A stretch of DNA of 64,000 bases from assembly GCF_023898865.1 (NCBI RefSeq), contig NZ_JAGSOV010000035.1:124001-188000 (forward strand), in the 5' to 3' direction. This document shows, piece by piece, positions 1-64,000 of this stretch (position 1 is its first letter; every line of letters starts with the position of its first letter). The position numbers were made by a program, and so were the translations under genes. This stretch comes from Pseudonocardia humida (lineage in GTDB: Bacteria; Actinomycetota; Actinomycetes; Mycobacteriales; Pseudonocardiaceae). The notes beneath the pieces were generated by a model. The model had not been told where the DNA came from. It searched no databases and was given only the letters and a program-made list of their open reading frames with translations.

Positions 1-220
1 CCAGCCCCGACGAGGAGAGGAACTCGACCCCCAGCATGTCCAGCACGACCGGTCGGCTCCCGGCCTCGCGCAGCACCTCACCGGCGGACTCGGCCAACCG
101 GCCGCCGGTGCTCAGATCGACCTCACCACGGACCGCGAGGACGAGACAGCCGCCCCGGTCCTGCCGGGCGACGGTCATCAGCAGTTCGGCGGGCGGGACT
201 CCACCGAGCGGGCCACTCAT
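1..220 (-). CDS. STAS-domain anti-sigma-factor antagonist, 3' end outside window
   Basis: The reverse strand from the ATG at 220-218 reads as the N-terminal 73 residues of a SpoIIAA-type STAS domain. After about 16 leader residues come a beta strand and the segment LAVRGEVDLSTGGRL, then VVLDMLGVEFLSSSGL. The SSSG serines match the phospho-serine site of anti-anti-sigma factors. Such proteins bind an anti-sigma kinase when unphosphorylated and so release a sigma factor. The gene is cut by the window edge and is divergent from rsfS, so its own operon is not visible. Family assignment is good; the specific sigma partner is unknown. Confidence 0.8.
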   Translation of the reverse strand, partial: MSGPLGGVPPAELLMTVARQDRGGCLVLAVRGEVDLSTGGRLAESAGEVLREAGSRPVVLDMLGVEFLSSSGL

Positions 221-454
221 GCTGACGGAGGGTACAGACGCGCCGAGCCACCCACCCGATGCACGGTCCGCCCCGCCGCTCGTCGCTCCCGGTGGGCCCC
301 CGTGGTCGTCGCTGTGCGCCTCATGCCTGGTGGTACCCGCCCCGGGGGACATCCCACACTTCGACCGACCCGTGCCCGCCGGGGCCCCGTGGCGCGGGCC
401 TGGGACACTGGACGCGACGAGGCGGGCCGGCAGGTCCACCGGGAGAGGGGAACC
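221..454. other. Divergent intergenic region, STAS gene / rsfS
   Basis: This 234-base stretch separates the STAS gene from rsfS. It is open in several frames only because of its GC content. The purine run GGGAGAGGGG at 441-450 is the rsfS ribosome binding site. I see no convincing promoter hexamers, RNA gene or repeat. In mycobacteria nadD lies directly upstream of rsfS; it is not present here. Confidence 0.5.
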
Positions 455-859
455 GTGACGGCCACCGACCAGGCCCTGGACATGGCCCGCGTGGCCGTTG
501 CCGCAGCCGCGGACAAGAAGGCCCAGGACATCGTCGTGCTCGACGTGTCGGAGCAGCTCGTGATCACCGACTGCTTCGTGATCGCCTCGGCGCCCAACGA
601 GCGCCTCGTGCAGGCGATCGTCGACGAGGTCGAGGAGAAGCTGCGCCTGCACGGGGCCAAGCCCACCCGCCGCGAGGGCACCCGGGAGGGCCGCTGGGTC
701 CTGCTCGACTTCGTCGACGTCGTCGTGCACGTCCAGCACTCCGAGGAGCGCGGCTTCTACGGGCTCGACCGGCTGTGGAAGGACTGCCCCCGCATCCGGT
801 TCCCCGAGGCCGAGACCCCCGAGGAGGGGGCGGGCGCGGACGAGGACGGCGCCGGGTGA
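455..859 (+). CDS. rsfS: Ribosomal silencing factor RsfS
   Basis: This 134-residue protein has the RsfS/Iojap fold signature: DIVVLDVSEQLVITDCFVI near residues 25-43, then a segment GRWVLLDFVDVVVHVQ and RGFYGLDRLW. RsfS binds ribosomal protein L14 and blocks subunit joining when nutrients are scarce. The GTG at 455 was chosen because GGGAGAGGGG lies just upstream and homology begins there; an upstream ATG in frame adds a non-homologous, arginine-rich extension. The C-terminus is a short acidic tail. The stop overlaps the GTG of the next gene, so the two are translationally coupled. Confidence 0.93.
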   Translation: MTATDQALDMARVAVAAAADKKAQDIVVLDVSEQLVITDCFVIASAPNERLVQAIVDEVEEKLRLHGAKPTRREGTREGRWVLLDFVDVVVHVQHSEERGFYGLDRLWKDCPRIRFPEAETPEEGAGADEDGAG

Positions 860-1479
860 CGCTGCGGATGGTGGTGCTGCTGCGCCACGGCCAGACCGAC
901 TACAACATCGCCGGGCGGATGCAGGGCCACATCGACTCCCAGCTCACCCCGGACGGCGTGGCCCAGGCCGTGGCCGTCGCCCCGGACATCGCCAAGGTGG
1001 GCCCCGACCGCATCATCAGCTCCGACCTGCAGCGCGCCCGCGACACCGCCGAGCAGGTCGGCGGGGCGTGCGGGCTGCCGGTCACGCTCGACCCCCGGCT
1101 GCGCGAGACGCACCTGGGCGAGTGGCAGGGCCGCACCGTCACCCAGATCGAGCAGGAGTACCCGGGCGCGATCGCGACCTGGCGGTCCGACCCGTCGTGG
1201 GCCCCGCCGGGCGGGGAGTCCCGCATCGACGTGGTCCGCCGCAGCCGCCCGGTCGTGGAGGAGGTCGAGGAGGAGCTCGCCGACACCCCCGCGGCCACCG
1301 CGGTGCTGGTCGCGCACGGCGGGCTGATCGCCGGGCTGGTCTGCGGGCTGCTCGCGCTGCCCACCCCGGCCTGGCCGTCGATCGGCGGGCTCGGCAACTG
1401 CCGCTGGGCCGCACTGGCCCGCCGCGACGACCACCCGCGCTGGCGGCTGACCGGCTACAACGTCGGCACCGCCGGCTGA
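856..1479 (+). CDS. Histidine phosphatase family protein, glucosyl-3-phosphoglycerate phosphatase-like
   Basis: This 207-residue member of the phosphoglycerate-mutase superfamily has the catalytic LLRHGQTDYN at residues 8-17 and the second histidine in VAHGGLIAGL near residue 153. The GTG at 856 overlaps the rsfS stop (GTGA). In M. tuberculosis the gene immediately after rsfS encodes GpgP, which dephosphorylates glucosyl-3-phosphoglycerate for methylglucose lipopolysaccharide synthesis; the position and length fit that enzyme. The substrate is inferred from synteny and could be another phosphoester. Confidence 0.82.
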   Translation: MTLRMVVLLRHGQTDYNIAGRMQGHIDSQLTPDGVAQAVAVAPDIAKVGPDRIISSDLQRARDTAEQVGGACGLPVTLDPRLRETHLGEWQGRTVTQIEQEYPGAIATWRSDPSWAPPGGESRIDVVRRSRPVVEEVEEELADTPAATAVLVAHGGLIAGLVCGLLALPTPAWPSIGGLGNCRWAALARRDDHPRWRLTGYNVGTAG

Positions 1480-1538
1480 GCCCGCCGCCGCTGCGCCCTG
1501 CGCTGCGGATGTGAGTTGGGGCACTAGGGTCACCCGAC

Positions 1539-2390
1539 GTGCCCGTCGCCGTCGTCACCGACTCCACCTCCTACCTCCCGGAAGGCCTGGTCGGGGCCCG
1601 CGACGTGGGGGTGGTCCCGCTCGAGGTCCGGTTGGGGTCGCGGATCGGCCGGGAGGGCGTCGACATCGGCACCGACGAGCTGGTGGCCGCACTGGCCGAC
1701 CGCTCGCTCGAGGTGCAGACCTCGCGGCCGACCCCGGCCGAGTTCGTCCGCCGGTTCCGGGCCGCGCTGGACGCCGGCGCACCGGGCGTGGTCTCGGTGC
1801 ACCTCTCGCGCGGCCTGTCCGGCACCTGGGACGCCGCCCGCCAGGCGGCGCGCGAGGTCGATGCCGCGCGCATCCGGATCGTCGACTCGCAGGCCACCGG
1901 CATGGGTCTGGGCTTCGCGGTGCTCGCCGCCGCCGACGCGGCGCGGGCCGGGGCCGACATCGCCGAGGTGGAGTCCGCCGCGGCCGACGTGGCCGCCCGG
2001 TGCCGCATGTTCTTCTCGGTCGAGACGCTGGACCGGCTGCGCCGGGGCGGGCGCATCGGCGCGGCCGCGGCGCTGGTCGGCACGGCGCTCGCGGTGAAGC
2101 CGCTGCTGCACGTGGCGCAGGGCCGGATCCTGCCGCTGGAGAAGGTGCGCACGACCGCGAAGGCCGCCCAGCGGTTGGTCGAGCTGGCGGTGAAAGCCGC
2201 CGGCGACGGGCCGGTCGACCTGGCGGTGCACCACCTCGGCGCGGCGGCGCGGGCCGAGGAGGTGGCCGCGCGGCTGCGCGAGCGGCTCCCGGGCGCGGCG
2301 CGCCTGCTGGTCTCGGAGGTGGGCGCGGTGATCGGGGCGCACGTCGGGATGGGGTTGCTGGGGGTCGTCGTGGTGCCGCACGACCACTGA
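1539..2390 (+). CDS. DegV family fatty-acid-binding protein
   Basis: This 283-residue protein starts with the DegV hallmark VAVVTDSTSYLPEG and contains QTSRPTPAEFVRRF and VHLSRGLSGTWDAA, which shape the acyl pocket in this family. DegV/FakB proteins bind a fatty acid and can present it to a fatty-acid kinase. The GTG at 1539 gives the usual family N-terminus. It follows the gpgP-like gene by 59 bases on the same strand, as degV does near gpgP in mycobacteria. No fakA-like kinase is in the window, so the physiological role is unassigned. Confidence 0.9.
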   Translation: MPVAVVTDSTSYLPEGLVGARDVGVVPLEVRLGSRIGREGVDIGTDELVAALADRSLEVQTSRPTPAEFVRRFRAALDAGAPGVVSVHLSRGLSGTWDAARQAAREVDAARIRIVDSQATGMGLGFAVLAAADAARAGADIAEVESAAADVAARCRMFFSVETLDRLRRGGRIGAAAALVGTALAVKPLLHVAQGRILPLEKVRTTAKAAQRLVELAVKAAGDGPVDLAVHHLGAAARAEEVAARLRERLPGAARLLVSEVGAVIGAHVGMGLLGVVVVPHDH

Positions 2391-2569
2391 CCCGCGCGTC
2401 TCGGCTCCCTCTGCGCGCAGGTCAGAGCCCCTGCCGAACGATATCGCGTCGGACCGACGGAATCGCCCGGCGCGGGGCTCGGCTCGGTCGTCTGTCCACA
2501 AGTGGGCAGTTGTCCACAGCCGGCACGATTCGTCATCCGGCAGCGGCGGCGCCGACCTAGCGTCGGCGC
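2391..2569. other. Intergenic region degV to comEA
   Basis: This 179-base gap probably carries the comEA promoter. It contains a slightly AT-richer stretch around 2440-2530, including GATATCG and the TGTCCACA repeats at 2493 and 2512. No hairpin or RNA gene is evident. Confidence 0.3.
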
Positions 2570-3526
2570 ATGGCTCGTCCCGACCCCCTCACCCCGACCA
2601 CCCGGCTCGGCACCGCGCTGCGGCCCGCCGTGGTCCCGCCGCGCCTGCTCGGCCCCGGCGGCGAGGCGGTGACGTGGCGGGCCGGGGGAGCGGGGCCCCC
2701 GACCGGACCACCGGAACGACCCGGCGGCGACGCGCCGCCCCTGCCCTGGACCGAGGACGTCGGCCCGCCCGCGGCGGGTCCCGCGCCGCCGCCGGCGGCC
2801 GACGAGCCGCCGACCGAGCCCATCAGCCTGCTCGCACCGCGGCCCGGCCAAGGGGGCCCGCTGCGGCGCCTGGCCCCGGCCGGCTGGCGCGGAGCGCGGC
2901 TCGATCCCGGTCGGCCCGCCGCGCTGGTGCTCGTCCTCGTCGCGACGGTGGCCGCGGTGGTGGCCGCGGTGGGCGTCTGGTCGGAGCGGCCGCGGGTGGA
3001 ACCGGTCGCCGGGCTGCCCCCGGTCGTGCTGGACGAGCCGGCGGCCGGGGCCGGGGCACCCTCCGACGCGCCCGCGGAGCCGGCCGGGCCGCTGGTCGTG
3101 AGCGTGTCCGGCCGGGTCGCCCGACCCGGCCTCGTGGAGGTGCCGTCCGGGGCCCGCGTCGCCGACGCGCTCGCCGCGGCGGGCGGTGCGCTGCCCGGCA
3201 CCGACCTCACCGGGCTCAACCTGGCCCGCCGGGTCGCCGACGGCGAGCAGGTGGCGGTCGGCGTGCCGCCCGCCCCGGACGCGACCGGACCGGCGCCGGC
3301 GGGCGGAGCGCAGGCCGGTCCGGGGGCGCCGGCAGGCAAGGTCGACCTGAACGCGGCCACCCTCGAGCAGCTCGACGCGCTGCCCGGCGTCGGGCCGGTG
3401 ACGGCCCAGCGGATCCTGGAGTGGCGCACCCGCAACGGCCGCTTCGCCCGGGTCGAGCAGCTGCGCGAGGTCGAGGGCATCGGGGAGCGGCGGTTCGCCC
3501 AGCTCCGCGAGCTGGTGGTGGTCTGA
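2570..3526 (+). CDS. comEA: ComEA-type DNA-binding protein with SLBB and helix-hairpin-helix domains
   Basis: This 318-residue protein has a proline-rich cytoplasmic N-terminus of about 115 residues, one membrane segment near residues 117-136, an SLBB domain (VVSVSGRVARPGLVEVPSG), a low-complexity linker and a C-terminal double helix-hairpin-helix (DLNAATLEQLDALPGVGPV, then VEGIGERRF). ComEA is the membrane-anchored receptor for double-stranded DNA during uptake. The stop shares one base with the comEC start (TGATG), so the two are coupled. The long disordered N-terminus is typical of actinobacterial versions. Confidence 0.92.
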   Translation: MARPDPLTPTTRLGTALRPAVVPPRLLGPGGEAVTWRAGGAGPPTGPPERPGGDAPPLPWTEDVGPPAAGPAPPPAADEPPTEPISLLAPRPGQGGPLRRLAPAGWRGARLDPGRPAALVLVLVATVAAVVAAVGVWSERPRVEPVAGLPPVVLDEPAAGAGAPSDAPAEPAGPLVVSVSGRVARPGLVEVPSGARVADALAAAGGALPGTDLTGLNLARRVADGEQVAVGVPPAPDATGPAPAGGAQAGPGAPAGKVDLNAATLEQLDALPGVGPVTAQRILEWRTRNGRFARVEQLREVEGIGERRFAQLRELVVV

Positions 3527-6492
3527 TGCGCGCCCGCGACCCGCACGAGCCCATCCGCCCGCCCGACCTGCGGCTCGTGCCGGCGGCCCTGCTGGCGTGG
3601 GCGGTGGTGGTCGTCGGCGTCGTCGGCGGGCCGTGGCCGGCCGGGGCGCTGACGGCGGTGGCCGCCGCACTGGCCGTGGTGGCGTGGCGGCGCCGCCGCC
3701 GACCGGCCTGGGCCGCGCGGGCGGTGGCCGCCGCCGGGTGCGCGGCGGCGGCCGGGCTGGTCGTCACGGCGCACACCCTGCTGCTCGCGGGCCACCCGCT
3801 GCGGGAGCCCGCCGAGCGGGGGGCCTCGGCCACCGTCCGGGTGGTGGTCACCGACGACCCCCGCCCCGTGCGGGTGGAGGCGGGCGTCGCCGGGCCGGCC
3901 ACCCCGGCCACGGTGGTCGTCGCGGCCACCCTCACGGCCGCGGAGGTCGGCGACGACCGGTGGTCGACCGGCGGCCGGGTGCTGCTGATCGCCCCGGCCG
4001 ACGGCTGGCGCGACCTGCTGCCCGGCCAGGAGGTCGGGGCGCAGGGCCTGCTGGCGCCGGCCGAGCGCGGCGACCTCCTGGCCGCGGTCCTGCGGGTCCG
4101 CGGCCCACCCGTCGACCCGGCCGCGCCGCCGTGGTGGCAGACGGCGGCGGGGGAGCTGCGGTCCGGGCTGCGCGGGGCCGCCGCGGCCGTGCTGCCGCCC
4201 GCCCCGGCCGGCCTGCTGCCGGGCCTGGCCGTCGGCGACCGGTCGGCGCTGGTGGCTGAGGTGGAGGACGACTTCCGCACGGCCGGGCTCACGCACCTGC
4301 TCGCGGTCTCCGGCGCCAACCTGGCGATCGTGGGCGGAGCGGTGCTGGCGATGCTGAGGTTGCTGCGGGCCGACCCCCGGCTGGCCGCCGGGCTGAGCGC
4401 GGTGGTGGTCGTCGGGTTCGTGGTGCTGGCCCGGCCCTCGCCGAGCGTGCTGCGGGCGGCGGTGATGGGCGGCGTGGCGCTGCTGGCGCTGGCCCTGGGC
4501 CGCGGGCGCTCGGCTGTGCCCGCACTGGCCGCGGCTGTCCTGGTGCTGCTGCTGGTCGACCCGGCGCTGGCGGTCGACCCGGGCTTCGCGCTGTCGGTGG
4601 TGGCGACCGGCGCGCTGGTGCTGCTCGCACCGGGCTGGGCCGAGGCGCTGCGCAGGCGGCACGTGCCGCGGTGGGCGGCCGAGGCGCTGGCGGTCCCGGC
4701 GGCGGCGTTCCTGGCGACCGCCCCGCTGGTGGCCGGGCTCAACGGCACGGTCAACCCGGTGGCCGTGCTGGCCAACCTGCTGGCCGTGCCTGCGGTCGCC
4801 CCCGCCACGGTGCTCGGGGTGCTGGGGGCGCTGCTGTCGCCGCTGTCCGGTGCGGCGGCCGAGCTCTGCGCGTGGGCGGCCGGGCCCGCGGTGGGCTGGC
4901 TGGTGCTGGTCGCCGGCCGGGCGGCCGCGGTGCCCGGCGCGGAGATCCCGTGGCCGGAGGGACCCACCGGTGGGCTCCTGCTGGCCGGGGTGCTGCTGCT
5001 CCTGCTGCTGCTCGCCCGGTCCCGGCGCTGGCGGGCCCTGCTGGCCGCCGCGGGCCTCGGGCTCGCCCTGGTGCTCGTGCCCACGCGGCTCGCGCCGCCG
5101 GGGTGGCCGCCGACGGGCTGGGCGGTGGCCGCGTGCGACATCGGGCAGGGCGACGCCCTCGTGCTGGCCACCGGCCACCCCGGCCGGGTCGTCCTGGTCG
5201 ACGTCGGACCCGACGACGCCCTGGTCGACGCGTGCCTGCGCAGGCTCGGCGTGGTGGGCATCGCCCTGGTCCTGCTCAGCCACCTGCACGCCGACCACAT
5301 CGGCGGCCTGGCCGGGGCGCTGCGCGGGCGCCCGGTCGGCGGGGTGGCGGTCGGGCCGGTCCGGGAGCCCCACGATGCGCTCGCCGCGGTGCGGCGGCAG
5401 GCCGCCGAGGCGGGCGCGCCCCTGGTGTCGCTGGCTACCGGACAGCGGTTGCGCTGGCCCGGTCTGGTCCTCGACGTGCTCGGACCGGTGCACCCCGCCG
5501 CCGACGTCGACCCCGACGACGGCACCGAGGTCAACGACGGCTCGCTGGTGCTGCGGGCGGGCACCCCGGCCGGCACCGTGCTGCTGGCCGGCGACGTCGA
5601 GCTGGCCGCCCAGTCCGACCTGCTCGCCTCCGGGGTGGACCTGCGCGCCGACGTGCTGAAGATGCCCCACCACGGATCGCGCTACAGCTCCGGGGAGTTC
5701 CTCGACGCCGTGCGGCCGCGGGTGGTGCTGGTGAGCGTGGGGGCCGGCAACCGCTACCGGCACCCCGACGCGGGCCTGCTGGGACGGCTGGAGCGGGCGG
5801 GGGCGCTCGTCCGGCGCACCGACGTGGCCGGCGACATCGCCGTCGTCGCCGGCGACGGCGGTGTCGCCGGTGCCCGGTCGACCGGTCCGCTGGTCGTCAC
5901 CCGCGGCGACCCGCTGCCCGCCTCGCGACGTCGTGCGGCGGCGGGCCGCAGGTCCCGGTCACCTCCGACGACCGGCCCGGCACTCGCGGCGACCTGTCCG
6001 GGGTGGAGGCCGGGTCGGGCTACTGTGGCCGCACGTGAGTCGCAGCACAGCGTCGCCGGACAGCGCGGAAGGTCGCCCATGCGCAGGGAGTCGGTCAACC
6101 CATGGGAGTGGGGGCTGGCCTGGAGCCTGGACCAGGCCGAGCTGCTGACCGGCGTCGACCGCCGGCTGCGGTGCTCGGGGCAGGTCTCGATGCGGCCCGA
6201 TCCGGACTCGCCCGGTGGCCTGGCCGTCGTCGCCCCCGGCGACATGCGCGGCCAGATCGAGTGCTCGCTGGCCAACGTCGACGCCATCCTCTGGAAGGCC
6301 CGGATGCGCCGGGAGCACGTCGTGGGGCTGCGCTTCTACACCACCGACGTCGACGCGTTCCTGGAGAACTACGACGTCTACACCCAGTGGATCACGCCGG
6401 CCGGCATCCGACCCCCGCAGAGCCTGCTGGGCATCCAGCGCCTCGCGCGACCCGAGCTGCTGGTCTCGATCGAGGCCGACGCCGCCGACTGA
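3526..6492 (+). CDS. comEC: ComEC/Rec2 competence channel; frame continues in-frame through a RidA-like domain
   Basis: The ATG at 3526 begins a ComEC protein: N-terminal membrane segments, the Competence domain with LLAVSGANLAI near residue 264, many hydrophobic helices, and a C-terminal metallo-beta-lactamase-like domain with SHLHADHIGGL near residue 585 and KMPHHGSRYSS. ComEC forms the inner-membrane channel for single-stranded DNA. ComEC homology ends near 5900, but no stop codon occurs before 6492. The same frame passes about 60 arginine-rich residues and then reads the complete RidA-like protein listed separately. Either this is a genuine 988-residue fusion, or a small indel has removed the comEC stop. 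The linker looks non-coding in composition, so the protein end is uncertain. Confidence 0.8.
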   Translation: MRARDPHEPIRPPDLRLVPAALLAWAVVVVGVVGGPWPAGALTAVAAALAVVAWRRRRRPAWAARAVAAAGCAAAAGLVVTAHTLLLAGHPLREPAERGASATVRVVVTDDPRPVRVEAGVAGPATPATVVVAATLTAAEVGDDRWSTGGRVLLIAPADGWRDLLPGQEVGAQGLLAPAERGDLLAAVLRVRGPPVDPAAPPWWQTAAGELRSGLRGAAAAVLPPAPAGLLPGLAVGDRSALVAEVEDDFRTAGLTHLLAVSGANLAIVGGAVLAMLRLLRADPRLAAGLSAVVVVGFVVLARPSPSVLRAAVMGGVALLALALGRGRSAVPALAAAVLVLLLVDPALAVDPGFALSVVATGALVLLAPGWAEALRRRHVPRWAAEALAVPAAAFLATAPLVAGLNGTVNPVAVLANLLAVPAVAPATVLGVLGALLSPLSGAAAELCAWAAGPAVGWLVLVAGRAAAVPGAEIPWPEGPTGGLLLAGVLLLLLLLARSRRWRALLAAAGLGLALVLVPTRLAPPGWPPTGWAVAACDIGQGDALVLATGHPGRVVLVDVGPDDALVDACLRRLGVVGIALVLLSHLHADHIGGLAGALRGRPVGGVAVGPVREPHDALAAVRRQAAEAGAPLVSLATGQRLRWPGLVLDVLGPVHPAADVDPDDGTEVNDGSLVLRAGTPAGTVLLAGDVELAAQSDLLASGVDLRADVLKMPHHGSRYSSGEFLDAVRPRVVLVSVGAGNRYRHPDAGLLGRLERAGALVRRTDVAGDIAVVAGDGGVAGARSTGPLVVTRGDPLPASRRRAAAGRRSRSPPTTGPALAATCPGWRPGRATVAARESQHSVAGQRGRSPMRRESVNPWEWGLAWSLDQAELLTGVDRRLRCSGQVSMRPDPDSPGGLAVVAPGDMRGQIECSLANVDAILWKARMRREHVVGLRFYTTDVDAFLENYDVYTQWITPAGIRPPQSLLGIQRLARPELLVSIEADAAD
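6079..6492 (+). CDS. RidA family protein
   Basis: This 137-residue unit has its own ATG at 6079 and the ribosome binding site GGAAGG at 6068-6073. It matches the actinobacterial RidA/YjgF subgroup beginning RRESVNPWEWGL, with CSGQVS, LANVDAILWKA, LRFYTTDVDAFLENYDVY and IQRLARPELLVSIEA. RidA proteins remove reactive enamine/imine intermediates such as 2-aminoacrylate. It lies in exactly the frame of comEC with no stop between them. The separate ribosome binding site favours an independent product. The next gene, threonine synthase, is convergent and PLP-dependent, and RidA commonly protects PLP enzymes, though this link is inference. Confidence 0.83.
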   Translation: MRRESVNPWEWGLAWSLDQAELLTGVDRRLRCSGQVSMRPDPDSPGGLAVVAPGDMRGQIECSLANVDAILWKARMRREHVVGLRFYTTDVDAFLENYDVYTQWITPAGIRPPQSLLGIQRLARPELLVSIEADAAD

Positions 6493-6534
6493 CCACACCC
6501 GGCACGCCCGCGGGGCGTGCCGGGCGCGGACGCG

Positions 6535-7821
6535 TCAGAGGCCCTGGGCGGCCAGGGCCTCGCGGACGGCCTTGCTGGTCGAGGGCACGGTGGCGGTGGG
6601 GCCGACCTGGCCGGACACGGCGTCCAGGGTCTTCAGGCCGTCGCCGGTGATCAGCAGCACGGTCTCGGCGTCGGGGTCGAGCTGCCCGGACTCGACGAGC
6701 TTGCGGGTCGTCGCGATGGTGACCCCGCCCGCGGTCTCGGCGAACACGCCCTCGGTGCGGGCCAGCAGCCGGATGCCCTCGACGACCTCGGCGTCGCTGA
6801 CGTCGGCGACCGCGCCCCCGGTGCGGCGCACCGCGTCGAGCACGTAGGGGCCGTCGGCGGGGTTGCCGATCGCCAGCGAGCGGGCGATGGTGTCCGGCTT
6901 GACCGGGCGCACGACGTCGGTGCCCTCGGCGTAGGCGGTGGACACCGGCGAGCAGCCGGTGGCCTGGGCCCCGAACACCTTGTAGGGGGTGGCCTCGACC
7001 AGGCCGAGCCTGCCCAGCTCGGTGAAGCCCTTGTCCACCTTGGTCAGCTGCGAGCCCGACGCGACCGGCACGACGACCTGCTCGGGGAGCCGCCAGCCCA
7101 GCTGCTCGGCGACCTCGAAGCCGAGGGTCTTGGAGCCCTCGGCGTAGTACGGGCGCACGTTGACGTTGACGAACGCCCAGTCCTCGTGCTCGGCGGCCAG
7201 CTCGGTGGCCAGCCGGTTGACGTCGTCGTAGTTGCCGTCGACGGCCAGCAGGGTGCCGCCGTAGACGGCGGTCGTGAGGACCTTGGCCTGCTCGAGGGAG
7301 GAGGGGATCAGCACCACGGAGTCCCAGCCGGCGCGCGCCGCGGCGGCGGCCACGGCGTTGGCGAGGTTGCCGGTGGAGGGGCAGCACAGAACGGTGAAGC
7401 CCAGCTCCCGGGCGGCGGCCAGGGCCACGGCGACCACGCGGTCCTTGAAGGAGTGGGTGGGGTTGCCGGTGTCGTCCTTGACCCACAGGTTGCGCAGGCC
7501 CAGCTCGGCGCCGAGCCGGTCGGCCTTGATCAGCCGGGTGAGGCCCGGCTCGGTGTTCGGGACGGAGGTGACGCGGGCGGGCACCGGGAGCAGCTCGCGA
7601 TAGCGCCAGATCGACTTGGGGCCGGCCTCGATGGACTCGCGGGTCACGCGGCCGAAGTCGTAGGCGACCTCGAGCGGGCCGAAGCACTGCGGACAGGCGA
7701 ACTCGGCGGCCAGCGGGACCTCGTGGCCGCACTCGCGGCACGACAGCGCGCGTGCGGGACCGAGGTCGAGGGACGTGGCGCTACCGGATCCGCGCACAGA
7801 CGTGTCGGCGGCAAGGGACAT
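6535..7821 (-). CDS. thrC: Threonine synthase with N-terminal zinc ribbon
   Basis: This 428-residue enzyme converts O-phosphohomoserine to threonine with PLP. Cysteines 28, 31, 43 and 46 form a zinc-ribbon-like knuckle (CRECGH and CPQC) ahead of the fold-type-II PLP domain. The PLP lysine is K126 in PTHSFKDRVV, and STGNLANA supplies the phosphate cup. The ATG at 7821 was chosen because AGGAG at 7833-7829 lies 7 nt upstream; further-upstream starts would translate through the riboswitch. The compact mycobacterial ThrC lacks the ribbon, so this is the longer class. The SAM-I riboswitch in its leader is the visible regulator. Confidence 0.93.
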   Translation of the reverse strand: MSLAADTSVRGSGSATSLDLGPARALSCRECGHEVPLAAEFACPQCFGPLEVAYDFGRVTRESIEAGPKSIWRYRELLPVPARVTSVPNTEPGLTRLIKADRLGAELGLRNLWVKDDTGNPTHSFKDRVVAVALAAARELGFTVLCCPSTGNLANAVAAAAARAGWDSVVLIPSSLEQAKVLTTAVYGGTLLAVDGNYDDVNRLATELAAEHEDWAFVNVNVRPYYAEGSKTLGFEVAEQLGWRLPEQVVVPVASGSQLTKVDKGFTELGRLGLVEATPYKVFGAQATGCSPVSTAYAEGTDVVRPVKPDTIARSLAIGNPADGPYVLDAVRRTGGAVADVSDAEVVEGIRLLARTEGVFAETAGGVTIATTRKLVESGQLDPDAETVLLITGDGLKTLDAVSGQVGPTATVPSTSKAVREALAAQGL

Positions 7822-7831
7822 CGAGGATCTC

Positions 7832-7948
7832 CTCATCTTTCCCGCACGGTGCGGGTCGGAATTGGCACCGTGATCGAGCCGCGTGGACACGCGTGCTCGC
7901 CGGTTGCCGGGGCTTCAACGGGCCGTTCCCTCTACCCCTCTGGATGAG
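7832..7948 (-). ncRNA. SAM-I (S-box) riboswitch upstream of threonine synthase
   Basis: Read on the reverse strand, this leader carries the S-box core: CTCATCCAGAG at the 5' end, then GAGGGA, GGCCCGTTGAAGCC, GGCAACC, a variable P3/P4 arm, GGTGCCAATTCC, and a closing GATGAG. P1 pairs CTCATC (7948-7943) with GATGAG (7837-7832) in six perfect base pairs. The thrC Shine-Dalgarno AGGAG starts inside the 3' strand of P1, which suggests that SAM binding hides the ribosome binding site. I see no strong intrinsic terminator after it, so control is probably translational. Confidence 0.9.
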
Positions 7949-8063
7949 CCATGTTCAGTTGTGACGCGAACGTTACGGCAGGACCGGCCGGCTGCCCAAG
8001 CCGGTATCCGCGATGTGGGAGCCGGCTCACGTCGCGTCGGGGGTGTGGGCGAGCATGGGCACC

Positions 8064-9020
8064 ATGACCGTCGCACCCGTCCAGCTCGTCGTCGGCGAGG
8101 AGGAGCTGCTGGTCGAGCGGGCCGTGGACGCGGTGGCCGCCGAGGTCCGCCTCGACGACCCGGCCGCCGAGGTGCGCCGCTACCGGGCGAGCGAGCTGAC
8201 CCCGGTCGACCTGGCCGACGTGCTGAGCCCGTCGCTGTTCGCCGAGGGCCGGGTGGTGGTGCTGCAGGCCGCCCACGAGGCGGGCAAGGAGCTGGCCACC
8301 GCGATCGTCGACCAGTCCGCCGACCCGGCCGACGGCGTCGTGCTGGTGGTCGTGCACGCGGGTGGGGCACGCAACAAGGCCATGGCCGACGCCCTGCGCA
8401 AGGTCGGGGCGAAGGTCACCACCTGCGCCAGGATCACCCGCTCGGAGGAGCGGTCGGACTTCGTCCGCGCCGAGGTCCGCAGGCTCGGCGGGAAGATCGA
8501 GCCGGCGGCGATCGGGGTGGTGCTGGAGTCGGTCGGGTCCGACCTGCGCGAGCTGGCCGCGGCCACGGGCCAGCTGGTCGCCGACACCGGCGGCCGCGTC
8601 GACGAGGCCGCCGTGCGCCGCTACTACCGTGGCAAGGCCGAGTCCTCCGGGTTCGCCGTGGCCGACAAGGTCGTGGCGGGCGACCGGGCGGGCGCGCTGG
8701 AGGCACTGCGCTGGGCGCAGGCGCTCGGGGTGCCCTCGGTGCTGGTGGCCGACGCGCTGGCCGACGCGATGCGCACGCTGGCCAAGGTCGGCTCGGCGGG
8801 CCGGGGCGACCCGAACCGGCTGGCCGGCACGCTCGGCATGCCGCCGTGGAAGATCCGCAGGGCGCAGCGCGAGGTCCGCGGCTGGAACCCGACGGCGCTG
8901 GCCGCGGCCTTCGCGGCGGCGGCCCAGGTCAACGCGGACGTGAAGGGCGCCGCGGCCGACGCGGGCTACGCCCTGGAGCGGGCCGTGCTGCGGATGTGCG
9001 CCGCCCGCAACGAGCAGTGA
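8064..9020 (+). CDS. holA: DNA polymerase III subunit delta
   Basis: This 318-residue protein begins APVQLVVGEEELLVERAVDAV, the HolA N-terminus, followed by the AAA+-like fold and C-terminal helices (WKIRRAQREVRGWNP). Delta opens the beta clamp in the clamp-loader complex. Start candidates are ATG 8055, ATG 8064 and an upstream GTG/ATG; 8064 gives the shortest leader before homology, but no strong ribosome binding site decides between them. It keeps the mycobacterial order comEC, holA, rpsT, although thrC and a radical SAM gene are interleaved here. Confidence 0.88.
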   Translation: MTVAPVQLVVGEEELLVERAVDAVAAEVRLDDPAAEVRRYRASELTPVDLADVLSPSLFAEGRVVVLQAAHEAGKELATAIVDQSADPADGVVLVVVHAGGARNKAMADALRKVGAKVTTCARITRSEERSDFVRAEVRRLGGKIEPAAIGVVLESVGSDLRELAAATGQLVADTGGRVDEAAVRRYYRGKAESSGFAVADKVVAGDRAGALEALRWAQALGVPSVLVADALADAMRTLAKVGSAGRGDPNRLAGTLGMPPWKIRRAQREVRGWNPTALAAAFAAAAQVNADVKGAAADAGYALERAVLRMCAARNEQ

Positions 9021-9105
9021 ACCGGGCCGGCGCGCTCACCCGATCGTGGGTGCCGGCCCGGGCGATCGGCGGAATGGCACTACGTGCCACATCGTTGTCC
9101 ACGGT

Positions 9106-10191
9106 GTGACGCCGACGTCCGAGACGCGCCCCGCCCCGCGCCTGCTGCAGGTCCGCACCGTCTACGCCGAGCCGGAGGCCCGCGACTCCGAGCGCGGTCG
9201 CCAGGTGCTCGCCCGCTTCCCCGACGCCGAGGTGGTCGAGGTCGCCTCGCACTGGCAGATCCCCGAGCTGCACGGCAACGCGGGCAACGTCGAGCGCTGG
9301 GTGCGGGTGAAGACCGAGACGCTCGTGCTGGGTGTGAAGAAGTCCCTGTCGGCCCGGCCCAACGGGCGCTCGGCGGACTTCATCGCCCCCTCGACGTCGA
9401 ACGGCTGCGCGATGGCCTGCGCCTACTGCTACGTGCCGCGCCGCAAGGGCTACGCCAACCCGATCACGGTGTTCACGAACATCGACAAGATCACCCGGTA
9501 CCTGCGGGGGCACGTCCGGCGCCAGGGGCTGAAGGCCGAGCCCGACCAGATCGACCCCGCGGCGTGGGTCTACGACATCGGCGAGAACAGCGACTGCTCG
9601 GTCGACGCGCTGATCAGCGAGAACGTCGCCGACCTCGTCGCGACGTTCCGGGAGCTGCCCACGGCCAAGGCGAGCTTCGCGACGAAGTTCGTCAACCGCG
9701 ACCTGCTCGGCTACGACCCGCGCGGGCGCACCCGCATCCGGTTCTCGCTGATGCCCGATCGCGACTCGCGGCTGCTCGACATCCGGACCAGCTCCATCGG
9801 CGAGCGCATCGCCGCGGTCGACGACTTCGTCGAGGCCGGCTACGAGGTGCACCTGAACCTGTCGCCGGTGGTGCTGCGCGAGGGCTGGGAGCGCGACTGG
9901 GCCGAGCTGCTCACCCGCCTCGACGACGAGCTGGGGGCCGCGGCGAAGGCGCAGGCCGCCGCCGAGGTCATCCTGCTGACCCACAACCGCGACCTGCACG
10001 AGGTCAACCTGGGCTGGCACCCGAAGGCCGAGGACGTGCTGTGGCGGCCCGAGCTGCAGCAGGCCAAGCGGTCGCAGTCGGGGATGTGGAACGTGCGCTA
10101 CCGCAACGATCGCAAGCGCGAGGGCGTGCGGGGCGTGCAGGACCTGATCGCGGCGCACGCGCCGTGGCTGCGGGTCCGCTACGCCTTCTGA
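9106..10191 (+). CDS. Spore photoproduct lyase family radical SAM protein
   Basis: This 361-residue protein has the radical-SAM motif NGCAMACAYCYVP with cysteines at 101, 105 and 108, plus SADFIAPSTSNGC, FATKFVNRDLL and HLNLSPVV, which are shared with the SplB family. SplB repairs the thymine spore photoproduct. A non-endospore-forming actinomycete has no obvious need for that reaction, so the substrate may differ. The GTG at 9106 starts just before homology. It converges on rpsT, and a shared hairpin terminator lies between them. Confidence 0.83.
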   Translation: MTPTSETRPAPRLLQVRTVYAEPEARDSERGRQVLARFPDAEVVEVASHWQIPELHGNAGNVERWVRVKTETLVLGVKKSLSARPNGRSADFIAPSTSNGCAMACAYCYVPRRKGYANPITVFTNIDKITRYLRGHVRRQGLKAEPDQIDPAAWVYDIGENSDCSVDALISENVADLVATFRELPTAKASFATKFVNRDLLGYDPRGRTRIRFSLMPDRDSRLLDIRTSSIGERIAAVDDFVEAGYEVHLNLSPVVLREGWERDWAELLTRLDDELGAAAKAQAAAEVILLTHNRDLHEVNLGWHPKAEDVLWRPELQQAKRSQSGMWNVRYRNDRKREGVRGVQDLIAAHAPWLRVRYAF

Positions 10192-10213
10192 GCGGCCGTC
10201 CGGGACGCACGAC

Positions 10214-10244
10214 GACGGCGCCGCCCACGTGGGGCGGCGCCGTC
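10214..10244. terminator. Bidirectional hairpin terminator
   Basis: A perfect 13-bp stem (GACGGCGCCGCCC paired with GGGCGGCGCCGTC) closes the 5-nt loop ACGTG. It lies between the convergent radical SAM gene and rpsT and can serve both. It has no T-tract, as is common in actinobacteria. Confidence 0.8.
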
Positions 10245-10261
10245 GGCGGAGTGCGGGTGGG

Positions 10262-10528
10262 TCAGGCGGAGATGCCGCTGAGCCGCCGCGCCATCGCGGA
10301 CTTGCGGTTGGCGGCCTGGTTCTTGTGCAGGACGCCCTTGCTGGCCGCCTTGTCCAGCGCGCGGGAGGCCGCACGCTGGAGCGTGGTGGCCTGCTCGACG
10401 TCGCCGGACTCCGCGGCCTCGCGGAACTTGCGGACGGCGGTCCGCACCGACGAGCGGACCGACTTGTTGCGCACGCGGCGCTTCTCGTTGGTCTTGACCC
10501 GCTTGATCTGGGACTTGATGTTGGCCAC
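10262..10528 (-). CDS. rpsT: Small ribosomal subunit protein bS20
   Basis: This 88-residue basic protein is bS20: [17 protein letters not shown] at the N-terminus, then [10 protein letters not shown] and [19 protein letters not shown]. It binds 16S rRNA in the 30S subunit. The GTG at 10528 is the conserved start, with GAGG about 7 nt upstream; a longer in-frame extension to 10672 has no homology and is rejected. It is monocistronic here and convergent with the radical SAM gene. Confidence 0.95.
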
Positions 10529-10698
10529 GCGAATGCCTCGGGTTTCTGATTGCCGCTTGGTCTCGTCCGGACCGGTGGCGGGGATGCCGCGGCACGCCGG
10601 TCGCTCGACCATCCATGTTACAGCGCATCGCGGACCGGGTGACACCGGCCCGGCGCAGCCCGACCGGACCACCGACCGGGCCTCGTACGCTGCCCACC

Positions 10699-11874
10699 AT
10701 GGGCGGGCTCTCGGGGTGGGCGGCCTGGCGGTCGCGCGGCGGGCCGCTGGACGCCGCGATCGCGCTGGCCCTGCTGGCGGTCGACCTGCCCAGCGGGCTG
10801 TGGGCGGTCAGCGGGGGCAACGCGGCGGCCCCGGTGCCGCCGGTGCCGCTGGTCTGGTCGCTGGTGTCGTCGGTGCTGCTGTGCGCGCCGCTGCTCGCGC
10901 GGCGGCGCGCCCCGCGGGCCGTGGCCGCGGCGGTGCTGGCCGCGGTCGCGTTCACCGCGCTGACCCACGGGCCGGGCGCGAACTCCCACTTCGCGGTCGC
11001 CGTCATCGCGATCATGGCGGCCACGGTGCGGGTGCACGGCGACCGGCGGGACTCGGTCGTCTTCGCGGCGGCGACGGTCGTCGTGCTCGTCGCGCTGGTG
11101 CCGGTGACGGGGCCGTGGTTCCTGGCATTCCTGCTGTACCTGGTGGTCGGGGCGGTCACCGGCGAGGTCGTGGCCGCCCGCCGGAGCGAGCAGTCGCGCA
11201 GGCACGAGGCCGAGCAGCGGGACGCGGCGACCGGGGCCGCGCTGCGGGAGCGGGTGCGGATCGCCCGGGACATGCACGACGTCGTCACGCACGCGGTGAG
11301 CCTGATGGTGGTGCAGGCGGAGGGGGCGCGGCTGGCCGTGCGCCGCGACCCCGACCGGGCCGAGCAGGCGATGGCCACGGTGGCCGAGGCCGGCCGGCGC
11401 ACCCTCGGCGAGCTGCGGGGCCTGGTCGGGGCCCTGCGCGGCCCCGAGGCGGCGCCTGCGGCCGGCGGGGAGCCCGACACCGGCCCGGTCGGCGACCTGG
11501 CCGGCCTGGCCGCCACCATGCGGGCCGCGGGCCTGGCGGTGCGGCTCGACCCGGACCGCCCGCGGCTGCCGGCGGGCCTGCACGCCACCGGGTACCGGAT
11601 CGTGCAGGAGTCGCTGACCAACTGCCTGCGCCACGCCCCGGCCGGGGCCCGGGTCACCGTGGGCGTCCGGAGCGACGCCGCCCACCTGCGGATCTCCGTC
11701 GTCGACGACGGCGGCCCGGCCCGCGCGGTGCCCGAGCTCCGGGACGGCGGCAGCGGCCTGGCCGGGATGCGGGAGCGGGCCCGGGCCGCGGGCGGCATGC
11801 TGGACGCCGGCCCGGTGCCCTCGGGCGGCTGGTGCGTCGAGGCCGAGCTGCCGCTGCCGGTCGGGGCGCTGTGA
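10699..11874 (+). CDS. NarL/DesK-type sensor histidine kinase
   Basis: This 391-residue kinase has about five or six hydrophobic segments in residues 15-165, then a HisKA_3 dimerisation helix with the phosphoacceptor H193 in [16 protein letters not shown], and an HATPase_c domain with an N-box in [12 protein letters not shown] and [14 protein letters not shown]. The ATG at 10699 precedes the first membrane segment. Its stop overlaps the GTG of the response regulator (GTGA), so the pair is coupled. The signal is unknown; membrane-embedded sensing is inferred from the lack of an extracellular domain. An ABC exporter follows and is the likely target. Confidence 0.9.
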
Positions 11875-12533
11875 GTATCGGCGTGCTGCTGGTCGACGAC
11901 CAGGAGCTGATGCGGATGGGCCTGCGCCTGGTGCTGGACGCGCAGGACGACATCACCGTGGTCGGCGAGGTCGGCGACGGGGCCGCCGCGGTGGAGGCGG
12001 CCCGCAGGCTGCGCCCGGACCTGGTGCTGATGGACGTCCGGATGCCGGTGCTCGACGGCGTCGAGGCGACCCGCCGGATCACCGCGGCCGGGACGTCGAA
12101 GGTGCTGGTGATGACCACGTTCGACCTCGACGAGTACGTCTACGCGGCGCTGCGCGGCGGGGCGGGCGGCTTCCTGCTCAAGGACGCCCCGCCGGCCCAG
12201 CTGGTGGCGGCGATCCGGGCGGTGGTCGCGGGCGACGCGGTCGTCTCGCCGCGGGTAACCCGGCGCCTGCTGGACCGGTTCCTGGTCGGCACCGGTGAGC
12301 CGACGGGCGACCCGGCCGTGCTGGCCGCGCTGACCGAGCGCGAGCGCGAGGTGCTGGTGCTGGTGGCCCGCGGGCGCAGCAACGCCGAGATCGCCGCCGA
12401 GCTGCACCTGTCCACGGCCACGGTGAAGAGCCACGTCGGCCGGGTGCTGACCAAGCTCGACCTGCGCGACCGCGTGCAGGCGGTCGTGCTCGCCTACGAG
12501 ACGGGCCTGGTCCGCGCGGGCGAGTCCGCCTGA
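11871..12533 (+). CDS. NarL/FixJ-family response regulator
   Basis: This 220-residue regulator has a receiver domain (VLLVDDQELMR, phosphoacceptor D55 in LVLMDVRMP, K in GFLLKDAPP) and a C-terminal LuxR-type helix-turn-helix (LTEREREVLVLVARGRSNAE, then TATVKSHVGRVLTKL). It starts with GTG overlapping the kinase stop. It probably controls the ABC transporter genes that begin 89 bases downstream, as in DesKR-like exporter modules; that is inferred from position. Confidence 0.92.
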   Translation: MSIGVLLVDDQELMRMGLRLVLDAQDDITVVGEVGDGAAAVEAARRLRPDLVLMDVRMPVLDGVEATRRITAAGTSKVLVMTTFDLDEYVYAALRGGAGGFLLKDAPPAQLVAAIRAVVAGDAVVSPRVTRRLLDRFLVGTGEPTGDPAVLAALTEREREVLVLVARGRSNAEIAAELHLSTATVKSHVGRVLTKLDLRDRVQAVVLAYETGLVRAGESA

Positions 12534-12622
12534 GGTCGTAGCCGGCTCGTCCCCGGGGCGGGGGGCGCCGGGCGACCACGGCCCGATGTGCGCGCGGGTC
12601 CACCCGGGCCACGCTGGCGCCC

Positions 12623-13573
12623 GTGGCAGAGGTCGTGGGGGCGGCGGGGCTCGCGAAGAGCTACCCGTCGGGCGTGCGCGCGGTGGCCGGTGTCGACCTC
12701 GACATCGGCCGCGGGGAGGTCTACGGGGTGGTGGGCCTGAACGGGGCGGGCAAGTCGACGCTGTTCCGGCTGCTGCTGGGGCTGGCCCGGCCGACGGAGG
12801 GGATCGTCCGGGTGTTCGGCGGCCCACCGGGGACGGCCGCGGGGCGGGTCGGGGCGATGACCGAGACCGGCGGGTTCTACCCGCACCTGACCGGGCGGCA
12901 GAACGTCGCCCTGATGGCCAGGCTGGGCGGTCTCGGGCGCGGGCCGGGCATGGCCGACGCGGTGCAGGAGGCGCTGGTCGCGGCCGGCCTCGCCGACCGC
13001 GCGGACCGGCGGTTCGGGGAGTACTCGCTGGGCATGCGCCAGCGGGTGGGGCTGGCCGTCGCGCTATGCGGGCACCGCGAGCTGCTGGTGCTCGACGAGC
13101 CGACCAACGGGCTCGACCCGGCCGGCATCGCCGAGGTCCGAGGGCTGGTCCGGGAGCGCGTCGACGCGGGGGCGACCGTGCTGCTGGCCAGCCACCTGCT
13201 CACCGAGGTCGAGCAGGTCTGCGACCGGGTCGGCCTGCTGCACCGCGGCAGGCTGGTCGCCGAGGGCCCGCCGGGGGAGCTGGCGGCGCGGGTCGGTGGG
13301 CTGCTGGTGCGGGCCGAACCCGCAGCGGCCGCGATCGGCCTGCTGCGGGCGCACCCGGCGGTCCGCGAGGTCGAGGCCGACGGGGCGGTGCTGCGGGTGG
13401 CGGCGCCGCCCGCGCAGGCGGCCGAGCTCAACCGGGCCCTCGTCGCGGCCGGGGTGGCCGTGCACGAGCTGCGCCCGGCCGGGGGCGGGCTGGAGGCCGT
13501 GCTGCTGCGGGCCGGCCTGCTGGAGGCGGACGCGTCCGCCGGGGGGATCGGGGCCGAGGAGGTGCCGGCATGA
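12623..13573 (+). CDS. ABC transporter ATP-binding protein (exporter type)
   Basis: This 316-residue ATPase carries Walker A GLNGAGKST near residues 38-46, the signature segment YSLGMRQRVGLAVAL, Walker B ELLVLDEPTNGLDP and the H-loop LLASHLL. A C-terminal extension of about 90 residues resembles the regulatory tail of DrrA/CcmA-type exporters. The stop overlaps the ATG of the permease (ATGA). The operon with the two-component system just upstream suggests a response to envelope-active compounds; the substrate cannot be told from sequence. Confidence 0.9.
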   Translation: MAEVVGAAGLAKSYPSGVRAVAGVDLDIGRGEVYGVVGLNGAGKSTLFRLLLGLARPTEGIVRVFGGPPGTAAGRVGAMTETGGFYPHLTGRQNVALMARLGGLGRGPGMADAVQEALVAAGLADRADRRFGEYSLGMRQRVGLAVALCGHRELLVLDEPTNGLDPAGIAEVRGLVRERVDAGATVLLASHLLTEVEQVCDRVGLLHRGRLVAEGPPGELAARVGGLLVRAEPAAAAIGLLRAHPAVREVEADGAVLRVAAPPAQAAELNRALVAAGVAVHELRPAGGGLEAVLLRAGLLEADASAGGIGAEEVPA

Positions 13574-14442
13574 GCGTGGTGGAGCGGACCGGAGGGGTGC
13601 GCGGCGTGCTGGACGGGGCCGCGGTGCACCTGGGGGCGATGCTGCGCCGCCGGGCGACCTGGTGGGCCTGCGGCGCGTGGGTCGTGGCCGGACCGTTCTT
13701 CGGGTTGGTCGTGCTGTACCTGGTGGTCAGCCTGGGCGGGATCCCGGAGCCGGCGGCGTCGCAGGTGCTGGCCGGGTTGTTGCCGCCCGCCCTGCCGGGC
13801 ACGGTGGCCTCGGGCTACGTCCCCTACGCCGCGCCCTACCTGCTGGTGCTCGGGGCGGTGCTGGTGGGCAACGAGTACCGGTGGGGGACGGTGGCCGTGC
13901 TGCTGGTGCAGCGGCCGGGCCGGGCCCGGCTGGTGCTGGCGCAGGCGCTGGCGCTCGTCGTGGTCGTCGGGGCGGCGGTGCTGGCCGAGTACGCCGTGGC
14001 GGCCGGGGTGTCCGCCACGATCGCCGCGCTGGAGGGGGCGGGGGCGACCGGTCCGCCGGGCGGCGCGCTGCTGGCCTCGCTGGCAGCCTGCTGGCTGGCC
14101 GGGTCGGTGTTCGCGCTGGTCGGCGTGCTCCTGGCGCACGCGCTGCGCAGCCCGGCCGGGGCGATCGGGGTGGGGCTGGTGTGGGTGCTGGTCGTGGAGA
14201 CGGCGGTGCGCGGCCTGCTCGCCGTGCTGCCCGGGGTGGGGTGGGTGCAGGACCTGCTGCTGGGGCCCGCGGTGGGCACCCTCGCCGTGGCGCTCGGCGC
14301 GCCCGCGGTGGACGCCTCGTTCGGCGTCGGCCCGGGTGGCGACCCGGTGGCGGCGGTGGCGGTGCTGCTGGGCTGGGCGGTTCTCGCGGTCGGGCTGTCC
14401 GCGCTGCTGGTGCGGCGCAGGGACGTGCCGGCGCGCGGCTGA
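13570..14442 (+). CDS. ABC-2 type transporter permease
   Basis: This 290-residue membrane protein has about six hydrophobic helices: one near residues 38-60, further segments through the middle, and a final one near 255-275. GNEYRWGTVAVLLVQRPGRARLV follows the pattern of ABC-2 permeases whose cytoplasmic loop carries the NEYRWGT motif. Its start overlaps the ATPase stop, so the two form one exporter. No substrate is indicated. Confidence 0.86.
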   Translation: MSVVERTGGVRGVLDGAAVHLGAMLRRRATWWACGAWVVAGPFFGLVVLYLVVSLGGIPEPAASQVLAGLLPPALPGTVASGYVPYAAPYLLVLGAVLVGNEYRWGTVAVLLVQRPGRARLVLAQALALVVVVGAAVLAEYAVAAGVSATIAALEGAGATGPPGGALLASLAACWLAGSVFALVGVLLAHALRSPAGAIGVGLVWVLVVETAVRGLLAVLPGVGWVQDLLLGPAVGTLAVALGAPAVDASFGVGPGGDPVAAVAVLLGWAVLAVGLSALLVRRRDVPARG

Positions 14443-14449
14443 GGCCGGC

Positions 14450-16201
14450 TCAACCGCCGGGCGCGCGACGCGGCGCCGGGATCATCCCGGCCGGTCCGCG
14501 CCCGGCCACGACCGCGTTGCCGCCGGCGTGCTTGGCCCGGTACATGGCCGCGTCGGCCAGGGCCAGCGCGTCGGCCGGGCGACTGCCGGCCTGCATCGCC
14601 ACCACGCCCACCGACATCGTCACCCCGGCGGCCGTCTCGGTCGGCAGCGCGGCGACCTCCGCCGCCGCGCGCTGCAGCACCGCCCTGGCCCGCGGCAGCG
14701 AGGTCGAGGGCAGCACCACGACGAACTCGTCGCCGCCGTAGCGGGCCACCAGGTCCTGGGCCCGCAGTGCGCCGCGCAGGCAGCCGGCCACCTCGCGGAG
14801 CACGGCGTCGCCGACGGCGTGCGAGCCGCCGTCGTTGACGTCCTTGAAGCGGTCCAGGTCGATCAGGGCGACCGCGCACGGCGCCTCCCGCCCCGAGGAC
14901 ACCTGCTCCAGGGTCAGGTCGAGCGCGCGCCGGTTGGGCAGCCCGGTCAGCGAGTCCTGCATGGCCTGGGCGGCCACCGCGCCGTGCTCGCGGGTCAGGC
15001 GGTGGTGCTCGCGGTGCCCGCGCAGCGCCGCGAGCCGGGCCTCCTGCAGCGCCCACAGCTCGGCCTCCAGCGCCTCCGCGTAGGCGGCGAGCGCGTCCGG
15101 CCGGTCGACGCCCGCGCGCACCGCGGCCCGGGCGTACTCCCGGTGCAGCGAGAGCGCGAGCGCGGGCTCCACGGCCGTGGCGGTCAGCTCGAGGTGCATC
15201 GGGCGCAGCGCCTGCACCGCCTCCGCGGCGCGGCCGTCGGCCAGCAGGCAGCGCGCGACCGCGATGGTCAGCACGATGCGGTCGTGGACGAACCGGGCGT
15301 CGGGGAGCACGGCGAGCAGCCGGTCGACGTGCTGCGGCCCGGGTCGGCGCAGCGCGGGGGCCGCGTCGAGGATCGCGCACCGGTGGCCGGGCACGGCGTC
15401 GCGCTCGGACCGGGTGACCGAGACCGCCCAGAGCCGCTCAGCGGACCGGGCGGTGCGGGCCGCGGCGGCGAACCGGCGGGCGGCCTCGGCGTCCTGGCCG
15501 CCGCGCTCCAGGCGCAGCCCCCAGGCCAGCTGCAGCCGGGTCCGGTTGATCTGGTGGACGGCGCGGTCCATGGCCGCTCCGTCGGCGGCGGAGATCCTGA
15601 CCGCGCGTCGCGAGACCTCGTCGGCCAGTTCGTGCGCGTCGAGCGTGAGCAGCACCAGCACCAGCCCGTTGAGGCTGCGGGAGAGCAGTCGGGCCCATTC
15701 CGACGGGTCCTCACCGGGGAGGGGCCGCTCGATGTCGGTGAGCAGGGCCAGCGCGGTGCCGGCGTCGGCCAGCGCGGCCTGCCCGTCGCCGAAGACGGCG
15801 GCGTGGTGCGCGCGCAACGTGGCCGCCTCGCCCAGCAGCCGCGGGTCGCCGACGTGCTCGGCGCAGGTGGTGTGCTCGCGGACCAGCGCCGCCGCCTCAC
15901 CGGACGCGCTCCGGTCGAGGAGCAGCAGGCGCATCAGCACCGCCGCCCGCAGCACCTCGCACATCACCGCGGTGCTCGCCCCGCGCACCCGCATCCGGCC
16001 CAGCAGCTCGTCGATCCCGCGCACCGCGGCCCCGCGCACCGCCGGGTCGGACCGCTGGTGCCAGCGCGACATCCCGACGACCCGCTCGGAGAGCTGCTCG
16101 TCGGTGAGGTGGTCGAGGTCGGCGGCGCAGCGGCAGTCCGGGGCGCCGCGCACCAGCGCGCACCGGTCGCTCTCGACCCCGGTGACGCCAGCTCGGGTCA
16201 C
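14450..16201 (-). CDS. GGDEF diguanylate cyclase with N-terminal helical-repeat region
   Basis: The 583-residue product ends in a GGDEF domain: DSLTGLPNRRALD near residue 420, an intact active-site GGDEF at about 489-493 (ARYGGDEFVVVLP), and a conserved VTMSVGVV. It should make cyclic di-GMP. No EAL domain or membrane segment is seen. Roughly 400 N-terminal residues are alpha-helical and alanine/arginine-rich with TPR-like spacing; similar N-termini occur in soluble actinobacterial cyclases. The GTG at 16201 gives the longest sensible protein, but later starts are possible. The gene ends 7 bases from the convergent permease stop. Confidence 0.87.
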   Translation of the reverse strand: MTRAGVTGVESDRCALVRGAPDCRCAADLDHLTDEQLSERVVGMSRWHQRSDPAVRGAAVRGIDELLGRMRVRGASTAVMCEVLRAAVLMRLLLLDRSASGEAAALVREHTTCAEHVGDPRLLGEAATLRAHHAAVFGDGQAALADAGTALALLTDIERPLPGEDPSEWARLLSRSLNGLVLVLLTLDAHELADEVSRRAVRISAADGAAMDRAVHQINRTRLQLAWGLRLERGGQDAEAARRFAAAARTARSAERLWAVSVTRSERDAVPGHRCAILDAAPALRRPGPQHVDRLLAVLPDARFVHDRIVLTIAVARCLLADGRAAEAVQALRPMHLELTATAVEPALALSLHREYARAAVRAGVDRPDALAAYAEALEAELWALQEARLAALRGHREHHRLTREHGAVAAQAMQDSLTGLPNRRALDLTLEQVSSGREAPCAVALIDLDRFKDVNDGGSHAVGDAVLREVAGCLRGALRAQDLVARYGGDEFVVVLPSTSLPRARAVLQRAAAEVAALPTETAAGVTMSVGVVAMQAGSRPADALALADAAMYRAKHAGGNAVVAGRGPAGMIPAPRRAPGG

Positions 16202-16339
16202 GCCCGCCCCCTGTGCCGGGCACGGTGCGGTCGGCGCGCCGCGACGCGCCGGTGCCCGGCAGTTCCGACCCGTCTACGGGAATGGTGGCATGCCCGCAGA
16301 CGTGCGCGATGTTGGGCCGACCGACATCGTGCAGGTGGC

Positions 16340-16573
16340 TCAGTCGCCGGCGCGCGGCCGGCCCCGCCCGCGCGGACGGGTGGCGTCCTTGGGCAGCCGG
16401 CCGGCCTCGGCGAGCGCGGCCCGCAGCAGGAAGTCGATCTGGGCGTTGGTGCTGCGCAGCTCGTCGGCCGCCCAGCGGGCCAGCGCGTCGTGGACGGCCG
16501 GGTCGAGCCGGAGCAGGAAGCTCTTGCGCCCCTTCGCCGACCCGTCGGCCCGCCCGTTCGGTTCCTCGACCAC
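16340..16573 (-). CDS. Small ribbon-helix-helix-like protein paired with SPFH protein
   Basis: This 77-residue basic protein contains RKSFLLRLDPAVHDALARWA followed by a second helix (STNAQIDFLLRAALAEAG), the beta-helix-helix pattern of Arc/MetJ-type DNA-binding proteins. The C-terminus is a disordered Arg/Pro/Gly tail. The GTG at 16573 lies 3 bases after the SPFH stop, so the pair is translationally coupled. A dimeric DNA-binding repressor of its own operon is plausible, and the palindrome TGATATCA at 17580-17587 in the operon promoter is a candidate site. Confidence 0.75.
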   Translation of the reverse strand: MVEEPNGRADGSAKGRKSFLLRLDPAVHDALARWAADELRSTNAQIDFLLRAALAEAGRLPKDATRPRGRGRPRAGD

Positions 16574-16576
16574 GGA

Positions 16577-17536
16577 TCAGTGGTAGAGCGAGCCCGCGTT
16601 GACCACCGGCTGGGTCGCCCGGTCGCCGCACAGCACCACCAGCAGGTTGCTGACCATCGCGGCCTTCCGCTCCTCGTCGAGCTCGACGATCTCGCGCTCG
16701 GACAGCCGGGCGAGCGCCATGTCGACCATGCCGACCGCGCCCTCGACGATCCGCTCGCGGGCCGCGACGACCGCCCCGGCCTGCTGGCGCTGCAGCATGG
16801 CGCCGGCGATCTCGGGCGCGTAGGCGAGGTGGGTCAGCCGGGACTCCACGATCCGCACGCCCGCCGACTCGACGCGCGCGCCGATCTCGGCGGACAGCTT
16901 CTCGGTGATCTCCTCGGCGTTGCCGCGCAGCGAGAGGCCGTCGTCGTCGACGTGGTCGTCGTAGGGGTAGGTGGTGGCGATGTGCCGCACGGCCGTCTCG
17001 GCCTGGGTGTGCACGAAGTCGACGAAGGAGTCGACCTCGAACACCGCGCGGGCGGTGTCCTCGACCCGCCAGACGACGACGGCGGCGATCTCGATCGGGT
17101 TGCCGTCGCGGTCGTTCACCTTGAGGGCGGCGGTCTCGTGGTTGCGGATGCGGGTGGAGATCTTGCGCTTGCTGCTGAAGGGGTTGACCCAGCGCAGCCC
17201 GGCGGTGCGCACGGTGCCGATGTAGCGCCCGAAGAACTGCAGCACCCTGGCCTCGCCGGGGGCGACGGTGGTCAGGCCGTTGAGCACGAGCAGCCCGGCC
17301 AGCACGAGCACGATGCCGACCGCGCCGACCACCTCGTCGCCGCGGGCGAAGCCGCTGACCGCCCACCCGCCGCCGAGCACCAGCACCAGGCCGACGAGCA
17401 GTGCCAGGAACCCGTTGGTGCCGATCGCGGCGTGCTCCCGGACGACCGGATCGGGCATCCGGACGGGGACGACGTCGGCGGGGCCGTCCGGGGTGGTGGT
17501 CGGGCCGGGCCCGGTCCGCGGGTCGATGGCGGTCAT
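16577..17536 (-). CDS. SPFH/Band 7 domain membrane protein
   Basis: This 319-residue protein has two closely spaced membrane segments near residues 40-62 and 72-92, followed by a Band 7 domain: [58 protein letters not shown], and a helical C-terminal part. SPFH proteins oligomerise at membranes and organise microdomains or protease partners. No NfeD partner is nearby; instead a ribbon-helix-helix gene follows directly. The ATG at 17536 precedes the proline-rich leader. Confidence 0.88.
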
Positions 17537-17600
17537 CGGCTGCGCTCCATTCGGATGTGCGATCGATTGGCTAGCTCGATGATATCACTTTTTCCGGAGG
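17537..17600 (-). promoter_or_regulatory. Promoter/operator of the SPFH-RHH operon
   Basis: This is the most AT-rich spot in the neighbourhood. On the reverse strand it reads AAAAAGTGATATCATCGAGC. TATCAT at 17585-17580 fits a -10 hexamer in five of six positions, and the perfect palindrome TGATATCA (17580-17587) overlaps it. The overlap suits repression by the ribbon-helix-helix protein encoded in the operon. Promoter and operator roles are inferred. Confidence 0.5.
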
Positions 17601-17607
17601 CGGAGAC

Positions 17608-17645
17608 GACGGAGGCCCCACGCCGACCGGCGTGGGGCCTCCGTC
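17608..17645 (-). terminator. Hairpin terminator after membrane protein gene
   Basis: GACGGAGGCCCCACGCCG at 17608-17625 is followed, two bases later, by its exact reverse complement at 17628-17645. With a minimal loop this gives a stem of about 16-17 bp. It lies 15 bases past the stop of the gene at 17661-18410 and upstream of the SPFH promoter, insulating the two. Confidence 0.8.
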
Positions 17646-17660
17646 GAGGTCGGGCGGGGG

Positions 17661-18410
17661 TCAGGGCCGCTCGGCGGCCCGGTCGACGCGGCGGTGGAAC
17701 TGCTCGCCCACCCGGCCGCCGAGCCCGGCGGCCAGCGCGGTCACCAGCAGCACCGCGGCCAGCGCGATCACCCCGGCGATGGTCAGCTCGGTCGGGTCGC
17801 CGGGCAGCGCGGGCAGCCGCAGCGAGCCGAACAGCTCGGCGTTCGCGGCCCCGGCCACCATGCCGGTGACCGCGGCGACCACCGTGACCAGCAGGCCGAC
17901 CACCCAGGCCAGCAGGCCGTTGCGGGCGCCGTCGAAGCGGGCCAGGCGCCCGGCGACGTAGCCGCCGGCGAAGTAGGAGACGCCGAGCACGGCCAGCAGC
18001 ACGATGGCGCCGGTCAGGCCCACGGGGGCGGCGTCTGCGCCGCTGGGGTCCAGGCCCATCGAGGAGCCGATCGCGACCCCGATCGCGGTGGCGATGGTGG
18101 ACAGCAGCACCGTCATGCCGACCGCCACCAGCCAGCCGAAGAACGCCGCGCCGATCTTGCGCCCGCCGAAGCGGTCGTGCAGGCGGGCCCGCTCGGCCGC
18201 GCGGCGGCGGCTGCCGATCTCCGGGTCGCGCGAGACCGGGACCGTGTCGCCCGCGGCGGGGTCGGTCTTGCCGGTGGTGGTGACGGGCTCCTCGGCGTGG
18301 GACCCGCGACCGGACCAGCGCCCGCGCGGGGTCTCGTCGGTGGTGTGCTGCTCACCGCTGCCGCGCCGGAACCACCGGGTCCGGCCGCCGCTCTCCTGTA
18401 CCTCGGTCAT
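17661..18410 (-). CDS. Conserved actinobacterial membrane protein of unknown function
   Basis: This 249-residue protein has a charged N-terminal region of about 90 residues with RWFRR and [21 protein letters not shown], then four hydrophobic segments (about 96-118, 132-153, 165-188 and 205-228). The third loop contains [21 protein letters not shown], a glycine-rich motif typical of YrzE-like/TIGR04086-like small membrane families. The ATG at 18410 is the first start after the divergent lepA leader; the frame stays open far into lepA antisense but has no homology there. Function is unknown. Confidence 0.75.
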
Positions 18411-18575
18411 CTCAGCGCACCCTCTCGGTCCGGTCCGTCCGGTTGGGGTCCTCTTCCCGATCGAGCGGAGCGGGAAACCGGTGTCCCGCGCCCCGGTCAC
18501 CCGTTCGGACCCACCGCCGCCCCGGCATGGGACGATGGGCAGAACCCTCCTGCCGAATGGATCCGTGGATACCGA

Positions 18576-20435
<1,860 letters not shown>

Positions 20436-20448
20436 CCCTCGGGACCGC

Positions 20449-20481
20449 GCGCGGGTGCCATGCTCCCGGTGACACCCGCGC
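20449..20481 (+). terminator. Possible hairpin after lepA
   Basis: GCGCGGGTG at 20449-20457 pairs perfectly with CACCCGCGC at 20473-20481 across a 15-nt loop. It sits 14 bases beyond the lepA stop and just upstream of the ribosome binding site of the next gene, so it may be a weak terminator or a processing hairpin. Confidence 0.4.
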
Positions 20482-20499
20482 CGCCCCCGAGGAGCGCAC

Positions 20500-20871
20500 A
20501 TGATCGATGTCGGGCCGAACTCGTCCGCCGTGGCCGGTGCGGTGCTGCTGGGCGTGCTGGTGATCGGGATCCTGGCCGGGCGCGCGAAGCAGCGGCTCAC
20601 GCTGCTGCTGTTCGGGCTACTGGCGATGGTCGGGGTGGTGATCGCGCTGAACGCGCTGGTGCGCCAGCAGGGCGGGGACCGCGCCGCCGAGTTCACCGGG
20701 CTCTACCTGCTGGGGCTGCCGCTCGTCGCGGTGTACCTGGCCGGCTGGCTGTGCGCCAGGGGCAGCTGGTTCACCCGGGTGCTCGTGGTGGTGCTGGCCG
20801 TGGCGCTGGTGCTCGTGTTCCCCTACGCCCAGGCCGGCCAGGCCACCGCCGCGCTGGTCGGCGGCGGATGA
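20500..20871 (+). CDS. Small hydrophobic membrane protein
   Basis: This 123-residue protein contains four hydrophobic segments: about residues 9-27, 31-50, 63-83 and 88-106. GAGGAG at 20490-20495 gives a good ribosome binding site for the ATG at 20500. Positive residues after the first helix (GRAKQR) suggest that loop is cytoplasmic. I do not recognise a family. It probably shares the lepA transcript. Confidence 0.6.
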   Translation: MIDVGPNSSAVAGAVLLGVLVIGILAGRAKQRLTLLLFGLLAMVGVVIALNALVRQQGGDRAAEFTGLYLLGLPLVAVYLAGWLCARGSWFTRVLVVVLAVALVLVFPYAQAGQATAALVGGG

Positions 20872-20934
20872 GCCCGGTCCGATTCCGGATCTTTCCCTGG
20901 GAACCGGCGCACCGCCTCGATTAGCGTCGGGAGC

Positions 20935-21612
20935 GTGCTGAACGCCGACGCCCCCGGACGCATCGAATCGGTCAACCGCGCCGCCCGGGCCCGGTACGAC
21001 CTGCCCGCACGGGCCGGGTCGACCGGCATCGACAAGCAACCCGTGATCGGCCCGGTGCGGTTGGGGGCCGGCGGCGTCGAGGGCGACACCATCGTCGCCC
21101 TCGACGACCACGGCGGTCCCGACCAGGCCGTCTACGCCTACTCCGTGGACGACCTGCGGTGGCTGGCCACCGAGTTCGACCGCTCCGTCGGACCGGGCGG
21201 CGCGGGCGAGAACCTGACCGTGTCCGGCGTCGACTGCTCGCACGCCGTCATCGGTGAGCGCTGGCAGGTCGGCGGCGCGGTGCTGCAGGTGCGCGCCGCC
21301 CGCACGCCGTGCCGCACGTTCGCCGGCTTCCTGGGCGTGCCCGACCTCGTCAAGCGCTTCATCGCCGGCGGGCGCCCCGGCGCCTACCTGGCCGTCGTGC
21401 AGCCCGGCACGGTGCGGGCAGGCGACCCGGTCCGCGTCCTCGACCGCCCCGACCACGGGGTGACCACGGCCGACGTGATGGCGGCCCGGACCGTCGACCG
21501 CGACCGCGTCCCGCACGTCGCCGCGGCGCGGGAGTTCCTCGGGGCGCGTGAGCGGGCGTGGCTGGAGCGGGTGCACGACGCGCGCGTGCGGGGCGCAGCC
21601 GCGGCCGGCTGA
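20935..21612 (+). CDS. MOSC domain-containing protein (YiiM-like)
   Basis: This 225-residue protein has the MOSC features STGIDKQPVIGPVRLG, GGPDQAVYAYSVDDLRW, the segment GGAGENLTVSGVD and the cysteine in ARTPCRTFAGFLG. MOSC domains bind molybdenum cofactor or carry sulfur and can reduce N-hydroxylated compounds. The GTG at 20935 gives a normal family N-terminus. It converges on a MarR gene, with a hairpin terminator between them. The substrate is not predictable. Confidence 0.85.
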   Translation: MLNADAPGRIESVNRAARARYDLPARAGSTGIDKQPVIGPVRLGAGGVEGDTIVALDDHGGPDQAVYAYSVDDLRWLATEFDRSVGPGGAGENLTVSGVDCSHAVIGERWQVGGAVLQVRAARTPCRTFAGFLGVPDLVKRFIAGGRPGAYLAVVQPGTVRAGDPVRVLDRPDHGVTTADVMAARTVDRDRVPHVAAAREFLGARERAWLERVHDARVRGAAAAG

Positions 21613-21639
21613 GACCGCGTGAAGCCGACCGCTGATCGC

Positions 21640-21661
21640 CCGTCGCCCCACGGGACGACGG
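21640..21661. terminator. Bidirectional hairpin terminator
   Basis: CCGTCGCCCC and GGGACGACGG form a 10-bp stem with one C-A mismatch around a 2-nt gap. It lies between the convergent MOSC and MarR genes. Confidence 0.6.
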
Positions 21662-21676
21662 CATCGCGGACGCGGA

Positions 21677-22156
21677 TCAGCGGGTGCTGTCCTGGCCCTG
21701 GCTGGCCAGCGCCTCCAGGAGTTCGGCGAGCTGCGCCCGCTCGGGCAGGCGGGACGCGCCGATGGCGTCGCTCGCGGAGCGTTCGACGCTCCCGCAGACC
21801 CTCTCGACGACCTCCCGGCCGGCCCCCGCCAGGTGCACCAGGACGCGGCGGCGGTCCATCGGGTCGGTGCTGCGGTAGGCCAGGCGGGCGTCGACCAGGC
21901 GGTCGACGACGCGCGTGGCGGTGGGCGCAGGCAGTGCGGTGTGGGACGCGATCTCGCCCATGCTCCGGCCCCCGCCACGGGCCAGCATCAGCAGCACGCG
22001 CCAGCCGTCGCGGTTGACCCCTTCGGCGGACGTGGCCGGGGAGAGGGCCGCCTCGACGGCGCGGTCCAGCCGGTCGAGCAGCTCGACCAGACCTGTCACT
22101 CGCGGCGCCGGGGCGTACACCGTGCCCGGCGCCCTTCTACTTGGTGGTTCGGGCAC
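21677..22156 (-). CDS. MarR-family transcriptional regulator
   Basis: This 159-residue winged-helix regulator has GWRVLLMLARGGGRSMGEIA, the recognition-helix segment LPAPTATRVVDRLVDARLAY and the wing DPMDRRRVLVHLAGAGREVV, then a helical dimerisation tail. The GTG at 22156 is the first good start. It lies 79 bases downstream of the MDR oxidoreductase on the same strand and may regulate it. The effector is unknown. Confidence 0.87.
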   Translation of the reverse strand: MPEPPSRRAPGTVYAPAPRVTGLVELLDRLDRAVEAALSPATSAEGVNRDGWRVLLMLARGGGRSMGEIASHTALPAPTATRVVDRLVDARLAYRSTDPMDRRRVLVHLAGAGREVVERVCGSVERSASDAIGASRLPERAQLAELLEALASQGQDSTR

Positions 22157-22235
22157 GGTTACCGACTGTACGTGTTGTGCGCAAGGTGTGTGCGCCTCCG
22201 AGGGATACCTTTAGGGTGAACGGTCTAACGGTGCG

Positions 22236-23201
22236 TCACCTGGTGAACACGATCTTGCCGGCCGTATCGCCGTCGAGCATGGCCCGGAAGCCTTCTTCCG
22301 CCTGCTCCATGGGCAGTTCCAGGCCGATCTCCGGGCTGATGCCCGCGTTCGCCACGAAGGTGAGCAGATCGGCCAGCTCGTCGCGGGTCCCCATGGTGGA
22401 ACCGATCACGCTGAGCTGCAGGAAGAACAGCCGCTGCAGGTCGGCGCCGGGGTTGGGACCGCTGGTCGACCCGGAGACCACGATCACCCCACCCGGACGC
22501 AGAGCCCGCATCGAGTGCGACCACGTCGCCTCGCCCACGGTCTCGAAGACCGCGTCGACGCGCTCGGGCAGCCGCTCCCCGCTGGGGAAGGTGGCGTGCG
22601 CCCCCAGCTTCTCGGCCAGGGCGCGCTTCTCCTCGCTGCGCCCGGTGACCCAGACGCGCATACCGGCCGCCCGGCCCAGCTGCACCAGGGCCGTGGACAC
22701 GCCGCCGGAGGCGCCCTGCACGAGCATCGTCTGGCCCGGGCGCAGACCCGACTTCACGAACAGCATCCGGTAGGCCGTCAGCCACGCCGTGCCCATCACC
22801 GCGGCCTGGACGGCGGTCATACCGCTGGGCATGGGGACCGCGTTGCGCTCCGGCACGACCACCGTCTCGGCGAAGGTGCCCTGGTGCTTCTCGGTGAGCA
22901 GGGTGCGCTTGGGGTCGAGGGTCTCCTCGCCGCGCCAGCCCGGACTGGTGATCACCGAGTGCAGCACGACGTCGGTGCCGTCGGCGAGCTTCCCTGCGCC
23001 GTCGCAGCCCAGGATCATCGGGAACTGGTCGGGCTTGATGCCGACCCCGCGAAGCGTCCACAGGTCGTGCATGTTGAGGCTGGCCGCGGTGACGGTGACC
23101 GCCACCCAGCCGTCGGGGACCTCGGGTTCGGGCCGCTCGCCCACGGTGAGCGAGTCGAGCGGAGCGTCGGCGTTGGGCTCTGCTGCGTAGACGGCGAACA
23201 T
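22236..23201 (-). CDS. MDR-superfamily quinone oxidoreductase-like protein
   Basis: This 321-residue protein has a GroES-like N-terminal domain (AASLNMHDLWTLRGVG, ILGCDGAGKL) and a Rossmann domain with the NADPH motif LVQGASGGVSTALVQLGRA. No structural-zinc cysteine cluster is seen, which places it among zinc-independent quinone oxidoreductase-type MDR enzymes. The ATG at 23201 (FAVYAAEPNADAPL) is the natural start; an upstream in-frame ATG adds a basic tail without homology. Substrate is unknown. Confidence 0.85.
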   Translation of the reverse strand: MFAVYAAEPNADAPLDSLTVGERPEPEVPDGWVAVTVTAASLNMHDLWTLRGVGIKPDQFPMILGCDGAGKLADGTDVVLHSVITSPGWRGEETLDPKRTLLTEKHQGTFAETVVVPERNAVPMPSGMTAVQAAVMGTAWLTAYRMLFVKSGLRPGQTMLVQGASGGVSTALVQLGRAAGMRVWVTGRSEEKRALAEKLGAHATFPSGERLPERVDAVFETVGEATWSHSMRALRPGGVIVVSGSTSGPNPGADLQRLFFLQLSVIGSTMGTRDELADLLTFVANAGISPEIGLELPMEQAEEGFRAMLDGDTAGKIVFTR

Positions 23202-23308
23202 GGGATCCGAACCTAGCCCGATCCGCGCCCCGCGTCGCGGCGATGTCGCGGCCCCCACCCGACGGGGCCGCGCCCCGCCCGGGCCCCGGCCCGTCCTAGG
23301 GTGGGGGT

Positions 23309-23665
23309 GTGCTGCGGGATCTGCTGGACTGGTGGGACGGGGTGGAGCTGTGGCTCACCCAGCTGTCCTTCCCGTTCCAGGTGCTGCTGGCGGTGCTGGT
23401 CCTGCTGCCGGGGTGCTGGCTGGCCGCGGCGGGCGTCGACCGGGCGGTGGAGCGGCTGCTGGCGGCCGTGGCCGCCCGCCGGACCACGACCGGCGCGACG
23501 GAGCCGGCGGAGGCCGCGCCCGGGCCCGAACCCCGCGCCGACCTGCCCGGCGGTTCGCCCGAGGTGCCCGACCCCGTGCCCGACCCCGTGCCCGACCCCG
23601 TGCCCGACCCCGTGCCCGTCGCCGACACCGTGCCGGACCGGTCCCGGCCCGACGACCGGGCCTGA
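23309..23665 (+). CDS. Small membrane protein with C-terminal VPDP repeats
   Basis: This 118-residue protein starts with an amphipathic segment DLLDWWDGVELWLTQLSF, then one membrane helix at about residues 22-42 (FQVLLAVLVLLPGCWLAAAG) and a charged stretch. The N-terminal part resembles a short conserved actinobacterial membrane protein (DWWDGVELWLTQL pattern). The rest is a disordered Pro/Asp tail with four VPDP units encoded by a 12-bp tandem repeat. The GTG at 23309 is used. Function unknown. It converges tightly on the sirtuin gene, 4 bases away. Confidence 0.7.
   Translation: MLRDLLDWWDGVELWLTQLSFPFQVLLAVLVLLPGCWLAAAGVDRAVERLLAAVAARRTTTGATEPAEAAPGPEPRADLPGGSPEVPDPVPDPVPDPVPDPVPVADTVPDRSRPDDRA
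23565..23612 (+). repeat. 12-bp tandem repeat inside coding sequence
   Basis: The unit GTGCCCGACCCC is repeated about four times with no interruption, then decays to GTGCCCGTCGCC. It encodes VPDP units and keeps the reading frame, so length changes by slippage would add or remove four residues each. Confidence 0.8.
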
Positions 23666-23669
23666 CCGC

Positions 23670-24533
23670 TCAGCCCGCCGCCCGTCCGGCCCCGGCCGCG
23701 GCGGCGGCCAGCGTCGACAGCACCTCCGAGCAGCCGCTGTCGACCAGGACGTCGGCGAGCGCGTCGCCCCGGGTGGCGCCCCGGTTGACGATCACCACCG
23801 GGACACCGTGCTTGCGCGCGTGCCGGACGAACCGCAGCCCCGACATCACCGTCAACGACGAGCCCGCGACCAGCAGCGCCCCGCCCGCCGGCAGCAGCGC
23901 GTCGACCATCCCGTAAGCGCGGGCGACCCGGTCGCGCGGGACGTTCTCGCCGAAGAAGACGACGTCGGGCTTGAGCGGTCCGCCGCAGGCGGTGCAGTCG
24001 GCCAGCCGGAAGCCGGCGATGACGTCGAGCCCGAGCTCGGCGTCGCCGTCCGGGCGCTCCACGGCCGGGCCGACCGCCTCGACGAAGCCCGGGTTGAGCG
24101 CCGTCAGCCGGGCCGCGAGGTCGGCGCGCGGCGTCCGCAGCCCGCAATCCAGGCAGACGACGTCGGCGACCCGGCCGTGCAGGTCGATCACCGCGCGGCT
24201 GCCGGCCTCGGTGTGCAGCCCGTCGACGTTCTGCGTGATCAGCCCGCGCAGCGGGCCGGAGCGCTCCAGGGCGGCCAGCGCGCGGTGCCCGGCGTTGGGC
24301 GCGGCGCGCGCCATCCGGGTCCAGCCGACGTGGCTGCGGGCCCAGTAGCGGCGTCGCGCGTCGGCGCCGGAGCGGAACTCCTGGAACGTCATCGGGGTCC
24401 GGTTCGGGGAGCCGGGACCGCGGTAGTCGGGGATGCCGGAGTCGGTGGACAGCCCGGCCCCGGTCAGCGCGACCAGCGGCCGACCGGCCAGCAGGTCGAG
24501 GGCGCGGTCGACCGCGCCGTCGGGCTCATGCAC
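23670..24533 (-). CDS. NAD-dependent protein deacylase, Sir2 family
   Basis: This 287-residue sirtuin shows GAGLSTDSGIPDYRG (NAD site), TQNVDGLH, the catalytic histidine in DLHGRVADVVC, zinc cysteines in CLDCG and CTACGG, and GSSLTV. It removes acyl groups from lysines using NAD. The GTG at 24533 begins HEPDGAVDRAL. The spacing between the two zinc knuckles is longer than in class III enzymes and matches the class II bacterial sirtuins. It converges on the small membrane protein gene. Confidence 0.92.
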   Translation of the reverse strand: MHEPDGAVDRALDLLAGRPLVALTGAGLSTDSGIPDYRGPGSPNRTPMTFQEFRSGADARRRYWARSHVGWTRMARAAPNAGHRALAALERSGPLRGLITQNVDGLHTEAGSRAVIDLHGRVADVVCLDCGLRTPRADLAARLTALNPGFVEAVGPAVERPDGDAELGLDVIAGFRLADCTACGGPLKPDVVFFGENVPRDRVARAYGMVDALLPAGGALLVAGSSLTVMSGLRFVRHARKHGVPVVIVNRGATRGDALADVLVDSGCSEVLSTLAAAAAGAGRAAG

Positions 24534-24610
24534 ACCGTCAAGGCTACGGCCGCCCCGACGATGTCGCGTTCCTACAATCGCCCGGCCGCCCGCCGCGAGA
24601 GGGTCGGGGC

Positions 24611-25201
24611 ATGGATCACGCAGACACCATGTCGCAGAGCATCGACGTCGCCGTCGCGGCGATCCGCGGCGCCGACCCGGCCCGCTTCGACGACCCCAGC
24701 CCGTGCTCGGAGTACACCGTCGGCCAGGTGGTGAGCCACCTCGCGTTCGGGCTGCTGCTGGCCGAGTACGCGGCGCTGCGCAAGGACTGGGAGGAGGGCT
24801 GGTCGGGCACCGACCGCGCCCCCTACCTCGTCGACGTGCCGGAGTCGCAGTGGGCGGAGAAGGCGGCCGCGCAGGGCGAGGCGACCCGGCGCGCCTGGGC
24901 CGACCCGGCCGCGTGGGACGGCGAGGCCGGCTTCGGCGGCGGCGCGATGCCCGCCGCGGCCATCGGCTCGATGATGATCGCCGAGTTCGTCGTGCACGGC
25001 TGGGACGTCGCCGCGGCCACCGGGCAGCGCGTCGAGGTCGGCGGGCCGCTCGGGGAGGCCGTGCTGGAGGGCGTGAACGCCATCGCGCCGATGGGCCGCG
25101 AGGGCGGCTGGTTCGCCCCCGAGGTCACCGTGGCGCCCGACGCACCCGCACTCGACCGCGCCCTCGCCGCCTCCGGCCGCGACCCCTCCTGGACGCCCTG
25201 A
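24611..25201 (+). CDS. TIGR03086-like metal-binding protein of the DinB/mycothiol maleylpyruvate isomerase fold
   Basis: This 196-residue protein has the N-terminal pattern FDDPSPCSEYTVGQVVSHLAFG, with the histidine at HLA, and IAEFVVHGWDVAAATGQ near residue 130. Together these provide the three metal-binding histidine/aspartate positions of the fold. Members are mycothiol-dependent isomerases or transferases in actinobacteria; this one lacks a known partner gene. The ATG at 24611 is used, though ATG 24629 is also possible. Confidence 0.8.
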   Translation: MDHADTMSQSIDVAVAAIRGADPARFDDPSPCSEYTVGQVVSHLAFGLLLAEYAALRKDWEEGWSGTDRAPYLVDVPESQWAEKAAAQGEATRRAWADPAAWDGEAGFGGGAMPAAAIGSMMIAEFVVHGWDVAAATGQRVEVGGPLGEAVLEGVNAIAPMGREGGWFAPEVTVAPDAPALDRALAASGRDPSWTP

Positions 25202-25283
25202 CCTCCCCCCACCCTCGCCCCAACCTGGGCGCGGGGGGCGGAGGGGCGGGGCGGGGGCGCGGGGGGCTTGGGGGCGAGGGGCG
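25202..25283. other. Low-complexity gap between convergent genes
   Basis: This gap contains CCACCCTCGCCCC followed by a G-rich stretch (GCGGGGGGCGGAGGGGCGGG). The two parts are roughly complementary and may fold as a terminator between the convergent DinB-like and crotonase genes. No coding content is seen. Confidence 0.4.
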
Positions 25284-26060
25284 TCAGGGGGTGGGGGCGG
25301 CCCAGGTGGGAGGGCGCTTCTCGGCGAAGGCCCGCATGCCCTCCTGGCCCTCCTCCCCGGCGAAGAACCCGGCCGACAGCCGCTGCATCGCCGCGAAGCG
25401 CTCCGCCATCGAGCCGGTCGGCGCGTCGAGCAGCAGCTGCTTGGTCGCGGCCAGCGCGCCGGGGGCGCCGAGGCGCAGCATCCCGACGTAGCGGTCGACC
25501 TCGGCGTCCAGCTCGTCGGCCGGGACGGCGGTGGTGAGCAGCCCGATCCGGACGGCGCGCGCCGCGTCGAAGGTCTCGCCGGTCAGGAACAGCTCGTGGG
25601 CGGCGCGGGTGACGAGCCGGGGCAGGACGGTCACCGAGATCACCGCGGGCACGACGCCGATCCGGACCTCGGAGAAGGCGTAGGTGGTGGAGTCGGCGGC
25701 GACGGCGACGTCGCAGGCGGCCACCATCCCGACCCCGCCCGCGCGGGCCGGTCCGGCCAGGCGGGCCAGCACCGGCGTGGGGGAGGTCCAGATCCGCTCC
25801 AGGATCGCCGGGAAATCCATGATCCCCTGCTCGTCGGCGCTCGCCCCGCGGGTCTCCTTGAGGTCCATCCCGGCGCAGAACACGGGCCCGGTGTGGGTGA
25901 GCACGATCACCCGCGCGGCCGGGTCGGCGATGGCGGCGTCCAGCGCGGCCAGCAGCTCGCGGCGCAGCTGCGCGGACAGCGCGTTGCGGTTGGCCGGGGA
26001 GTCCAGGGTGATCGTGGCCGCGCCCCGCACGACGTCGAGGTGCACCAGCTCGTCTGCCAT
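25284..26060 (-). CDS. Enoyl-CoA hydratase/isomerase family protein
   Basis: This 258-residue crotonase has VIVLTHTGPVFCAGMDLKE (oxyanion-hole segment), ARAGGVGMVAACDVAVAADS and YAFSEVRIGVVPAVISV, where the glutamate in FSEV aligns with one catalytic position. The second usual glutamate position reads glycine (GVGM), so simple hydratase activity is not assured. The start is 3 bases past the end of the ABC transporter stop on the same strand, implying co-transcription. The CoA substrate is unknown. Confidence 0.85.
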   Translation of the reverse strand: MADELVHLDVVRGAATITLDSPANRNALSAQLRRELLAALDAAIADPAARVIVLTHTGPVFCAGMDLKETRGASADEQGIMDFPAILERIWTSPTPVLARLAGPARAGGVGMVAACDVAVAADSTTYAFSEVRIGVVPAVISVTVLPRLVTRAAHELFLTGETFDAARAVRIGLLTTAVPADELDAEVDRYVGMLRLGAPGALAATKQLLLDAPTGSMAERFAAMQRLSAGFFAGEEGQEGMRAFAEKRPPTWAAPTP

Positions 26061-26062
26061 CG

Positions 26063-27973
26063 TCAGTGCGTATCACGATCGGCGGCGTACGCGCGCGCCT
26101 GCAGCGAGAACAGCTCGTGGTACGTGCCGCCCAGCGCCATGAGCTCGTCGTGGCGGCCCTGCTCGGTGATCCGCCCGTGCTCCAGCACCACGATCCGGTC
26201 GGCGGAGCGGACGTTGGCCAGCCGGTGGGTGATCAGCACGGTGATCCGGTCCGAGCCGGCTCCGGTCCGCCCGCGCAGCGTGCCGAACACCGCGTGCTCG
26301 GCACGCGCGTCCAGGGCCGCGGTGGGCTCGTCCGCGACGACCAGCGGCGCGTCCCGGAACAACCCGCGCGCCACCGCGACCCGCTGCCACTGGCCGCCGG
26401 ACAGGTCGCGCCCGCCCTGGAACTCCTTGGACAGCACGGTCGACCACCCGTCGGGCAGCTCGGCGACGACGGTGTCGGTGCCGGAGCCGTTGGCCGCGTC
26501 GAGCAGCAGCGCCCCGTCCGGGTCGGCGCGTTCCAGCCGGCCGACGCGGACGTTGTTGCGCGCGCTCATCGGCCAGTTCACCGGGTCCTGCAGCACCACG
26601 GCGACATGTGTGAGCAGCGCGTCGGCGTCGACGGCTCCGACGTCGACGCCGTCCCAGCGCACCGTGCCGTGCTCGGGCAGGTAGAGCCCGGTGATGAGCT
26701 TGGCCAGGGTGGACTTGCCCGAACCGTTCTCGCCGACCAGCGCGACGACCTCGCCGCGGCGCAGGGTCAGGTCGATGCCCTCGACGGCGGGCTCGTCCTG
26801 ACCGGGGTACCGGAAGCTCACCCCGGTCAGCTCGATGCGGGTGGGCGGGCCGGTCAGCGGTGCGGAGCCCGGCCGTCGACGGCGGCGGGCGGCCTCGGAC
26901 AGGCAGCTGCGGAAGAGCTCCACGTAGAAGCCGGACTCGTAGAGCATGTTGACGCCGTAGACCGCGTTCGAGACCGCCTGGGCCGCCATGCGCATCGCCA
27001 GGGCGGCGGCCCCGGCCACCGCCAGCTCCAGCAGCTCGAAGTAGATCAGCAGGGCCAGCACGGCGTAGGCGCCCGCCGACCCGATGCCCGCCAGCGTCCG
27101 CCCGACCAGCTCGACGAGCGTGCGGTCGCGGGCCACCCGCACCGCGTCGGCGGTGATCTGGTCGGCGATCCGGCGGTGCTCGGCGAGCAGCGGGCCGCGG
27201 GTGGTCAGCGCGCGCACCTCGGCGGCCTGGTCCCGGCCGGTGATCAGGGCGCCGGCGATCCCCAGTCGGCGGCGGGCCGAGCTCATCCGCAGGAACGAGG
27301 CGAACATCAGCCGGGCCGACCGCACCGAGGCCCAGCCCTGGGGCAGCGCCGCCAGCAGCACCACCGGGGCCAGCAGCGGGTGCAGCACCCCGGCGGTGAC
27401 GACCGCCGCCGCCACGGACACCAGCGAGGCGAGCAGGTCGCCGGTCTCGCCGACCACGGTGCGCACCCGCGTGAGGCCCTGGATGCTGGCCCGCTCGACG
27501 AGCTCGGTGAAGTCGGGGTCGTCGAACGCCACCAGCTCGACGTCGAGGAGCGCGGCGTGCAGGTCGTCCTGGGCGGCCTGCTCGACCAGCGGCGCCAGCC
27601 GGCCCTGCACCATCGCCACTGCCGCGTCCAGCAGCCCGCGCGCGGCCAGCGCCGCGACCACGGTGGCCAGCGCGGGCAGCGCGGCGAGGACCCGCTCCGG
27701 CGTCGGCCCGGCGGCCAGCAGCCGGGTGAAGACGTCGGCGGTGGCGAACAGCCCGAACGCCGTCGCGCAGCCCGACAGCAGCTGCACGACCCCGGAGAGG
27801 ACGGTCATCCGCGGCGAGGCCCGCCAGGCCCAGCGCACCGCGGTCGCCATGGTGCGGGGGGCAGCGCGGGCGACGGCGCCCAGCGCGGCCCCGGCCACCG
27901 ACTCGAAACCCTGCGCCCACGACGGCGTCGTCAGGTCGTGCGCCCCGATCAGCGGCTCCGAGCTGTCCGCCAC
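26063..27973 (-). CDS. Fused permease/ATP-binding ABC exporter
   Basis: This 636-residue protein has a type-1 exporter transmembrane domain with about six helices in residues 55-330, then a nucleotide-binding domain: Walker A GENGSGKSTLAK, Q-loop VVLQDPVNWPM, signature DLSGGQWQRVAVARGL, Walker B APLVVADEPTAALDA, and H-loop VLITHRLANV. It would act as a homodimer. The GTG at 27973 (ADSSEPLIGAHDL) was chosen because upstream sequence has no homology. Substrate unknown. Confidence 0.87.
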   Translation of the reverse strand: MADSSEPLIGAHDLTTPSWAQGFESVAGAALGAVARAAPRTMATAVRWAWRASPRMTVLSGVVQLLSGCATAFGLFATADVFTRLLAAGPTPERVLAALPALATVVAALAARGLLDAAVAMVQGRLAPLVEQAAQDDLHAALLDVELVAFDDPDFTELVERASIQGLTRVRTVVGETGDLLASLVSVAAAVVTAGVLHPLLAPVVLLAALPQGWASVRSARLMFASFLRMSSARRRLGIAGALITGRDQAAEVRALTTRGPLLAEHRRIADQITADAVRVARDRTLVELVGRTLAGIGSAGAYAVLALLIYFELLELAVAGAAALAMRMAAQAVSNAVYGVNMLYESGFYVELFRSCLSEAARRRRRPGSAPLTGPPTRIELTGVSFRYPGQDEPAVEGIDLTLRRGEVVALVGENGSGKSTLAKLITGLYLPEHGTVRWDGVDVGAVDADALLTHVAVVLQDPVNWPMSARNNVRVGRLERADPDGALLLDAANGSGTDTVVAELPDGWSTVLSKEFQGGRDLSGGQWQRVAVARGLFRDAPLVVADEPTAALDARAEHAVFGTLRGRTGAGSDRITVLITHRLANVRSADRIVVLEHGRITEQGRHDELMALGGTYHELFSLQARAYAADRDTH

Positions 27974-28038
27974 GCCCCCGCCTCTCGCCGCCCGCCCCCA
28001 TGCTCGCCGAACGGAGGGGTGTTGCGGAGCGGCCGTCC

Positions 28039-28066
28039 GGGTCTCGTACGGACCCGTACGGGACCC
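28039..28066 (-). terminator. Hairpin terminator after LLM gene
   Basis: GGGTCTCGTACGG (28039-28051) and CCGTACGGGACCC (28054-28066) form a 13-bp stem with one wobble mismatch and a minimal loop. It lies just past the stop of the SsuD-like gene and before the ABC exporter gene on the same strand. Confidence 0.65.
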
Positions 28067-28074
28067 CGACGGCG

Positions 28075-29181
28075 TCAGGCCGGCTGCTTGGCCGCCTCCG
28101 CGTCGCGGCGCGCCACCTCGGCGCGCACCAGCGGGATCACCTCGCGGCCGAACTCCTCGGCGTCGGCCAGCAGGTCGTACCCCCGCGCCGACAGGATCCG
28201 CACGCCGAGGTCGTAGTAGTCCAGCAGCGCGGCCGCCACGGTCTCGGGCGTCCCGACCAGCGCGGTGGAGTTGCCCGCGCCGCCGGTGGCCGCCGCCGTC
28301 ACCGTCCACAGGGCCCGGTCGTGCCGCTCGCCCTGCTCGGCCACGGCCAGCAGCCGCTGCGAGCCGGCGTTCTCCGGGTCGGTGAGCTTGTGGCGGCGGG
28401 TGAGCTGCCGGCCGCCGGTGGTGCGCTCCCTGATCCGGGCGACGGTGGCGTGGGCCTTCTCCCAGGCCGCCTCCTCCGTGCGGCCCAGGATCGGGCGGAA
28501 GGCGACCTGGAAGGTGGGCGCGGGGCGGCCGGCCGCCGCGGCCAGGTCGGTGATCGTGGCGATCTGCTCGGCCGTGCCGGCCAGCGGCTCGCCCCACAGC
28601 GCGTAGATGTCGGCCTCCTCGGCGCCCACCTTGTACGCGGCCGCGGACGACCCGCCGAACGAGATGCGCGGGCGGGGCTTCTGGGCGGGTTCGACGTCGA
28701 GCACGAAGTCGGTGAAGTCGTAGTGCTCGCCGTGGAAGTCGAAGGGCTCCCGGCTGGTCCAGGCCTTCTTCAGGATCTGGATGGCTTCGCGGGTGCGGTC
28801 GTAGCGGCGGTCCTTGGGCAGCGTGTCGCCCTCGCGCTGCTGCTCGTGGTCGTTGCCGCCGGTGATGACGTGCAGGGTGAGCCGGCCGTCGCTGATCTGG
28901 TCGAGCGTGGCCACCGTCTTCGCCGCGAACGTCGGGTAGGAGACGTTGGGGCGGTGGGCGAGCAGCAGTTGCAGGCGCTCGGTGTGGTCGGCGATGTAGG
29001 CGGCGGCCTGGGCGGGGTCGGGGCTGCCCGAGCCGTACGCGGTGAGCACGCGGTCCCAGCCGCTGTCCTCGTGGGCGCGGGCCAGGGCCAGGGTGAACTG
29101 CTTGTCGAAGGCGGGTCCGGAGCGCGGGCGCGTCTCCGTGCCGTCGTTGGTGGCGCCGATGCCGAGGAACTCGACGGGCAT
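28075..29181 (-). CDS. SsuD-like FMN-dependent alkanesulfonate monooxygenase family protein
   Basis: This 368-residue luciferase-like enzyme starts with FLGIGATNDGTETRP and contains TVATLDQISDGRLTLHVITG and GGSSAAAYKVGAEEADIYALW, typical of the SsuD/MsuD group. These enzymes use reduced FMN and oxygen to release sulfite from organosulfonates. A leader peptide with the RRHVDLGR motif ends 37 bases upstream, which supports a sulfur role under cysteine control. No ssu transporter or flavin reductase is adjacent, so the exact sulfonate is unknown. Confidence 0.85.
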   Translation of the reverse strand: MPVEFLGIGATNDGTETRPRSGPAFDKQFTLALARAHEDSGWDRVLTAYGSGSPDPAQAAAYIADHTERLQLLLAHRPNVSYPTFAAKTVATLDQISDGRLTLHVITGGNDHEQQREGDTLPKDRRYDRTREAIQILKKAWTSREPFDFHGEHYDFTDFVLDVEPAQKPRPRISFGGSSAAAYKVGAEEADIYALWGEPLAGTAEQIATITDLAAAAGRPAPTFQVAFRPILGRTEEAAWEKAHATVARIRERTTGGRQLTRRHKLTDPENAGSQRLLAVAEQGERHDRALWTVTAAATGGAGNSTALVGTPETVAAALLDYYDLGVRILSARGYDLLADAEEFGREVIPLVRAEVARRDAEAAKQPA

Positions 29182-29218
29182 GGTGGGGTCCTTCCGGGTG
29201 GTCGTCGGTGGGCGGGCG

Positions 29219-29299
29219 TCAGCACCCCGGACAGGCCGCCGACCACACGCGCCCGAGGTCGACGTGGCGACGCGTCACCAGCGGCACGCGGATGGACAC
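29219..29299 (-). CDS. Cysteine-type leader peptide upstream of SsuD-like gene
   Basis: A 26-codon ORF on the reverse strand begins at GTG 29299 and contains VTRRHVDLGRVWSAACPGC before the stop. RRHVDLGR followed by a terminal cysteine pair is the pattern of leader peptides found ahead of sulfur genes in actinomycetes. TTCAAT lies six bases upstream of the GTG, so the transcript may be leaderless. It ends 37 bases before the SsuD-like start. Ribosome stalling at the Cys codons when cysteine is short would be the expected control. Confidence 0.8.
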   Translation of the reverse strand: MSIRVPLVTRRHVDLGRVWSAACPGC

Positions 29300-29389
29300 A
29301 CCCCCATTGAACGCCGGTCGTGCGCGAGAATCACGGTCATAGCCGCGATACGCACGCACGACCTGTTCCGGGGGCATCCGAGGAGCCCG

Positions 29390-30136
29390 GTGCTGCTGCA
29401 CGTCCCGCACGCCGGGGTGGGGGTCCCGGGGTGGGCGCGCCGCCACCTGCTGCCCGACGACGAGGCGCTGGCCGCCGAGCAGGCCGCGCTCACCGACCAC
29501 CTGACCGACCGGATCGCCCTGCGGGCGTCCGCGGTGGCGGCGGTGGCGCCGTGGGTGGTGGTCAACCGGGTGTCGCGGTTCGTCGTCGACCCCGAGCGCT
29601 TCCCCGACGAGCGCGAGGAGATGGCCGCGGTCGGGATGGCGGCGGTGTACACGCACGGCACCCGCGGCCAGCGGATCCGCGCCGACGACGCCGACCACCG
29701 CGCCGCGCTGCTGGCCGCCTACTACACGACCTGGGCGGACACCGTCGCCCGGCTGGTCGACGCCCGGCTCGCCGCCACCGGCCGCGCGGTGCTGATCGAC
29801 CTCCACTCCTACCCGAGCGCCCCGCTGCCCTACGAGCTGCACGCCGACGGCCCGCGCCCGCCGGTGTGCCTGGGCACCGACCCCGCGCACACCCCGCCCG
29901 AGCTGACCGCCGCCGCCCGGCGGGCGTTCGCGCAGGTCGGCGGGGCGGCGACCGACTCGCCGTTCGGCGGCACCTACGTCCCGGCGCGCCACCACGGCAC
30001 CGACCGGCGGGTCCGCTCGATCATGGTCGAGCTGCGCCGCGACGGCCACATGGTCGAGCCGGCCGGCCCGGTCACCGGGGGGTTCGCGGTCGCCGCCGCG
30101 GCGCTCGCGGCGCTGGTCGACGCCGTGACGTCGTAG
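29390..30136 (+). CDS. N-formylglutamate amidohydrolase family protein
   Basis: The protein shows LLHVPHAGVGVPGW, VVNRVSRFVVDPERFPDERE, VYTHGTRGQRI, VLIDLHSYPSAPLPYE and the C-terminal SIMVELRRDGHM, all hallmarks of N-formylglutamate amidohydrolases (HutG type), which are zinc-dependent. The start is uncertain. GTG 29390 has GAGGAG four bases upstream and immediately precedes homology, giving 248 residues; GTG 29264 is further upstream in frame but lies antisense to the leader peptide. No other histidine-degradation gene is nearby. Confidence 0.8.
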   Translation: MLLHVPHAGVGVPGWARRHLLPDDEALAAEQAALTDHLTDRIALRASAVAAVAPWVVVNRVSRFVVDPERFPDEREEMAAVGMAAVYTHGTRGQRIRADDADHRAALLAAYYTTWADTVARLVDARLAATGRAVLIDLHSYPSAPLPYELHADGPRPPVCLGTDPAHTPPELTAAARRAFAQVGGAATDSPFGGTYVPARHHGTDRRVRSIMVELRRDGHMVEPAGPVTGGFAVAAAALAALVDAVTS

Positions 30137-30167
30137 GCAATCGGTGGTCCGGGCCGGGAACCGCGCC

Positions 30168-30173
30168 TACAGT
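30168..30173 (+). promoter_or_regulatory. -10-like hexamer for a leaderless leader-peptide transcript
   Basis: TACAGT matches four of six bases of TATAAT and ends six bases before the GTG at 30180. This spacing would put transcription start at or very near the GTG, as in actinobacterial leaderless mRNAs. No clear -35 is seen. Confidence 0.4.
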
Positions 30174-30179
30174 CGGACC

Positions 30180-30242
30180 GTGGGGGTCTTCCTGGCGCGG
30201 CGCCGGCACGTCGACTTCTGCCGCACCCGTTCTGCCGTCTGA
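30180..30242 (+). CDS. Cysteine-type leader peptide upstream of FAD/NAD(P)-binding gene
   Basis: A 20-codon ORF starts at GTG 30180 and contains LARRRHVDFCRTRSAV before TGA at 30240-30242. The RRHVD-x-C-R core matches the leader ORFs ahead of the SsuD-like gene and sir in this window. It ends 43 bases before the downstream ATG. Its presence suggests that the unassigned FAD/NAD(P)-binding protein belongs to the cysteine/sulfur regulon. Confidence 0.75.
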   Translation: MGVFLARRRHVDFCRTRSAV

Positions 30243-30285
30243 GTCGTCGGACCCGTCCCGTCCGACCACCCGGCAGGAGACCCGC

Positions 30286-32184
30286 ATGTCCTCGATCGCC
30301 ATCGTCGGCGCCGGCCCGCGGGGCGTCGGCCTGCTCGAGCGGCTGGCCGCCAGCGCCCCCGAGCTGCACCCCGACCACCTCGACGTGCACCTCGTCGACC
30401 CGTACCCGGCCGGGGCGGGGCGCATCTGGCGCCACGACCAGTCCCCGCTGCTGGCGATGAACTCGATGGCCGCCGACGTCACGATGTTCACCGACGACAC
30501 GGTGGTCTGCGAGGGCCCGATCGTGGCCGGCCCGTCGTTCTGGGAGTGGGCCGGGCGCACCGACCCCGACACCCTGGAGCCCTCGCTGGCCGCGGAGCTG
30601 CGCGCGCTGAGCGCCTCGACGTTCCCGAGCCGCCGGCTGCAGAGCGAGTACCTCGGCTGGGTGCTGCGCGACGTCACGTCCCGGCTGCCCGCCGGGATGC
30701 GGGTGCACGTGCACCGGGCCACCGCCGTCGGGCTCCGCGAGGAGGGGGACGCGCAGGTCCTGCGGTTGGACGACGGCAGCGCGCTGCGGACCGACGCCGT
30801 CGTGCTCGCCTCCGGCCACCTCGACGCCACCCCCACCGCCGACGAGCTGGCGCTCGCCGCCCGGGCCGCCGAGCACGGCCTGCGCTACCTGCCGCCGGAG
30901 CAGACCACCGACACGGACCTGTCGGTGATCGAGCCGGGGGAGACCGTCCTGGTCCGCGGGCTGGGGCTGGCCTTCGTGGACCTGGTGGTGCTGCTGTTCG
31001 AGGGCCGCGGCGGGCGGTTCGAGCCCGCAGGCGGCGCCGACGGGCAGGACCTGCGGTACGTGCCCTCCGGCGCGGAGCCGTACCTGGTCGCGGGGTCGCC
31101 GCGCGGATCGCTCTACCACGCCAAGCCCGCCTACCAGCTGCGCGGCGGCCGCCCGCCGCTGCCGCGGTTCTTCGGGCCGGCGCAGACCGATCCGGTGATC
31201 GCCGCGGGCGAGCCCGTCGAGCTGCTGGAGCGGCTGTGGCCGGACATGGCCAAGGAGATCGCCGGCGGCTGGTACCACGAGCTGTTCAACGGCCACCCGG
31301 AGCGCGTGCGGATGGGCTGGGCCGAGTTCGCACAGCGCTACGCCGAGGCCGGGTGGGACTCCCCGCGGATGCGCGCGCTGCTGGAGCGGGCGGTGCCCGA
31401 CCCGACCGACCGCCTCGACCTCGCCGCCCTGAACGAGCCGCTCACCGGCCTGCGCGCCGACAGCCTCGACGAGCTGCAGCCGCTGGTGCGCGCCCGCATC
31501 GAGGAGGACCTGCGCCAGCACACCGACCCCGCGCACACGGCGCACCTCGGTGCCTTCGTGGCCATGCTCTCCGTGTACGGCGAGGTCGGGAGGCTCTTCG
31601 CGGCGGGCGTGCTGTCGGCCCGCTCGCGCGCGCACGACATGGCCTGGTGGCAGTCGTTCTTCAACTCCGCGGCCAGCGGCCCGCCCGGGTTCCGGGTGCG
31701 CGAGCTGCTGGCGCTGTCCCGCGCCGGCTACGTCCGGTTCCTGGGCTCCGGTCTGCGGCTGGACGTGGCGCCCGACGGGTTCCGGGCGACCAGCGCGACG
31801 CTGGCCGGGGCGGAGCCCGTCCGCTCGACCGTGCTGGTCGACGCCCGGCTGCCCGACCCGAGCGCGTCGCGCACCACCGACCCGCTGCTGGCCGACCTGC
31901 TGGCCGTGGGGGAGGCGGTGGAGGAGGAACTGGTCGACGCCGACGGCACCGTCCTGCGCAACACCGGGCTGGTCGTCGTGCGGCCGGCCGACGGGGCGCT
32001 GGTGCGGGCCTCCGGCGATGTGCACCCGCAGCGGTTCGCGGTGGGGCCGCACACGACGGTCAAGGTGGCCGGGGCGTTCACCCGGCCCGGGATGAACGCG
32101 CAGAGCCTGCGCTACAACGACGCCGTGGCCCGCGCGGTGCTGCGCAGCCTCCCGCCGGCCCGTTCCCGCTCCGCCGCGGCCTGA
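30286..32184 (+). CDS. FAD/NAD(P)-binding protein of unknown function
   Basis: This 632-residue protein begins IAIVGAGPRGVGLLERLA, a Rossmann dinucleotide site, followed by VHLVDPYPAGAGRIWRHDQS and a second strand with AVVLASGHLDATPT, typical of the FAD-NAD(P)-binding family related to flavin monooxygenases. A later segment ETVLVRGLGLAFVDLVVLLF may form a second nucleotide-binding unit. CAGGAGA upstream supports ATG 30286. The C-terminal third is helical and unassigned. The leader peptide upstream suggests sulfur-linked regulation. No partner reductase is adjacent. Confidence 0.85.
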   Translation: MSSIAIVGAGPRGVGLLERLAASAPELHPDHLDVHLVDPYPAGAGRIWRHDQSPLLAMNSMAADVTMFTDDTVVCEGPIVAGPSFWEWAGRTDPDTLEPSLAAELRALSASTFPSRRLQSEYLGWVLRDVTSRLPAGMRVHVHRATAVGLREEGDAQVLRLDDGSALRTDAVVLASGHLDATPTADELALAARAAEHGLRYLPPEQTTDTDLSVIEPGETVLVRGLGLAFVDLVVLLFEGRGGRFEPAGGADGQDLRYVPSGAEPYLVAGSPRGSLYHAKPAYQLRGGRPPLPRFFGPAQTDPVIAAGEPVELLERLWPDMAKEIAGGWYHELFNGHPERVRMGWAEFAQRYAEAGWDSPRMRALLERAVPDPTDRLDLAALNEPLTGLRADSLDELQPLVRARIEEDLRQHTDPAHTAHLGAFVAMLSVYGEVGRLFAAGVLSARSRAHDMAWWQSFFNSAASGPPGFRVRELLALSRAGYVRFLGSGLRLDVAPDGFRATSATLAGAEPVRSTVLVDARLPDPSASRTTDPLLADLLAVGEAVEEELVDADGTVLRNTGLVVVRPADGALVRASGDVHPQRFAVGPHTTVKVAGAFTRPGMNAQSLRYNDAVARAVLRSLPPARSRSAAA

Positions 32185-32202
32185 CCCGCCGTTCTCGACG
32201 GG

Positions 32203-33060
32203 TCAGGGGCGCGGGCGGGCGCCGAGGGCGGCGGGGGAGTTCGCGTCCAGGGCGCGCCGGAGGGCGTCGAGGTCGGCGGTGGGGCGCAGGGCGACGACCA
32301 GGCGGTCGGCCCCGGCCTCGGCGTAGGCGGCGACGGTGGCCGGGTCGAGGCGCCGGTTCGGGGTCACCGAGACGTGCGGCGGGCGGTCGCGACCGCGCCC
32401 GGCGGCGGCCTCGCGCAGGCCCGCGACCCGGGCGGCGGTGTCCTCCGGCGACAGCATGAAGCCGTACCAGCCCTCGGCGCTCCGGGCCGCGCGACGGAGT
32501 GCGACGGGGGCGTGGCCGCCGACGACGACGGGCAGCGGGCGCTGCACCGGGCGGGGGTGGGCGTCGACGCCGGCGAACCGGACGTGCGTGCCGTCGAAGG
32601 CGGGCGCCTCGTCCTCCCAGAGCGCGCGCATCGCGGCGAGGTACTCGTCGGTGCGCGTCCCGCGCTCGTCCATGGCGACGCCGATCGCGCTCAGCTCGGG
32701 TTCGAGGTAGCCGGCGCCGATGCCGACCTCCAGCCGCCCGCCGCAGAGCACGTCGAGGCTGGCCAGCTGCTTGGCCAGGACCAGCGGGTGGCGCTGCGGC
32801 AGCACGATGACCCCGGTGCCGAGCCGGATGCGGTCGGTGCGCGCGGCCAGGTGGGCCAGCAGGACGACCGGGTCGAGGATCGGCTCGTCGGGGTCCATGG
32901 GGGACGGTGCCACCCGCGGGCTGGGCACGACCACGTGCTCCCCGGCCCACAACGAGTCGTAGCCGAGCTCCTCGGCGAGCTCGGCCACGGCCGCGGCGGC
33001 CACGGGATCGGTCGCGATGGTGCGGTTGTGCAGGAACAGGCCGATGGTCGGGGTGCTCAC
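32203..33060 (-). CDS. F420-dependent-type LLM class oxidoreductase (TIGR03619-like)
   Basis: This 285-residue luciferase-like protein has GLFLHNRTIATDP, ELGYDSLWAGEHVVVP, RIRLGTGVIVLPQRHPLVLA, LDVLCGGRLEVGIGAGYLEPEL and LPVVVGGHAPVALRRAA, the pattern of the TIGR03619 subfamily, thought to use coenzyme F420. It starts with GTG at 33060. No leader peptide precedes it, unlike the neighbouring sulfur genes. Its substrate is unknown. A large palindrome lies between it and the TauE gene. Confidence 0.85.
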   Translation of the reverse strand: MSTPTIGLFLHNRTIATDPVAAAAVAELAEELGYDSLWAGEHVVVPSPRVAPSPMDPDEPILDPVVLLAHLAARTDRIRLGTGVIVLPQRHPLVLAKQLASLDVLCGGRLEVGIGAGYLEPELSAIGVAMDERGTRTDEYLAAMRALWEDEAPAFDGTHVRFAGVDAHPRPVQRPLPVVVGGHAPVALRRAARSAEGWYGFMLSPEDTAARVAGLREAAAGRGRDRPPHVSVTPNRRLDPATVAAYAEAGADRLVVALRPTADLDALRRALDANSPAALGARPRP

Positions 33061-33134
33061 CGGGCCACGCTACGTCCGCGCGAGCCGGGCGGACCCCGAC
33101 GATCGGGAAGGCCGCCATGCCGCTTCCGCATGCC

Positions 33135-33199
33135 CCGTCGAGGACGACGCCATCGTCGTGTGGACCGGTCCGCATCCGCGATGGCGTCGTGCTCGACGG
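33135..33199. repeat. Intergenic palindrome with TGGACCGGTCC in the loop
   Basis: CCGTCGAGGACGACGCCATC at 33135-33154 is mirrored, with one mismatch, by the sequence ending GTGCTCGACGG at 33199, giving a 21-bp stem. The 23-nt loop contains TGGACCGGTCC. The same outer CCGTCGAG and central motif recur at 60222-60290. It lies between two genes on the reverse strand and may act as a terminator for the TauE gene. Confidence 0.75.
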
Positions 33200-33206
33200 A
33201 CCGGGG

Positions 33207-34142
33207 TCAGGACTTGGGGGCGGCGACCTCCTCCTCGGCGAGGCGCTCCTCGGTCTCGTCGACGACGGCCTCGCGCGGGACGGCACCGCTGCGCACCCGG
33301 GAGACCGCGATGGCGATGGCGGCCACCCAGAGCCCGGCGATGAACAGGTAGATGGTGGTGGTGGCCCAGTCGCTGACGTCCAGCGCCCGCAGGATCGTGC
33401 GGGTGTTGGTGAACACGATGATCCCGCCGACCGCGGCCCCCAGCACCGGCGCCGGGATCCTGGTGACCAGCCACGCGGCCAGCGGGGCGGCCAGCACGCC
33501 GCCGATCAGCAGCCCGCCGATCGTCCACGGGTCGAGCACCGCCGAGCCCAGCCCGATCAGGAAGCCGACGCTGGCGGCCAGCGCGACCAGGAACTCCGAG
33601 GTGTCCACCGAGCCGATGACGGTGCGCGGCGCGGTCTTGCCCGCGGTGAGCAGGGCCGGGGTGGCCACCGGGCCCCACCCGCCGCCGCCGGAGGCGTCGA
33701 CGAAGCCGGCGACCAGGCCGAGCGGGGACAGGAACTTCGAGCGGTGCGGTGAGGTCCGCGCGGTCGCCACCTTCGGTGGGCGCAGCGTGAACTTCAGCAT
33801 GATGTAGACGCCGAGGGCGAGCAGCGCGCCGGCCATGTACGGGGCGGCGTCCTCGGTGGACAGCGCCGACAGGACGGTCGCGCCCAGGAAGGCCCCGACC
33901 GCGCCGGGCACGCCCAGGCGCAGCACGAGCTTCCAGTCGACGTTGCCGAAGCGCCAGTGCGACGCACCCGCCGCGAGGGTGGTGCCGACCTCGGCCAGGT
34001 GCACCGAGGCGCTGGCGGTGGCCGGGTTGATGCCCGCCACCAGGAGCAGGGACGTGGACGTGACGCCGTAGGCCATGCCGAGGGCGCCGTCGACGAGCTG
34101 GGCGCCGAAGCCGACGAGGGCGTAGACGATGAGCGTTTGCAT
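33207..34142 (-). CDS. TauE/SafE family sulfite/sulfur-compound exporter
   Basis: This 311-residue protein has about eight hydrophobic segments and TauE/SafE signatures: FGAQLVDGALGMAYGVTSTS at the N-terminus, HLAEVGTTLAAGASHW and GLVAGFVDASGGGGWGPVAT after the central loop. Such proteins move sulfite, sulfoacetate or related anions across the membrane. A Cys-ending leader ORF lies upstream and the assimilation operon is next to it, so a sulfur anion is the likely cargo. The C-terminal tail is acidic (EAVVDETEERLAEEEVA). Confidence 0.88.
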   Translation of the reverse strand: MQTLIVYALVGFGAQLVDGALGMAYGVTSTSLLLVAGINPATASASVHLAEVGTTLAAGASHWRFGNVDWKLVLRLGVPGAVGAFLGATVLSALSTEDAAPYMAGALLALGVYIMLKFTLRPPKVATARTSPHRSKFLSPLGLVAGFVDASGGGGWGPVATPALLTAGKTAPRTVIGSVDTSEFLVALAASVGFLIGLGSAVLDPWTIGGLLIGGVLAAPLAAWLVTRIPAPVLGAAVGGIIVFTNTRTILRALDVSDWATTTIYLFIAGLWVAAIAIAVSRVRSGAVPREAVVDETEERLAEEEVAAPKS

Positions 34143-34266
34143 GGAGGAGCGACTCCGGTGTGGAGGGCAGCAGGAGGAACCGGGGCGCCCTGGGGGCGCG
34201 CCGGGGACCCGCGCGGGTCAGCGCGCCGGGGTGGTGCGGGTGGTCAGCGCGGAACGGGCTGAGGGC

Positions 34267-34347
34267 TCAGCGACAGAACTCGTCGAAGGCGTGGCCGCGC
34301 CGGGACGGCCAGAACCGCTCCAGGCCGGTGAAGAGGTGCCCCGTCAT
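34267..34347 (-). CDS. Divergent leader peptide upstream of TauE/SafE gene
   Basis: A 26-codon ORF on the reverse strand from ATG 34347 includes ERFWPSRRGHAFDEFCR just before TGA. It differs from the RRHVDL type but keeps a basic pair, a histidine, an aspartate and a Cys-Arg ending immediately before the stop. It ends 124 bases before the TauE start. Coding is inferred from this resemblance and its position; no clear promoter or ribosome binding site was identified. Confidence 0.6.
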   Translation of the reverse strand: MTGHLFTGLERFWPSRRGHAFDEFCR

Positions 34348-34572
34348 GGACGCGTCGGCGCCCGGCCTGGGGCCGGCGGCAGCGGACGCGGAGGGTGGCA
34401 CCGGACCATCGTCCGTGGGAAGCGGCGCGGTCACAACCGGTTGTCCGCGCTACGGGAGCGGCCCGCAAATGTCCGGACTTCTCCCGGACCGTGCGGGAGC
34501 CGCTCGACCAGGTCGGCAGCGCGCCGGCGATGACGGCACGACGACCCGATCGACGCTCGCTACGGTCGGTGC
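34348..34572. other. Gap between leader ORF and broken gene
   Basis: This 225-base divergent region has no recognisable gene. It includes GTCACAACCGGTTGTCCG at 34430-34447, where ACAACCGGTTGT is a perfect 12-bp palindrome and so a candidate operator for either neighbour. Confidence 0.35.
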
Positions 34573-35070
34573 GTGGACGAGACGATCCGGCGTGGGGCTG
34601 TTCGCGGTCGGCGCGTACCTGCTGCTCGGCCGCTGGGACCCGGGCGTGCCCGGCGGGATCGACGACGCCGTCGTGCTGGCCGGCGACCTGCTCGCCGCCG
34701 ACGCGGAGACGCCGGCCACGCTCGAGGTCGCGGGCATGCCGCCGGGGACGGCGATGGCCGACGCCCGCGAGCCGCTGCTGCGGATGCTGGACGAGCAGGG
34801 GCGTGCCGCTGCCCCCGCCGCAGCGGCGGATGGACTTCGTCGCCGACGCGTTCGTCGCCGGAGCGCTGTCGGGGCCGGAGTACGGGGAGTACGTCTACGG
34901 CGACCTGCCGCCGGTGGGTGGCGCAGACCCCGCTGCAGCAGGACGTCGTGGCCGCGTTGAGGGCGCTGGACCGGGAGACCGACATCGCTCGCCGCGACGA
35001 GCGCGGCGAGCGGGTGCGGGCGGTCGTGGCCGCCCACCGCGGCGGGCGGCCGCCGCTCACCCCGAGGTGA
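34573..35070 (+). pseudogene. Hypothetical gene interrupted by three one-base frameshifts
   Basis: A coherent protein can be read only by switching frame three times. Frame 1 gives VDETIR from GTG 34573. After an extra C at 34591, frame 2 gives [20 protein letters not shown] through DEQG. After an extra C at 34802, frame 3 gives [20 protein letters not shown] to the LPP ending at 34913. After an extra G, the first frame resumes with [20 protein letters not shown] to the stop at 35070. Each shift is one base and all sit beside G-rich GTG-like sequence. The family is not recognised. Its end overlaps the cysN stop on the other strand by 14 bases. Confidence 0.65.
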
Positions 35071-36364
35071 GGGTGAGGGGGTTGCCGACCAGGCCCGCGG
35101 CCAGGGTGCCGCCGGTGGGCGGGTCGATCAGCAGGAAGCTGCCGGTGGCCCGGATGTCGGCGTAGTCGTCGACCGGGAGGGGGTCGGCCGTGCGCAGGCT
35201 CACCATCGCGATGTCGTTGACGGTGAGCGCCTCGGGCGGGTCGACGAAGCGGACGGAGTCGACGTCGAGCCGCTCGCCCAGCGCCCCCACGATGACCTGG
35301 GTCGTGCGGGCGCCGTGCTTGAGCAGCAGCCGGGCGCCCGCCCGCAGCGGCTTGTCCGCCAGCCAGCACAGGGTGGCCTCGATCTCGGACCCGACCCGGG
35401 GGGCGGCGCCGGCGGCGGCGATCAGGTCGCCGCGGGAGATGTCGATGTCGTCGGTCAACCGGATGGTGACGCTGCGCCCGGCGCCCGCGGCGTCGAGCGG
35501 GCCGTCGGCGGTGTCGACGCCGGCCACCGTGGTCCGGGCGCCGCCGGGTAGCACGACGACCTCGTCGCCCGGAGAGACCGTGCCGGAGGCGACCTGGCCG
35601 GCGTAGCCGCGGTAGTCGTGCAGCGGCCCCCAGCGCTCCTCGGCGCCGGGCAGGGCCCCCGCGCGGGGGCGGATGACGTACTGGACCGGCATCCGGAACG
35701 GCGCGGTGACCTCGGGCCCGGCGACCGGCACCGACTCCAGGTGACCGAGCAGCGTCGGGCCGTCGTACCAGGGCGTGCGCGTCGAGCGCTCGACGACGTT
35801 GTCGCCTGCCAGCGCGGACACCGGGATCACCTGCACGGCCTCGTCGGCGAACCCGACCGAGCGGGCCAGCGCGGCGAAGTCCTTGGCGATGGCGGTCAGC
35901 GTCTCCTCGTCGTAGCCGACGAGGTCGATCTTGTTGATGGCCAGCACCAGCCGCGGCACCCGCAGCAGCGCGAGCACCGCGGCGTGCCTGCGGGTCTGCT
36001 CGACGATGCCGTTGCGCGCGTCGACCAGCAGCACGGCCAGCTCGGCGGTGGACGCCCCGGTGACGGTGTTGCGCGTGTACTGGACGTGCCCCGGGGTGTC
36101 GGCGAGCACGAACTCGCGGGTCGGGGTGCCGAAGTAGCGGTAGGCGACGTCGATGGTGATGCCCTGCTCGCGCTCCGCGCGCAGGCCGTCGACCAGCAGC
36201 GACAGGTCGGGCGTTGACATGCCCTTGTCGACCGAGGCGCGCTCGACGGCCTCGATCTGGTCGGCCAGCACCGACTTGGTGTCGTAGAGCAGCCGTCCGA
36301 CCAGCGTGGACTTGCCGTCGTCGACACTCCCCGCGGTGGCGAAGCGCAGCAAATCACGGGACAT
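35057..36364 (-). CDS. cysN: Sulfate adenylyltransferase subunit 1 (CysN)
   Basis: This 435-residue translation-factor GTPase has P-loop [16 protein letters not shown] at residues 10-25, the segment [26 protein letters not shown] and [11 protein letters not shown]. It powers CysD in making adenosine-5'-phosphosulfate. It lacks a fused CysC kinase domain, which fits an APS-reducing pathway that needs no PAPS. The start is 3 bases after the cysD stop. Confidence 0.95.
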
Positions 36365-36366
36365 GG

Positions 36367-37290
36367 CTAGAAGTACCCCTCACGCTTGCGGTCCTCCATG
36401 GCGGCCTCCGACAGCCGGTCGTCGGCCCGGGTGGCGCCGCGCTCGGTCAGCCGGGACGCGGTGACCTCGTCGATGATCTGGTCGAGCGTCGAGGCGGTGG
36501 ACTCCACCGCGCCGGTGCAGGAGCCGTCGCCGACGGTCCGGTAGCGCACCGACCTGAGTTCCAGGCTCTCCGCGCCACGCGGTCCGCCCCACGGGCCCTC
36601 GGCCAGCCACATGCCGTCGCGGCGGAACACCTCGCGCTGGTGCGCGTAGTAGATCGAGGGCAGCTCGACGCCCTCGCGCTGGATGTAGCGCCACACGTCC
36701 AGCTCGGTCCAGTTGGAGATCGGGAACACCCGCACGTGCTCGCCCGCGGCGTGCCGTCCGTTGTAGAGGTTCCACAGCTCCGGGCGCTGGCTGCGCGGGT
36801 CCCAGCGGCCGAACGCGTCGCGCAGGCTGATGATGCGCTCCTTGGCGCGGGCGCGCTCCTCGTCGCGGCGCCCGCCCCCGAACACGGCGTCGAAGCGGTG
36901 CTCGTTGATGCTGTCGAGCAGCGGGACGGTCTGCAGCGGGTTGCGGGTGCCGTCGGGGCGCTCGGTGAGCCTGCCGTCGTCGATCCAGTCCTGGACGTGC
37001 GCGACGTGCAGGCGCAGCCCGAGGCGCGCGGCGAGCCGATCGCGGAAGTCGATGACCTCCGGGTAGTTGTGCCCGGTGTCCACGTGCAGCAGCGGGAACG
37101 GCACCGGGGCCGGGGCGAACGCCTTGACCGCGAGGTGCACCAGCAGCGTGGAGTCCTTGCCACCGGAGAACAGGATGACCGGGCGGTCGAACTCGCCTGC
37201 GACCTCGCGGAAGATGTGGATCGACTCGGACTCCAGCGCGTCGAGCGCGTCCCGGACGGCGGGGGCGGCGGGGCTGACGAAGGCGGTCAC
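36367..37290 (-). CDS. cysD: Sulfate adenylyltransferase subunit 2 (CysD)
   Basis: This 307-residue PP-loop ATPase has VILFSGGKDSTLLVHLAVKA near residue 40, HVDTGHNYPEVIDFRD, GGGRRDEERARAKER and FPISNWTELDVWRYI. It catalyses adenylylation of sulfate. The GTG at 37290 overlaps the cysH stop (GTGA), so cysH and cysD are coupled. The C-terminus ends EDRKREGYF, as in other CysD proteins. Confidence 0.95.
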   Translation of the reverse strand: MTAFVSPAAPAVRDALDALESESIHIFREVAGEFDRPVILFSGGKDSTLLVHLAVKAFAPAPVPFPLLHVDTGHNYPEVIDFRDRLAARLGLRLHVAHVQDWIDDGRLTERPDGTRNPLQTVPLLDSINEHRFDAVFGGGRRDEERARAKERIISLRDAFGRWDPRSQRPELWNLYNGRHAAGEHVRVFPISNWTELDVWRYIQREGVELPSIYYAHQREVFRRDGMWLAEGPWGGPRGAESLELRSVRYRTVGDGSCTGAVESTASTLDQIIDEVTASRLTERGATRADDRLSEAAMEDRKREGYF

Positions 37291-37991
37291 TGGACGTGCA
37301 GCCCGCACTCGATCTTGCCCGTGCCCGCCCAGCGGCCGCTGCGCGGGTCGGCGCCGGGCAGCGGCTTGGCCGTGCACGGCGCGCAGCCGATGCTCGGGTA
37401 GCCCTCCGCCACCAGCGGGTTGACCAGCACGCCGTGGGCGTCGATGTAGGCCTGCATCTCGTCGTCGCTCCACGCCGCCAGCGGGTTGATCTTGACCAGC
37501 CCGAACTTCTCGTCGTAGCTGATCAGCGGGGTGTTCGCCCTGGTCGGCGCCTCGACGCGGCGGACGCCGGTCACCCAGGCGTCGTAGCCGCTCAGCGTGC
37601 GCTCCAGTGGGGCGACCTTGCGCAGCGCGCAGCACCGGTTCGGGTCGCGGGCGAACAGGTCCTTGCCCAGGAGGCCGTCCTGCTGGGCGACCGTGTGCTC
37701 GGCCGTTGCGTCGACCATCCGCACGTCGTACACGTGCTCGACGGCGTCGCGGGTGCCGATGGTCTCGGCGAAGTGGTAGCCGGTCTCCAGGAACAGCACG
37801 TCGACGCCGGGCAGGGCCTTGGCGGCCAGGTCGACCAGCACGGCGTCCTGCATGTTCGACGCCACGATCAGCCGGCGGCCGAACGTCGCGGCGGCCCAGT
37901 CGAGCAGCCGGCCCGCGGTGGCGTCGGGGCCCAGCTCGGCCGCACCCCGCTCGGCGACTGCTCGAAGATCGGTCTCGGTCGCAACACTCAC
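37287..37991 (-). CDS. cysH: Assimilatory APS reductase (CysH, iron-sulfur type)
   Basis: This 234-residue protein has the PP-loop-like LIVASNMQDAVLVDLAAKA, the cluster cysteines CC in NRCCALRKV and CxxC in SIGCAPCTAKP, and the C-terminal catalytic ECGLH (C229). The CC...CxxC set binds a [4Fe-4S] cluster and marks APS reductases rather than PAPS reductases. The GTG at 37991 overlaps the stop of the small zinc-ribbon gene. It converts APS to sulfite, which sir then reduces. Confidence 0.94.
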   Translation of the reverse strand: MSVATETDLRAVAERGAAELGPDATAGRLLDWAAATFGRRLIVASNMQDAVLVDLAAKALPGVDVLFLETGYHFAETIGTRDAVEHVYDVRMVDATAEHTVAQQDGLLGKDLFARDPNRCCALRKVAPLERTLSGYDAWVTGVRRVEAPTRANTPLISYDEKFGLVKINPLAAWSDDEMQAYIDAHGVLVNPLVAEGYPSIGCAPCTAKPLPGADPRSGRWAGTGKIECGLHVQ

Positions 37992-38155
37992 TTCGACACC
38001 TCCGGGACTCCGATTCCGATCATCTTCACGGCGAAGGTCCGCAGGCAGCCCGCGCAGTACCAGGCGCCGTGCGGCACGCGCTCGGTCTGCTCGGCCGGGC
38101 GCAGGTCCTCCTCGCCGCAGTACGGGCAGTAGAAGGGCACCGCGCGCTCACTCAT
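37988..38155 (-). CDS. Small four-cysteine protein of the sulfate assimilation operon (SCO6101-like)
   Basis: This 55-residue ORF lies between sir and cysH. It contains FYCPYCGEEDLRP and WYCAGCLRAFAVKM, two CxxC knuckles about 23 residues apart that resemble a zinc ribbon or rubredoxin-like site. ATG 38155 is 9 bases after the sir stop, and its TGA overlaps the cysH GTG, so it sits in the coupled operon. A comparable small gene occurs between sir and cysH in Streptomyces. A role as an electron-transfer or assembly partner for Sir or CysH is possible but unproven. Confidence 0.82.
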   Translation of the reverse strand: MSERAVPFYCPYCGEEDLRPAEQTERVPHGAWYCAGCLRTFAVKMIGIGVPEVSK

Positions 38156-38164
38156 CCCGGGCCC

Positions 38165-39832
38165 TCATCGCAGGTCGGCCTCGTCGGCGCGCAGCACCCA
38201 CTGCGCGAACCGCTCGCCCTCGGTGCGCTGCTCGACGAACCGGCGCACGACCCGGTCGACGTACTCGCCCAGCTCGGCGCTGGTGACCTTGAGCCCGCGC
38301 AGCTTGCGGCCGAACCCGGCGTCCAGCCCGAGGCCGCCGCCCAGGTGCACCTGGAAGCCCTCCACCTGGTCGCCCGCGGCGTCGGTGACGATCTGGCCCT
38401 TGAGCCCGATGTCGGCGACCTGGGTGCGCGCGCAGGAGTTCGGGCAGCCGTTGAGGTGGATCGAGATCGGCACGTCGGGGTGCAGGTCGGCCAGGCGCTT
38501 CTCCAGGTCGTCGACCAGCCGGATGGCCCGCTCCTTGGTCTCGACGATGGCCAGCTTGCAGTACTCGATGCCGGTGCAGGCCATGGTCGAGCGCCGCCAC
38601 GGCGACGGCTCGGCCTGCAGGCCCAGCGTGTTGAGCCGGGCGACGAGCGCCTCGACGTTCTCGTCGGGCACGTCCAGCACCACGATCTTCTGCTGGGCGG
38701 TGAGCCGCACGCGGCCCGACCCGGCGGCCTCGGCCGCGTCGGCCAGGTCGATCAGGGTGCCGCCGGAGACCCGGCCCGACGCGGGCGCGACGCCGATGTA
38801 GTTGCGGCCGTCGACCTGCTTGTGCACGCCGACGTGGTCGATCGGGATCTCCGGGATGGCCGGCGCGGGCCCGTCGGCCAGCGGACGGCCGAGGTACTCC
38901 TCCTCCAGCACGCGGCGGAACTCCGCCGCGCCCCAGTCGGCGATCAGGAACTTGATCCGGGCGCGGTGGCGCAGGCGCCGGTAGCCGTAGTCGCGGAAGA
39001 TCGAGATGATCCCGGCCCACACGTCCGGGATGTCCTCCAGCGCCACCCAGGTGCCCAGCCGCTGAGCGATCTTCGGGTTGGTGGACAGCCCGCCGCCGAC
39101 CCAGACGTCGAAGCCGGGGCCGTGCTCGGGGTGCTCGACGCCGATGAACGAGACGTCGTTGACCTCGTGCGCGACGTCCTGCTGCCAGGAGATCGCGGTC
39201 TTGAACTTGCGCGGCAGGTTGGAGAACTCCGGGCTGCCGATGTAGCGGTCGAGGATGGTGTCGATCGCCCACGTGGGGTCGACCTCCTCGGCGGCCGAGA
39301 TGCCGGCCACCGGCGACCCGAGGATCACCCGCGGGGTGTCGCCGCAGGCCTCGGTGGTCAGCAGGCCCAGGCCCTCCAGCCGCTCCCAGATCGCCGGCAT
39401 GCTCTCGATCTCGATCCAGTGGTACTGGATGTTCTGCCGGTCGGTGACGTCGGCGGTGTCGCGGGCGTGGTCGCGGGAGATCTCCCCGACCGCGCGCAGC
39501 TGCTCTGTGGTCAGCGCGCCGCCGTCGATGCGCACGCGCAGCATGAAGTACCGGTCGTCGAGCTCCTCGGGCTCCAGCGCCGCGGTGCGCCCGCCGTCGA
39601 TGCCCGGCTTGCGCTGGGTGTAGAGCCCCCACCAGCGCATCCGGCCGCGCAGGTCGGCCGGGTCGATCGAGTCGAACCCGCGCTTGGCGTAGACGTTCTC
39701 GATCCGCGCGCGGACGTTGAGCCCGTCGTCGTCCTTCTTGGTGCGCTCGTTGGGGTTCAGCGGCTCGCGGTGGCCGAGCTTCCACTGGCCCTCGCCGCGC
39801 TTGCGCTTGACCGGCTGGTTGCTGGGGGGCAA
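38165..39832 (-). CDS. sir: Ferredoxin-dependent sulfite reductase
   Basis: This 555-residue siroheme enzyme has the two repeated ferrite-reductase halves and the cluster cysteines in MACTGIEYC and NGCPNSCAR. The N-terminal DRYFMLRVRIDGGALTTEQL and DRQNIQYHWI fit the assimilatory sulfite/nitrite reductase family. TTG 39832 was chosen because GGAGG lies 7 nt upstream (CGGAGGCACCCC). An N-terminal segment PVKRKRGEGQWKLGH precedes the fold. Neighbours cysH, cysD and cysN point to sulfite rather than nitrite. Confidence 0.93.
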   Translation of the reverse strand: MPPSNQPVKRKRGEGQWKLGHREPLNPNERTKKDDDGLNVRARIENVYAKRGFDSIDPADLRGRMRWWGLYTQRKPGIDGGRTAALEPEELDDRYFMLRVRIDGGALTTEQLRAVGEISRDHARDTADVTDRQNIQYHWIEIESMPAIWERLEGLGLLTTEACGDTPRVILGSPVAGISAAEEVDPTWAIDTILDRYIGSPEFSNLPRKFKTAISWQQDVAHEVNDVSFIGVEHPEHGPGFDVWVGGGLSTNPKIAQRLGTWVALEDIPDVWAGIISIFRDYGYRRLRHRARIKFLIADWGAAEFRRVLEEEYLGRPLADGPAPAIPEIPIDHVGVHKQVDGRNYIGVAPASGRVSGGTLIDLADAAEAAGSGRVRLTAQQKIVVLDVPDENVEALVARLNTLGLQAEPSPWRRSTMACTGIEYCKLAIVETKERAIRLVDDLEKRLADLHPDVPISIHLNGCPNSCARTQVADIGLKGQIVTDAAGDQVEGFQVHLGGGLGLDAGFGRKLRGLKVTSAELGEYVDRVVRRFVEQRTEGERFAQWVLRADEADLR

Positions 39833-39920
39833 GGGGTGCCTCCGGGTGGCGTGCGGCACGCGACGGCGCGCGGCCGGTGGCCGGGTTGTGGTGGGGTCGG
39901 TCGGCTGGGGTCGAGAAGGC

Positions 39921-40001
39921 TCAGCGCCGACAGAGCGCGCTGCTGACCCGGTGCAGGTCGACGTGGCGACGGGCCACGAGACGCAGGGTGAGCGCGGACA
40001 T
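39921..40001 (-). CDS. Cysteine-type leader peptide upstream of sir operon
   Basis: A 26-codon ORF on the reverse strand from ATG 40001 contains LVARRHVDLHRVSSALCRR before TGA. It matches the RRHVDL-R-S-C leader pattern. It ends 88 bases before the sir TTG. Translation of the Cys codon near its end could couple cysteine supply to expression of the whole sir-cysN operon. The mechanism is inferred. Confidence 0.82.
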   Translation of the reverse strand: MSALTLRLVARRHVDLHRVSSALCRR

Positions 40002-40063
40002 GGGCCCCAGCGTGCCACCTGTCCGGTCAGCGATCCACGGGCGTCCGCATGCTGGGAGGGGAT

Positions 40064-40891
40064 TCACACGAGCTCGCCCGGCGGGCGCCCTGGCGGCTCC
40101 AGCTCCGCCAGCACGCCGTAGTGGTCGCTGGCCTGCACCTCGCCCACCGGCCCGGCCAGGACCAGCTCGCAGGAGCGCACCCGCAGGGTCGGGCCGTGCT
40201 CCTCGCCGCGCACCAGCACGTAGTCGATCCGCCGCGGCCGCACCAGCGGCATGGACCCGTCGCGGACCAGCGTGTTCCGCGGGGTGAACGTGTGGCCGGG
40301 CTCGTCGCCGCGGACGCTCTCCCAGGCGTCGTGGTAGGCGGCGCTCGTGCCGTCGAGCGACTGGCGGCCGGTGAGGAACCGGACGCTGGCCGCGTCCGGG
40401 GTGGCGTCCAGGTCACCGAGCAGCACCACGTGCGCGGGGCGCTCGGCCACCAGGTCCTCGACCGCGCGGGCCACGGCGACGGCCTGGCGCTCCCGCACGG
40501 CCTCCCGGTCGATCGGCCAGACCGGCTTGTGGTGCACCACGAGCAGCGGCCCGATCGGCGGTGGGGCCAGCACCTCGGCGGCCACCGCCCCGGTCCACGG
40601 CAGCACCGCGGTGGCCGCGCCGAGGTGCAGGTCGATGTGGTGCACCGCGCCGAACGGCCAGCGGCTCACCAGTTCCGCCCCGACCGGGTCGTCCGGGTCG
40701 GTGCTGCGGTGGCGGACCGCGTGCCTGCCCGGCCCGAGCAGGTCGGCGGCCTGGCCCGGCTCGACCTCCTGCAGGGCGGCGACGTCCGGGTCGAGCCGGT
40801 GCAGCTCGGCGCGCAGCACGTCGCGGCGGGCGGCGTAGTCCACGTACGCGGGGGCGAGTGTGTTGAAGGTCAGCACGCGCAGGGTGGCCAC
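40064..40891 (-). CDS. Endonuclease/exonuclease/phosphatase (EEP) family protein
   Basis: This 275-residue protein has RVLTFNTLAPAYVDYAARRD, AALQEVEP (metal-binding Glu), HVVLLGDLDATPDA and QASDHYGVLAEL (catalytic Asp-His), the ordered EEP motifs. There is no signal peptide, so it acts in the cytoplasm. Substrates in this superfamily include nucleic acids and phosphoesters. It is divergent from hemW, with starts 37 bases apart. Confidence 0.85.
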   Translation of the reverse strand: MATLRVLTFNTLAPAYVDYAARRDVLRAELHRLDPDVAALQEVEPGQAADLLGPGRHAVRHRSTDPDDPVGAELVSRWPFGAVHHIDLHLGAATAVLPWTGAVAAEVLAPPPIGPLLVVHHKPVWPIDREAVRERQAVAVARAVEDLVAERPAHVVLLGDLDATPDAASVRFLTGRQSLDGTSAAYHDAWESVRGDEPGHTFTPRNTLVRDGSMPLVRPRRIDYVLVRGEEHGPTLRVRSCELVLAGPVGEVQASDHYGVLAELEPPGRPPGELV

Positions 40892-40928
40892 CGGTCGGAT
40901 CCTGCCGGACGCGCCTACCCTGGATGCG

Positions 40929-42086
40929 GTGCTGCCGCCCTTCGGGATCTACGTCCACGTGCCGTTCTGCGCGGCCCGCTGCGGCTACTGCGACTTCAAC
41001 ACCTACACCGCCGCGGAACTGGGCGGGGCGCCCGACGGCTCCGGCGCCTCCCCGGACGGCTGGCTGGCGGCCGTGCGCCGCGAGCTCGACCTCGCCGCGG
41101 CCACCGTCGGGCCGCGCCCGGTCGACACCGTCTTCGTCGGCGGCGGGACGCCCTCGCTGATCGGGGCGGAGCGGCTCGGCGCCGTGCTCGGCGCGATCCG
41201 CTCGACGTTCGGCCTGGCCCCCGGGGCCGAGGTGACCACCGAGTCCAACCCCGAGTCCACCTCGCCGGAGTTCTTCGCCGGGCTGGTCGAGGCCGGGTTC
41301 ACCCGGGTGTCGCTGGGCATGCAGTCCGCCGCCCCGCACGTCCTGCGCATCCTCGACCGGCGCCACACGCCGGGGCGGGCCGTCGCCGCGGCCCGGGAGG
41401 CCCGCGCCGCCGGGCTCGCGCACGTCAACCTCGACCTCATCTACAGCACCCCCGGCGAGACCGACGACGACCTGCGCGGCTCCCTCGACGCCGTCCTGGA
41501 GGCCGGGGTCGACCACGTCTCGGCGTACTCGCTGATCGTCGAGGACGGCACCGCGATGGCCCGCAAGGTCTCCCGCGGCGAGCTCCCGATGCCCGACGAC
41601 GACGTCGCGGCCGCCCGCTACGAGATGATCGACGACCGGCTCGCCGCCGCCGGTTTCGCCTGGTACGAGGTGTCCAACTGGGCGACGACCGCCGAGGCGG
41701 CCTGCCGGCACAACCTCGGCTACTGGCTCGACGGCGACTGGTGGGGGCTGGGCCCCGGCGCGCACTCGCACCTGGCCGGCACCCGCTGGTGGAACGTCAA
41801 GCACCCGGCCCGCTACGCCGCCGCGCTGGCCGCCGGGGGCACCCCGGAGGCCGACCGCGAGCTGCTCACCGAGGGCGAGCGGCACACCGAGCGGGTGATG
41901 CTGCGGCTGCGGCTGGCCTCCGGGCTCCCGCTCGACCTGCTCGACCGGGCCGGGCGCGCGGCCGCCGAGCGGGCCGCGGCCGACGGGCTGCTCGTCGTCG
42001 ACGGGGGGCGCGCGGTGCTGACCCGGCGCGGTCGGCTGCTGGCCGACGGCGTCGTGCACGCGCTGCTCGCCGGAGCGCCCGCGTGA
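40929..42086 (+). CDS. hemW: Radical SAM heme chaperone HemW
   Basis: This 385-residue protein has FGIYVHVPFCAARCGYCDFN with cysteines at 14, 18 and 21, then VFVGGGTPSLI, ESNPEST and SLGMQSAAPHVL. The short N-terminus and Cys motif followed by DF fit HemW rather than the oxygen-independent coproporphyrinogen oxidase HemN. HemW delivers heme to respiratory proteins. The GTG at 40929 precedes LPPFGIYVHVPFC. In mycobacteria the gene named hemN occupies this position upstream of hrcA. Confidence 0.9.
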   Translation: MLPPFGIYVHVPFCAARCGYCDFNTYTAAELGGAPDGSGASPDGWLAAVRRELDLAAATVGPRPVDTVFVGGGTPSLIGAERLGAVLGAIRSTFGLAPGAEVTTESNPESTSPEFFAGLVEAGFTRVSLGMQSAAPHVLRILDRRHTPGRAVAAAREARAAGLAHVNLDLIYSTPGETDDDLRGSLDAVLEAGVDHVSAYSLIVEDGTAMARKVSRGELPMPDDDVAAARYEMIDDRLAAAGFAWYEVSNWATTAEAACRHNLGYWLDGDWWGLGPGAHSHLAGTRWWNVKHPARYAAALAAGGTPEADRELLTEGERHTERVMLRLRLASGLPLDLLDRAGRAAAERAAADGLLVVDGGRAVLTRRGRLLADGVVHALLAGAPA

Positions 42087-42198
42087 CGCCGCCCCACCCC
42101 CCGTCCCCTCCGCCCCTCGCCCCTCCGCCCCTCGCCCCCCGCCCGGTTCCTGAACCTCGCGGCGGGGGTGGCCGGGGGCCCGACGGGACGGCACGGCG
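42087..42198. other. C-rich low-complexity gap
   Basis: This gap holds repeated CCCCTCGCCCCTCCG units around 42105-42140, an almost pure pyrimidine strand on the + side. It may be prone to unusual structure. No gene is seen. Confidence 0.4.
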
Positions 42199-42999
42199 GT
42201 GAGCCCGCGACGGCGGGTGCTCGTGCTGCTGCTGGCCGCGGTCGTCGCGGTGGCGGCGGTGGTCGTGGGGGTGCGCTGGGTCGTGGGGCTGGGGCCGTCG
42301 ATCGACCCCGACTCCCGGCCCGACCAGGCCGCGCTCGGGCCCGTCCTGTTGGTGCCCGGGTACGGCGGGTCGCGGGAGAGCCTGGGCGCGCTGGCCGCGC
42401 GAATCGAGGCGACCGGGCGCGAGGCCGAGGTCCTCACCTTGGCCGGCGACGGCACCGGCGACCTGGCCGCCCAGGTGGAGGTGCTCGACGAGGCCGTCGA
42501 CGACCGGCTCGCCGCCGGCGCACCCTCCGTCGACGTCGTTGGCTACTCGGCGGGCGGGGTGGTCGCCGGGCTGTGGGTCGCCCGTGCGGACGGGGCGGCC
42601 AGGGCCCGCCGGGTCGTCACCCTCGGCTCGCCGCTCAACGGCACGACCGTGGCCGCCGCGGGCGCGGCCTCGGCCCCGGACGCCTGCCCCGTCGCCTGCC
42701 GGCAGCTGGCGCCGGGCAGCGCGGAGCTGGCCGAGCTGGCCAGGGCCGGGGTGGGTGGCGCGCTGCCGTGGCTGTCGATCTGGACCGCCGACGACCAGAC
42801 CGTCACCCCACCCGACTCGGCGCGGCTGGCCGGCGCGGTCAACGTCGAGCTGCAGTCGGTGTGCGCGACGTCCCGCGTCGCCCACTCGGGCCTGCCCACC
42901 GACCAGGCCGTCACCGGTCTGGTGCTGCGCGGCATCTCCGCCGACCCGCTCGCCCCGCCCACCGACTGCGCCGCGCTCCGCGCCGCCGCAACCGGCTGA
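42199..42999 (+). CDS. Membrane-anchored or secreted alpha/beta-hydrolase (lipase-like)
   Basis: This 266-residue protein has a signal-anchor-like hydrophobic segment at residues 6-28 (VLVLLLAAVVAVAAVVVG), then VLLVPGYGGSRES (oxyanion region), VDVVGYSAGGVVAGL with the nucleophile serine, and an aspartate/histidine pair in WTADDQTVTPP and VAHSGLPTD. It resembles bacterial triacylglycerol lipase-like esterases. Four cysteines may form disulfides outside the membrane. Substrate unknown. Confidence 0.8.
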   Translation: MSPRRRVLVLLLAAVVAVAAVVVGVRWVVGLGPSIDPDSRPDQAALGPVLLVPGYGGSRESLGALAARIEATGREAEVLTLAGDGTGDLAAQVEVLDEAVDDRLAAGAPSVDVVGYSAGGVVAGLWVARADGAARARRVVTLGSPLNGTTVAAAGAASAPDACPVACRQLAPGSAELAELARAGVGGALPWLSIWTADDQTVTPPDSARLAGAVNVELQSVCATSRVAHSGLPTDQAVTGLVLRGISADPLAPPTDCAALRAAATG

Positions 43000-43009
43000 C
43001 CCGCCGCTC

Positions 43010-43083
43010 CCCGTCCACCCGTCCCCGCCCACCCCACCCGCCCCCGCCCACCCCACCCGCCCCCGCCCACCCCGCCCGCCCCC
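43010..43083 (+). repeat. C-rich tandem repeat, about 20-bp period
   Basis: CCCGCCCACCCCACCCGCCC recurs about three times between the lipase stop and the palindrome. It is intergenic and non-coding on both strands as far as I can see. Confidence 0.75.
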
Positions 43084-43085
43084 CA

Positions 43086-43138
43086 GTCAGGAAAGCCACC
43101 ATCAGGACGCCAGGTGTCCTGATGGTGGCTTTCCTGAC
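43086..43138. repeat. Perfect 23-bp inverted repeat between convergent genes
   Basis: GTCAGGAAAGCCACCATCAG at 43086-43105 continues for 3 more bases and is matched exactly by the complementary arm at 43116-43138, with a 7-nt loop GCCAGGT. The stem is AT-richer than its surroundings. It can terminate both the lipase and the ABC permease transcripts. Confidence 0.85.
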
Positions 43139-43205
43139 ACGGGGCCGAGGGAGTGCCGGGGCCGAGGGAGTGCCGGTGCCAACCGAGCTGCCAACCGAGC
43201 TGCCG
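43139..43205 (+). repeat. Short direct repeats after the palindrome
   Basis: GGGCCGAGGGAGTGCCGG occurs twice in tandem, followed by a 14-bp unit CCAACCGAGCTG with two extra bases, also twice, and a related CCGGCCGAGTGCCGG. Together with the preceding tandem repeat and palindrome these fill almost the whole intergenic space. Confidence 0.7.
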
Positions 43206-43242
43206 GCCGAGTGCCGGCTGCGCGAGACCCGCCGGCCCGCGC

Positions 43243-44073
43243 TCAGCTCGTGACGTCCTTGGTGGCGAAGTTGGCCCAGGCGGCGCCGAAGGCCACCGAG
43301 ATCCAGCCGAGCTGCACGAGCGCGCCGCGCCGGATCGACGGCCAGAGGACCGGGTCGCGGTAGAGGTCGATCCAGGCCAGCCAGTGGGTGGTGGGCAGGA
43401 ATGTGCGGATTGCGGCGGCGGCGTCGAGCGGCAGCAGCACCGCGCTCGTGACGACCACCGCGAGCACGCCGAGGGCGGCGGCCAGCGGGGAGTCGGTCAG
43501 GGTGGAGAAGAACAGCCCGAGCGCGCCCAGCGTGAGCATGCACAGCGCCAGGTAGGCGACCGTGCCGGCGGTCCGGACGAGCAGCTGGGCCGGCGTGAGG
43601 ACCGCCCCGGACAGCGACGCGATCCCGCCCCCGCCGCCGAGGGTGGCATCGGGCCCGAACCCGAACGCCGCCACCCCGACCAGGTAGCCCGTCACCGTCA
43701 CCAGCAGCACGGCCAGCAGCACGAACGCCGTCACCGAGACCAGCTTCGCGACCAGCAGCCGCAGCCGTCCGACCGGCCGGGCCAGCAGGTAGCGCAGGGT
43801 GCCCGCGCTCGCCTCACCGGCGATCGCGTCGCCGGCGACGACGGCCACCGTGATCGGCAGGAACACCGGCAGCACCAGGGCCAGCGCCGCGGCCGGGAAC
43901 AGCTGCCCGTTCGACACCACCGCCGACAGGAACGCCCCGCCCCGGCCCGGCGCCGGCGCGAGCCGGGTGGTCGCCAGCAGCACCGCGACCAGCGCGGGCA
44001 GCGCGCACAGCAGCGTCCAGCACAGCCACACCCGCCGCCTGCGCAGCATGAGCGCCAGCTCGACCCGGATCAC
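43243..44073 (-). CDS. ABC-2 type transporter permease
   Basis: This 276-residue permease has about six membrane segments (residues 20-35, 60-85, 100-130, 145-170, 180-210 and 245-262) and SAGTLRYLLARPVGRLRLLV, the cytoplasmic loop motif of ABC-2 permeases. GTG 44073 begins IRVELALMLRRRRVW. It follows the ATPase gene by 37 bases and belongs to the RseB-like operon. Confidence 0.85.
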   Translation of the reverse strand: MIRVELALMLRRRRVWLCWTLLCALPALVAVLLATTRLAPAPGRGGAFLSAVVSNGQLFPAAALALVLPVFLPITVAVVAGDAIAGEASAGTLRYLLARPVGRLRLLVAKLVSVTAFVLLAVLLVTVTGYLVGVAAFGFGPDATLGGGGGIASLSGAVLTPAQLLVRTAGTVAYLALCMLTLGALGLFFSTLTDSPLAAALGVLAVVVTSAVLLPLDAAAAIRTFLPTTHWLAWIDLYRDPVLWPSIRRGALVQLGWISVAFGAAWANFATKDVTS

Positions 44074-44110
44074 CCGCGCCTCCGGTACCCGTGCGCCACG
44101 GTCAGGACCC

Positions 44111-45043
44111 TCACGTCCGACCTCCGTCGACCTGGTCGGAACCGGCGCCGGTGGACTCCAGCACCACCTGTTCGAGGCTGCGCCGCTGCGCGGTCAGCCC
44201 GGTGACCGCGATCCCGGCCGCGACGAGCCGGGCGTTCAGCTCGGCGGGATCGTCGCCGCGCACGACCAGCTCGTCGCCGTCGCGGCCGACGACCTGCCCG
44301 TCCAGCAGCCCGACGACCGCGGCCGGGTCGGGCGTGCGGACGAGCACGCGCCCGGTCGGGGCCCGCAGGACGTCGAGGTCCTCGGTCAGCACGAGCCGCC
44401 CGCGGTCCATCACGCCGACCCGCGTGCAGAGGGCCTCCACCTCGCTGAGCAGGTGGCTGGACAGCACCACGGTGGTGCCGGCGGCGTTCAGCTCGACCAG
44501 CAGCTCGCGCACGTCGTTGATGCCGCGCGGGTCGAGCCCGTTGGTCGGCTCGTCGAGCAGCAGCAGCTCCGGGCCGCGCAGCAGCGCGGCGGCGATGCCC
44601 AGGCGCTGGCGCATGCCCAGCGAGTAGGCCCGCACCGGGCGCCGGTCGACGGCCCCGAGCCCGACCCGCCGCAGGACCTCCTCGACGCGGTCGCGCCGAC
44701 CGCGCCGGCGCGAGCCGCGCCCGGCGGCGTCGAGCAGCCGCAGGTTGTCCCGCCCGGACAGGTGCGGCCAGGCCGCCGGTCCCTCCACCAGCGCGCCGAC
44801 CCTGGGCAGCACCGCCCCCGCCCCGCGCGGCATCGGCCGGTCGAGCAGCCGCACCGTCCCCGACGTCGGGTGCACCAGCCCGAGCAGCATCCGCACCAGG
44901 GTCGTCTTGCCGGAGCCGTTCGGCCCGAGCAGCCCGAACCGGACGCCCCGCGGCACCGCGAGGTCGACCCCGTCGACGGCGGTGACCCGGCCGAACCGCT
45001 TGGTCAGCCCCTCGGTGACGATCACGGTGTCGGTCGCGGGCAT
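44111..45043 (-). CDS. ABC transporter ATP-binding protein
   Basis: This 310-residue ATPase has Walker A LLGPNGSGKTTLVRML near residue 40, signature YSLGMRQRLGIAAALL, Walker B LLLLDEPTNGLDP and H-loop VLSSHLLSEV. A C-terminal tail of about 85 residues follows, as in CcmA-type exporters. The ATG at 45043 shares one base with the stop of the RseB-like lipoprotein gene. It works with the ABC-2 permease just downstream. Confidence 0.9.
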   Translation of the reverse strand: MPATDTVIVTEGLTKRFGRVTAVDGVDLAVPRGVRFGLLGPNGSGKTTLVRMLLGLVHPTSGTVRLLDRPMPRGAGAVLPRVGALVEGPAAWPHLSGRDNLRLLDAAGRGSRRRGRRDRVEEVLRRVGLGAVDRRPVRAYSLGMRQRLGIAAALLRGPELLLLDEPTNGLDPRGINDVRELLVELNAAGTTVVLSSHLLSEVEALCTRVGVMDRGRLVLTEDLDVLRAPTGRVLVRTPDPAAVVGLLDGQVVGRDGDELVVRGDDPAELNARLVAAGIAVTGLTAQRRSLEQVVLESTGAGSDQVDGGRT

Positions 45044-46161
45044 CAGCGCGGCCCCCGTTCGGGCAGCTCGCGCAGCGCCTGCTCCAGCACCGGCGCCGCG
45101 ACGGTGCCCATCATCAGCACGCTCCCGCCGCGCCTGCCGTGCACGAGCACCGACAGCAGGGGGGTGGACAGCGAGACGGCCCGGCCGGTCGGCACGTCGA
45201 CGGCCGTCCCACCGCCGGCGCCCGCCCCGTCGATCGCCTGGCGGGCCACGTCGCCGCTCACCGGGATCAGCGCGAACCCGGCCAGCCCGGAGCCGTACAG
45301 CCCGACGCCGGGCAGCTCGGCGTCCGGGGTGCCGGTGAGCGCGACGCGGTCGCGCCCGGCCAGCCGGGCCGGCGCGGGCGCCGCCTCCAGCACCCGCAGT
45401 GCGCCGCTGATGTCGGCGGCGCCGACGGCGACGGACCCGGCACCCGGCGGCACCGTCGGGGTGACCTCGGCGGGGTCGGGCACCCGGTCGGAGACGTCGA
45501 GCAGCTCGGTGAGCAGCAGCGGGTCGCCGGTGCGCGCGGACACCTCGACCCGCAGCGGCAGCGCTGTCGCCGGGTCGCCCGCGACGTCGGCCCAGATGTC
45601 GACCCGGCCCACGGTGGTGTCCGGGTCGACCGGGGTGAGCCGCAGGCCGGCCGCGTCGCGCCCGGCGATCCGGCGCGCGGGCAGCGCCGAGACCGGATCG
45701 GTCGGGGCCAGCCGCACGATCCGCCGGGCCAGCTCCGGCGGGGCCAGGTCGCCGGCGCGGGGCAGCCGCAGCGGGGTGCGCCCGACGACCCGGGTGAGCT
45801 GCTGGGCGCCGAAGTCCCACGCGTACTCGACGCCGCCGACCAGGTAGGTGCCGCGCTCGCCGGAGTTGTCGACCTGGTCGACGCGCCACCGGTCGGCACC
45901 GGCCACGAAGGCCCGGATGCGGGTGGTCGTGGTCAGCAGCTCCGAGACCGACTCCAGGCGGGGGATCTCCGGGAGCCCGAGCCGCCCGGTGCTCTCCGCG
46001 TAGCCGACGTAGGGCCGCGGCGCCCCGGCGATGCGGGCGCGCAGCCGCTCCGGGTCGACCTCGACGGCCGCCGCGGGCGGGGTGTAGGAGCCCAGCCCGA
46101 CGAGCCCCGCGGCCCCGGCCGCCACCAGCAGCCAGCGCCGGCTGAATCGGTGCGCGGTCAC
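45043..46161 (-). CDS. Exported RseB/LolA-like protein
   Basis: This 372-residue protein has a signal sequence ([19 protein letters not shown]) and a mature region with RLGLPEIPRLESVSELLTTT, RAFVAGADRWRVDQVD and GVEYAWDFGAQQLTRVVG. This strand pattern resembles MucB/RseB and LolA-like lipid-binding folds. No lipobox cysteine is seen in the signal, so it may be secreted or membrane-anchored. The GTG at 46161 gives a canonical signal; an upstream start at 46194 lacks one. It starts an operon with the ABC ATPase and permease. Confidence 0.75.
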   Translation of the reverse strand: MTAHRFSRRWLLVAAGAAGLVGLGSYTPPAAAVEVDPERLRARIAGAPRPYVGYAESTGRLGLPEIPRLESVSELLTTTTRIRAFVAGADRWRVDQVDNSGERGTYLVGGVEYAWDFGAQQLTRVVGRTPLRLPRAGDLAPPELARRIVRLAPTDPVSALPARRIAGRDAAGLRLTPVDPDTTVGRVDIWADVAGDPATALPLRVEVSARTGDPLLLTELLDVSDRVPDPAEVTPTVPPGAGSVAVGAADISGALRVLEAAPAPARLAGRDRVALTGTPDAELPGVGLYGSGLAGFALIPVSGDVARQAIDGAGAGGGTAVDVPTGRAVSLSTPLLSVLVHGRRGGSVLMMGTVAAPVLEQALRELPERGPR

Positions 46162-46225
46162 GTGGGGCCACGTTGCCAGTTGAGCTGTGAACAAACCGTG
46201 GGGATCAACTCAGCTGCGGCACGGG

Positions 46226-46297
46226 CACCGCGCACACCGGTTGGCCGCCGCGCACATGTCGGGACGTGTGCGCGGTGACCACCAGGTGTGCGCGGTG
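46226..46297. repeat. Four 20-bp-phased copies of a 12-bp motif in inverted orientation
   Basis: CACCGCGCACAC occurs at 46226-46237, CGCCGCGCACAT at 46246-46257, and the reverse complement GTGTGCGCGGTG at 46266-46277 and 46286-46297. All four begin exactly 20 bp apart, two facing one way and two the other. They lie between the divergent RseB-like gene and hrcA, about 130 bp before the hrcA start. The array looks like an operator for cooperative binding of a dimeric regulator. Confidence 0.7.
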
Positions 46298-46426
46298 TCC
46301 CACGAGCGGCAGGCGCCCCGGAGCGCAGAACCCGTCCGACGGCCCGGGGGCATCCTGCACCGGCGTGTGCGCCCTCCGCACGGCTTAGACTGGGAGCAGG
46401 CCCGTCGAGCCAGGGAGGTGCGTCGC

Positions 46427-47446
46427 GTGAACGCCGACGAACGTCGTTTCGCCGTGTTGCGGGCGATCGTCGCCGACTACGTGGCCACGCACGAGCCGGT
46501 CGGCTCCAAGATGATCGTCGACCGGTACAACCTGGGCGTCTCCAGCGCCACGGTCCGCAACGACATGGCCGTGCTGGAGGAGGACGGGCTCATCGTCCAG
46601 CCCCACACCAGCGCCGGGCGGGTGCCCACCGACAAGGGCTACCGGCTCTTCGTCGACCGCCTGGCCCAGGTCAAGCCGCTGTCGGCGGCGGAGCGGCGGG
46701 CCGTGCAGGCGTTCCTGGACGGCGCCGTCGACCTCGACGACGTGCTGCGCCGCAGCGTCCGGCTGCTGGCCCAGCTCACCCGCCAGGTGGCCGTCGTGCA
46801 GTACCCGACGCTCACCCGCTCCACGGTGCGCCACCTGGAGATCGTGCAGCTCACCCCGGCGCGGCTGATGCTCGTGCTGATCACCGACTCGGGGCGGGTC
46901 GACCAGCGCGTCGTCGACCTCGGCGAGGTGCTCACCGACGACCAGGTCGCCCAGCTGCGCGGGATGATCAACGGCGCGCTGGCCGGGCGCCCGCTGGCCG
47001 CCGCCTCGGCCGCGGTGGCCGACCTGCCCGACTCCGCGCCGTCCGAGCTGCGCGAGGTCACCATCACGCTGTCCACGATCCTGATCGAGACGCTGGTCGA
47101 GCACCCCGAGGAGCGGCTGCTGCTGGGCGGCACGGCCAACCTCACCCGCAACGTGGCCGACTTCCCCGGCTCGCTGCGCCAGGTGCTCGAGGCCCTCGAG
47201 GAGCAGGTCGTCGTGCTCAAGCTGCTGGCCTCCGCGCAGGACCCCGGCACCGTCACCATCCGCATCGGCGAGGAGAACGAGGCCGAGGAGATGCGCGACA
47301 CGTCCGTGGTCTCGATCGGCTACGGATCGGGCACGGTGCTGGGGGGGATGGGAGTCCTCGGACCCACCCGGATGGACTACCCCGGTTCGATCGCGGCGGT
47401 GCATGCGGTGGCCCGGTACGTGGGTGAGATCCTTGCTGGACGCTGA
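46427..47446 (+). CDS. hrcA: Heat-inducible transcription repressor HrcA
   Basis: This 339-residue repressor has a winged-helix N-terminus ([20 protein letters not shown] and [19 protein letters not shown]), the segment [15 protein letters not shown] and the GAF-like C-terminal domain with [20 protein letters not shown]. HrcA represses chaperone genes through CIRCE elements. GTG 46427 has GGGAGG 9 bases upstream. It precedes dnaJ in the same order as in mycobacteria. I find no CIRCE upstream of it. Confidence 0.95.
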
Positions 47447-47564
47447 CGGTGTCGGGGTGGCACCGGCGGGGGACGGAACCGGAGCCGGAATACCGGCGCA
47501 CCACTCGACGCTCAGGCATCTGGGCTGAGTCGACCGAGCGAGAAGGACCATGGGGAACGCCAGG

Positions 47565-48722
47565 GTGGCACGGGACTACTACGGGACCCTCGGGGTCGAA
47601 CAGGACGCCGGGCCCGACCAGATCAAGCGGGCCTACCGGCGGCTGGCCAGGGAGCTGCATCCCGACGTCAACCCCGACCCGGCGGCGCAGGAGAAATTCC
47701 GCGAGGTCAGCACCGCCTACGAGGTCCTGTCCGACCCGGAGAAGCGGCGCATCGTCGACCTGGGCGGCGACCCGATGGGCAACGGCGCGGCCGCCGGCGC
47801 CCCGGGCGACCAGTTCGGCTTCGGCTTCGGCGTCAACGACATCATGGACGCGTTCTTCGGCGGCCAGGGCGGCGGTCGCGGGCGGGGCCCGCGCAGCCGC
47901 GTGCAGCCCGGCGCCGACGCGCTCATCCGGATGCCGCTCACGCTCAACGAGTGCGCCACCGGCGTCACCAAGGACCTGACGGTCGACACGGCCGTGCTGT
48001 GCCCGGAGTGCACCGGCGGGGGCTGCGCGCCCGGCACGGCGCCCTCGGTCTGCGACATCTGCTCGGGCCGCGGCGAGGTGCAGAGCGTGCAGCGCTCGTT
48101 CCTCGGCCAGGTCGTCACGTCCCGGCCCTGCCCGAACTGCCGCGGCTTCGGCGAGATCATCACCGACCCGTGCCGCCAGTGCGGCGGCGACGGCCGGGTC
48201 CGCTCGCGGCGCGCCGTCGGCGTGCGCATCCCGGCGGGCGTGGCCGACGGGATGCGCGTGCGGCTGGCCGGCCAGGGCGAGGTCGGCCCGGGCGGTGGCC
48301 CCGCGGGCGACCTCTACGTCGAGGTCGAGGAGGAGCCGCACGAGCTGTTCACCCGCGACGGCGCCGACCTGCACTGCACCGTCCAGCTCCCGATGACGGC
48401 CGCCGCGCTCGGCACCACCCTCCCGCTGCCCACCCTGGACGGCGTGGAGGAGCTGCACGTCGAGCCGGGCACGCAGGCGGGCGCGGTGCAGACGCTGCGC
48501 GGCAAGGGCATGCCCCGGCTGCGCTCCACCGGCCGGGTCGACGGGCACGGCGACCTCATGGTGCACGTCGACGTGGCCGTGCCGACCAACCTGACCAAGG
48601 ACCAGGTCGACCTGCTGCGCCAGCTGGCCGCGATGCGCGGTGAGGAGCAGCCCGACCTGGTCGGCGGCAACCGCAACGGCCACGGCATCTTCTCCCGCCT
48701 GCGCGACTCCTTCGGCCGCTGA
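47565..48722 (+). CDS. dnaJ: Chaperone protein DnaJ
   Basis: This 385-residue type-I DnaJ has a J domain with [20 protein letters not shown] and the HPD in [11 protein letters not shown], a Gly-rich linker, the four CxxCxGxG zinc repeats ([32 protein letters not shown]) and the client-binding C-terminal domains. It stimulates DnaK. The start is GTG 47565, where family homology begins (ARDYYG); ATG 47550 is five codons upstream with AGAAGGA close by and is also possible. This is the DnaJ2-type gene that follows hrcA. Confidence 0.95.
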
Positions 48723-48728
48723 TCACGG

Positions 48729-48776
48729 GGTCGTGAGTGGGTATCACGGTCCTGACCGTGATACTCACTCACGACC
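48729..48776. repeat. Large nearly perfect palindrome between dnaJ and rsmE
   Basis: GGTCGTGAGTGGGTATCACG at 48729-48748 continues into a 23-bp arm mirrored at 48754-48776 with one G-T mismatch and a 2-nt gap. It fills the whole gap between two co-directional genes and ends at the rsmE start codon. It would fold into a strong stem in RNA. Confidence 0.85.
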
Positions 48777-49526
48777 ATGAGCACTGCGCCGCTGTTCCTC
48801 GTCGAGTCCGTCCCCGCGTCGGGTCCGCTGCTGCTCGACGGGCCGGAGGGCAGGCACGCGGCCGCGGTCAAGCGGCTGCGCGTCGGTGAGGCCGTGCTCG
48901 TCGCCGACGGCCGCGGTGGGCTGGGGCGGGCCGAGGTGGTCGCGGTCGCGAAGGACGCCGTCGAGCTCGTGGTCGCCGGGCGCACCGCCCTGGCCCCGCC
49001 CGCGGTCCGGGTGACCCTGGCCCAGGCGCTGGTCAAGGGCGACCGCGGCGAGCTGGCCGTCGAGCTGGCCACCGAGGCCGGTGTCGACGAGGTGCTGCCG
49101 TGGAAGGCGGCCCGCTGCATCGCCCGGTGGGAGCCAGGGCCCCGCGGCGACAAGGCCCTGGCCCGCTGGCGCGCCACGGTCCGCGAGGCCGCCAAGCAGG
49201 CCCGCCGGGCGTGGGTGCCGTCGGTGGGGGAGCCCCTCACCACCGCGGCCCTGGCCGCCCGCGTCGCCGCCGCCGACCTGGCGCTCGTGCTCCACGAGTC
49301 CGCGACCGTCGGCCTGGCCGAGCTGGACCTGCCGGCCGCGGGGGAGCTGCTGCTGGTCGTCGGGCCGGAGGGCGGGCTGAGCGACGGCGAGATCGCGGAG
49401 CTGACCGCGGCCGGTGCCCGGGCCGTGCGCCTGGGCCCGGAGGTCCTGCGCGCCTCCACCGCGGCCGCGGTGGCGCTGGGCGCCCTCGGCGCCCTCACCG
49501 GCCGCTGGGCGCCCGACCCCACCTGA
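48777..49526 (+). CDS. rsmE: 16S rRNA (uracil(1498)-N(3))-methyltransferase RsmE
   Basis: This 249-residue SPOUT-class methyltransferase has the N-terminal PUA-like part (GRHAAAVKRLRVGEAVLVAD), VTLAQALVKGDRGELAVELA and ATEAGVDEVLPW, the knotted-SAM segment LLLVVGPEGGLSDGEIAEL and GPEVLRASTAAAVALGAL. It methylates 16S rRNA near the decoding centre. The ATG at 48777 directly abuts the palindrome. It keeps the mycobacterial order after dnaJ. Confidence 0.93.
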   Translation: MSTAPLFLVESVPASGPLLLDGPEGRHAAAVKRLRVGEAVLVADGRGGLGRAEVVAVAKDAVELVVAGRTALAPPAVRVTLAQALVKGDRGELAVELATEAGVDEVLPWKAARCIARWEPGPRGDKALARWRATVREAAKQARRAWVPSVGEPLTTAALAARVAAADLALVLHESATVGLAELDLPAAGELLLVVGPEGGLSDGEIAELTAAGARAVRLGPEVLRASTAAAVALGALGALTGRWAPDPT

Positions 49527-49823
49527 GCCGGGCCGCGGTGGTGCCGCCGGGCCGGATCCGGGGCCCGGGACGGCGACACGCGACGGCCGGGTGACGCGTG
49601 GGGCGTGTCGGACCGGGCGGCGATACCGTCCCGGATGTCCGATCCGGCTGGTCCGGATCGGATCGCGACGCGGGTGGGCCCACCCGCGACGCCGCCGGGG
49701 ACCCCCCTCCACCGGCGGCCCCGCGCCGCGGCGGCGGCCCCCACCCCGCCCCGGCGACGGGGGGGCGCCCCCCCCCCCGCCGCGGCGCGGCACCACCCGC
49801 GGTGCCGTGCGATGCTCGCCGGC
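49527..49823. other. GC homopolymer-rich intergenic region
   Basis: This 297-base gap precedes the lipoprotein esterase. It contains a run of seven G at 49759-49765 and then eleven C at 49768-49778, plus many CCGCCGCGGCG segments. It is open in several frames by composition only. No gene, promoter hexamer or repeat family is recognisable. Confidence 0.5.
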
Positions 49824-50726
49824 ATGACGCCACGCCGTGCGCTGGGTCGGCTCGTCGGGCTGGGGGCCGCGGTGGCGGTGCTGCCGTCGCTGGTGCTGGC
49901 CTGCGCCGACCGGCGGCCCACCCCCGCGCCGAGCTCCTCACCCGCGCCCACGGGCACCCCGGTGCGCCTGGACTACGGCCCGCACCCCAGCCAGTTCGGC
50001 GAGCTCACCCTGCCCGACGGCGACGGTCCCGTCCGCGGGGTGGTGGTCGTGGTGCACGGCGGGTTCTGGCGCAAGGCCTACGGGCTGGAGCTGGGGCGCC
50101 CGCTGGCCGAGGACCTCGTCCGCGACGGGGTGGCGGTGTGGAACGTCGAGTACCGGCGCGTCGGCGCCGACGGCGGGTGGACGGCCACCTTCGACGACGT
50201 CGCCGCGGCCGTCGACCGGCTGGCGGGGCCGGGGCAGGAGGCGGCCGGGGGCCGGCTGGCGCTGGACCGGGTGGTCGCGGTCGGGCACTCCGCGGGCGGC
50301 CACCTCGCGGCCTGGCTGGCCGCGCGCCCGGGCCTGCCCGCGGGGGCTCCCGGGGCCGGCCCGGCCGTCCGGCTGCGGGGCGCGGTGAGCCAGGCCGGGG
50401 TGCTGGACCTGGTGGACGCCGCCGAGCGGCGGGTCGGGCAGCAGGCCGTGCCCGACCTCCTGGGCGGCATGCCGTCCGAGGTGCCCGACCGGTACGCGCT
50501 GGCCTCGCCGGTGGCCCGGCTCCCGCTGGGGGTGCCGGTGGTCTGCGTGCACGGCACCCTCGACGCCAACGTCCCGATCCGGCAGAGCGAGCTGTTCGTC
50601 GCCGCCGCCGGCGACGCCGCCGAACTGGTGACCCTGCCCGGCGTCGACCACTTCGCGGTCATCGACCCGGCCACCGACGCCTGGCGCGCCTGCCGCGACG
50701 CCGCCTTCCGCCTCCTGGACCACTGA
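49824..50726 (+). CDS. Lipoprotein-type alpha/beta-hydrolase (BD-FAE-like esterase)
   Basis: This 300-residue protein has the signal TPRRALGRLVGLGAAVAVLP and a lipobox-like LVLAC, so the mature enzyme is probably lipid-anchored. The hydrolase domain has GVVVVVHGGFWRKAY (oxyanion HGG), WNVEYRR, VVAVGHSAGGHLAAWL with the nucleophile serine, VVCVHGTLDANVPI (acid) and GVDHFAVID (histidine). Carboxylic esters are likely substrates. ATG 49824 was chosen over further-upstream starts that lack a signal. Its 3' end overlaps the convergent DUF6069-like gene. Confidence 0.83.
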   Translation: MTPRRALGRLVGLGAAVAVLPSLVLACADRRPTPAPSSSPAPTGTPVRLDYGPHPSQFGELTLPDGDGPVRGVVVVVHGGFWRKAYGLELGRPLAEDLVRDGVAVWNVEYRRVGADGGWTATFDDVAAAVDRLAGPGQEAAGGRLALDRVVAVGHSAGGHLAAWLAARPGLPAGAPGAGPAVRLRGAVSQAGVLDLVDAAERRVGQQAVPDLLGGMPSEVPDRYALASPVARLPLGVPVVCVHGTLDANVPIRQSELFVAAAGDAAELVTLPGVDHFAVIDPATDAWRACRDAAFRLLDH

Positions 50727-51129
50727 CGGCAGCGACCCCGCTCGGCAGGGACAGGAGCGCGGCGCCGACGGCGACGTGCAGGGCGACGAGGCCGCCCGCC
50801 GAGGCCGGGCTGAGCGCGGTCGTGACCGGGCCGAGCAGGGAGAGCGCCAGCACGCTCCCCGCCAGCACCCGCCACGTGCGGTGCGGGTGGCGGGTCCAGC
50901 GCTCCAGGCCGACCAGCGCGGCCCACCCGGCCAGCCCCGCGCCCAGCGCGGTCAGCACGACGGCGGGCAGCCCCACCGCGGCCGGACCCGACGCCGTGGC
51001 CACGGCGAGGTCGACGCCACCGACCTGGCGCAGCACGGCCCACACCGCGGTCGCGGCGAGCACGGCGCCGAGGACGACCGACGCGCGTCGCGGGCGGGGG
51101 GACGTGGGCGGAGCGCTCGTTGTCGTCAT
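50659..51129 (-). CDS. Small four-helix membrane protein (DUF6069-like)
   Basis: This 156-residue protein has four hydrophobic segments (about residues 20-40, 50-75, 88-106 and 112-135) and the motif VGLERWTRHPHRTWRVLAGS, a pattern shared with the actinobacterial DUF6069 family. The ATG at 51129 is used. The stop at 50659 lies inside the 3' end of the convergent esterase, overlapping by 68 bases. The C-terminal tail is Arg-rich and may be partly spurious if the true stop differs. Function unknown. Confidence 0.65.
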   Translation of the reverse strand: MTTTSAPPTSPRPRRASVVLGAVLAATAVWAVLRQVGGVDLAVATASGPAAVGLPAVVLTALGAGLAGWAALVGLERWTRHPHRTWRVLAGSVLALSLLGPVTTALSPASAGGLVALHVAVGAALLSLPSGVAAVSGPGGGRRRRGRRARRRWPGR

Positions 51130-51259
51130 GGGGCAAACCGTGCCGGTGCCGCGCACCCCCGTGCATCGGCCGCGCGTCGGTGCCCACCGCGACCGGAGGA
51201 CGAGGGCCCTCCGACTTTGGTCGGTGTCCGCCGACCGGTCGCGGACCTAGGGTCGGGGC

Positions 51260-52393
51260 ATGGATCTGCCGGCCGCGGGCGAGCGGGCGCCGCTCCCGGT
51301 GCGCGCGGGCTTCGTGCTGGCCCTGGGCGTGCTCGCCGGGCTCACCGTCCCGGTCGGTACCAGCCCGCCGCCCGGCGGCGCGCTGCTCGTCGTCGACCTG
51401 GTCGTCGCCGTGCTGAGCACCGCGGCGGTGGTGCCGCTGATCGCGGTCCGCCCGCCGGTGCGGGTGGCGGTCGGGCTCGCGGTGCTGGCCGCGGTCTCCC
51501 CGGCCGCGACCCCCGCCGCCACCGCGGGCGCGCTGCGCATCGCCCGCACCCGCCCGCTGGCTACGGCGGCCGCCGTCGCCGCGCTCGGCGCGGCGGCGCA
51601 CGCCGTCCGCTACGCATGGCGCCCGACGGACGGACTGCCCTTCGGCTGGTGGCTGGCGCTCGTCCTGATCGCGCACGCCGCCCTGCTCGGCTGGGGCGCG
51701 TACGCGCAGTCGCGGGCGGCGCTGCTGGCCTCGCTGCGCGAGCGGGCGCGCCGCGCCGAGGCCGACCAGGAGTCGCGGGTGGCGCAGGCGCGGTCCGCGG
51801 AGCGCACGCGGATCGCCCGCGAGATGCACGACGTCCTCGCCCACCGGCTCTCGCTCGTCGCCACCACCGCGGGCGCCATCGAGTTCCGGCCCGACGCCAG
51901 CCCGGAGCGGATCGCCGCGGCGACCGGCGTCCTGCGGTCCCACGCGCACGCCGCGCTGGAGGACCTGCGCGAGGTGATCGGCGTGCTCCGCGCCGACCCC
52001 GAGGACGGCCGTCCGCAACCCACGGCCGCCGACGTGCCCTGCCTCGTCGCGGAGGTGCGCGCGGCGGGCGTCGAGGTCGCCTTCCACGACGACCTGGGCG
52101 CCGACCCGGGTGGCAGCACCGGCCGCACGGTGTACCGGGTGGTCCAGGAAGGGCTCACGAACGCCCGCAAGCACGCCGCGGGCCGGCCCGTCGAGGTCCG
52201 GCTGACCGGCGGCGAGGAGATCGTGGTCGAGATCGTCAACCCGACCGGTCCGGGGGCAGGCGCGCCGGGCAGCGGCACCGGGCTGGTCGGGCTCGCCGAA
52301 CGGGTCGACCTGGCCGGGGGCCGGCTGGAGCACGGCCCGGTCGACGGGCGGTTCCGGCTGGTCGCGGCGCTGCCGTGGCCGGAGGGGGCATGA
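51260..52393 (+). CDS. NarL-type sensor histidine kinase
   Basis: This 377-residue kinase has about four to five hydrophobic segments in residues 17-150, a HisKA_3 helix with H190 in IAREMHDVLAHRLSLVATT, and an HATPase_c domain with QEGLTNARKHAAGR and GTGLVGLAERVDLAGG. Its stop overlaps the ATG of the response regulator (ATGA). It is the second system of this class in the window. No neighbouring transporter suggests a target. Confidence 0.9.
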   Translation: MDLPAAGERAPLPVRAGFVLALGVLAGLTVPVGTSPPPGGALLVVDLVVAVLSTAAVVPLIAVRPPVRVAVGLAVLAAVSPAATPAATAGALRIARTRPLATAAAVAALGAAAHAVRYAWRPTDGLPFGWWLALVLIAHAALLGWGAYAQSRAALLASLRERARRAEADQESRVAQARSAERTRIAREMHDVLAHRLSLVATTAGAIEFRPDASPERIAAATGVLRSHAHAALEDLREVIGVLRADPEDGRPQPTAADVPCLVAEVRAAGVEVAFHDDLGADPGGSTGRTVYRVVQEGLTNARKHAAGRPVEVRLTGGEEIVVEIVNPTGPGAGAPGSGTGLVGLAERVDLAGGRLEHGPVDGRFRLVAALPWPEGA

Positions 52394-53040
52394 GCGGGGT
52401 CCGGGTGCTCGTCGTCGACGACGACGCGCTGGTGCGCTCCGCGCTGACGATGATGCTCGACGGCGCCAACGGCATCCGCGTGGTCGGCGAGGTCGCCGAC
52501 GGGGCCGACGTGCCCGCCGCCCTGGACGCGCACGCCGTCGACGTGGTCCTGATGGACCTGCGGATGCCCCGGGTCGACGGGATCACCGCCACCGCCCGCG
52601 TCCGCGCCCGCACCGACCCGCCCGAGGTCGTCGTGCTGACCACCTTCGACGCCGACGAGGGCGTGCTGCGGGCGCTGCGCGCGGGAGCGGGCGGCTTCCT
52701 GCTCAAGGACACCCCGCCCGCCGAGCTGGTGGCGGCGGTGCTGAAGGTGGCCGCGGGCGAGCCGATCCTCTCGCCGCGCATCACCCGCAGGCTGATGGAC
52801 CGGGCCGCGACCGGGTCCGACGCGCGGGCCCGGGCCCGCGCCGCGCTCGCGGTGCTCAGCGACCGGGAGCGCGAGGTCGCCGCGGCGGTCGGGCGGGGCG
52901 CGTCGAACGGGGAGATCGCCACCGAGCTGCACATGGGCGTGGCCACGGTGAAGGCGCACGTCTCGAGCGTGCTGCTCAAGCTGGGGCTGGGCAACCGCAC
53001 CCAGATCGCCTTGCTCGCCCACGACGCGGAGCTGACCTGA
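52390..53040 (+). CDS. NarL/FixJ-family response regulator
   Basis: This 216-residue regulator has receiver motifs VLVVDDDALVRSAL, D56 in VVLMDLRMPRVDG and K in GFLLKDTPPAELV, then a LuxR-type helix-turn-helix LSDREREVAAAVGRGASNGE and VATVKAHVSSVLLKLGL. The ATG shares four bases with the kinase stop region. Targets are unknown; phoH begins 114 bases downstream but is a housekeeping gene. Confidence 0.92.
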   Translation: MSGVRVLVVDDDALVRSALTMMLDGANGIRVVGEVADGADVPAALDAHAVDVVLMDLRMPRVDGITATARVRARTDPPEVVVLTTFDADEGVLRALRAGAGGFLLKDTPPAELVAAVLKVAAGEPILSPRITRRLMDRAATGSDARARARAALAVLSDREREVAAAVGRGASNGEIATELHMGVATVKAHVSSVLLKLGLGNRTQIALLAHDAELT

Positions 53041-53154
53041 ACGCTCGACGAACGGCGCGCGGCTGTCCGTAACAGGCACGCATCCGTCGGTGCTCAGCGG
53101 TAGGATCGATGCCATCCCGATCAGGTACGACACCGAAAGCAGGCGGCACTTCCC

Positions 53155-54216
<1,062 letters not shown>

Positions 54217-54225
54217 TCGTCACGT

Positions 54226-54258
54226 GAACGGCCCGCCGCTCGTGGCGGGGGCCCGTTC
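54226..54258 (+). terminator. Hairpin terminator after phoH
   Basis: GAACGGCCCGCC at 54226-54237 pairs with GGCGGGGGCCCGTTC at 54244-54258 with small bulges around a short loop. It starts 10 bases past the phoH stop. Confidence 0.55.
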
Positions 54259-54313
54259 CGTGTTCCGGTGGGCTGTTGCGCATGTGATTCGGCCACCTCG
54301 CAGATCCAGCGGT

Positions 54314-54345
54314 GTTCTCGCAGCCCGCCGGCGCCCTGCGAGAAC
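54314..54345. terminator. Second hairpin with CTGCGAG repeats
   Basis: GTTCTCGCAG (54314-54323) and CTGCGAGAAC (54336-54345) form a perfect 10-bp stem with a 12-nt loop. Further GCGCTGCGA copies follow at about 54353 and 54371. It may terminate the convergent alditol-oxidase-like transcript or be a local repeat. Confidence 0.5.
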
Positions 54346-54453
54346 CCAGCCAGCGCTGCGACACCCACGACGCGCTGCGAGGACGCCCCTCTCGCCCGGC
54401 CGCGTAGCGGCGACGCCACCCCGGAGGCCCTCAAGGCCGGAGCCGAGCCGGCG

Positions 54454-55695
54454 TCACCGCCGCAGGTACTGCCCCAACCACTCGCTCCCGAACTTCCCCT
54501 CCGGGTCCACTCGCGCCACCAGCTCCTCCGCATCATCGAGCCGCGGGTAGAGGGATCGGACGACCGAGGGGGCGGTGGTGAAGACCTTGCCCCAGTGCGG
54601 CCGCGCGCTGAACGGCTCCAGCGCGCGCTCGATCGCCGCGACGACGGGGGTCACCGCGGCCGTGTCCTGGACCCAGGTGAAGTGCAGGGCCGCGCAGGCG
54701 CGGCCGTGGGCGGGTGAGAGCCAGAGGTCGTCGGCGGCGATCGTGCGGACTTCGCAGACCAGCAGGACCGGGGCGATGCGGTCGGCGATGGCGTCGAGGG
54801 CGCGGAGCGCGTCGACCACCGTCTCGCGCGGCACCAGGTACTCCGACTGGAGCTCGTCGCCGCGGCTGGGCTTGAACTCGGCGCGGAAGTGCGGCAGGCG
54901 GGTGTGCCACGGGCCGGGGTCGCCGCCCTGGGGGGTGCAGTTGGCGGGGTCCTCGGTGGTGAGCATGTGGCGGGGGCCCGGGGCGGGGGTGGCGCCGAAC
55001 CAGTCGGGGCCCGGTTCCGGGGAGTCGGGGAGCTGCTTGATCCAGCACTGCTCGAAGCCGGCGCCGGCCCACCGGGTGAAGAGGCTGACGCTGTAGGCCG
55101 CGGACAGGGCGTCGGGGACGGCGTCGAACGAGCGCAGGCCCTCGTAGACCCACTGGCGCACGTCGAACGTCGGGCGCAGGTCGAGGGTCAGCGCGGTGAC
55201 GATCCCCAGCGCGCCCAGCGCGACGACCGCGCCGGGGAAGTCGGGGTCGCCGCGGCGGAACGTGCGCAGCTCGCCGTCGGCGGCGACCAGCTCCACCGCG
55301 CGCACCGAGCCGGCCAGGACGCCGTTGCCGTCGCCGGAGCCGTGGGTGCCGGTGGAGCAGGCGCCGGCCACCGAGATGTGCGGCAGCGAACCGGTGTTGG
55401 GCAGCGCGAAGCCCGCCTCGTGCAGCGCGGCGCCGACCTGCCCGTACGTCGAGCCGGCCGAGACCGTGACCACGCCCGCGGCGGCGTCGATCTCGATCCG
55501 CCGCGGCAGGTCGGCGACGGTGACCAGCTCGCCGGGGCTGTCGGCGATCGGGCTGAACGAGTGGCCGCTGCCCAGCGCCCGCACCCGGTGCGCGCCGGCC
55601 ACGAGCTCCTGCAGCTCGGGCACGGTGCCCGGCCGGTGCAGTCGATCGGCGGAGAAGACGACGTTGCCCGCCCAGTTGGTCACCCTGCCTGTCAT
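54454..55695 (-). CDS. FAD-linked alditol/xylitol oxidase-like protein
   Basis: This 413-residue vanillyl-alcohol-oxidase-type flavoenzyme has RALGSGHSFSPIAD, where the histidine aligns with the covalent FAD site of alditol oxidases, then NTGSLPHISVAGACSTGTHG, VTVSAGSTYGQVGAALHEAG and a C-terminal HFTWVQDTAAVTPVV, RPHWGKVF and LYPRL. It closely parallels Streptomyces AldO in overall pattern and length. D-arabinono-1,4-lactone oxidases share this fold and cannot be excluded. It is inserted on the opposite strand between phoH and ybeY. Confidence 0.83.
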   Translation of the reverse strand: MTGRVTNWAGNVVFSADRLHRPGTVPELQELVAGAHRVRALGSGHSFSPIADSPGELVTVADLPRRIEIDAAAGVVTVSAGSTYGQVGAALHEAGFALPNTGSLPHISVAGACSTGTHGSGDGNGVLAGSVRAVELVAADGELRTFRRGDPDFPGAVVALGALGIVTALTLDLRPTFDVRQWVYEGLRSFDAVPDALSAAYSVSLFTRWAGAGFEQCWIKQLPDSPEPGPDWFGATPAPGPRHMLTTEDPANCTPQGGDPGPWHTRLPHFRAEFKPSRGDELQSEYLVPRETVVDALRALDAIADRIAPVLLVCEVRTIAADDLWLSPAHGRACAALHFTWVQDTAAVTPVVAAIERALEPFSARPHWGKVFTTAPSVVRSLYPRLDDAEELVARVDPEGKFGSEWLGQYLRR

Positions 55696-55757
55696 GAGCC
55701 GATTGTCCGCCCGCGGCTAGTCTGGTGCGCGTACACGACAGCGAGGCAGGGGAAGAA

Positions 55758-56306
55758 GTGTCCATCGAGGTCTGCAACGAGTCCGGCATCGCCCTGGACG
55801 AGTCGCTCGTCGCGTCGGTCGCGCGGCACGCGCTGGACGCGATGCACGTCAACCCGGCGGCCGAGCTGAGCATCCTGGCGGTCACCAGCGAGGTGATGGC
55901 CGAGCTGCACGAGCGCTGGATGGACGAGCCCGGCCCCACCGACGTCATGAGCTTCCCGATGGACGAGCTGGCCGAGGAGTCCCGCCGGCCCGACGCCCCG
56001 GACATGGGCCCGGCGCTGCTGGGCGACATCGTGCTGTGCCCGGAGTTCGCCAAGGCACAGGCCCGCACGGCGGGTCACGGCCTGGCCGACGAGCTGCACC
56101 TGCTCACCGTGCACGGCGTGCTGCACCTGCTCGGCTACGACCACGCCGAGCCCGACGAGGAGCGGGAGATGTTCGGCCTGCAGAACCGCCTGCTGCGCGA
56201 GTGGCGCACGGGCCGCGAGCTGGCCGCCGCGCGGGCCGCGCAGCGGCGCAGCGACTCCGCGGTGCTGGGCACCGTTGGGCTAGCCGAGCCCACCGAGGAC
56301 GGCTGA
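55758..56306 (+). CDS. ybeY: Endoribonuclease YbeY
   Basis: This 182-residue metalloprotein has the zinc site [17 protein letters not shown] and the segment [12 protein letters not shown], the hallmarks of YbeY. It functions in 16S rRNA processing and ribosome quality control. GTG 55758 has AGGGGA just upstream and starts family homology. The C-terminal tail of about 30 residues is non-conserved and Arg/Ala-rich. It is followed 10 bases later by the CBS protein gene. Confidence 0.94.
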
Positions 56307-56316
56307 CCGTCCTCCC

Positions 56317-57717
56317 GTGATCACGACGCTGATCGTCATCGCCGTCCTGCTGATCCCGCTGGCCGGTGTGTTCGCCGCCGCCGACGCCGCGCTCAACACG
56401 GTGTCGCGGGCCCGGGTCGAGTCGCTGATGCGCGCCGGGCGGCCCGGTGCCCGGGCGCTGTCCAAGGTCGTCGCCGACCGGCCCCGCCACGTCAACCTGC
56501 TCCTGCTGCTGCGGCTGGCCGCGGAGACCGCGGCCACGGTGCTGCTCACGATCGCCCTCGACCAGGTGATCAGCCCGGTGTGGGCGGGGGCGCTGATCGC
56601 CGCCTCGATCATGGTGGTGGTGTCCTACGTGCTGATCGGCGTCGGGCCGCGCACGCTGGGCCGCCAGCACCCGTACCGGATCGGGATGCTGATCGCCGCC
56701 CCGGTACGCGCGCTGGCCACGCTGCTCGGGCCGCTGGCCAAGCTGCTGATCCTGGTCGGCAACGCGATCACCCCCGGCCAGGGCTTCCGGCAGGGCCCGT
56801 TCTCCTCCGAGGTCGAGCTGCGCGAGCTGGTCGACATGGCCAGCACCAGCGGCGTCGTCGACGAGGACGAGCGGCAGATGATTCACTCGGTGTTCGAGCT
56901 GGGCGACACGCTGGTGCGCGAGGTCATGGTGCCGCGCCCGGACGTCGTGTGGACCGAGCACGACACCCCCGTCGACAAGGTGCTGCGGCTGGCGCTCAAG
57001 AGCGGCTACTCGCGCATCCCGGTGCTCGGCGAGGGCATCGACGACATCGTCGGGGTGGCCTACCTCAAGGACATCGTGCGCGCGCGGGCGGAGGCCGACC
57101 CCGACGGCGACGCCCCGGTGCCCGTGCTGGGCGAGGTCATGCGGCCGGCGGTGTTCGTGCCCGACAGCAAACGGGTCGACGAGCTGCTCAAGGAGATGCA
57201 GGCGGCCCGCAACCACATGGCGATCGTGGTCGACGAGTACGGCGGCACGGCGGGCGTGGTGACCATCGAGGACATCCTCGAGGAGATCGTCGGCGAGATC
57301 ACCGACGAGTACGACAGCGAGGAGGTGCCCGACGTGGTGCACCTCGACGAGCGCAGGCTGCGGGTCAACGCCCGGCTCCCGGTCACCGACTTCGCCGAGC
57401 TGTTCCCCGGCGTCGACGGCGAGCAGACCGAGCTGGCCGACGTGCTGGCCGAGGTCGACGTCGACACCGTCGGCGGTCTGCTGGCCCAGCGCATGGGCAA
57501 GGTGCCGCTGCCCGGGGCGCGGGCCGAGGTGGCAGGGCTGGCGCTGCTGGCCGAGGGCGGCAAGGACGCCAGGGGCCGCATCCGGATCTCCTCGGTGCTG
57601 GTGGAGCGGCTGGACGTCGACGAGAGCGGCACCGACGACGGCGCCCCCGGCGAGCGCGACGAGCACGTGGACACGTCGGTGGGACGGCGGGAGGAGAGCG
57701 ATGTCCGGCACGGGTGA
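56317..57717 (+). CDS. CNNM/CorC-type protein with DUF21 and CBS domains
   Basis: This 466-residue membrane protein has a DUF21 domain with about four hydrophobic segments (residues 1-20, 60-80, 88-110 and 128-148), then a CBS pair (LGDTLVREVMVPRPDVVWTE, SGYSRIPVLGEGIDDIVGVA) and a C-terminal CorC_HlyC domain (RLRVNARLPVTDFAELFPG). Such proteins are linked to magnesium or cobalt efflux. It ends overlapping the next gene by 17 bases. The location after ybeY matches Rv2366c. Confidence 0.92.
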   Translation: MITTLIVIAVLLIPLAGVFAAADAALNTVSRARVESLMRAGRPGARALSKVVADRPRHVNLLLLLRLAAETAATVLLTIALDQVISPVWAGALIAASIMVVVSYVLIGVGPRTLGRQHPYRIGMLIAAPVRALATLLGPLAKLLILVGNAITPGQGFRQGPFSSEVELRELVDMASTSGVVDEDERQMIHSVFELGDTLVREVMVPRPDVVWTEHDTPVDKVLRLALKSGYSRIPVLGEGIDDIVGVAYLKDIVRARAEADPDGDAPVPVLGEVMRPAVFVPDSKRVDELLKEMQAARNHMAIVVDEYGGTAGVVTIEDILEEIVGEITDEYDSEEVPDVVHLDERRLRVNARLPVTDFAELFPGVDGEQTELADVLAEVDVDTVGGLLAQRMGKVPLPGARAEVAGLALLAEGGKDARGRIRISSVLVERLDVDESGTDDGAPGERDEHVDTSVGRREESDVRHG

Positions 57718-58063
57718 GCAGGTCCTCGACCCGGAGGACGCCAAGATCGTCACGCTGGCCCGGTCCAGCCGGGGGCGCACCGGCGCCGCCGAGGGGGCGG
57801 CCGTGCGCGACACCGACGGCCGCACCTACACCGCCGCCTCCGTCGCGCTCCCGTCGCTGGCGCTGACCGCGCTGCAGGCGGCGGTGGCCGCCGCGGTGTC
57901 CAGCGGCGCGACCGCGCTGGAGGCCGCCGCCGTGGTCACCGCGGCCGACGCGCTCGACGCGGCCTCGCTGGCCGCGGTGGCCGACCTGGCCCCCGGTGCG
58001 CCGGTCTTCCGCGCGGACGCCCGGGGCGCCGTCGTCGAGACCGTCGTCGCGGAGCCGGCGTGA
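57701..58063 (+). CDS. Cytidine-deaminase-like protein lacking zinc ligands
   Basis: This 120-residue protein sits where the cytidine-deaminase-like gene lies between the CBS protein and era in actinobacteria. Its pattern VTLARSSRGRTGAAEGAAVR and TYTAASVALPSLALTALQAA resembles the N-terminal half of the fold. However, the zinc-binding Cys/His-Ala-Glu and PCxxC motifs are absent: there is no cysteine at all in the protein. It is therefore probably not a deaminase. Its start is inside the end of the CBS gene. Confidence 0.7.
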   Translation: MSGTGEQVLDPEDAKIVTLARSSRGRTGAAEGAAVRDTDGRTYTAASVALPSLALTALQAAVAAAVSSGATALEAAAVVTAADALDAASLAAVADLAPGAPVFRADARGAVVETVVAEPA

Positions 58064-59304
58064 CGCCCGCCCGCTACGACGTCGTCGTGGTCGGCGGCGG
58101 GATCGTCGGACTGGCCACCGCGCACGCCGTCCTCCGCAGCGGGCGCACGGTGGCGGTGGTGGAGCGCGAGGGTGCGCTGGCCGCGCACCAGAGCGGGCAC
58201 AACTCCAACGTCATCCACTCCGGGCTGTACTACGCCCCCGGCGGGCTCAAGGCCCGCCTCGCCGTGGCCGGCTGCGCCGAGACGGTCGCCTTCTGCCGCG
58301 AGCACGACCTGCCGCACCGGGTCAGCGGGAAGCTGGTGGTGGCCACCGAGCCCGACGAGCTGCCCCGGATGGCCGAGCTGGTCCGCCGCGGCGCCGCCAA
58401 CGGCGTCGAGGTGCACGAGCTCGACCCGGCCGGGATGCGCGAGCGCGAGCCGCACGTGCGCGGCCTGGCGGCGCTGTGGGTCCCCTCCACCGGCATCTGC
58501 GACTACCGGCTGGTCACCGAGAAGCTCGGCGAGCTGGTCACCGCGGCGGGCGGCGACGTCCACCTCGGTCGGCGGGTGGCCTGGCTCGACCGCCGCGCCG
58601 ACCGCGTCGTCGTGCACGGGGGAGGGGAGCTGGAGGCCGGGCAGGTCGTCGTGTGCGCCGGGCTGCGCGGCGACGAGCTGGCCCGGGCCAGCGGCGCCGA
58701 CCCCGGCGTGCGGATCGTGCCGTTCCGCGGCGAGTACTCCGGGTTCTCCGAGCGGGCCGCCGGACTGGTCAACGGCCTGGTCTACCCGGTGCCCGACCCG
58801 GCGTTCCCGTTCCTGGGCGTGCACGCCACCCGCGGCGTCGACGGCCACGTGCACGCCGGCCCGAACGCGGTGCTGGCGCTGGCCCGCGAGGGGTACTCGT
58901 GGAGCGCGGTCAAGCCCAAGGAGTTCCTGTCCACCATCACCTACCCCGGGATGCTGCAGGTCGCGAAGCGGCACTGGCGCTACGGGCTGGGCGAGATGCA
59001 CCGATCCCTGTCGAAGAAGGCCATGGTCAAGCAGATCCAGCGGATGTTGCCCGACGTCGAGGCGAGCGACCTGCACCCGGCCGGTGCCGGGGTGCGGGCG
59101 CAGGCGGTGAAGCCCGACGGCACCCTCGTCGACGACTTCCTGTTCGTCGAGCAGCCCCCGATCGGGGGTGGTTCCGGCGCAGGGAAGGTGCTGCACGTGC
59201 TCAACGCGCCGTCCCCGGCGGCGACGGCGGCGCTGCCCATCGGCCGGGAGATCCTGGAACGGCTCACCGGCGAGCGCCTCGCGCCGCTGGGGGCGGGATC
59301 GTGA
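58060..59304 (+). CDS. L-2-hydroxyglutarate oxidase-like FAD protein (LhgO family)
   Basis: This 414-residue flavoprotein has DVVVVGGGIVGLATAHAVLR at the N-terminus, HQSGHNSNVIHSGLYYAPGG, VPSTGICDYRLV, GHVHAGPNAVLALAREGY and a C-terminal FLFVEQPPI. The Gly-x-Asn-Val-Leu segment and HSGLYY fit the LhgO group that oxidises L-2-hydroxyglutarate. The GTG overlaps the previous stop (GTGA), and its own stop overlaps the era start. In mycobacteria this gene is not part of the block, so it is inserted between the deaminase-like gene and era. Confidence 0.86.
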   Translation: MTPARYDVVVVGGGIVGLATAHAVLRSGRTVAVVEREGALAAHQSGHNSNVIHSGLYYAPGGLKARLAVAGCAETVAFCREHDLPHRVSGKLVVATEPDELPRMAELVRRGAANGVEVHELDPAGMREREPHVRGLAALWVPSTGICDYRLVTEKLGELVTAAGGDVHLGRRVAWLDRRADRVVVHGGGELEAGQVVVCAGLRGDELARASGADPGVRIVPFRGEYSGFSERAAGLVNGLVYPVPDPAFPFLGVHATRGVDGHVHAGPNAVLALAREGYSWSAVKPKEFLSTITYPGMLQVAKRHWRYGLGEMHRSLSKKAMVKQIQRMLPDVEASDLHPAGAGVRAQAVKPDGTLVDDFLFVEQPPIGGGSGAGKVLHVLNAPSPAATAALPIGREILERLTGERLAPLGAGS

Positions 59305-60215
59305 GCGAGCCGGAGTACCGGTCGGGGTTCGCCTGCTTCGTCGGGCGCCCCAACGCCGGCAAGTCGACGCTGACCAACGCGCTGGTCGGCGAGAAGATCG
59401 CGATCACCTCGAGCCGGCCGCAGACCACCCGCCACGCCATCCGCGGCATCGTCAACCGCCCGGACGCGCAGCTGATCCTGATCGACACCCCGGGCCTGCA
59501 CAAGCCGCGCACGCTGCTGGGCAGCCGGCTCAACGACGTCGTGCGCGAGACCTGGGCCGAGGTCGACGTGATCGGCTTCTGCGTGCCGGCGGACGCCCCG
59601 GTCGGGCGCGGCGACGAGTTCATCGTCAACGAGCTGCGCTCGGTGGCCAACCGCACCCCGGTGATCGGGATCGTCACCAAGACCGACAAGGCGGGACCGG
59701 AGCAGATCACCGCCCGGCTCACCCAGCTGGCGGGGCTGATGCCGTTCGCCGAGGTCGTGCCGTGCTCGGCGGTCTCCGGCTTCCAGGTCGACCTGCTGAC
59801 CGACCTGCTGGTCGCGCGGCTGCCGGAGGGCCCCCAGCTCTACCCGGACGGCGAGCTCACCGACGAGCCGGAGGAGACCCTGGTCGCCGAGCTCATCCGG
59901 GAGGCGGCGCTGGAGGGCGTGCGCGACGAGCTGCCGCACTCGATCGCGGTGGTGATCGAGGAGATGGTCCCGCAGGAGGGGCGCCACCCCAAGCAGGACC
60001 CGATCCTGAACATCCACGCCAACATCTTCGTCGAGCGCTCCAGCCAGAAGGGGATCGTGATCGGCAAGGGCGGGGAGCGGCTGCGCCAGGTCGGCACCGA
60101 CTCGCGCCGCCAGATCGAGGCGCTGCTGGGCACCAGGGTCTTCCTCGACCTGCACGTGAAGATCGCCAAGGACTGGCAGCGCGACCCCCGCCAGCTCCGC
60201 AAGCTCGGCTTCTGA
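59301..60215 (+). CDS. era: GTPase Era
   Basis: This 304-residue protein has G1 GRPNAGKSTLTNALVG, switch SSRPQTTRHAIRGIV, G3 IDTPGLHKPRTLLG, G4 TKTDKAG, and a C-terminal KH domain with VIGKGGERLRQVGTDSRRQIE. It binds the 3' end of 16S rRNA during 30S assembly. GTG 59301 overlaps the LhgO-like stop, so both are coupled. It ends a run of overlapping genes from ybeY. Confidence 0.96.
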   Translation: MSEPEYRSGFACFVGRPNAGKSTLTNALVGEKIAITSSRPQTTRHAIRGIVNRPDAQLILIDTPGLHKPRTLLGSRLNDVVRETWAEVDVIGFCVPADAPVGRGDEFIVNELRSVANRTPVIGIVTKTDKAGPEQITARLTQLAGLMPFAEVVPCSAVSGFQVDLLTDLLVARLPEGPQLYPDGELTDEPEETLVAELIREAALEGVRDELPHSIAVVIEEMVPQEGRHPKQDPILNIHANIFVERSSQKGIVIGKGGERLRQVGTDSRRQIEALLGTRVFLDLHVKIAKDWQRDPRQLRKLGF

Positions 60216-60221
60216 CCCGGA

Positions 60222-60290
60222 CCCCGTCGAGAACGAGGTTGTCGTCGCTTGGACCGGTCCAAAACGACGACAGCTTCGTTCTCGACGGGG
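60222..60290. repeat. Intergenic palindrome with TTGGACCGGTCCAA centre
   Basis: CCCCGTCGAGAACGAGGTTG at 60222-60241 belongs to a 26-bp arm paired with 60265-60290, with two wobble mismatches. The 17-nt loop contains a second palindrome, TTGGACCGGTCCAA. Outer CCGTCGAG and the central motif match the element at 33135-33199. It lies between convergent era and the HugZ-like gene and can act as a terminator for both. Confidence 0.8.
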
Positions 60291-60291
60291 G

Positions 60292-61113
60292 TCAGCCGGC
60301 GGCGCGGGCCCGGCCCAGCAGGTCGATCATCGCCTTGCGGACGGCGTCGGCGGTGTCCGTCGGGGCGTCGAAGCGCAACCGCACGGCCACCTCGTCGGCG
60401 TCCTGGCCGTCGGCGGCCAGCACCGCGAAGCCGTAGCGGTCGACGCCGACCATCCGGGCGCGCGTCGTGCCCGGCCGGTCGGCGAGGATCTTGCAGAACA
60501 GCACCAGCGCGTCGGCGTGGTCGTCGTTCATGTGCTCGATGATCCGCGCGGCGTGCGGGTGCAACGGGTCGGGCTCGGCCGCGGTGTACTCGGCCGCGGT
60601 CACCCAGCTCATCCGGCCGAAGCCGCCGACGTAGCGGACCGAGGAGACCTCCAGGCGGTAGAGCCGGAAGTCGGCGAACTCGGCGTAGAACGCGCCCGGC
60701 TGCGCGGCCCGGTAGGTGGGCAGCGCCGCCGCCCGCTCGTCGCCGCGCAGCTCCTCGACCACACCCAGCACGGTGACCCTGGCCAGGGCCAACGGGTCGC
60801 CCGCGCCCGTCTCGACGGCCATCAGCGAGGCCCGCTGATCGCCGCCGAGGTTGCGGGTGTGCTCGGCCAGGTCGCTGAGCAGCAGCAGCGGGCGCCCCAG
60901 CCCGTCGACGCCGTGGCTGACCAGCGACCCGAACGGGAAGCCGCCCTCGCCGATGGTGGCCAGCGAGGCGGTGGTGACCGACGAGATCAGGGTGCGGGAG
61001 CGCTCGGCGTCGGTGGGCTCGCCGCGCACCCCGGGGGTGGCCGCCAGCGTGCGCTCGGTCTCGGCGAGCGACTCCGCGGGGACGAGGTGGGTGCCGGCCG
61101 GTTGGGGTCGCAC
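60292..61113 (-). CDS. HugZ-like heme-utilisation family protein (PNPOx-type split barrel with DUF2470)
   Basis: This 273-residue protein has a split-barrel domain (SVTTASLATIGEGGFPFGSL and VDGLGRPLLLLSDLAEHT) and a C-terminal DUF2470-like part with ARIIEHMNDDHADALVLFCK and VDRYGFAVLAAD. HugZ relatives degrade or bind heme. GTG 61113 was chosen because AGGAGG lies 5 nt upstream. A partial iron-box-like sequence lies upstream. It is downstream of a TetR gene on the same strand. Confidence 0.82.
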   Translation of the reverse strand: MRPQPAGTHLVPAESLAETERTLAATPGVRGEPTDAERSRTLISSVTTASLATIGEGGFPFGSLVSHGVDGLGRPLLLLSDLAEHTRNLGGDQRASLMAVETGAGDPLALARVTVLGVVEELRGDERAAALPTYRAAQPGAFYAEFADFRLYRLEVSSVRYVGGFGRMSWVTAAEYTAAEPDPLHPHAARIIEHMNDDHADALVLFCKILADRPGTTRARMVGVDRYGFAVLAADGQDADEVAVRLRFDAPTDTADAVRKAMIDLLGRARAAG

Positions 61114-61130
61114 GGGAGCCTCCTGGGTGT

Positions 61131-61147
61131 GGGTTAGGGCAGCCTCA
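61131..61147 (-). promoter_or_regulatory. Possible iron-regulator (DtxR/IdeR) box
   Basis: GGGTTAGGGCAGCCTCA matches the iron-box core AGGTTAGGCTAACCTAA in 12 of 17 positions, including TTAGG and CCT. It overlaps the end of the TetR gene, just upstream of the HugZ-like gene, which would make sense for a heme/iron gene. The match is partial. Confidence 0.35.
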
Positions 61148-61834
61148 TCGGGTGCGGCGGGTCGTGTCAAGCAGGCCGGCCAGCACGCGCGGCAGCACCC
61201 GGTCGACCAGGTCCTCGCCGGGGTCGGGCGCGGGGCGGGGGTCGGCCAGCGCGGCGGCCAGGTGCGGGTGCCCGCCCGCCGCGGCCACCGAGGCCAGGAA
61301 CTCCACGTGGGCGCGCGCGTACTCCCCGGTCGGGTCGGGCACCGCGGCCTCGGTCCGGACCAGCAGCACGACCGTGGCGTTGAGCAGGGCGAACGTCTCC
61401 ATCTTGGTGGCCGCGGGCACGTCCAGGACCGACATCGCGGCCAGCGCGCGCTCCATCACATCGACGGTGTTCGGCCCGAGCCCCCGTCCCGGGACGACGT
61501 CGAGCAGCCAGCGGTGGCGCCGGTAGACGCCGCGGATCGCGTGCGCGAGCGCGACGAGGTCCGCGAGCCAGTCGTCCGACGGCGGCCGGTCGAGGTCGAT
61601 CTCGCCGATCACCGCGTCGGCCATCAGCTCGACGAGCTCGTCGCGGTTGTCGACGTACCGGTAGAGGGACGCCGGTCCGGTGCCGATGGCGGCGGCCACC
61701 TTGCGCATGGAGACCGCGGCCAGGCCGTCGGCGTCGGCGAGCGCCACGGCGACCGCGGTGATCTCGGCCCGGCTGTGCTCGGGCACCGGCCCGCGCCCGG
61801 TCCGCTCCCGCCGCAGCCAGATGCTCCCGGCCAT
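61145..61834 (-). CDS. TetR-family transcriptional regulator
   Basis: This 229-residue regulator has an N-terminal helix-turn-helix: EITAVAVALADADGLAAVSM and RKVAAAIGTGPASLYRYVDN, followed by a helical ligand-binding domain with a TetR_C-like pattern (LDRPPSDDWLADLVALAHAI). ATG 61834 is used. It is divergent from a DrrAB-type exporter, and inverted repeats lie between them, so it probably represses that exporter. Confidence 0.92.
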   Translation of the reverse strand: MAGSIWLRRERTGRGPVPEHSRAEITAVAVALADADGLAAVSMRKVAAAIGTGPASLYRYVDNRDELVELMADAVIGEIDLDRPPSDDWLADLVALAHAIRGVYRRHRWLLDVVPGRGLGPNTVDVMERALAAMSVLDVPAATKMETFALLNATVVLLVRTEAAVPDPTGEYARAHVEFLASVAAAGGHPHLAAALADPRPAPDPGEDLVDRVLPRVLAGLLDTTRRTR

Positions 61835-61850
61835 GTGCGTCCTCCCGTGT

Positions 61851-61900
61851 TGCGAACAGCGTTCCCAGTCCGCTACATTTTCTGCGAACGCTGATCGCAG
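61851..61900. promoter_or_regulatory. Divergent promoter/operator, TetR gene and exporter
   Basis: TGCGAAC occurs at 61851-61857 and again at 61883-61889. GAACAGCGTTC (61854-61864) is a palindrome with a 3-bp centre, and CTGCGA...TCGCAG (61882-61900) is a second inverted repeat. CAGCGTT and AACGCTG also face each other across the region. TACATT at 61874-61879 could be a -10. The arrangement fits TetR binding that blocks the exporter promoter. Confidence 0.5.
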
Positions 61901-61910
61901 AGGAGGCGGC

Positions 61911-62867
61911 GTGGTGGCTGCAGTGGTAGCAGAGGGGCTGGTGCGCAGGTACGGCACGGTGCACGCGCTGTCCGGGCTGGACCTGGTCGTCCCGGCGGGC
62001 ACCGTGTGCGCCGTGCTGGGACCCAACGGCGCGGGCAAGACGACGGCCATCCGGGTGCTGGCCACGCTCACCGTCCCGGACGCCGGGCGGGCCGCGGTCC
62101 TGGGCCACGACGTCGTCCGCGCGCCCGGGCTGGTGCGCCGCAGCATCGGCCTGGCCGGGCAGCACGCCGCCGTCGACGACGACCTGACCGGGCGGGAGAA
62201 CCTGCGCATCCTCGGCCGGATGCACCACCTCGGCCGCCGCGGCGCCGCCCGCCGCGCCGACGAGCTGCTGGAGCGCTTCGACCTCGCCGACGCCGCCGAC
62301 CGGCTGGTGAAGACCTGGTCGGGCGGCATGCGCCGACGGCTGGACCTGGTCGCCAGCGTCGTCGTGGCCCCGCCGGTGCTGTTCCTCGACGAGCCGACGA
62401 CCGGCCTCGACCCGCGCAGCCGCACCGCGATCTGGGCCACCGTCCGCGACCTGGTGGCCAGGGGCACCACCGTGCTGCTGACCACCCAGTACCTGGAGGA
62501 GGCCGATCGGCTCGCCGACGACGTCGTCGTGGTCGACGGCGGGCGGGCCGTCGCCACCGGCAGCCCGGACGCGCTCAAGGCCGCGATCGGGATCCGGGTC
62601 GAGGTCGTCGTGGAGGCCGGCGCCGACCTGCCCGCCGCGGCGTCGGTGCTGGCGTCCTGGACCGACGCCTCCCCGGAGGTCGACGAGGACGGCCTGCGGG
62701 TCGGCGCGGTGGTGGTGGGATCGCCCGTCCCGCTGCCCGAGGTCGTGCGCCGGCTCGACGCCGCCGGGGTCACCGCGCTCGACGTCGGGGTCCGCCGGCC
62801 CACCCTCGACGACGTGTTCCTGCGCCTCACCGGCGACCCCCGGACCACGGGAGGACGTGCGGCGTGA
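61911..62867 (+). CDS. DrrA-type ABC transporter ATP-binding protein
   Basis: This 318-residue ATPase has Walker A LGPNGAGKTTAIRVLATL near residue 38, signature KTWSGGMRRRLDLVASVV, Walker B VLFLDEPTTGLDPRS and H-loop LTTQYLEEADRLAD, typical of daunorubicin-resistance DrrA proteins. A C-terminal domain of about 85 residues follows. Tandem GTG codons at 61911 and 61914 follow AGGAGG; 61911 is used. The stop overlaps the permease start (GTGA). Confidence 0.9.
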   Translation: MVAAVVAEGLVRRYGTVHALSGLDLVVPAGTVCAVLGPNGAGKTTAIRVLATLTVPDAGRAAVLGHDVVRAPGLVRRSIGLAGQHAAVDDDLTGRENLRILGRMHHLGRRGAARRADELLERFDLADAADRLVKTWSGGMRRRLDLVASVVVAPPVLFLDEPTTGLDPRSRTAIWATVRDLVARGTTVLLTTQYLEEADRLADDVVVVDGGRAVATGSPDALKAAIGIRVEVVVEAGADLPAAASVLASWTDASPEVDEDGLRVGAVVVGSPVPLPEVVRRLDAAGVTALDVGVRRPTLDDVFLRLTGDPRTTGGRAA

Positions 62868-63676
62868 GCGCCCCCACCGCCCCCGCGATCGCCGCCCGGC
62901 CCCGGCCGTGGACCGACGGGTCCGCCGCCGCGGCCCGGGTGCTGCTGAAGCTGCGCCACGACCCGGCGGGGATCGCGATCACCCTCGCCTCCCCGGTCGT
63001 GCTGGTGCTGGTGTTCGGCTACGTCTTCGGCAGCGCGATCGCGCTGCCGGGTGCGGGCGACTACCGCGAGTTCCTGGTGCCGGGGCTGTTCGCCACGATC
63101 GCCTTCAACGTCGTCCCGGCCATGATCACGATGGCCCGCGACTCCGGCCGCGGGGTGGTCGACCGGTTCCGCTCCATGCCCATCACGCGCGTCGCCGTGC
63201 CGTTCGGCCAGGCCGCCGCGAACGCCGCCTACGGGCTGCTCTGCCTGCTGCTGATGGCCGCGTGCGCCGTGGTCGTGGGATGGCGCATCCGCACCGGCCT
63301 CGGTCCCGCGCTCGGGGCGCTCGGGCTGCTGGCGGCGTTCCAGTTCGCCGCGACCTGGATCGGCATGTACCTCGGGCTCGTCATCGGCAGGGAGGAGACG
63401 GCGGCGCAGCTGTCGGTGCTGGTCTTCCCGGTGGGGATGCTGTCCAACGTCTTCGTGCCGACCGCGGGGATGCCCGCATGGCTGCGCACGATCGCGGACT
63501 GGAACCCGCTGAGCGCGCTGACCGCGGCCGTGCGCGAGCTCTGCGGCAACCCCCTCGCGCCGACCAACGGCGCCTGGCCGCTGGAGCACCCGGTGCTCGC
63601 CACGCTGCTCTGGACCGCGCTGCTGCTGGTGGTGTTCGTCCCGCTCGCCACGGTCCGGTACGCCCGCCCGCGCTGA
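62864..63676 (+). CDS. DrrB-type ABC-2 transporter permease
   Basis: This 270-residue permease has six hydrophobic segments (about residues 37-57, 72-92, 115-140, 150-172, 184-202 and 245-262), plus YREFLVPGLFATIAFNVVPA and ADWNPLSALTAAVRELCGNP, characteristic of DrrB/ABC-2 exporters. It pairs with the ATPase just upstream. Control by the adjacent TetR is likely. Substrate unknown; hydrophobic drugs are typical for the family. Confidence 0.9.
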   Translation: MSAPTAPAIAARPRPWTDGSAAAARVLLKLRHDPAGIAITLASPVVLVLVFGYVFGSAIALPGAGDYREFLVPGLFATIAFNVVPAMITMARDSGRGVVDRFRSMPITRVAVPFGQAAANAAYGLLCLLLMAACAVVVGWRIRTGLGPALGALGLLAAFQFAATWIGMYLGLVIGREETAAQLSVLVFPVGMLSNVFVPTAGMPAWLRTIADWNPLSALTAAVRELCGNPLAPTNGAWPLEHPVLATLLWTALLLVVFVPLATVRYARPR

Positions 63677-63694
63677 CCGGGCCGTAGGCTGGTC

Positions 63695-64000
63695 CGGTGG
63701 CCCCGTCCTACCGCGACATCGGACTGGTGCTGCGGGTGCAGAAGCTCGGTGAGGCCGACCGCATCGTCACCCTGCTCACCCAGCGCCACGGCAAGGTGCG
63801 CGCGGTGGCCAAGGGCGTGCGCCGCACGCGGTCGCGCTGGGGCGCCCGGCTGGAGCCGTTCAACCACGTCGACGTGCAGTTCTACCCCGGCCGCTCGCTC
63901 GACGTCGTCACCCAGGCCCAGACGGTCGACGCGTTCGGCGCCGGCATCATCAGCGACTACCCCCGCTACACCGCGGGCTGCGCGATCCTGGAGACCGCCG
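63695..64000 (+). CDS. recO: DNA repair protein RecO, 3' end outside window
   Basis: The first 102 codons match Rec[41 protein letters not shown] and [20 protein letters not shown], the N-terminal OB-fold. RecO loads RecA on single-stranded DNA with RecR. GTG 63695 gives the standard start. The gene runs off the end of the window. In mycobacteria it follows era closely; here the HugZ-like, TetR and exporter genes lie between. Confidence 0.93.

Follow-up and report, generated by a model that had tools for sequence, protein, structure and literature searches.

What is the role of four 12-bp boxes that stand in front of hrcA in Pseudonocardia humida, phased at 20 bp and arranged in mirror orientation? 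The preliminary description of this DNA had taken them for an operator dedicated to hrcA and the divergent operon. The window, i.e. the whole stretch of DNA analysed here, is 64,000 nucleotides long. The features around the boxes are the following.

44111..45043, minus strand: ABC transporter ATPase, a neighbour (PF00005, E 2.9e-30)
45043..46161, minus strand: exported protein, 'RseB-like' in the preliminary description; open reading frame with an uncertain start codon
46223..46300, no strand: mirrored four-box array, probably a solo copy, with its dyad between 46261 and 46262
46226..46237, minus strand: outer left box, exact
46246..46257, minus strand: inner left box, two mismatches
46258..46265, no strand: central linker GTCGGGAC, the usual centre in this genome being GTCNNGAC
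46266..46277, plus strand: inner right box, exact
46286..46297, plus strand: outer right box, exact
46427..47446, plus strand: hrcA, recognized by its translation; a neighbour, not thought to be part of the system

The boxes start at 46226 (-), 46246 (-), 46266 (+) and 46286 (+), and all three intervals are 20 bp. The motifs were thus found as first reported, two per strand around one dyad. Boxes 1, 3 and 4 are exact, and box 2 (CGCCGCGCACAT) carries two mismatches. The plus-strand copies 3 and 4 had been called the exact reverse complement of the first two, which holds with respect to copy 1; copy 2 deviates, and its description as 'CACCGCGCACAC-like' was correct. The inverted arms (46223-46260 and 46263-46300) are 38 nt each, 84% complementary and 2 nt apart. 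A degenerate four-box template of 48 positions matched the site with 0 mismatches, and the next best site in the window had 15, shifted overlaps of the array being excluded. In five first-order Markov resamples of the window the best site had 14 or 15 mismatches. When the 64-kb window was scanned for mirrored four-box arrays with periods of 15-28, irrespective of sequence, a single array emerged at threshold, namely this one, at period 20. The existence of the array was thereby confirmed.

The proposed local control of hrcA was evaluated on relatives' loci. The gene was matched in 59 of 62 genomes of mixed kinship, and the loci of 29 of the 35 same-genus relatives with a match were sampled. 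The array was absent from all 29, the very kind of observation that the preliminary description had named as speaking against its proposal, and a role in hrcA control was not borne out. The RseB-like gene still adjoins hrcA in 12 of these loci; the exported protein so labelled gave no Pfam match at E 0.001. A single box with 11 of 12 positions lies over the hrcA start in two relatives' loci (L116 and L118) and does not form an array. The array stands between divergent genes, at 97 and 192 bp from their predicted coding ends, a position that would suit an operator for hrcA and the divergent operon. Its absence at every same-genus locus examined, together with its being one of about 70 copies in the genome, makes this reading hardly credible, and the local operator was rejected as a candidate; the array is probably no hrcA operator. 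The operator recognized by HrcA is CIRCE, TTAGCACTC-N9-GAGTGCTAA, which is likewise an inverted repeat near hrcA. Unlike the array, it had 0 matches in the window with up to 3 mismatches, in agreement with the earlier remark that the motifs do not resemble it.

The genome of P. humida was found to hold a dispersed family of such arrays. The genome contains 91 copies of the box GTGTGCGCGGTG and 0 of the same pattern in backward order, and about 70 mirrored cores were counted against 2 for the control, mismatches being allowed. The genome search for box pairs at 20-bp spacing, recommended at the outset, gave the exact direct pair 10 times and the control 0 times. Sixty further loci were taken, and 55 elements, the window array included, were accepted by our criteria. 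Most of them are ordered - - + + at 20-bp steps, and some have extra boxes on one side, at 19 or 20 bp. The centre is usually that given above, and of the two linkers the right-hand one varies less. No known Rfam RNA reached its gathering score in 11 array-bearing loci. Some copies share a tail between loci on one flank, of 0 to about 900 bp and containing other GC-rich palindromes, and three loci (L049, L062 and L076) share 1.1 kb at about 88% identity, with three arrays.

The long-tailed arrays (L062:2740-3892, L049:2841-4017, L076:2884-3929, L058:2036-3169 and L086:2924-3944) have tails in which several further GC-rich palindromes, such as those around GCCCCTGCCGTC and GAAGAGCGCCTCC, form a BIME-like mosaic. 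One tail portion (query 264-470) stands alone at several places in genome G054.

A covariance model (R1) was built from the 55 elements. The window array belongs to the best-scoring class of its matches in the own genome (G000:C1:170226-170297). With matches listed for both strands, the model was found in at least 52 of 62 same-genus genomes, the own one included, and in the family in 13 of 249 genomes, in 3 of 46 genera. Box sequences vary from species to species, so that searching relatives for the exact motif was initially misleading: the exact box pair occurs in only 2 of 149 genomes. When the array and its tail were used as a DNA query, array matches appeared in many congeners, in which the architecture was the same and the box different, for example GTGTGCACGGTG or GTGTGTGCGGTG, GTGTGTGCGGAG and GTGTGCGAAGTG. 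A scan of named genomes returned 27 stretches. Five of these are arrays, two in P. lacus and three in Pseudonocardiaceae Dino_bin20, and the other 22 lie in unrelated organisms, the four inspected (L124, L126, L135 and L139) having two or three boxes. The Dino_bin20 arrays (L254 and L142) appear to belong to another genus of the family, so the arrays are not strictly confined to one genus.

In three congeners (G056, G005 and G036), pairs of array matches about 1 kb apart were found to flank a gene of about 300 codons (~295 aa). PADLOC models of AbiEi matched all 20 aligned members, the first with E 1.2e-17 over residues 2-163. Pfam AbiEi_4 gave weak matches, 13 of 20 members at E 0.1, and the first member remained below the curated cut-off. 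On these profile matches the bracketed family is AbiEi-like, with a predicted N-terminal winged helix. The C-terminal third has the residues E185, D218, E229, D231 and K235 invariant in 20 sequences, a set of acidic residues and a lysine that may resemble those of a PD-(D/E)XK nuclease. This part had no Pfam, NCBIfam or PDB profile match, and the PDB profile search of the protein gave nothing relevant (best E 0.63). The gene was matched in 57 of 62 genomes in a genus-wide protein search and in 208 of 397 genomes of the order. Some genomes, e.g. G016, G040, G041, G044 and G055, have the gene and no match to the covariance model; G034 has arrays and no AbiEi-like gene at E 1e-15.

Among the best 30 gene loci, 17 had arrays on both sides, three a weak one-sided match and 10 none. 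Twenty further paralogues gave a similar picture, with arrays on both sides in 11, on one side in one, only weak ones (above E 0.1) in three and none in five. For comparison, 1 of 30 hrcA loci had an array, namely that of the window. The bracketing was also evaluated with a model-free scan for mirrored four-box arrays at periods of 15-28, applied to 330 bp on either side of the gene at 80 loci, of which 29 belong to three other families of the order. With the period left free, 20 came out best in 108 of the 160 gene flanks and 19 in 29 of them; the corresponding numbers were 3 and 2 of 57 hrcA flanks and 4 and 2 of 157 stretches taken 700 bp further out. A score of at least 48 out of 72 was reached by 128 of the 160 gene flanks, 5 of the 57 hrcA flanks and 14 of the 157 outer stretches. 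Both sides agreed on a period of 19 or 20 at 58 of the 80 gene loci, against 0 of 28 control pairs; 22 gene loci lacked a matching 19/20 period on the two sides. Bracketing arrays thus occur beyond the search box and beyond the genus. A subgroup of units had 19 bp as the best period on both sides (L300, L303, L313, L314, L316, L318, L319, L321, L323, L328, L348 and L360).

The same scan was run on unbiased stretches of 400 kb. In G582, a genome of another family, two arrays reached score 56, both with period 20, and the remaining 13 periods yielded none. One of the two has boxes that resemble those of that genome's unit (L345), and it sits between two stop codons. In the 400 kb of G033 no array reached score 56, though covariance-model matches exist in this genome.

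The cognate gene of P. humida is found in unit L173 (gene at G000:C128:56871-57659), whose arrays, at L173:1871-1942 and 2950-3021, match the box of the solo arrays, i.e. those without a gene. The gene (L173:2057-2860 and 1972-2094) has a frame break near its 3' end, and the last roughly 40 residues are in another frame; this could be either real decay or an assembly error. A second AbiEi-like gene of the genome, L299 (G000:C29:38829-39695), has arrays on both sides with a different box, about GGCTGCGACGAC. A further array was seen 129 bp beyond one of those that flank L299.

Whether box and protein are associated was evaluated in 40 units whose two sides both have period 20; 28 of these units are from the genus. 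Within a unit, the consensus boxes to the left and right of the gene shared 10.7 of 12 positions, compared with 5.5 for boxes from different units. Box similarity correlated with protein similarity (Mantel r 0.68 for the 40 units and 0.42 for the 28 genus units; 0 of 2000 permutations as high), a correlation that could partly reflect shared ancestry. The values were 0.48 (0.30 within the genus) for the first 70 residues and 0.55 (0.24) for the last 100. As r is lower for the first 70 residues than for the whole protein, the signal cannot be assigned to the presumed DNA-binding domain in particular. Paralogues within one genome bear different boxes. Units stand beside the same NUDIX gene in nine genomes, with at least two box classes, and beside a PhoH gene at no fewer than 17 loci of another family, again with differing boxes. 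Solo boxes agreed with the units of their own genome at 10.5 of 12 positions, compared with 9.4 (sd 0.3) for shuffled genomes (0 of 5000 as high), the solos having been found with queries derived from the box of P. humida, which favours similar boxes. In this comparison 14 genomes contributed 15 groups, each of 1 to 53 solos, the solos of G036 being split in two by their boxes. The solos of G004, of G021 and of one G036 group fitted the sampled units of their genome poorly (7, 7 and 9 of 12).

These data also bear on the suggestion that the arrays are insertion elements of an ordinary, non-autonomous kind which an unrelated transposase moves, with the AbiEi-like gene as a passenger or frequent neighbour. 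The 1.1-kb copies with three arrays and the amplification in one genome would fit such elements. On the other hand, the units keep their NUDIX or PhoH neighbour while the boxes differ, and the box follows the gene, which leaves this suggestion distinctly improbable. In addition, the search covered the Y1 transposase family and found one such gene in the own genome, L166 (G000:C59:39379-39732), IS605-like by its surroundings and, in our reading, divergent from a TnpB-like frame. Its 3.35-kb locus contains no array, only a single box with one mismatch. A mobiliser of the RAYT or IS200 type was rejected, because the only Y1 gene of the genome is unlinked to the arrays.

The architecture of the arrays, their dispersal, the bracketing of the gene, the association of gene and box and the position at 3' ends described below were observed directly in the sequences. 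Considering them together, it is likely that the array in the window represents a solo copy of an array to which an AbiEi-family protein would bind and whose complete unit would be array, AbiEi-like gene, array, in a system working like REPIN/RAYT. Each gene lineage would have its own box sequence, present four times per array in mirrored order with a spacing of two helical turns. The boxes are presumably bound by the AbiEi-like protein, as their association with it and the analogy with studied AbiEi proteins suggest. Streptococcus agalactiae AbiEi binds, as monomers, two inverted repeats of 23 bp in front of its own gene, and Mycobacterium tuberculosis Rv2827c has four repeats of about 23 bp, all occupied at once, with four bound species, according to the available excerpts of the report (PMC7319586). 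From these excerpts and the arrangement found here we infer one AbiEi-like monomer per 20-bp box and about four per array, which would lie on one face of the DNA around the dyad. The initial proposal of phased mirrored sites for an oligomerising DNA-binding protein seems in this respect the best reading, period 20 being preferred over 13 others.

The AbiEi-like gene would stay at the same chromosomal place in the long term, its boxes changing together with the protein, for which reason solos that resemble the resident unit are most readily taken as copies of its arrays. Gene-less arrays are found at tens of sites in each genome, for the most part right behind a stop codon and frequently where genes converge. 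Spread or maintenance in trans by the protein, as is thought for REPINs and RAYTs, is favoured since the solos follow the box of the resident unit, since an amplified set, with tails in common, is present in the own genome, and since no array place is common to the own genome and the sampled relatives' loci. The arrays may affect the transcription of neighbouring genes.

The position of the solos was determined with gene calls from our own simple codon-usage gene caller. Of the 55 own arrays, 54 are placed between predicted genes or at contig ends: 24 convergent, 23 tandem, 4 divergent, among them the window copy, and 3 at contig ends. Where both neighbours were known, 24 of 51 arrays had a convergent setting, compared with 39 of the 216 gaps in these loci that measure 60 bp or more. 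The 45 arrays of relatives comprised 17 convergent, 20 tandem and 3 divergent cases; of the other five, 2 lie within predicted genes and 3 at the ends of contigs. The array centre was found 30-90 bp past a stop codon in 79.5% of 44 relatives' solos (random intergenic points, 18.5%) and in 51.9% of 52 own solos (random intergenic points, 15.5%). As an array reaches 36 bp to each side of its centre, many begin within some 20 bp of the stop. Four arrays were found at the same place in two species each, which shows many solos to be stable. No shared place was seen between 38 sampled loci of relatives and 61 of the own genome.

The very regular placement after stop codons, the excess of convergent settings and the four places shared by two species would also be expected if the solos were operators kept by selection as a regulon of insulators, the AbiEi-like protein blocking read-through between the (often convergent) genes as a protein-dependent bidirectional terminator. 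This is the main rival. It is compatible with copying and may coexist with it, and we consider it possible but rather doubtful: relatives and own genome have no array place in common in the sample, the tails common to own loci look like copying, and intergenic 3' ends are also the places where an insertion is least harmful.

The arrays could alternatively be plain RNA hairpins that act as bidirectional intrinsic terminators with no need of a protein. The RNA of the window array folds into a stable hairpin at -69.5 kcal/mol (z -7.0), and solos of the family tend to lie after stop codons, as intrinsic terminators do, the window copy itself lying in a divergent gap. Between species, paired positions also change together: 86.6% of cells were paired against 81.5% when shuffled, and 21 of 32 pairs had changed on both sides. 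Within genomes the result was different. The pairing of arms, observed versus shuffled, was 289 vs 286 (sd 2.9) for inner and 266 vs 257 (sd 8.9) for outer boxes in relatives, and 566 vs 570 (sd 4.7) and 574 vs 561 (sd 4.4), respectively, in the own genome, so that only the own outer boxes co-vary above shuffled arms. A wobble asymmetry that would mark an RNA strand was absent, G-U and A-C being about equal (44 and 35 for inner, 16 and 24 for outer boxes). RNA or cruciform pairing as the sole constraint was rejected on this within-genome result, co-variation between species notwithstanding. Moreover, a hairpin requires neither the same box twice per arm at period 20 nor arrays that bracket one gene family. 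The pure hairpin is less likely, and we regard it as improbable; the repetition of the box along the arm needs another reason. BIME/REP-type palindromes and bidirectional terminators are, like the arrays, palindromic, intergenic and enriched between convergent genes. The arrays differ from them in the identity of the boxes within an arm, in the fixed period and in the tie to one gene family.

The system postulated here was compared with the two known ones that it recalls. In REPIN/RAYT systems, dispersed extragenic palindromes are accompanied by a low-copy gene beside matching repeats, which does not itself multiply, and a genome may have several flavours, each with its own gene and presumed to co-evolve with it, as described in the excerpts of PMC3116915. 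The arrays of P. humida are likewise dispersed extragenic palindromes, their about 70 copies lying within the range of tens to hundreds seen for REPINs, matching repeats stand beside the gene, and several flavours with their own gene occur in one genome, with the solo flavours fitting apart from the exceptions given. In contrast, RAYT is a Y1 (HUH) transposase, the repeat there is a 16-mer REP pair instead of a mirrored tetra-box array with a 20-bp (or 19-bp) period, and the arrays here stand on both sides of the gene. As the protein is AbiEi-like and not a Y1 transposase, the system would work like REPIN/RAYT without being a member.

With AbiE type IV toxin-antitoxin systems it shares an AbiEi-family protein and inverted repeats before the protein's own gene, as far as the excerpts of PMC7319586 describe them. 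It differs in the second array behind the gene and the tens of solo copies, in sites 20 or 19 bp apart in a single mirrored set, and in a long C-terminal part outside the antitoxins' models. The six neighbours of four units that were scanned with Pfam were NUDIX, glutaredoxin, UbiA, aldolase/lyase, acyl-CoA dehydrogenase and PhoH, and the AbiEii (DUF1814) toxin gene was not among them. The arrays thus resemble AbiE operators, and toxin-antitoxin status is unsupported.

Searches of the open-access literature for AbiEi together with REPIN, for AbiEi together with DUF559 and for Pseudonocardia palindromes found no report, and no such repeat-plus-AbiEi system appeared among the entries listed by broader ones. 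We tentatively suggest that a previously undescribed class of actinobacterial two-part repeat systems may be present here, in which an AbiEi-like, possibly nuclease-bearing protein with fast-drifting DNA specificity flanks its own gene with cognate four-site arrays and disperses copies of these to sites behind other genes, an analogue of REPIN/RAYT derived from an antitoxin-type protein. If so, dispersed palindromic repeats with a dedicated gene would have arisen on at least two occasions, starting from unrelated proteins, and the orphan AbiEi-family genes, a large group, would gain a testable target in the arrays at their own borders. Intergenic repeats of these genomes would be explained, with a caution against reading each of them as a local operator. 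The 40 box-protein pairs lend themselves to deciphering the code by which AbiEi winged helices recognize DNA.

Some minor features of the own elements were also recorded. The bases flanking the centre of the 55 elements are T...G in 24, C...A in 15 and C...G in 13 cases, and T...A in only 1; exactly one half usually reads ATG/CAT beside the centre. The array at L059:3013-3133 has ten or so boxes, five of them exact with an identical linker, as if expanded by slippage. Upstream of hrcA, at 46403-46410 of the window, a TAGACTGG-like sequence is kept in most of the 30 hrcA loci, as judged by eye, and looks like the -10 region of the hrcA promoter.
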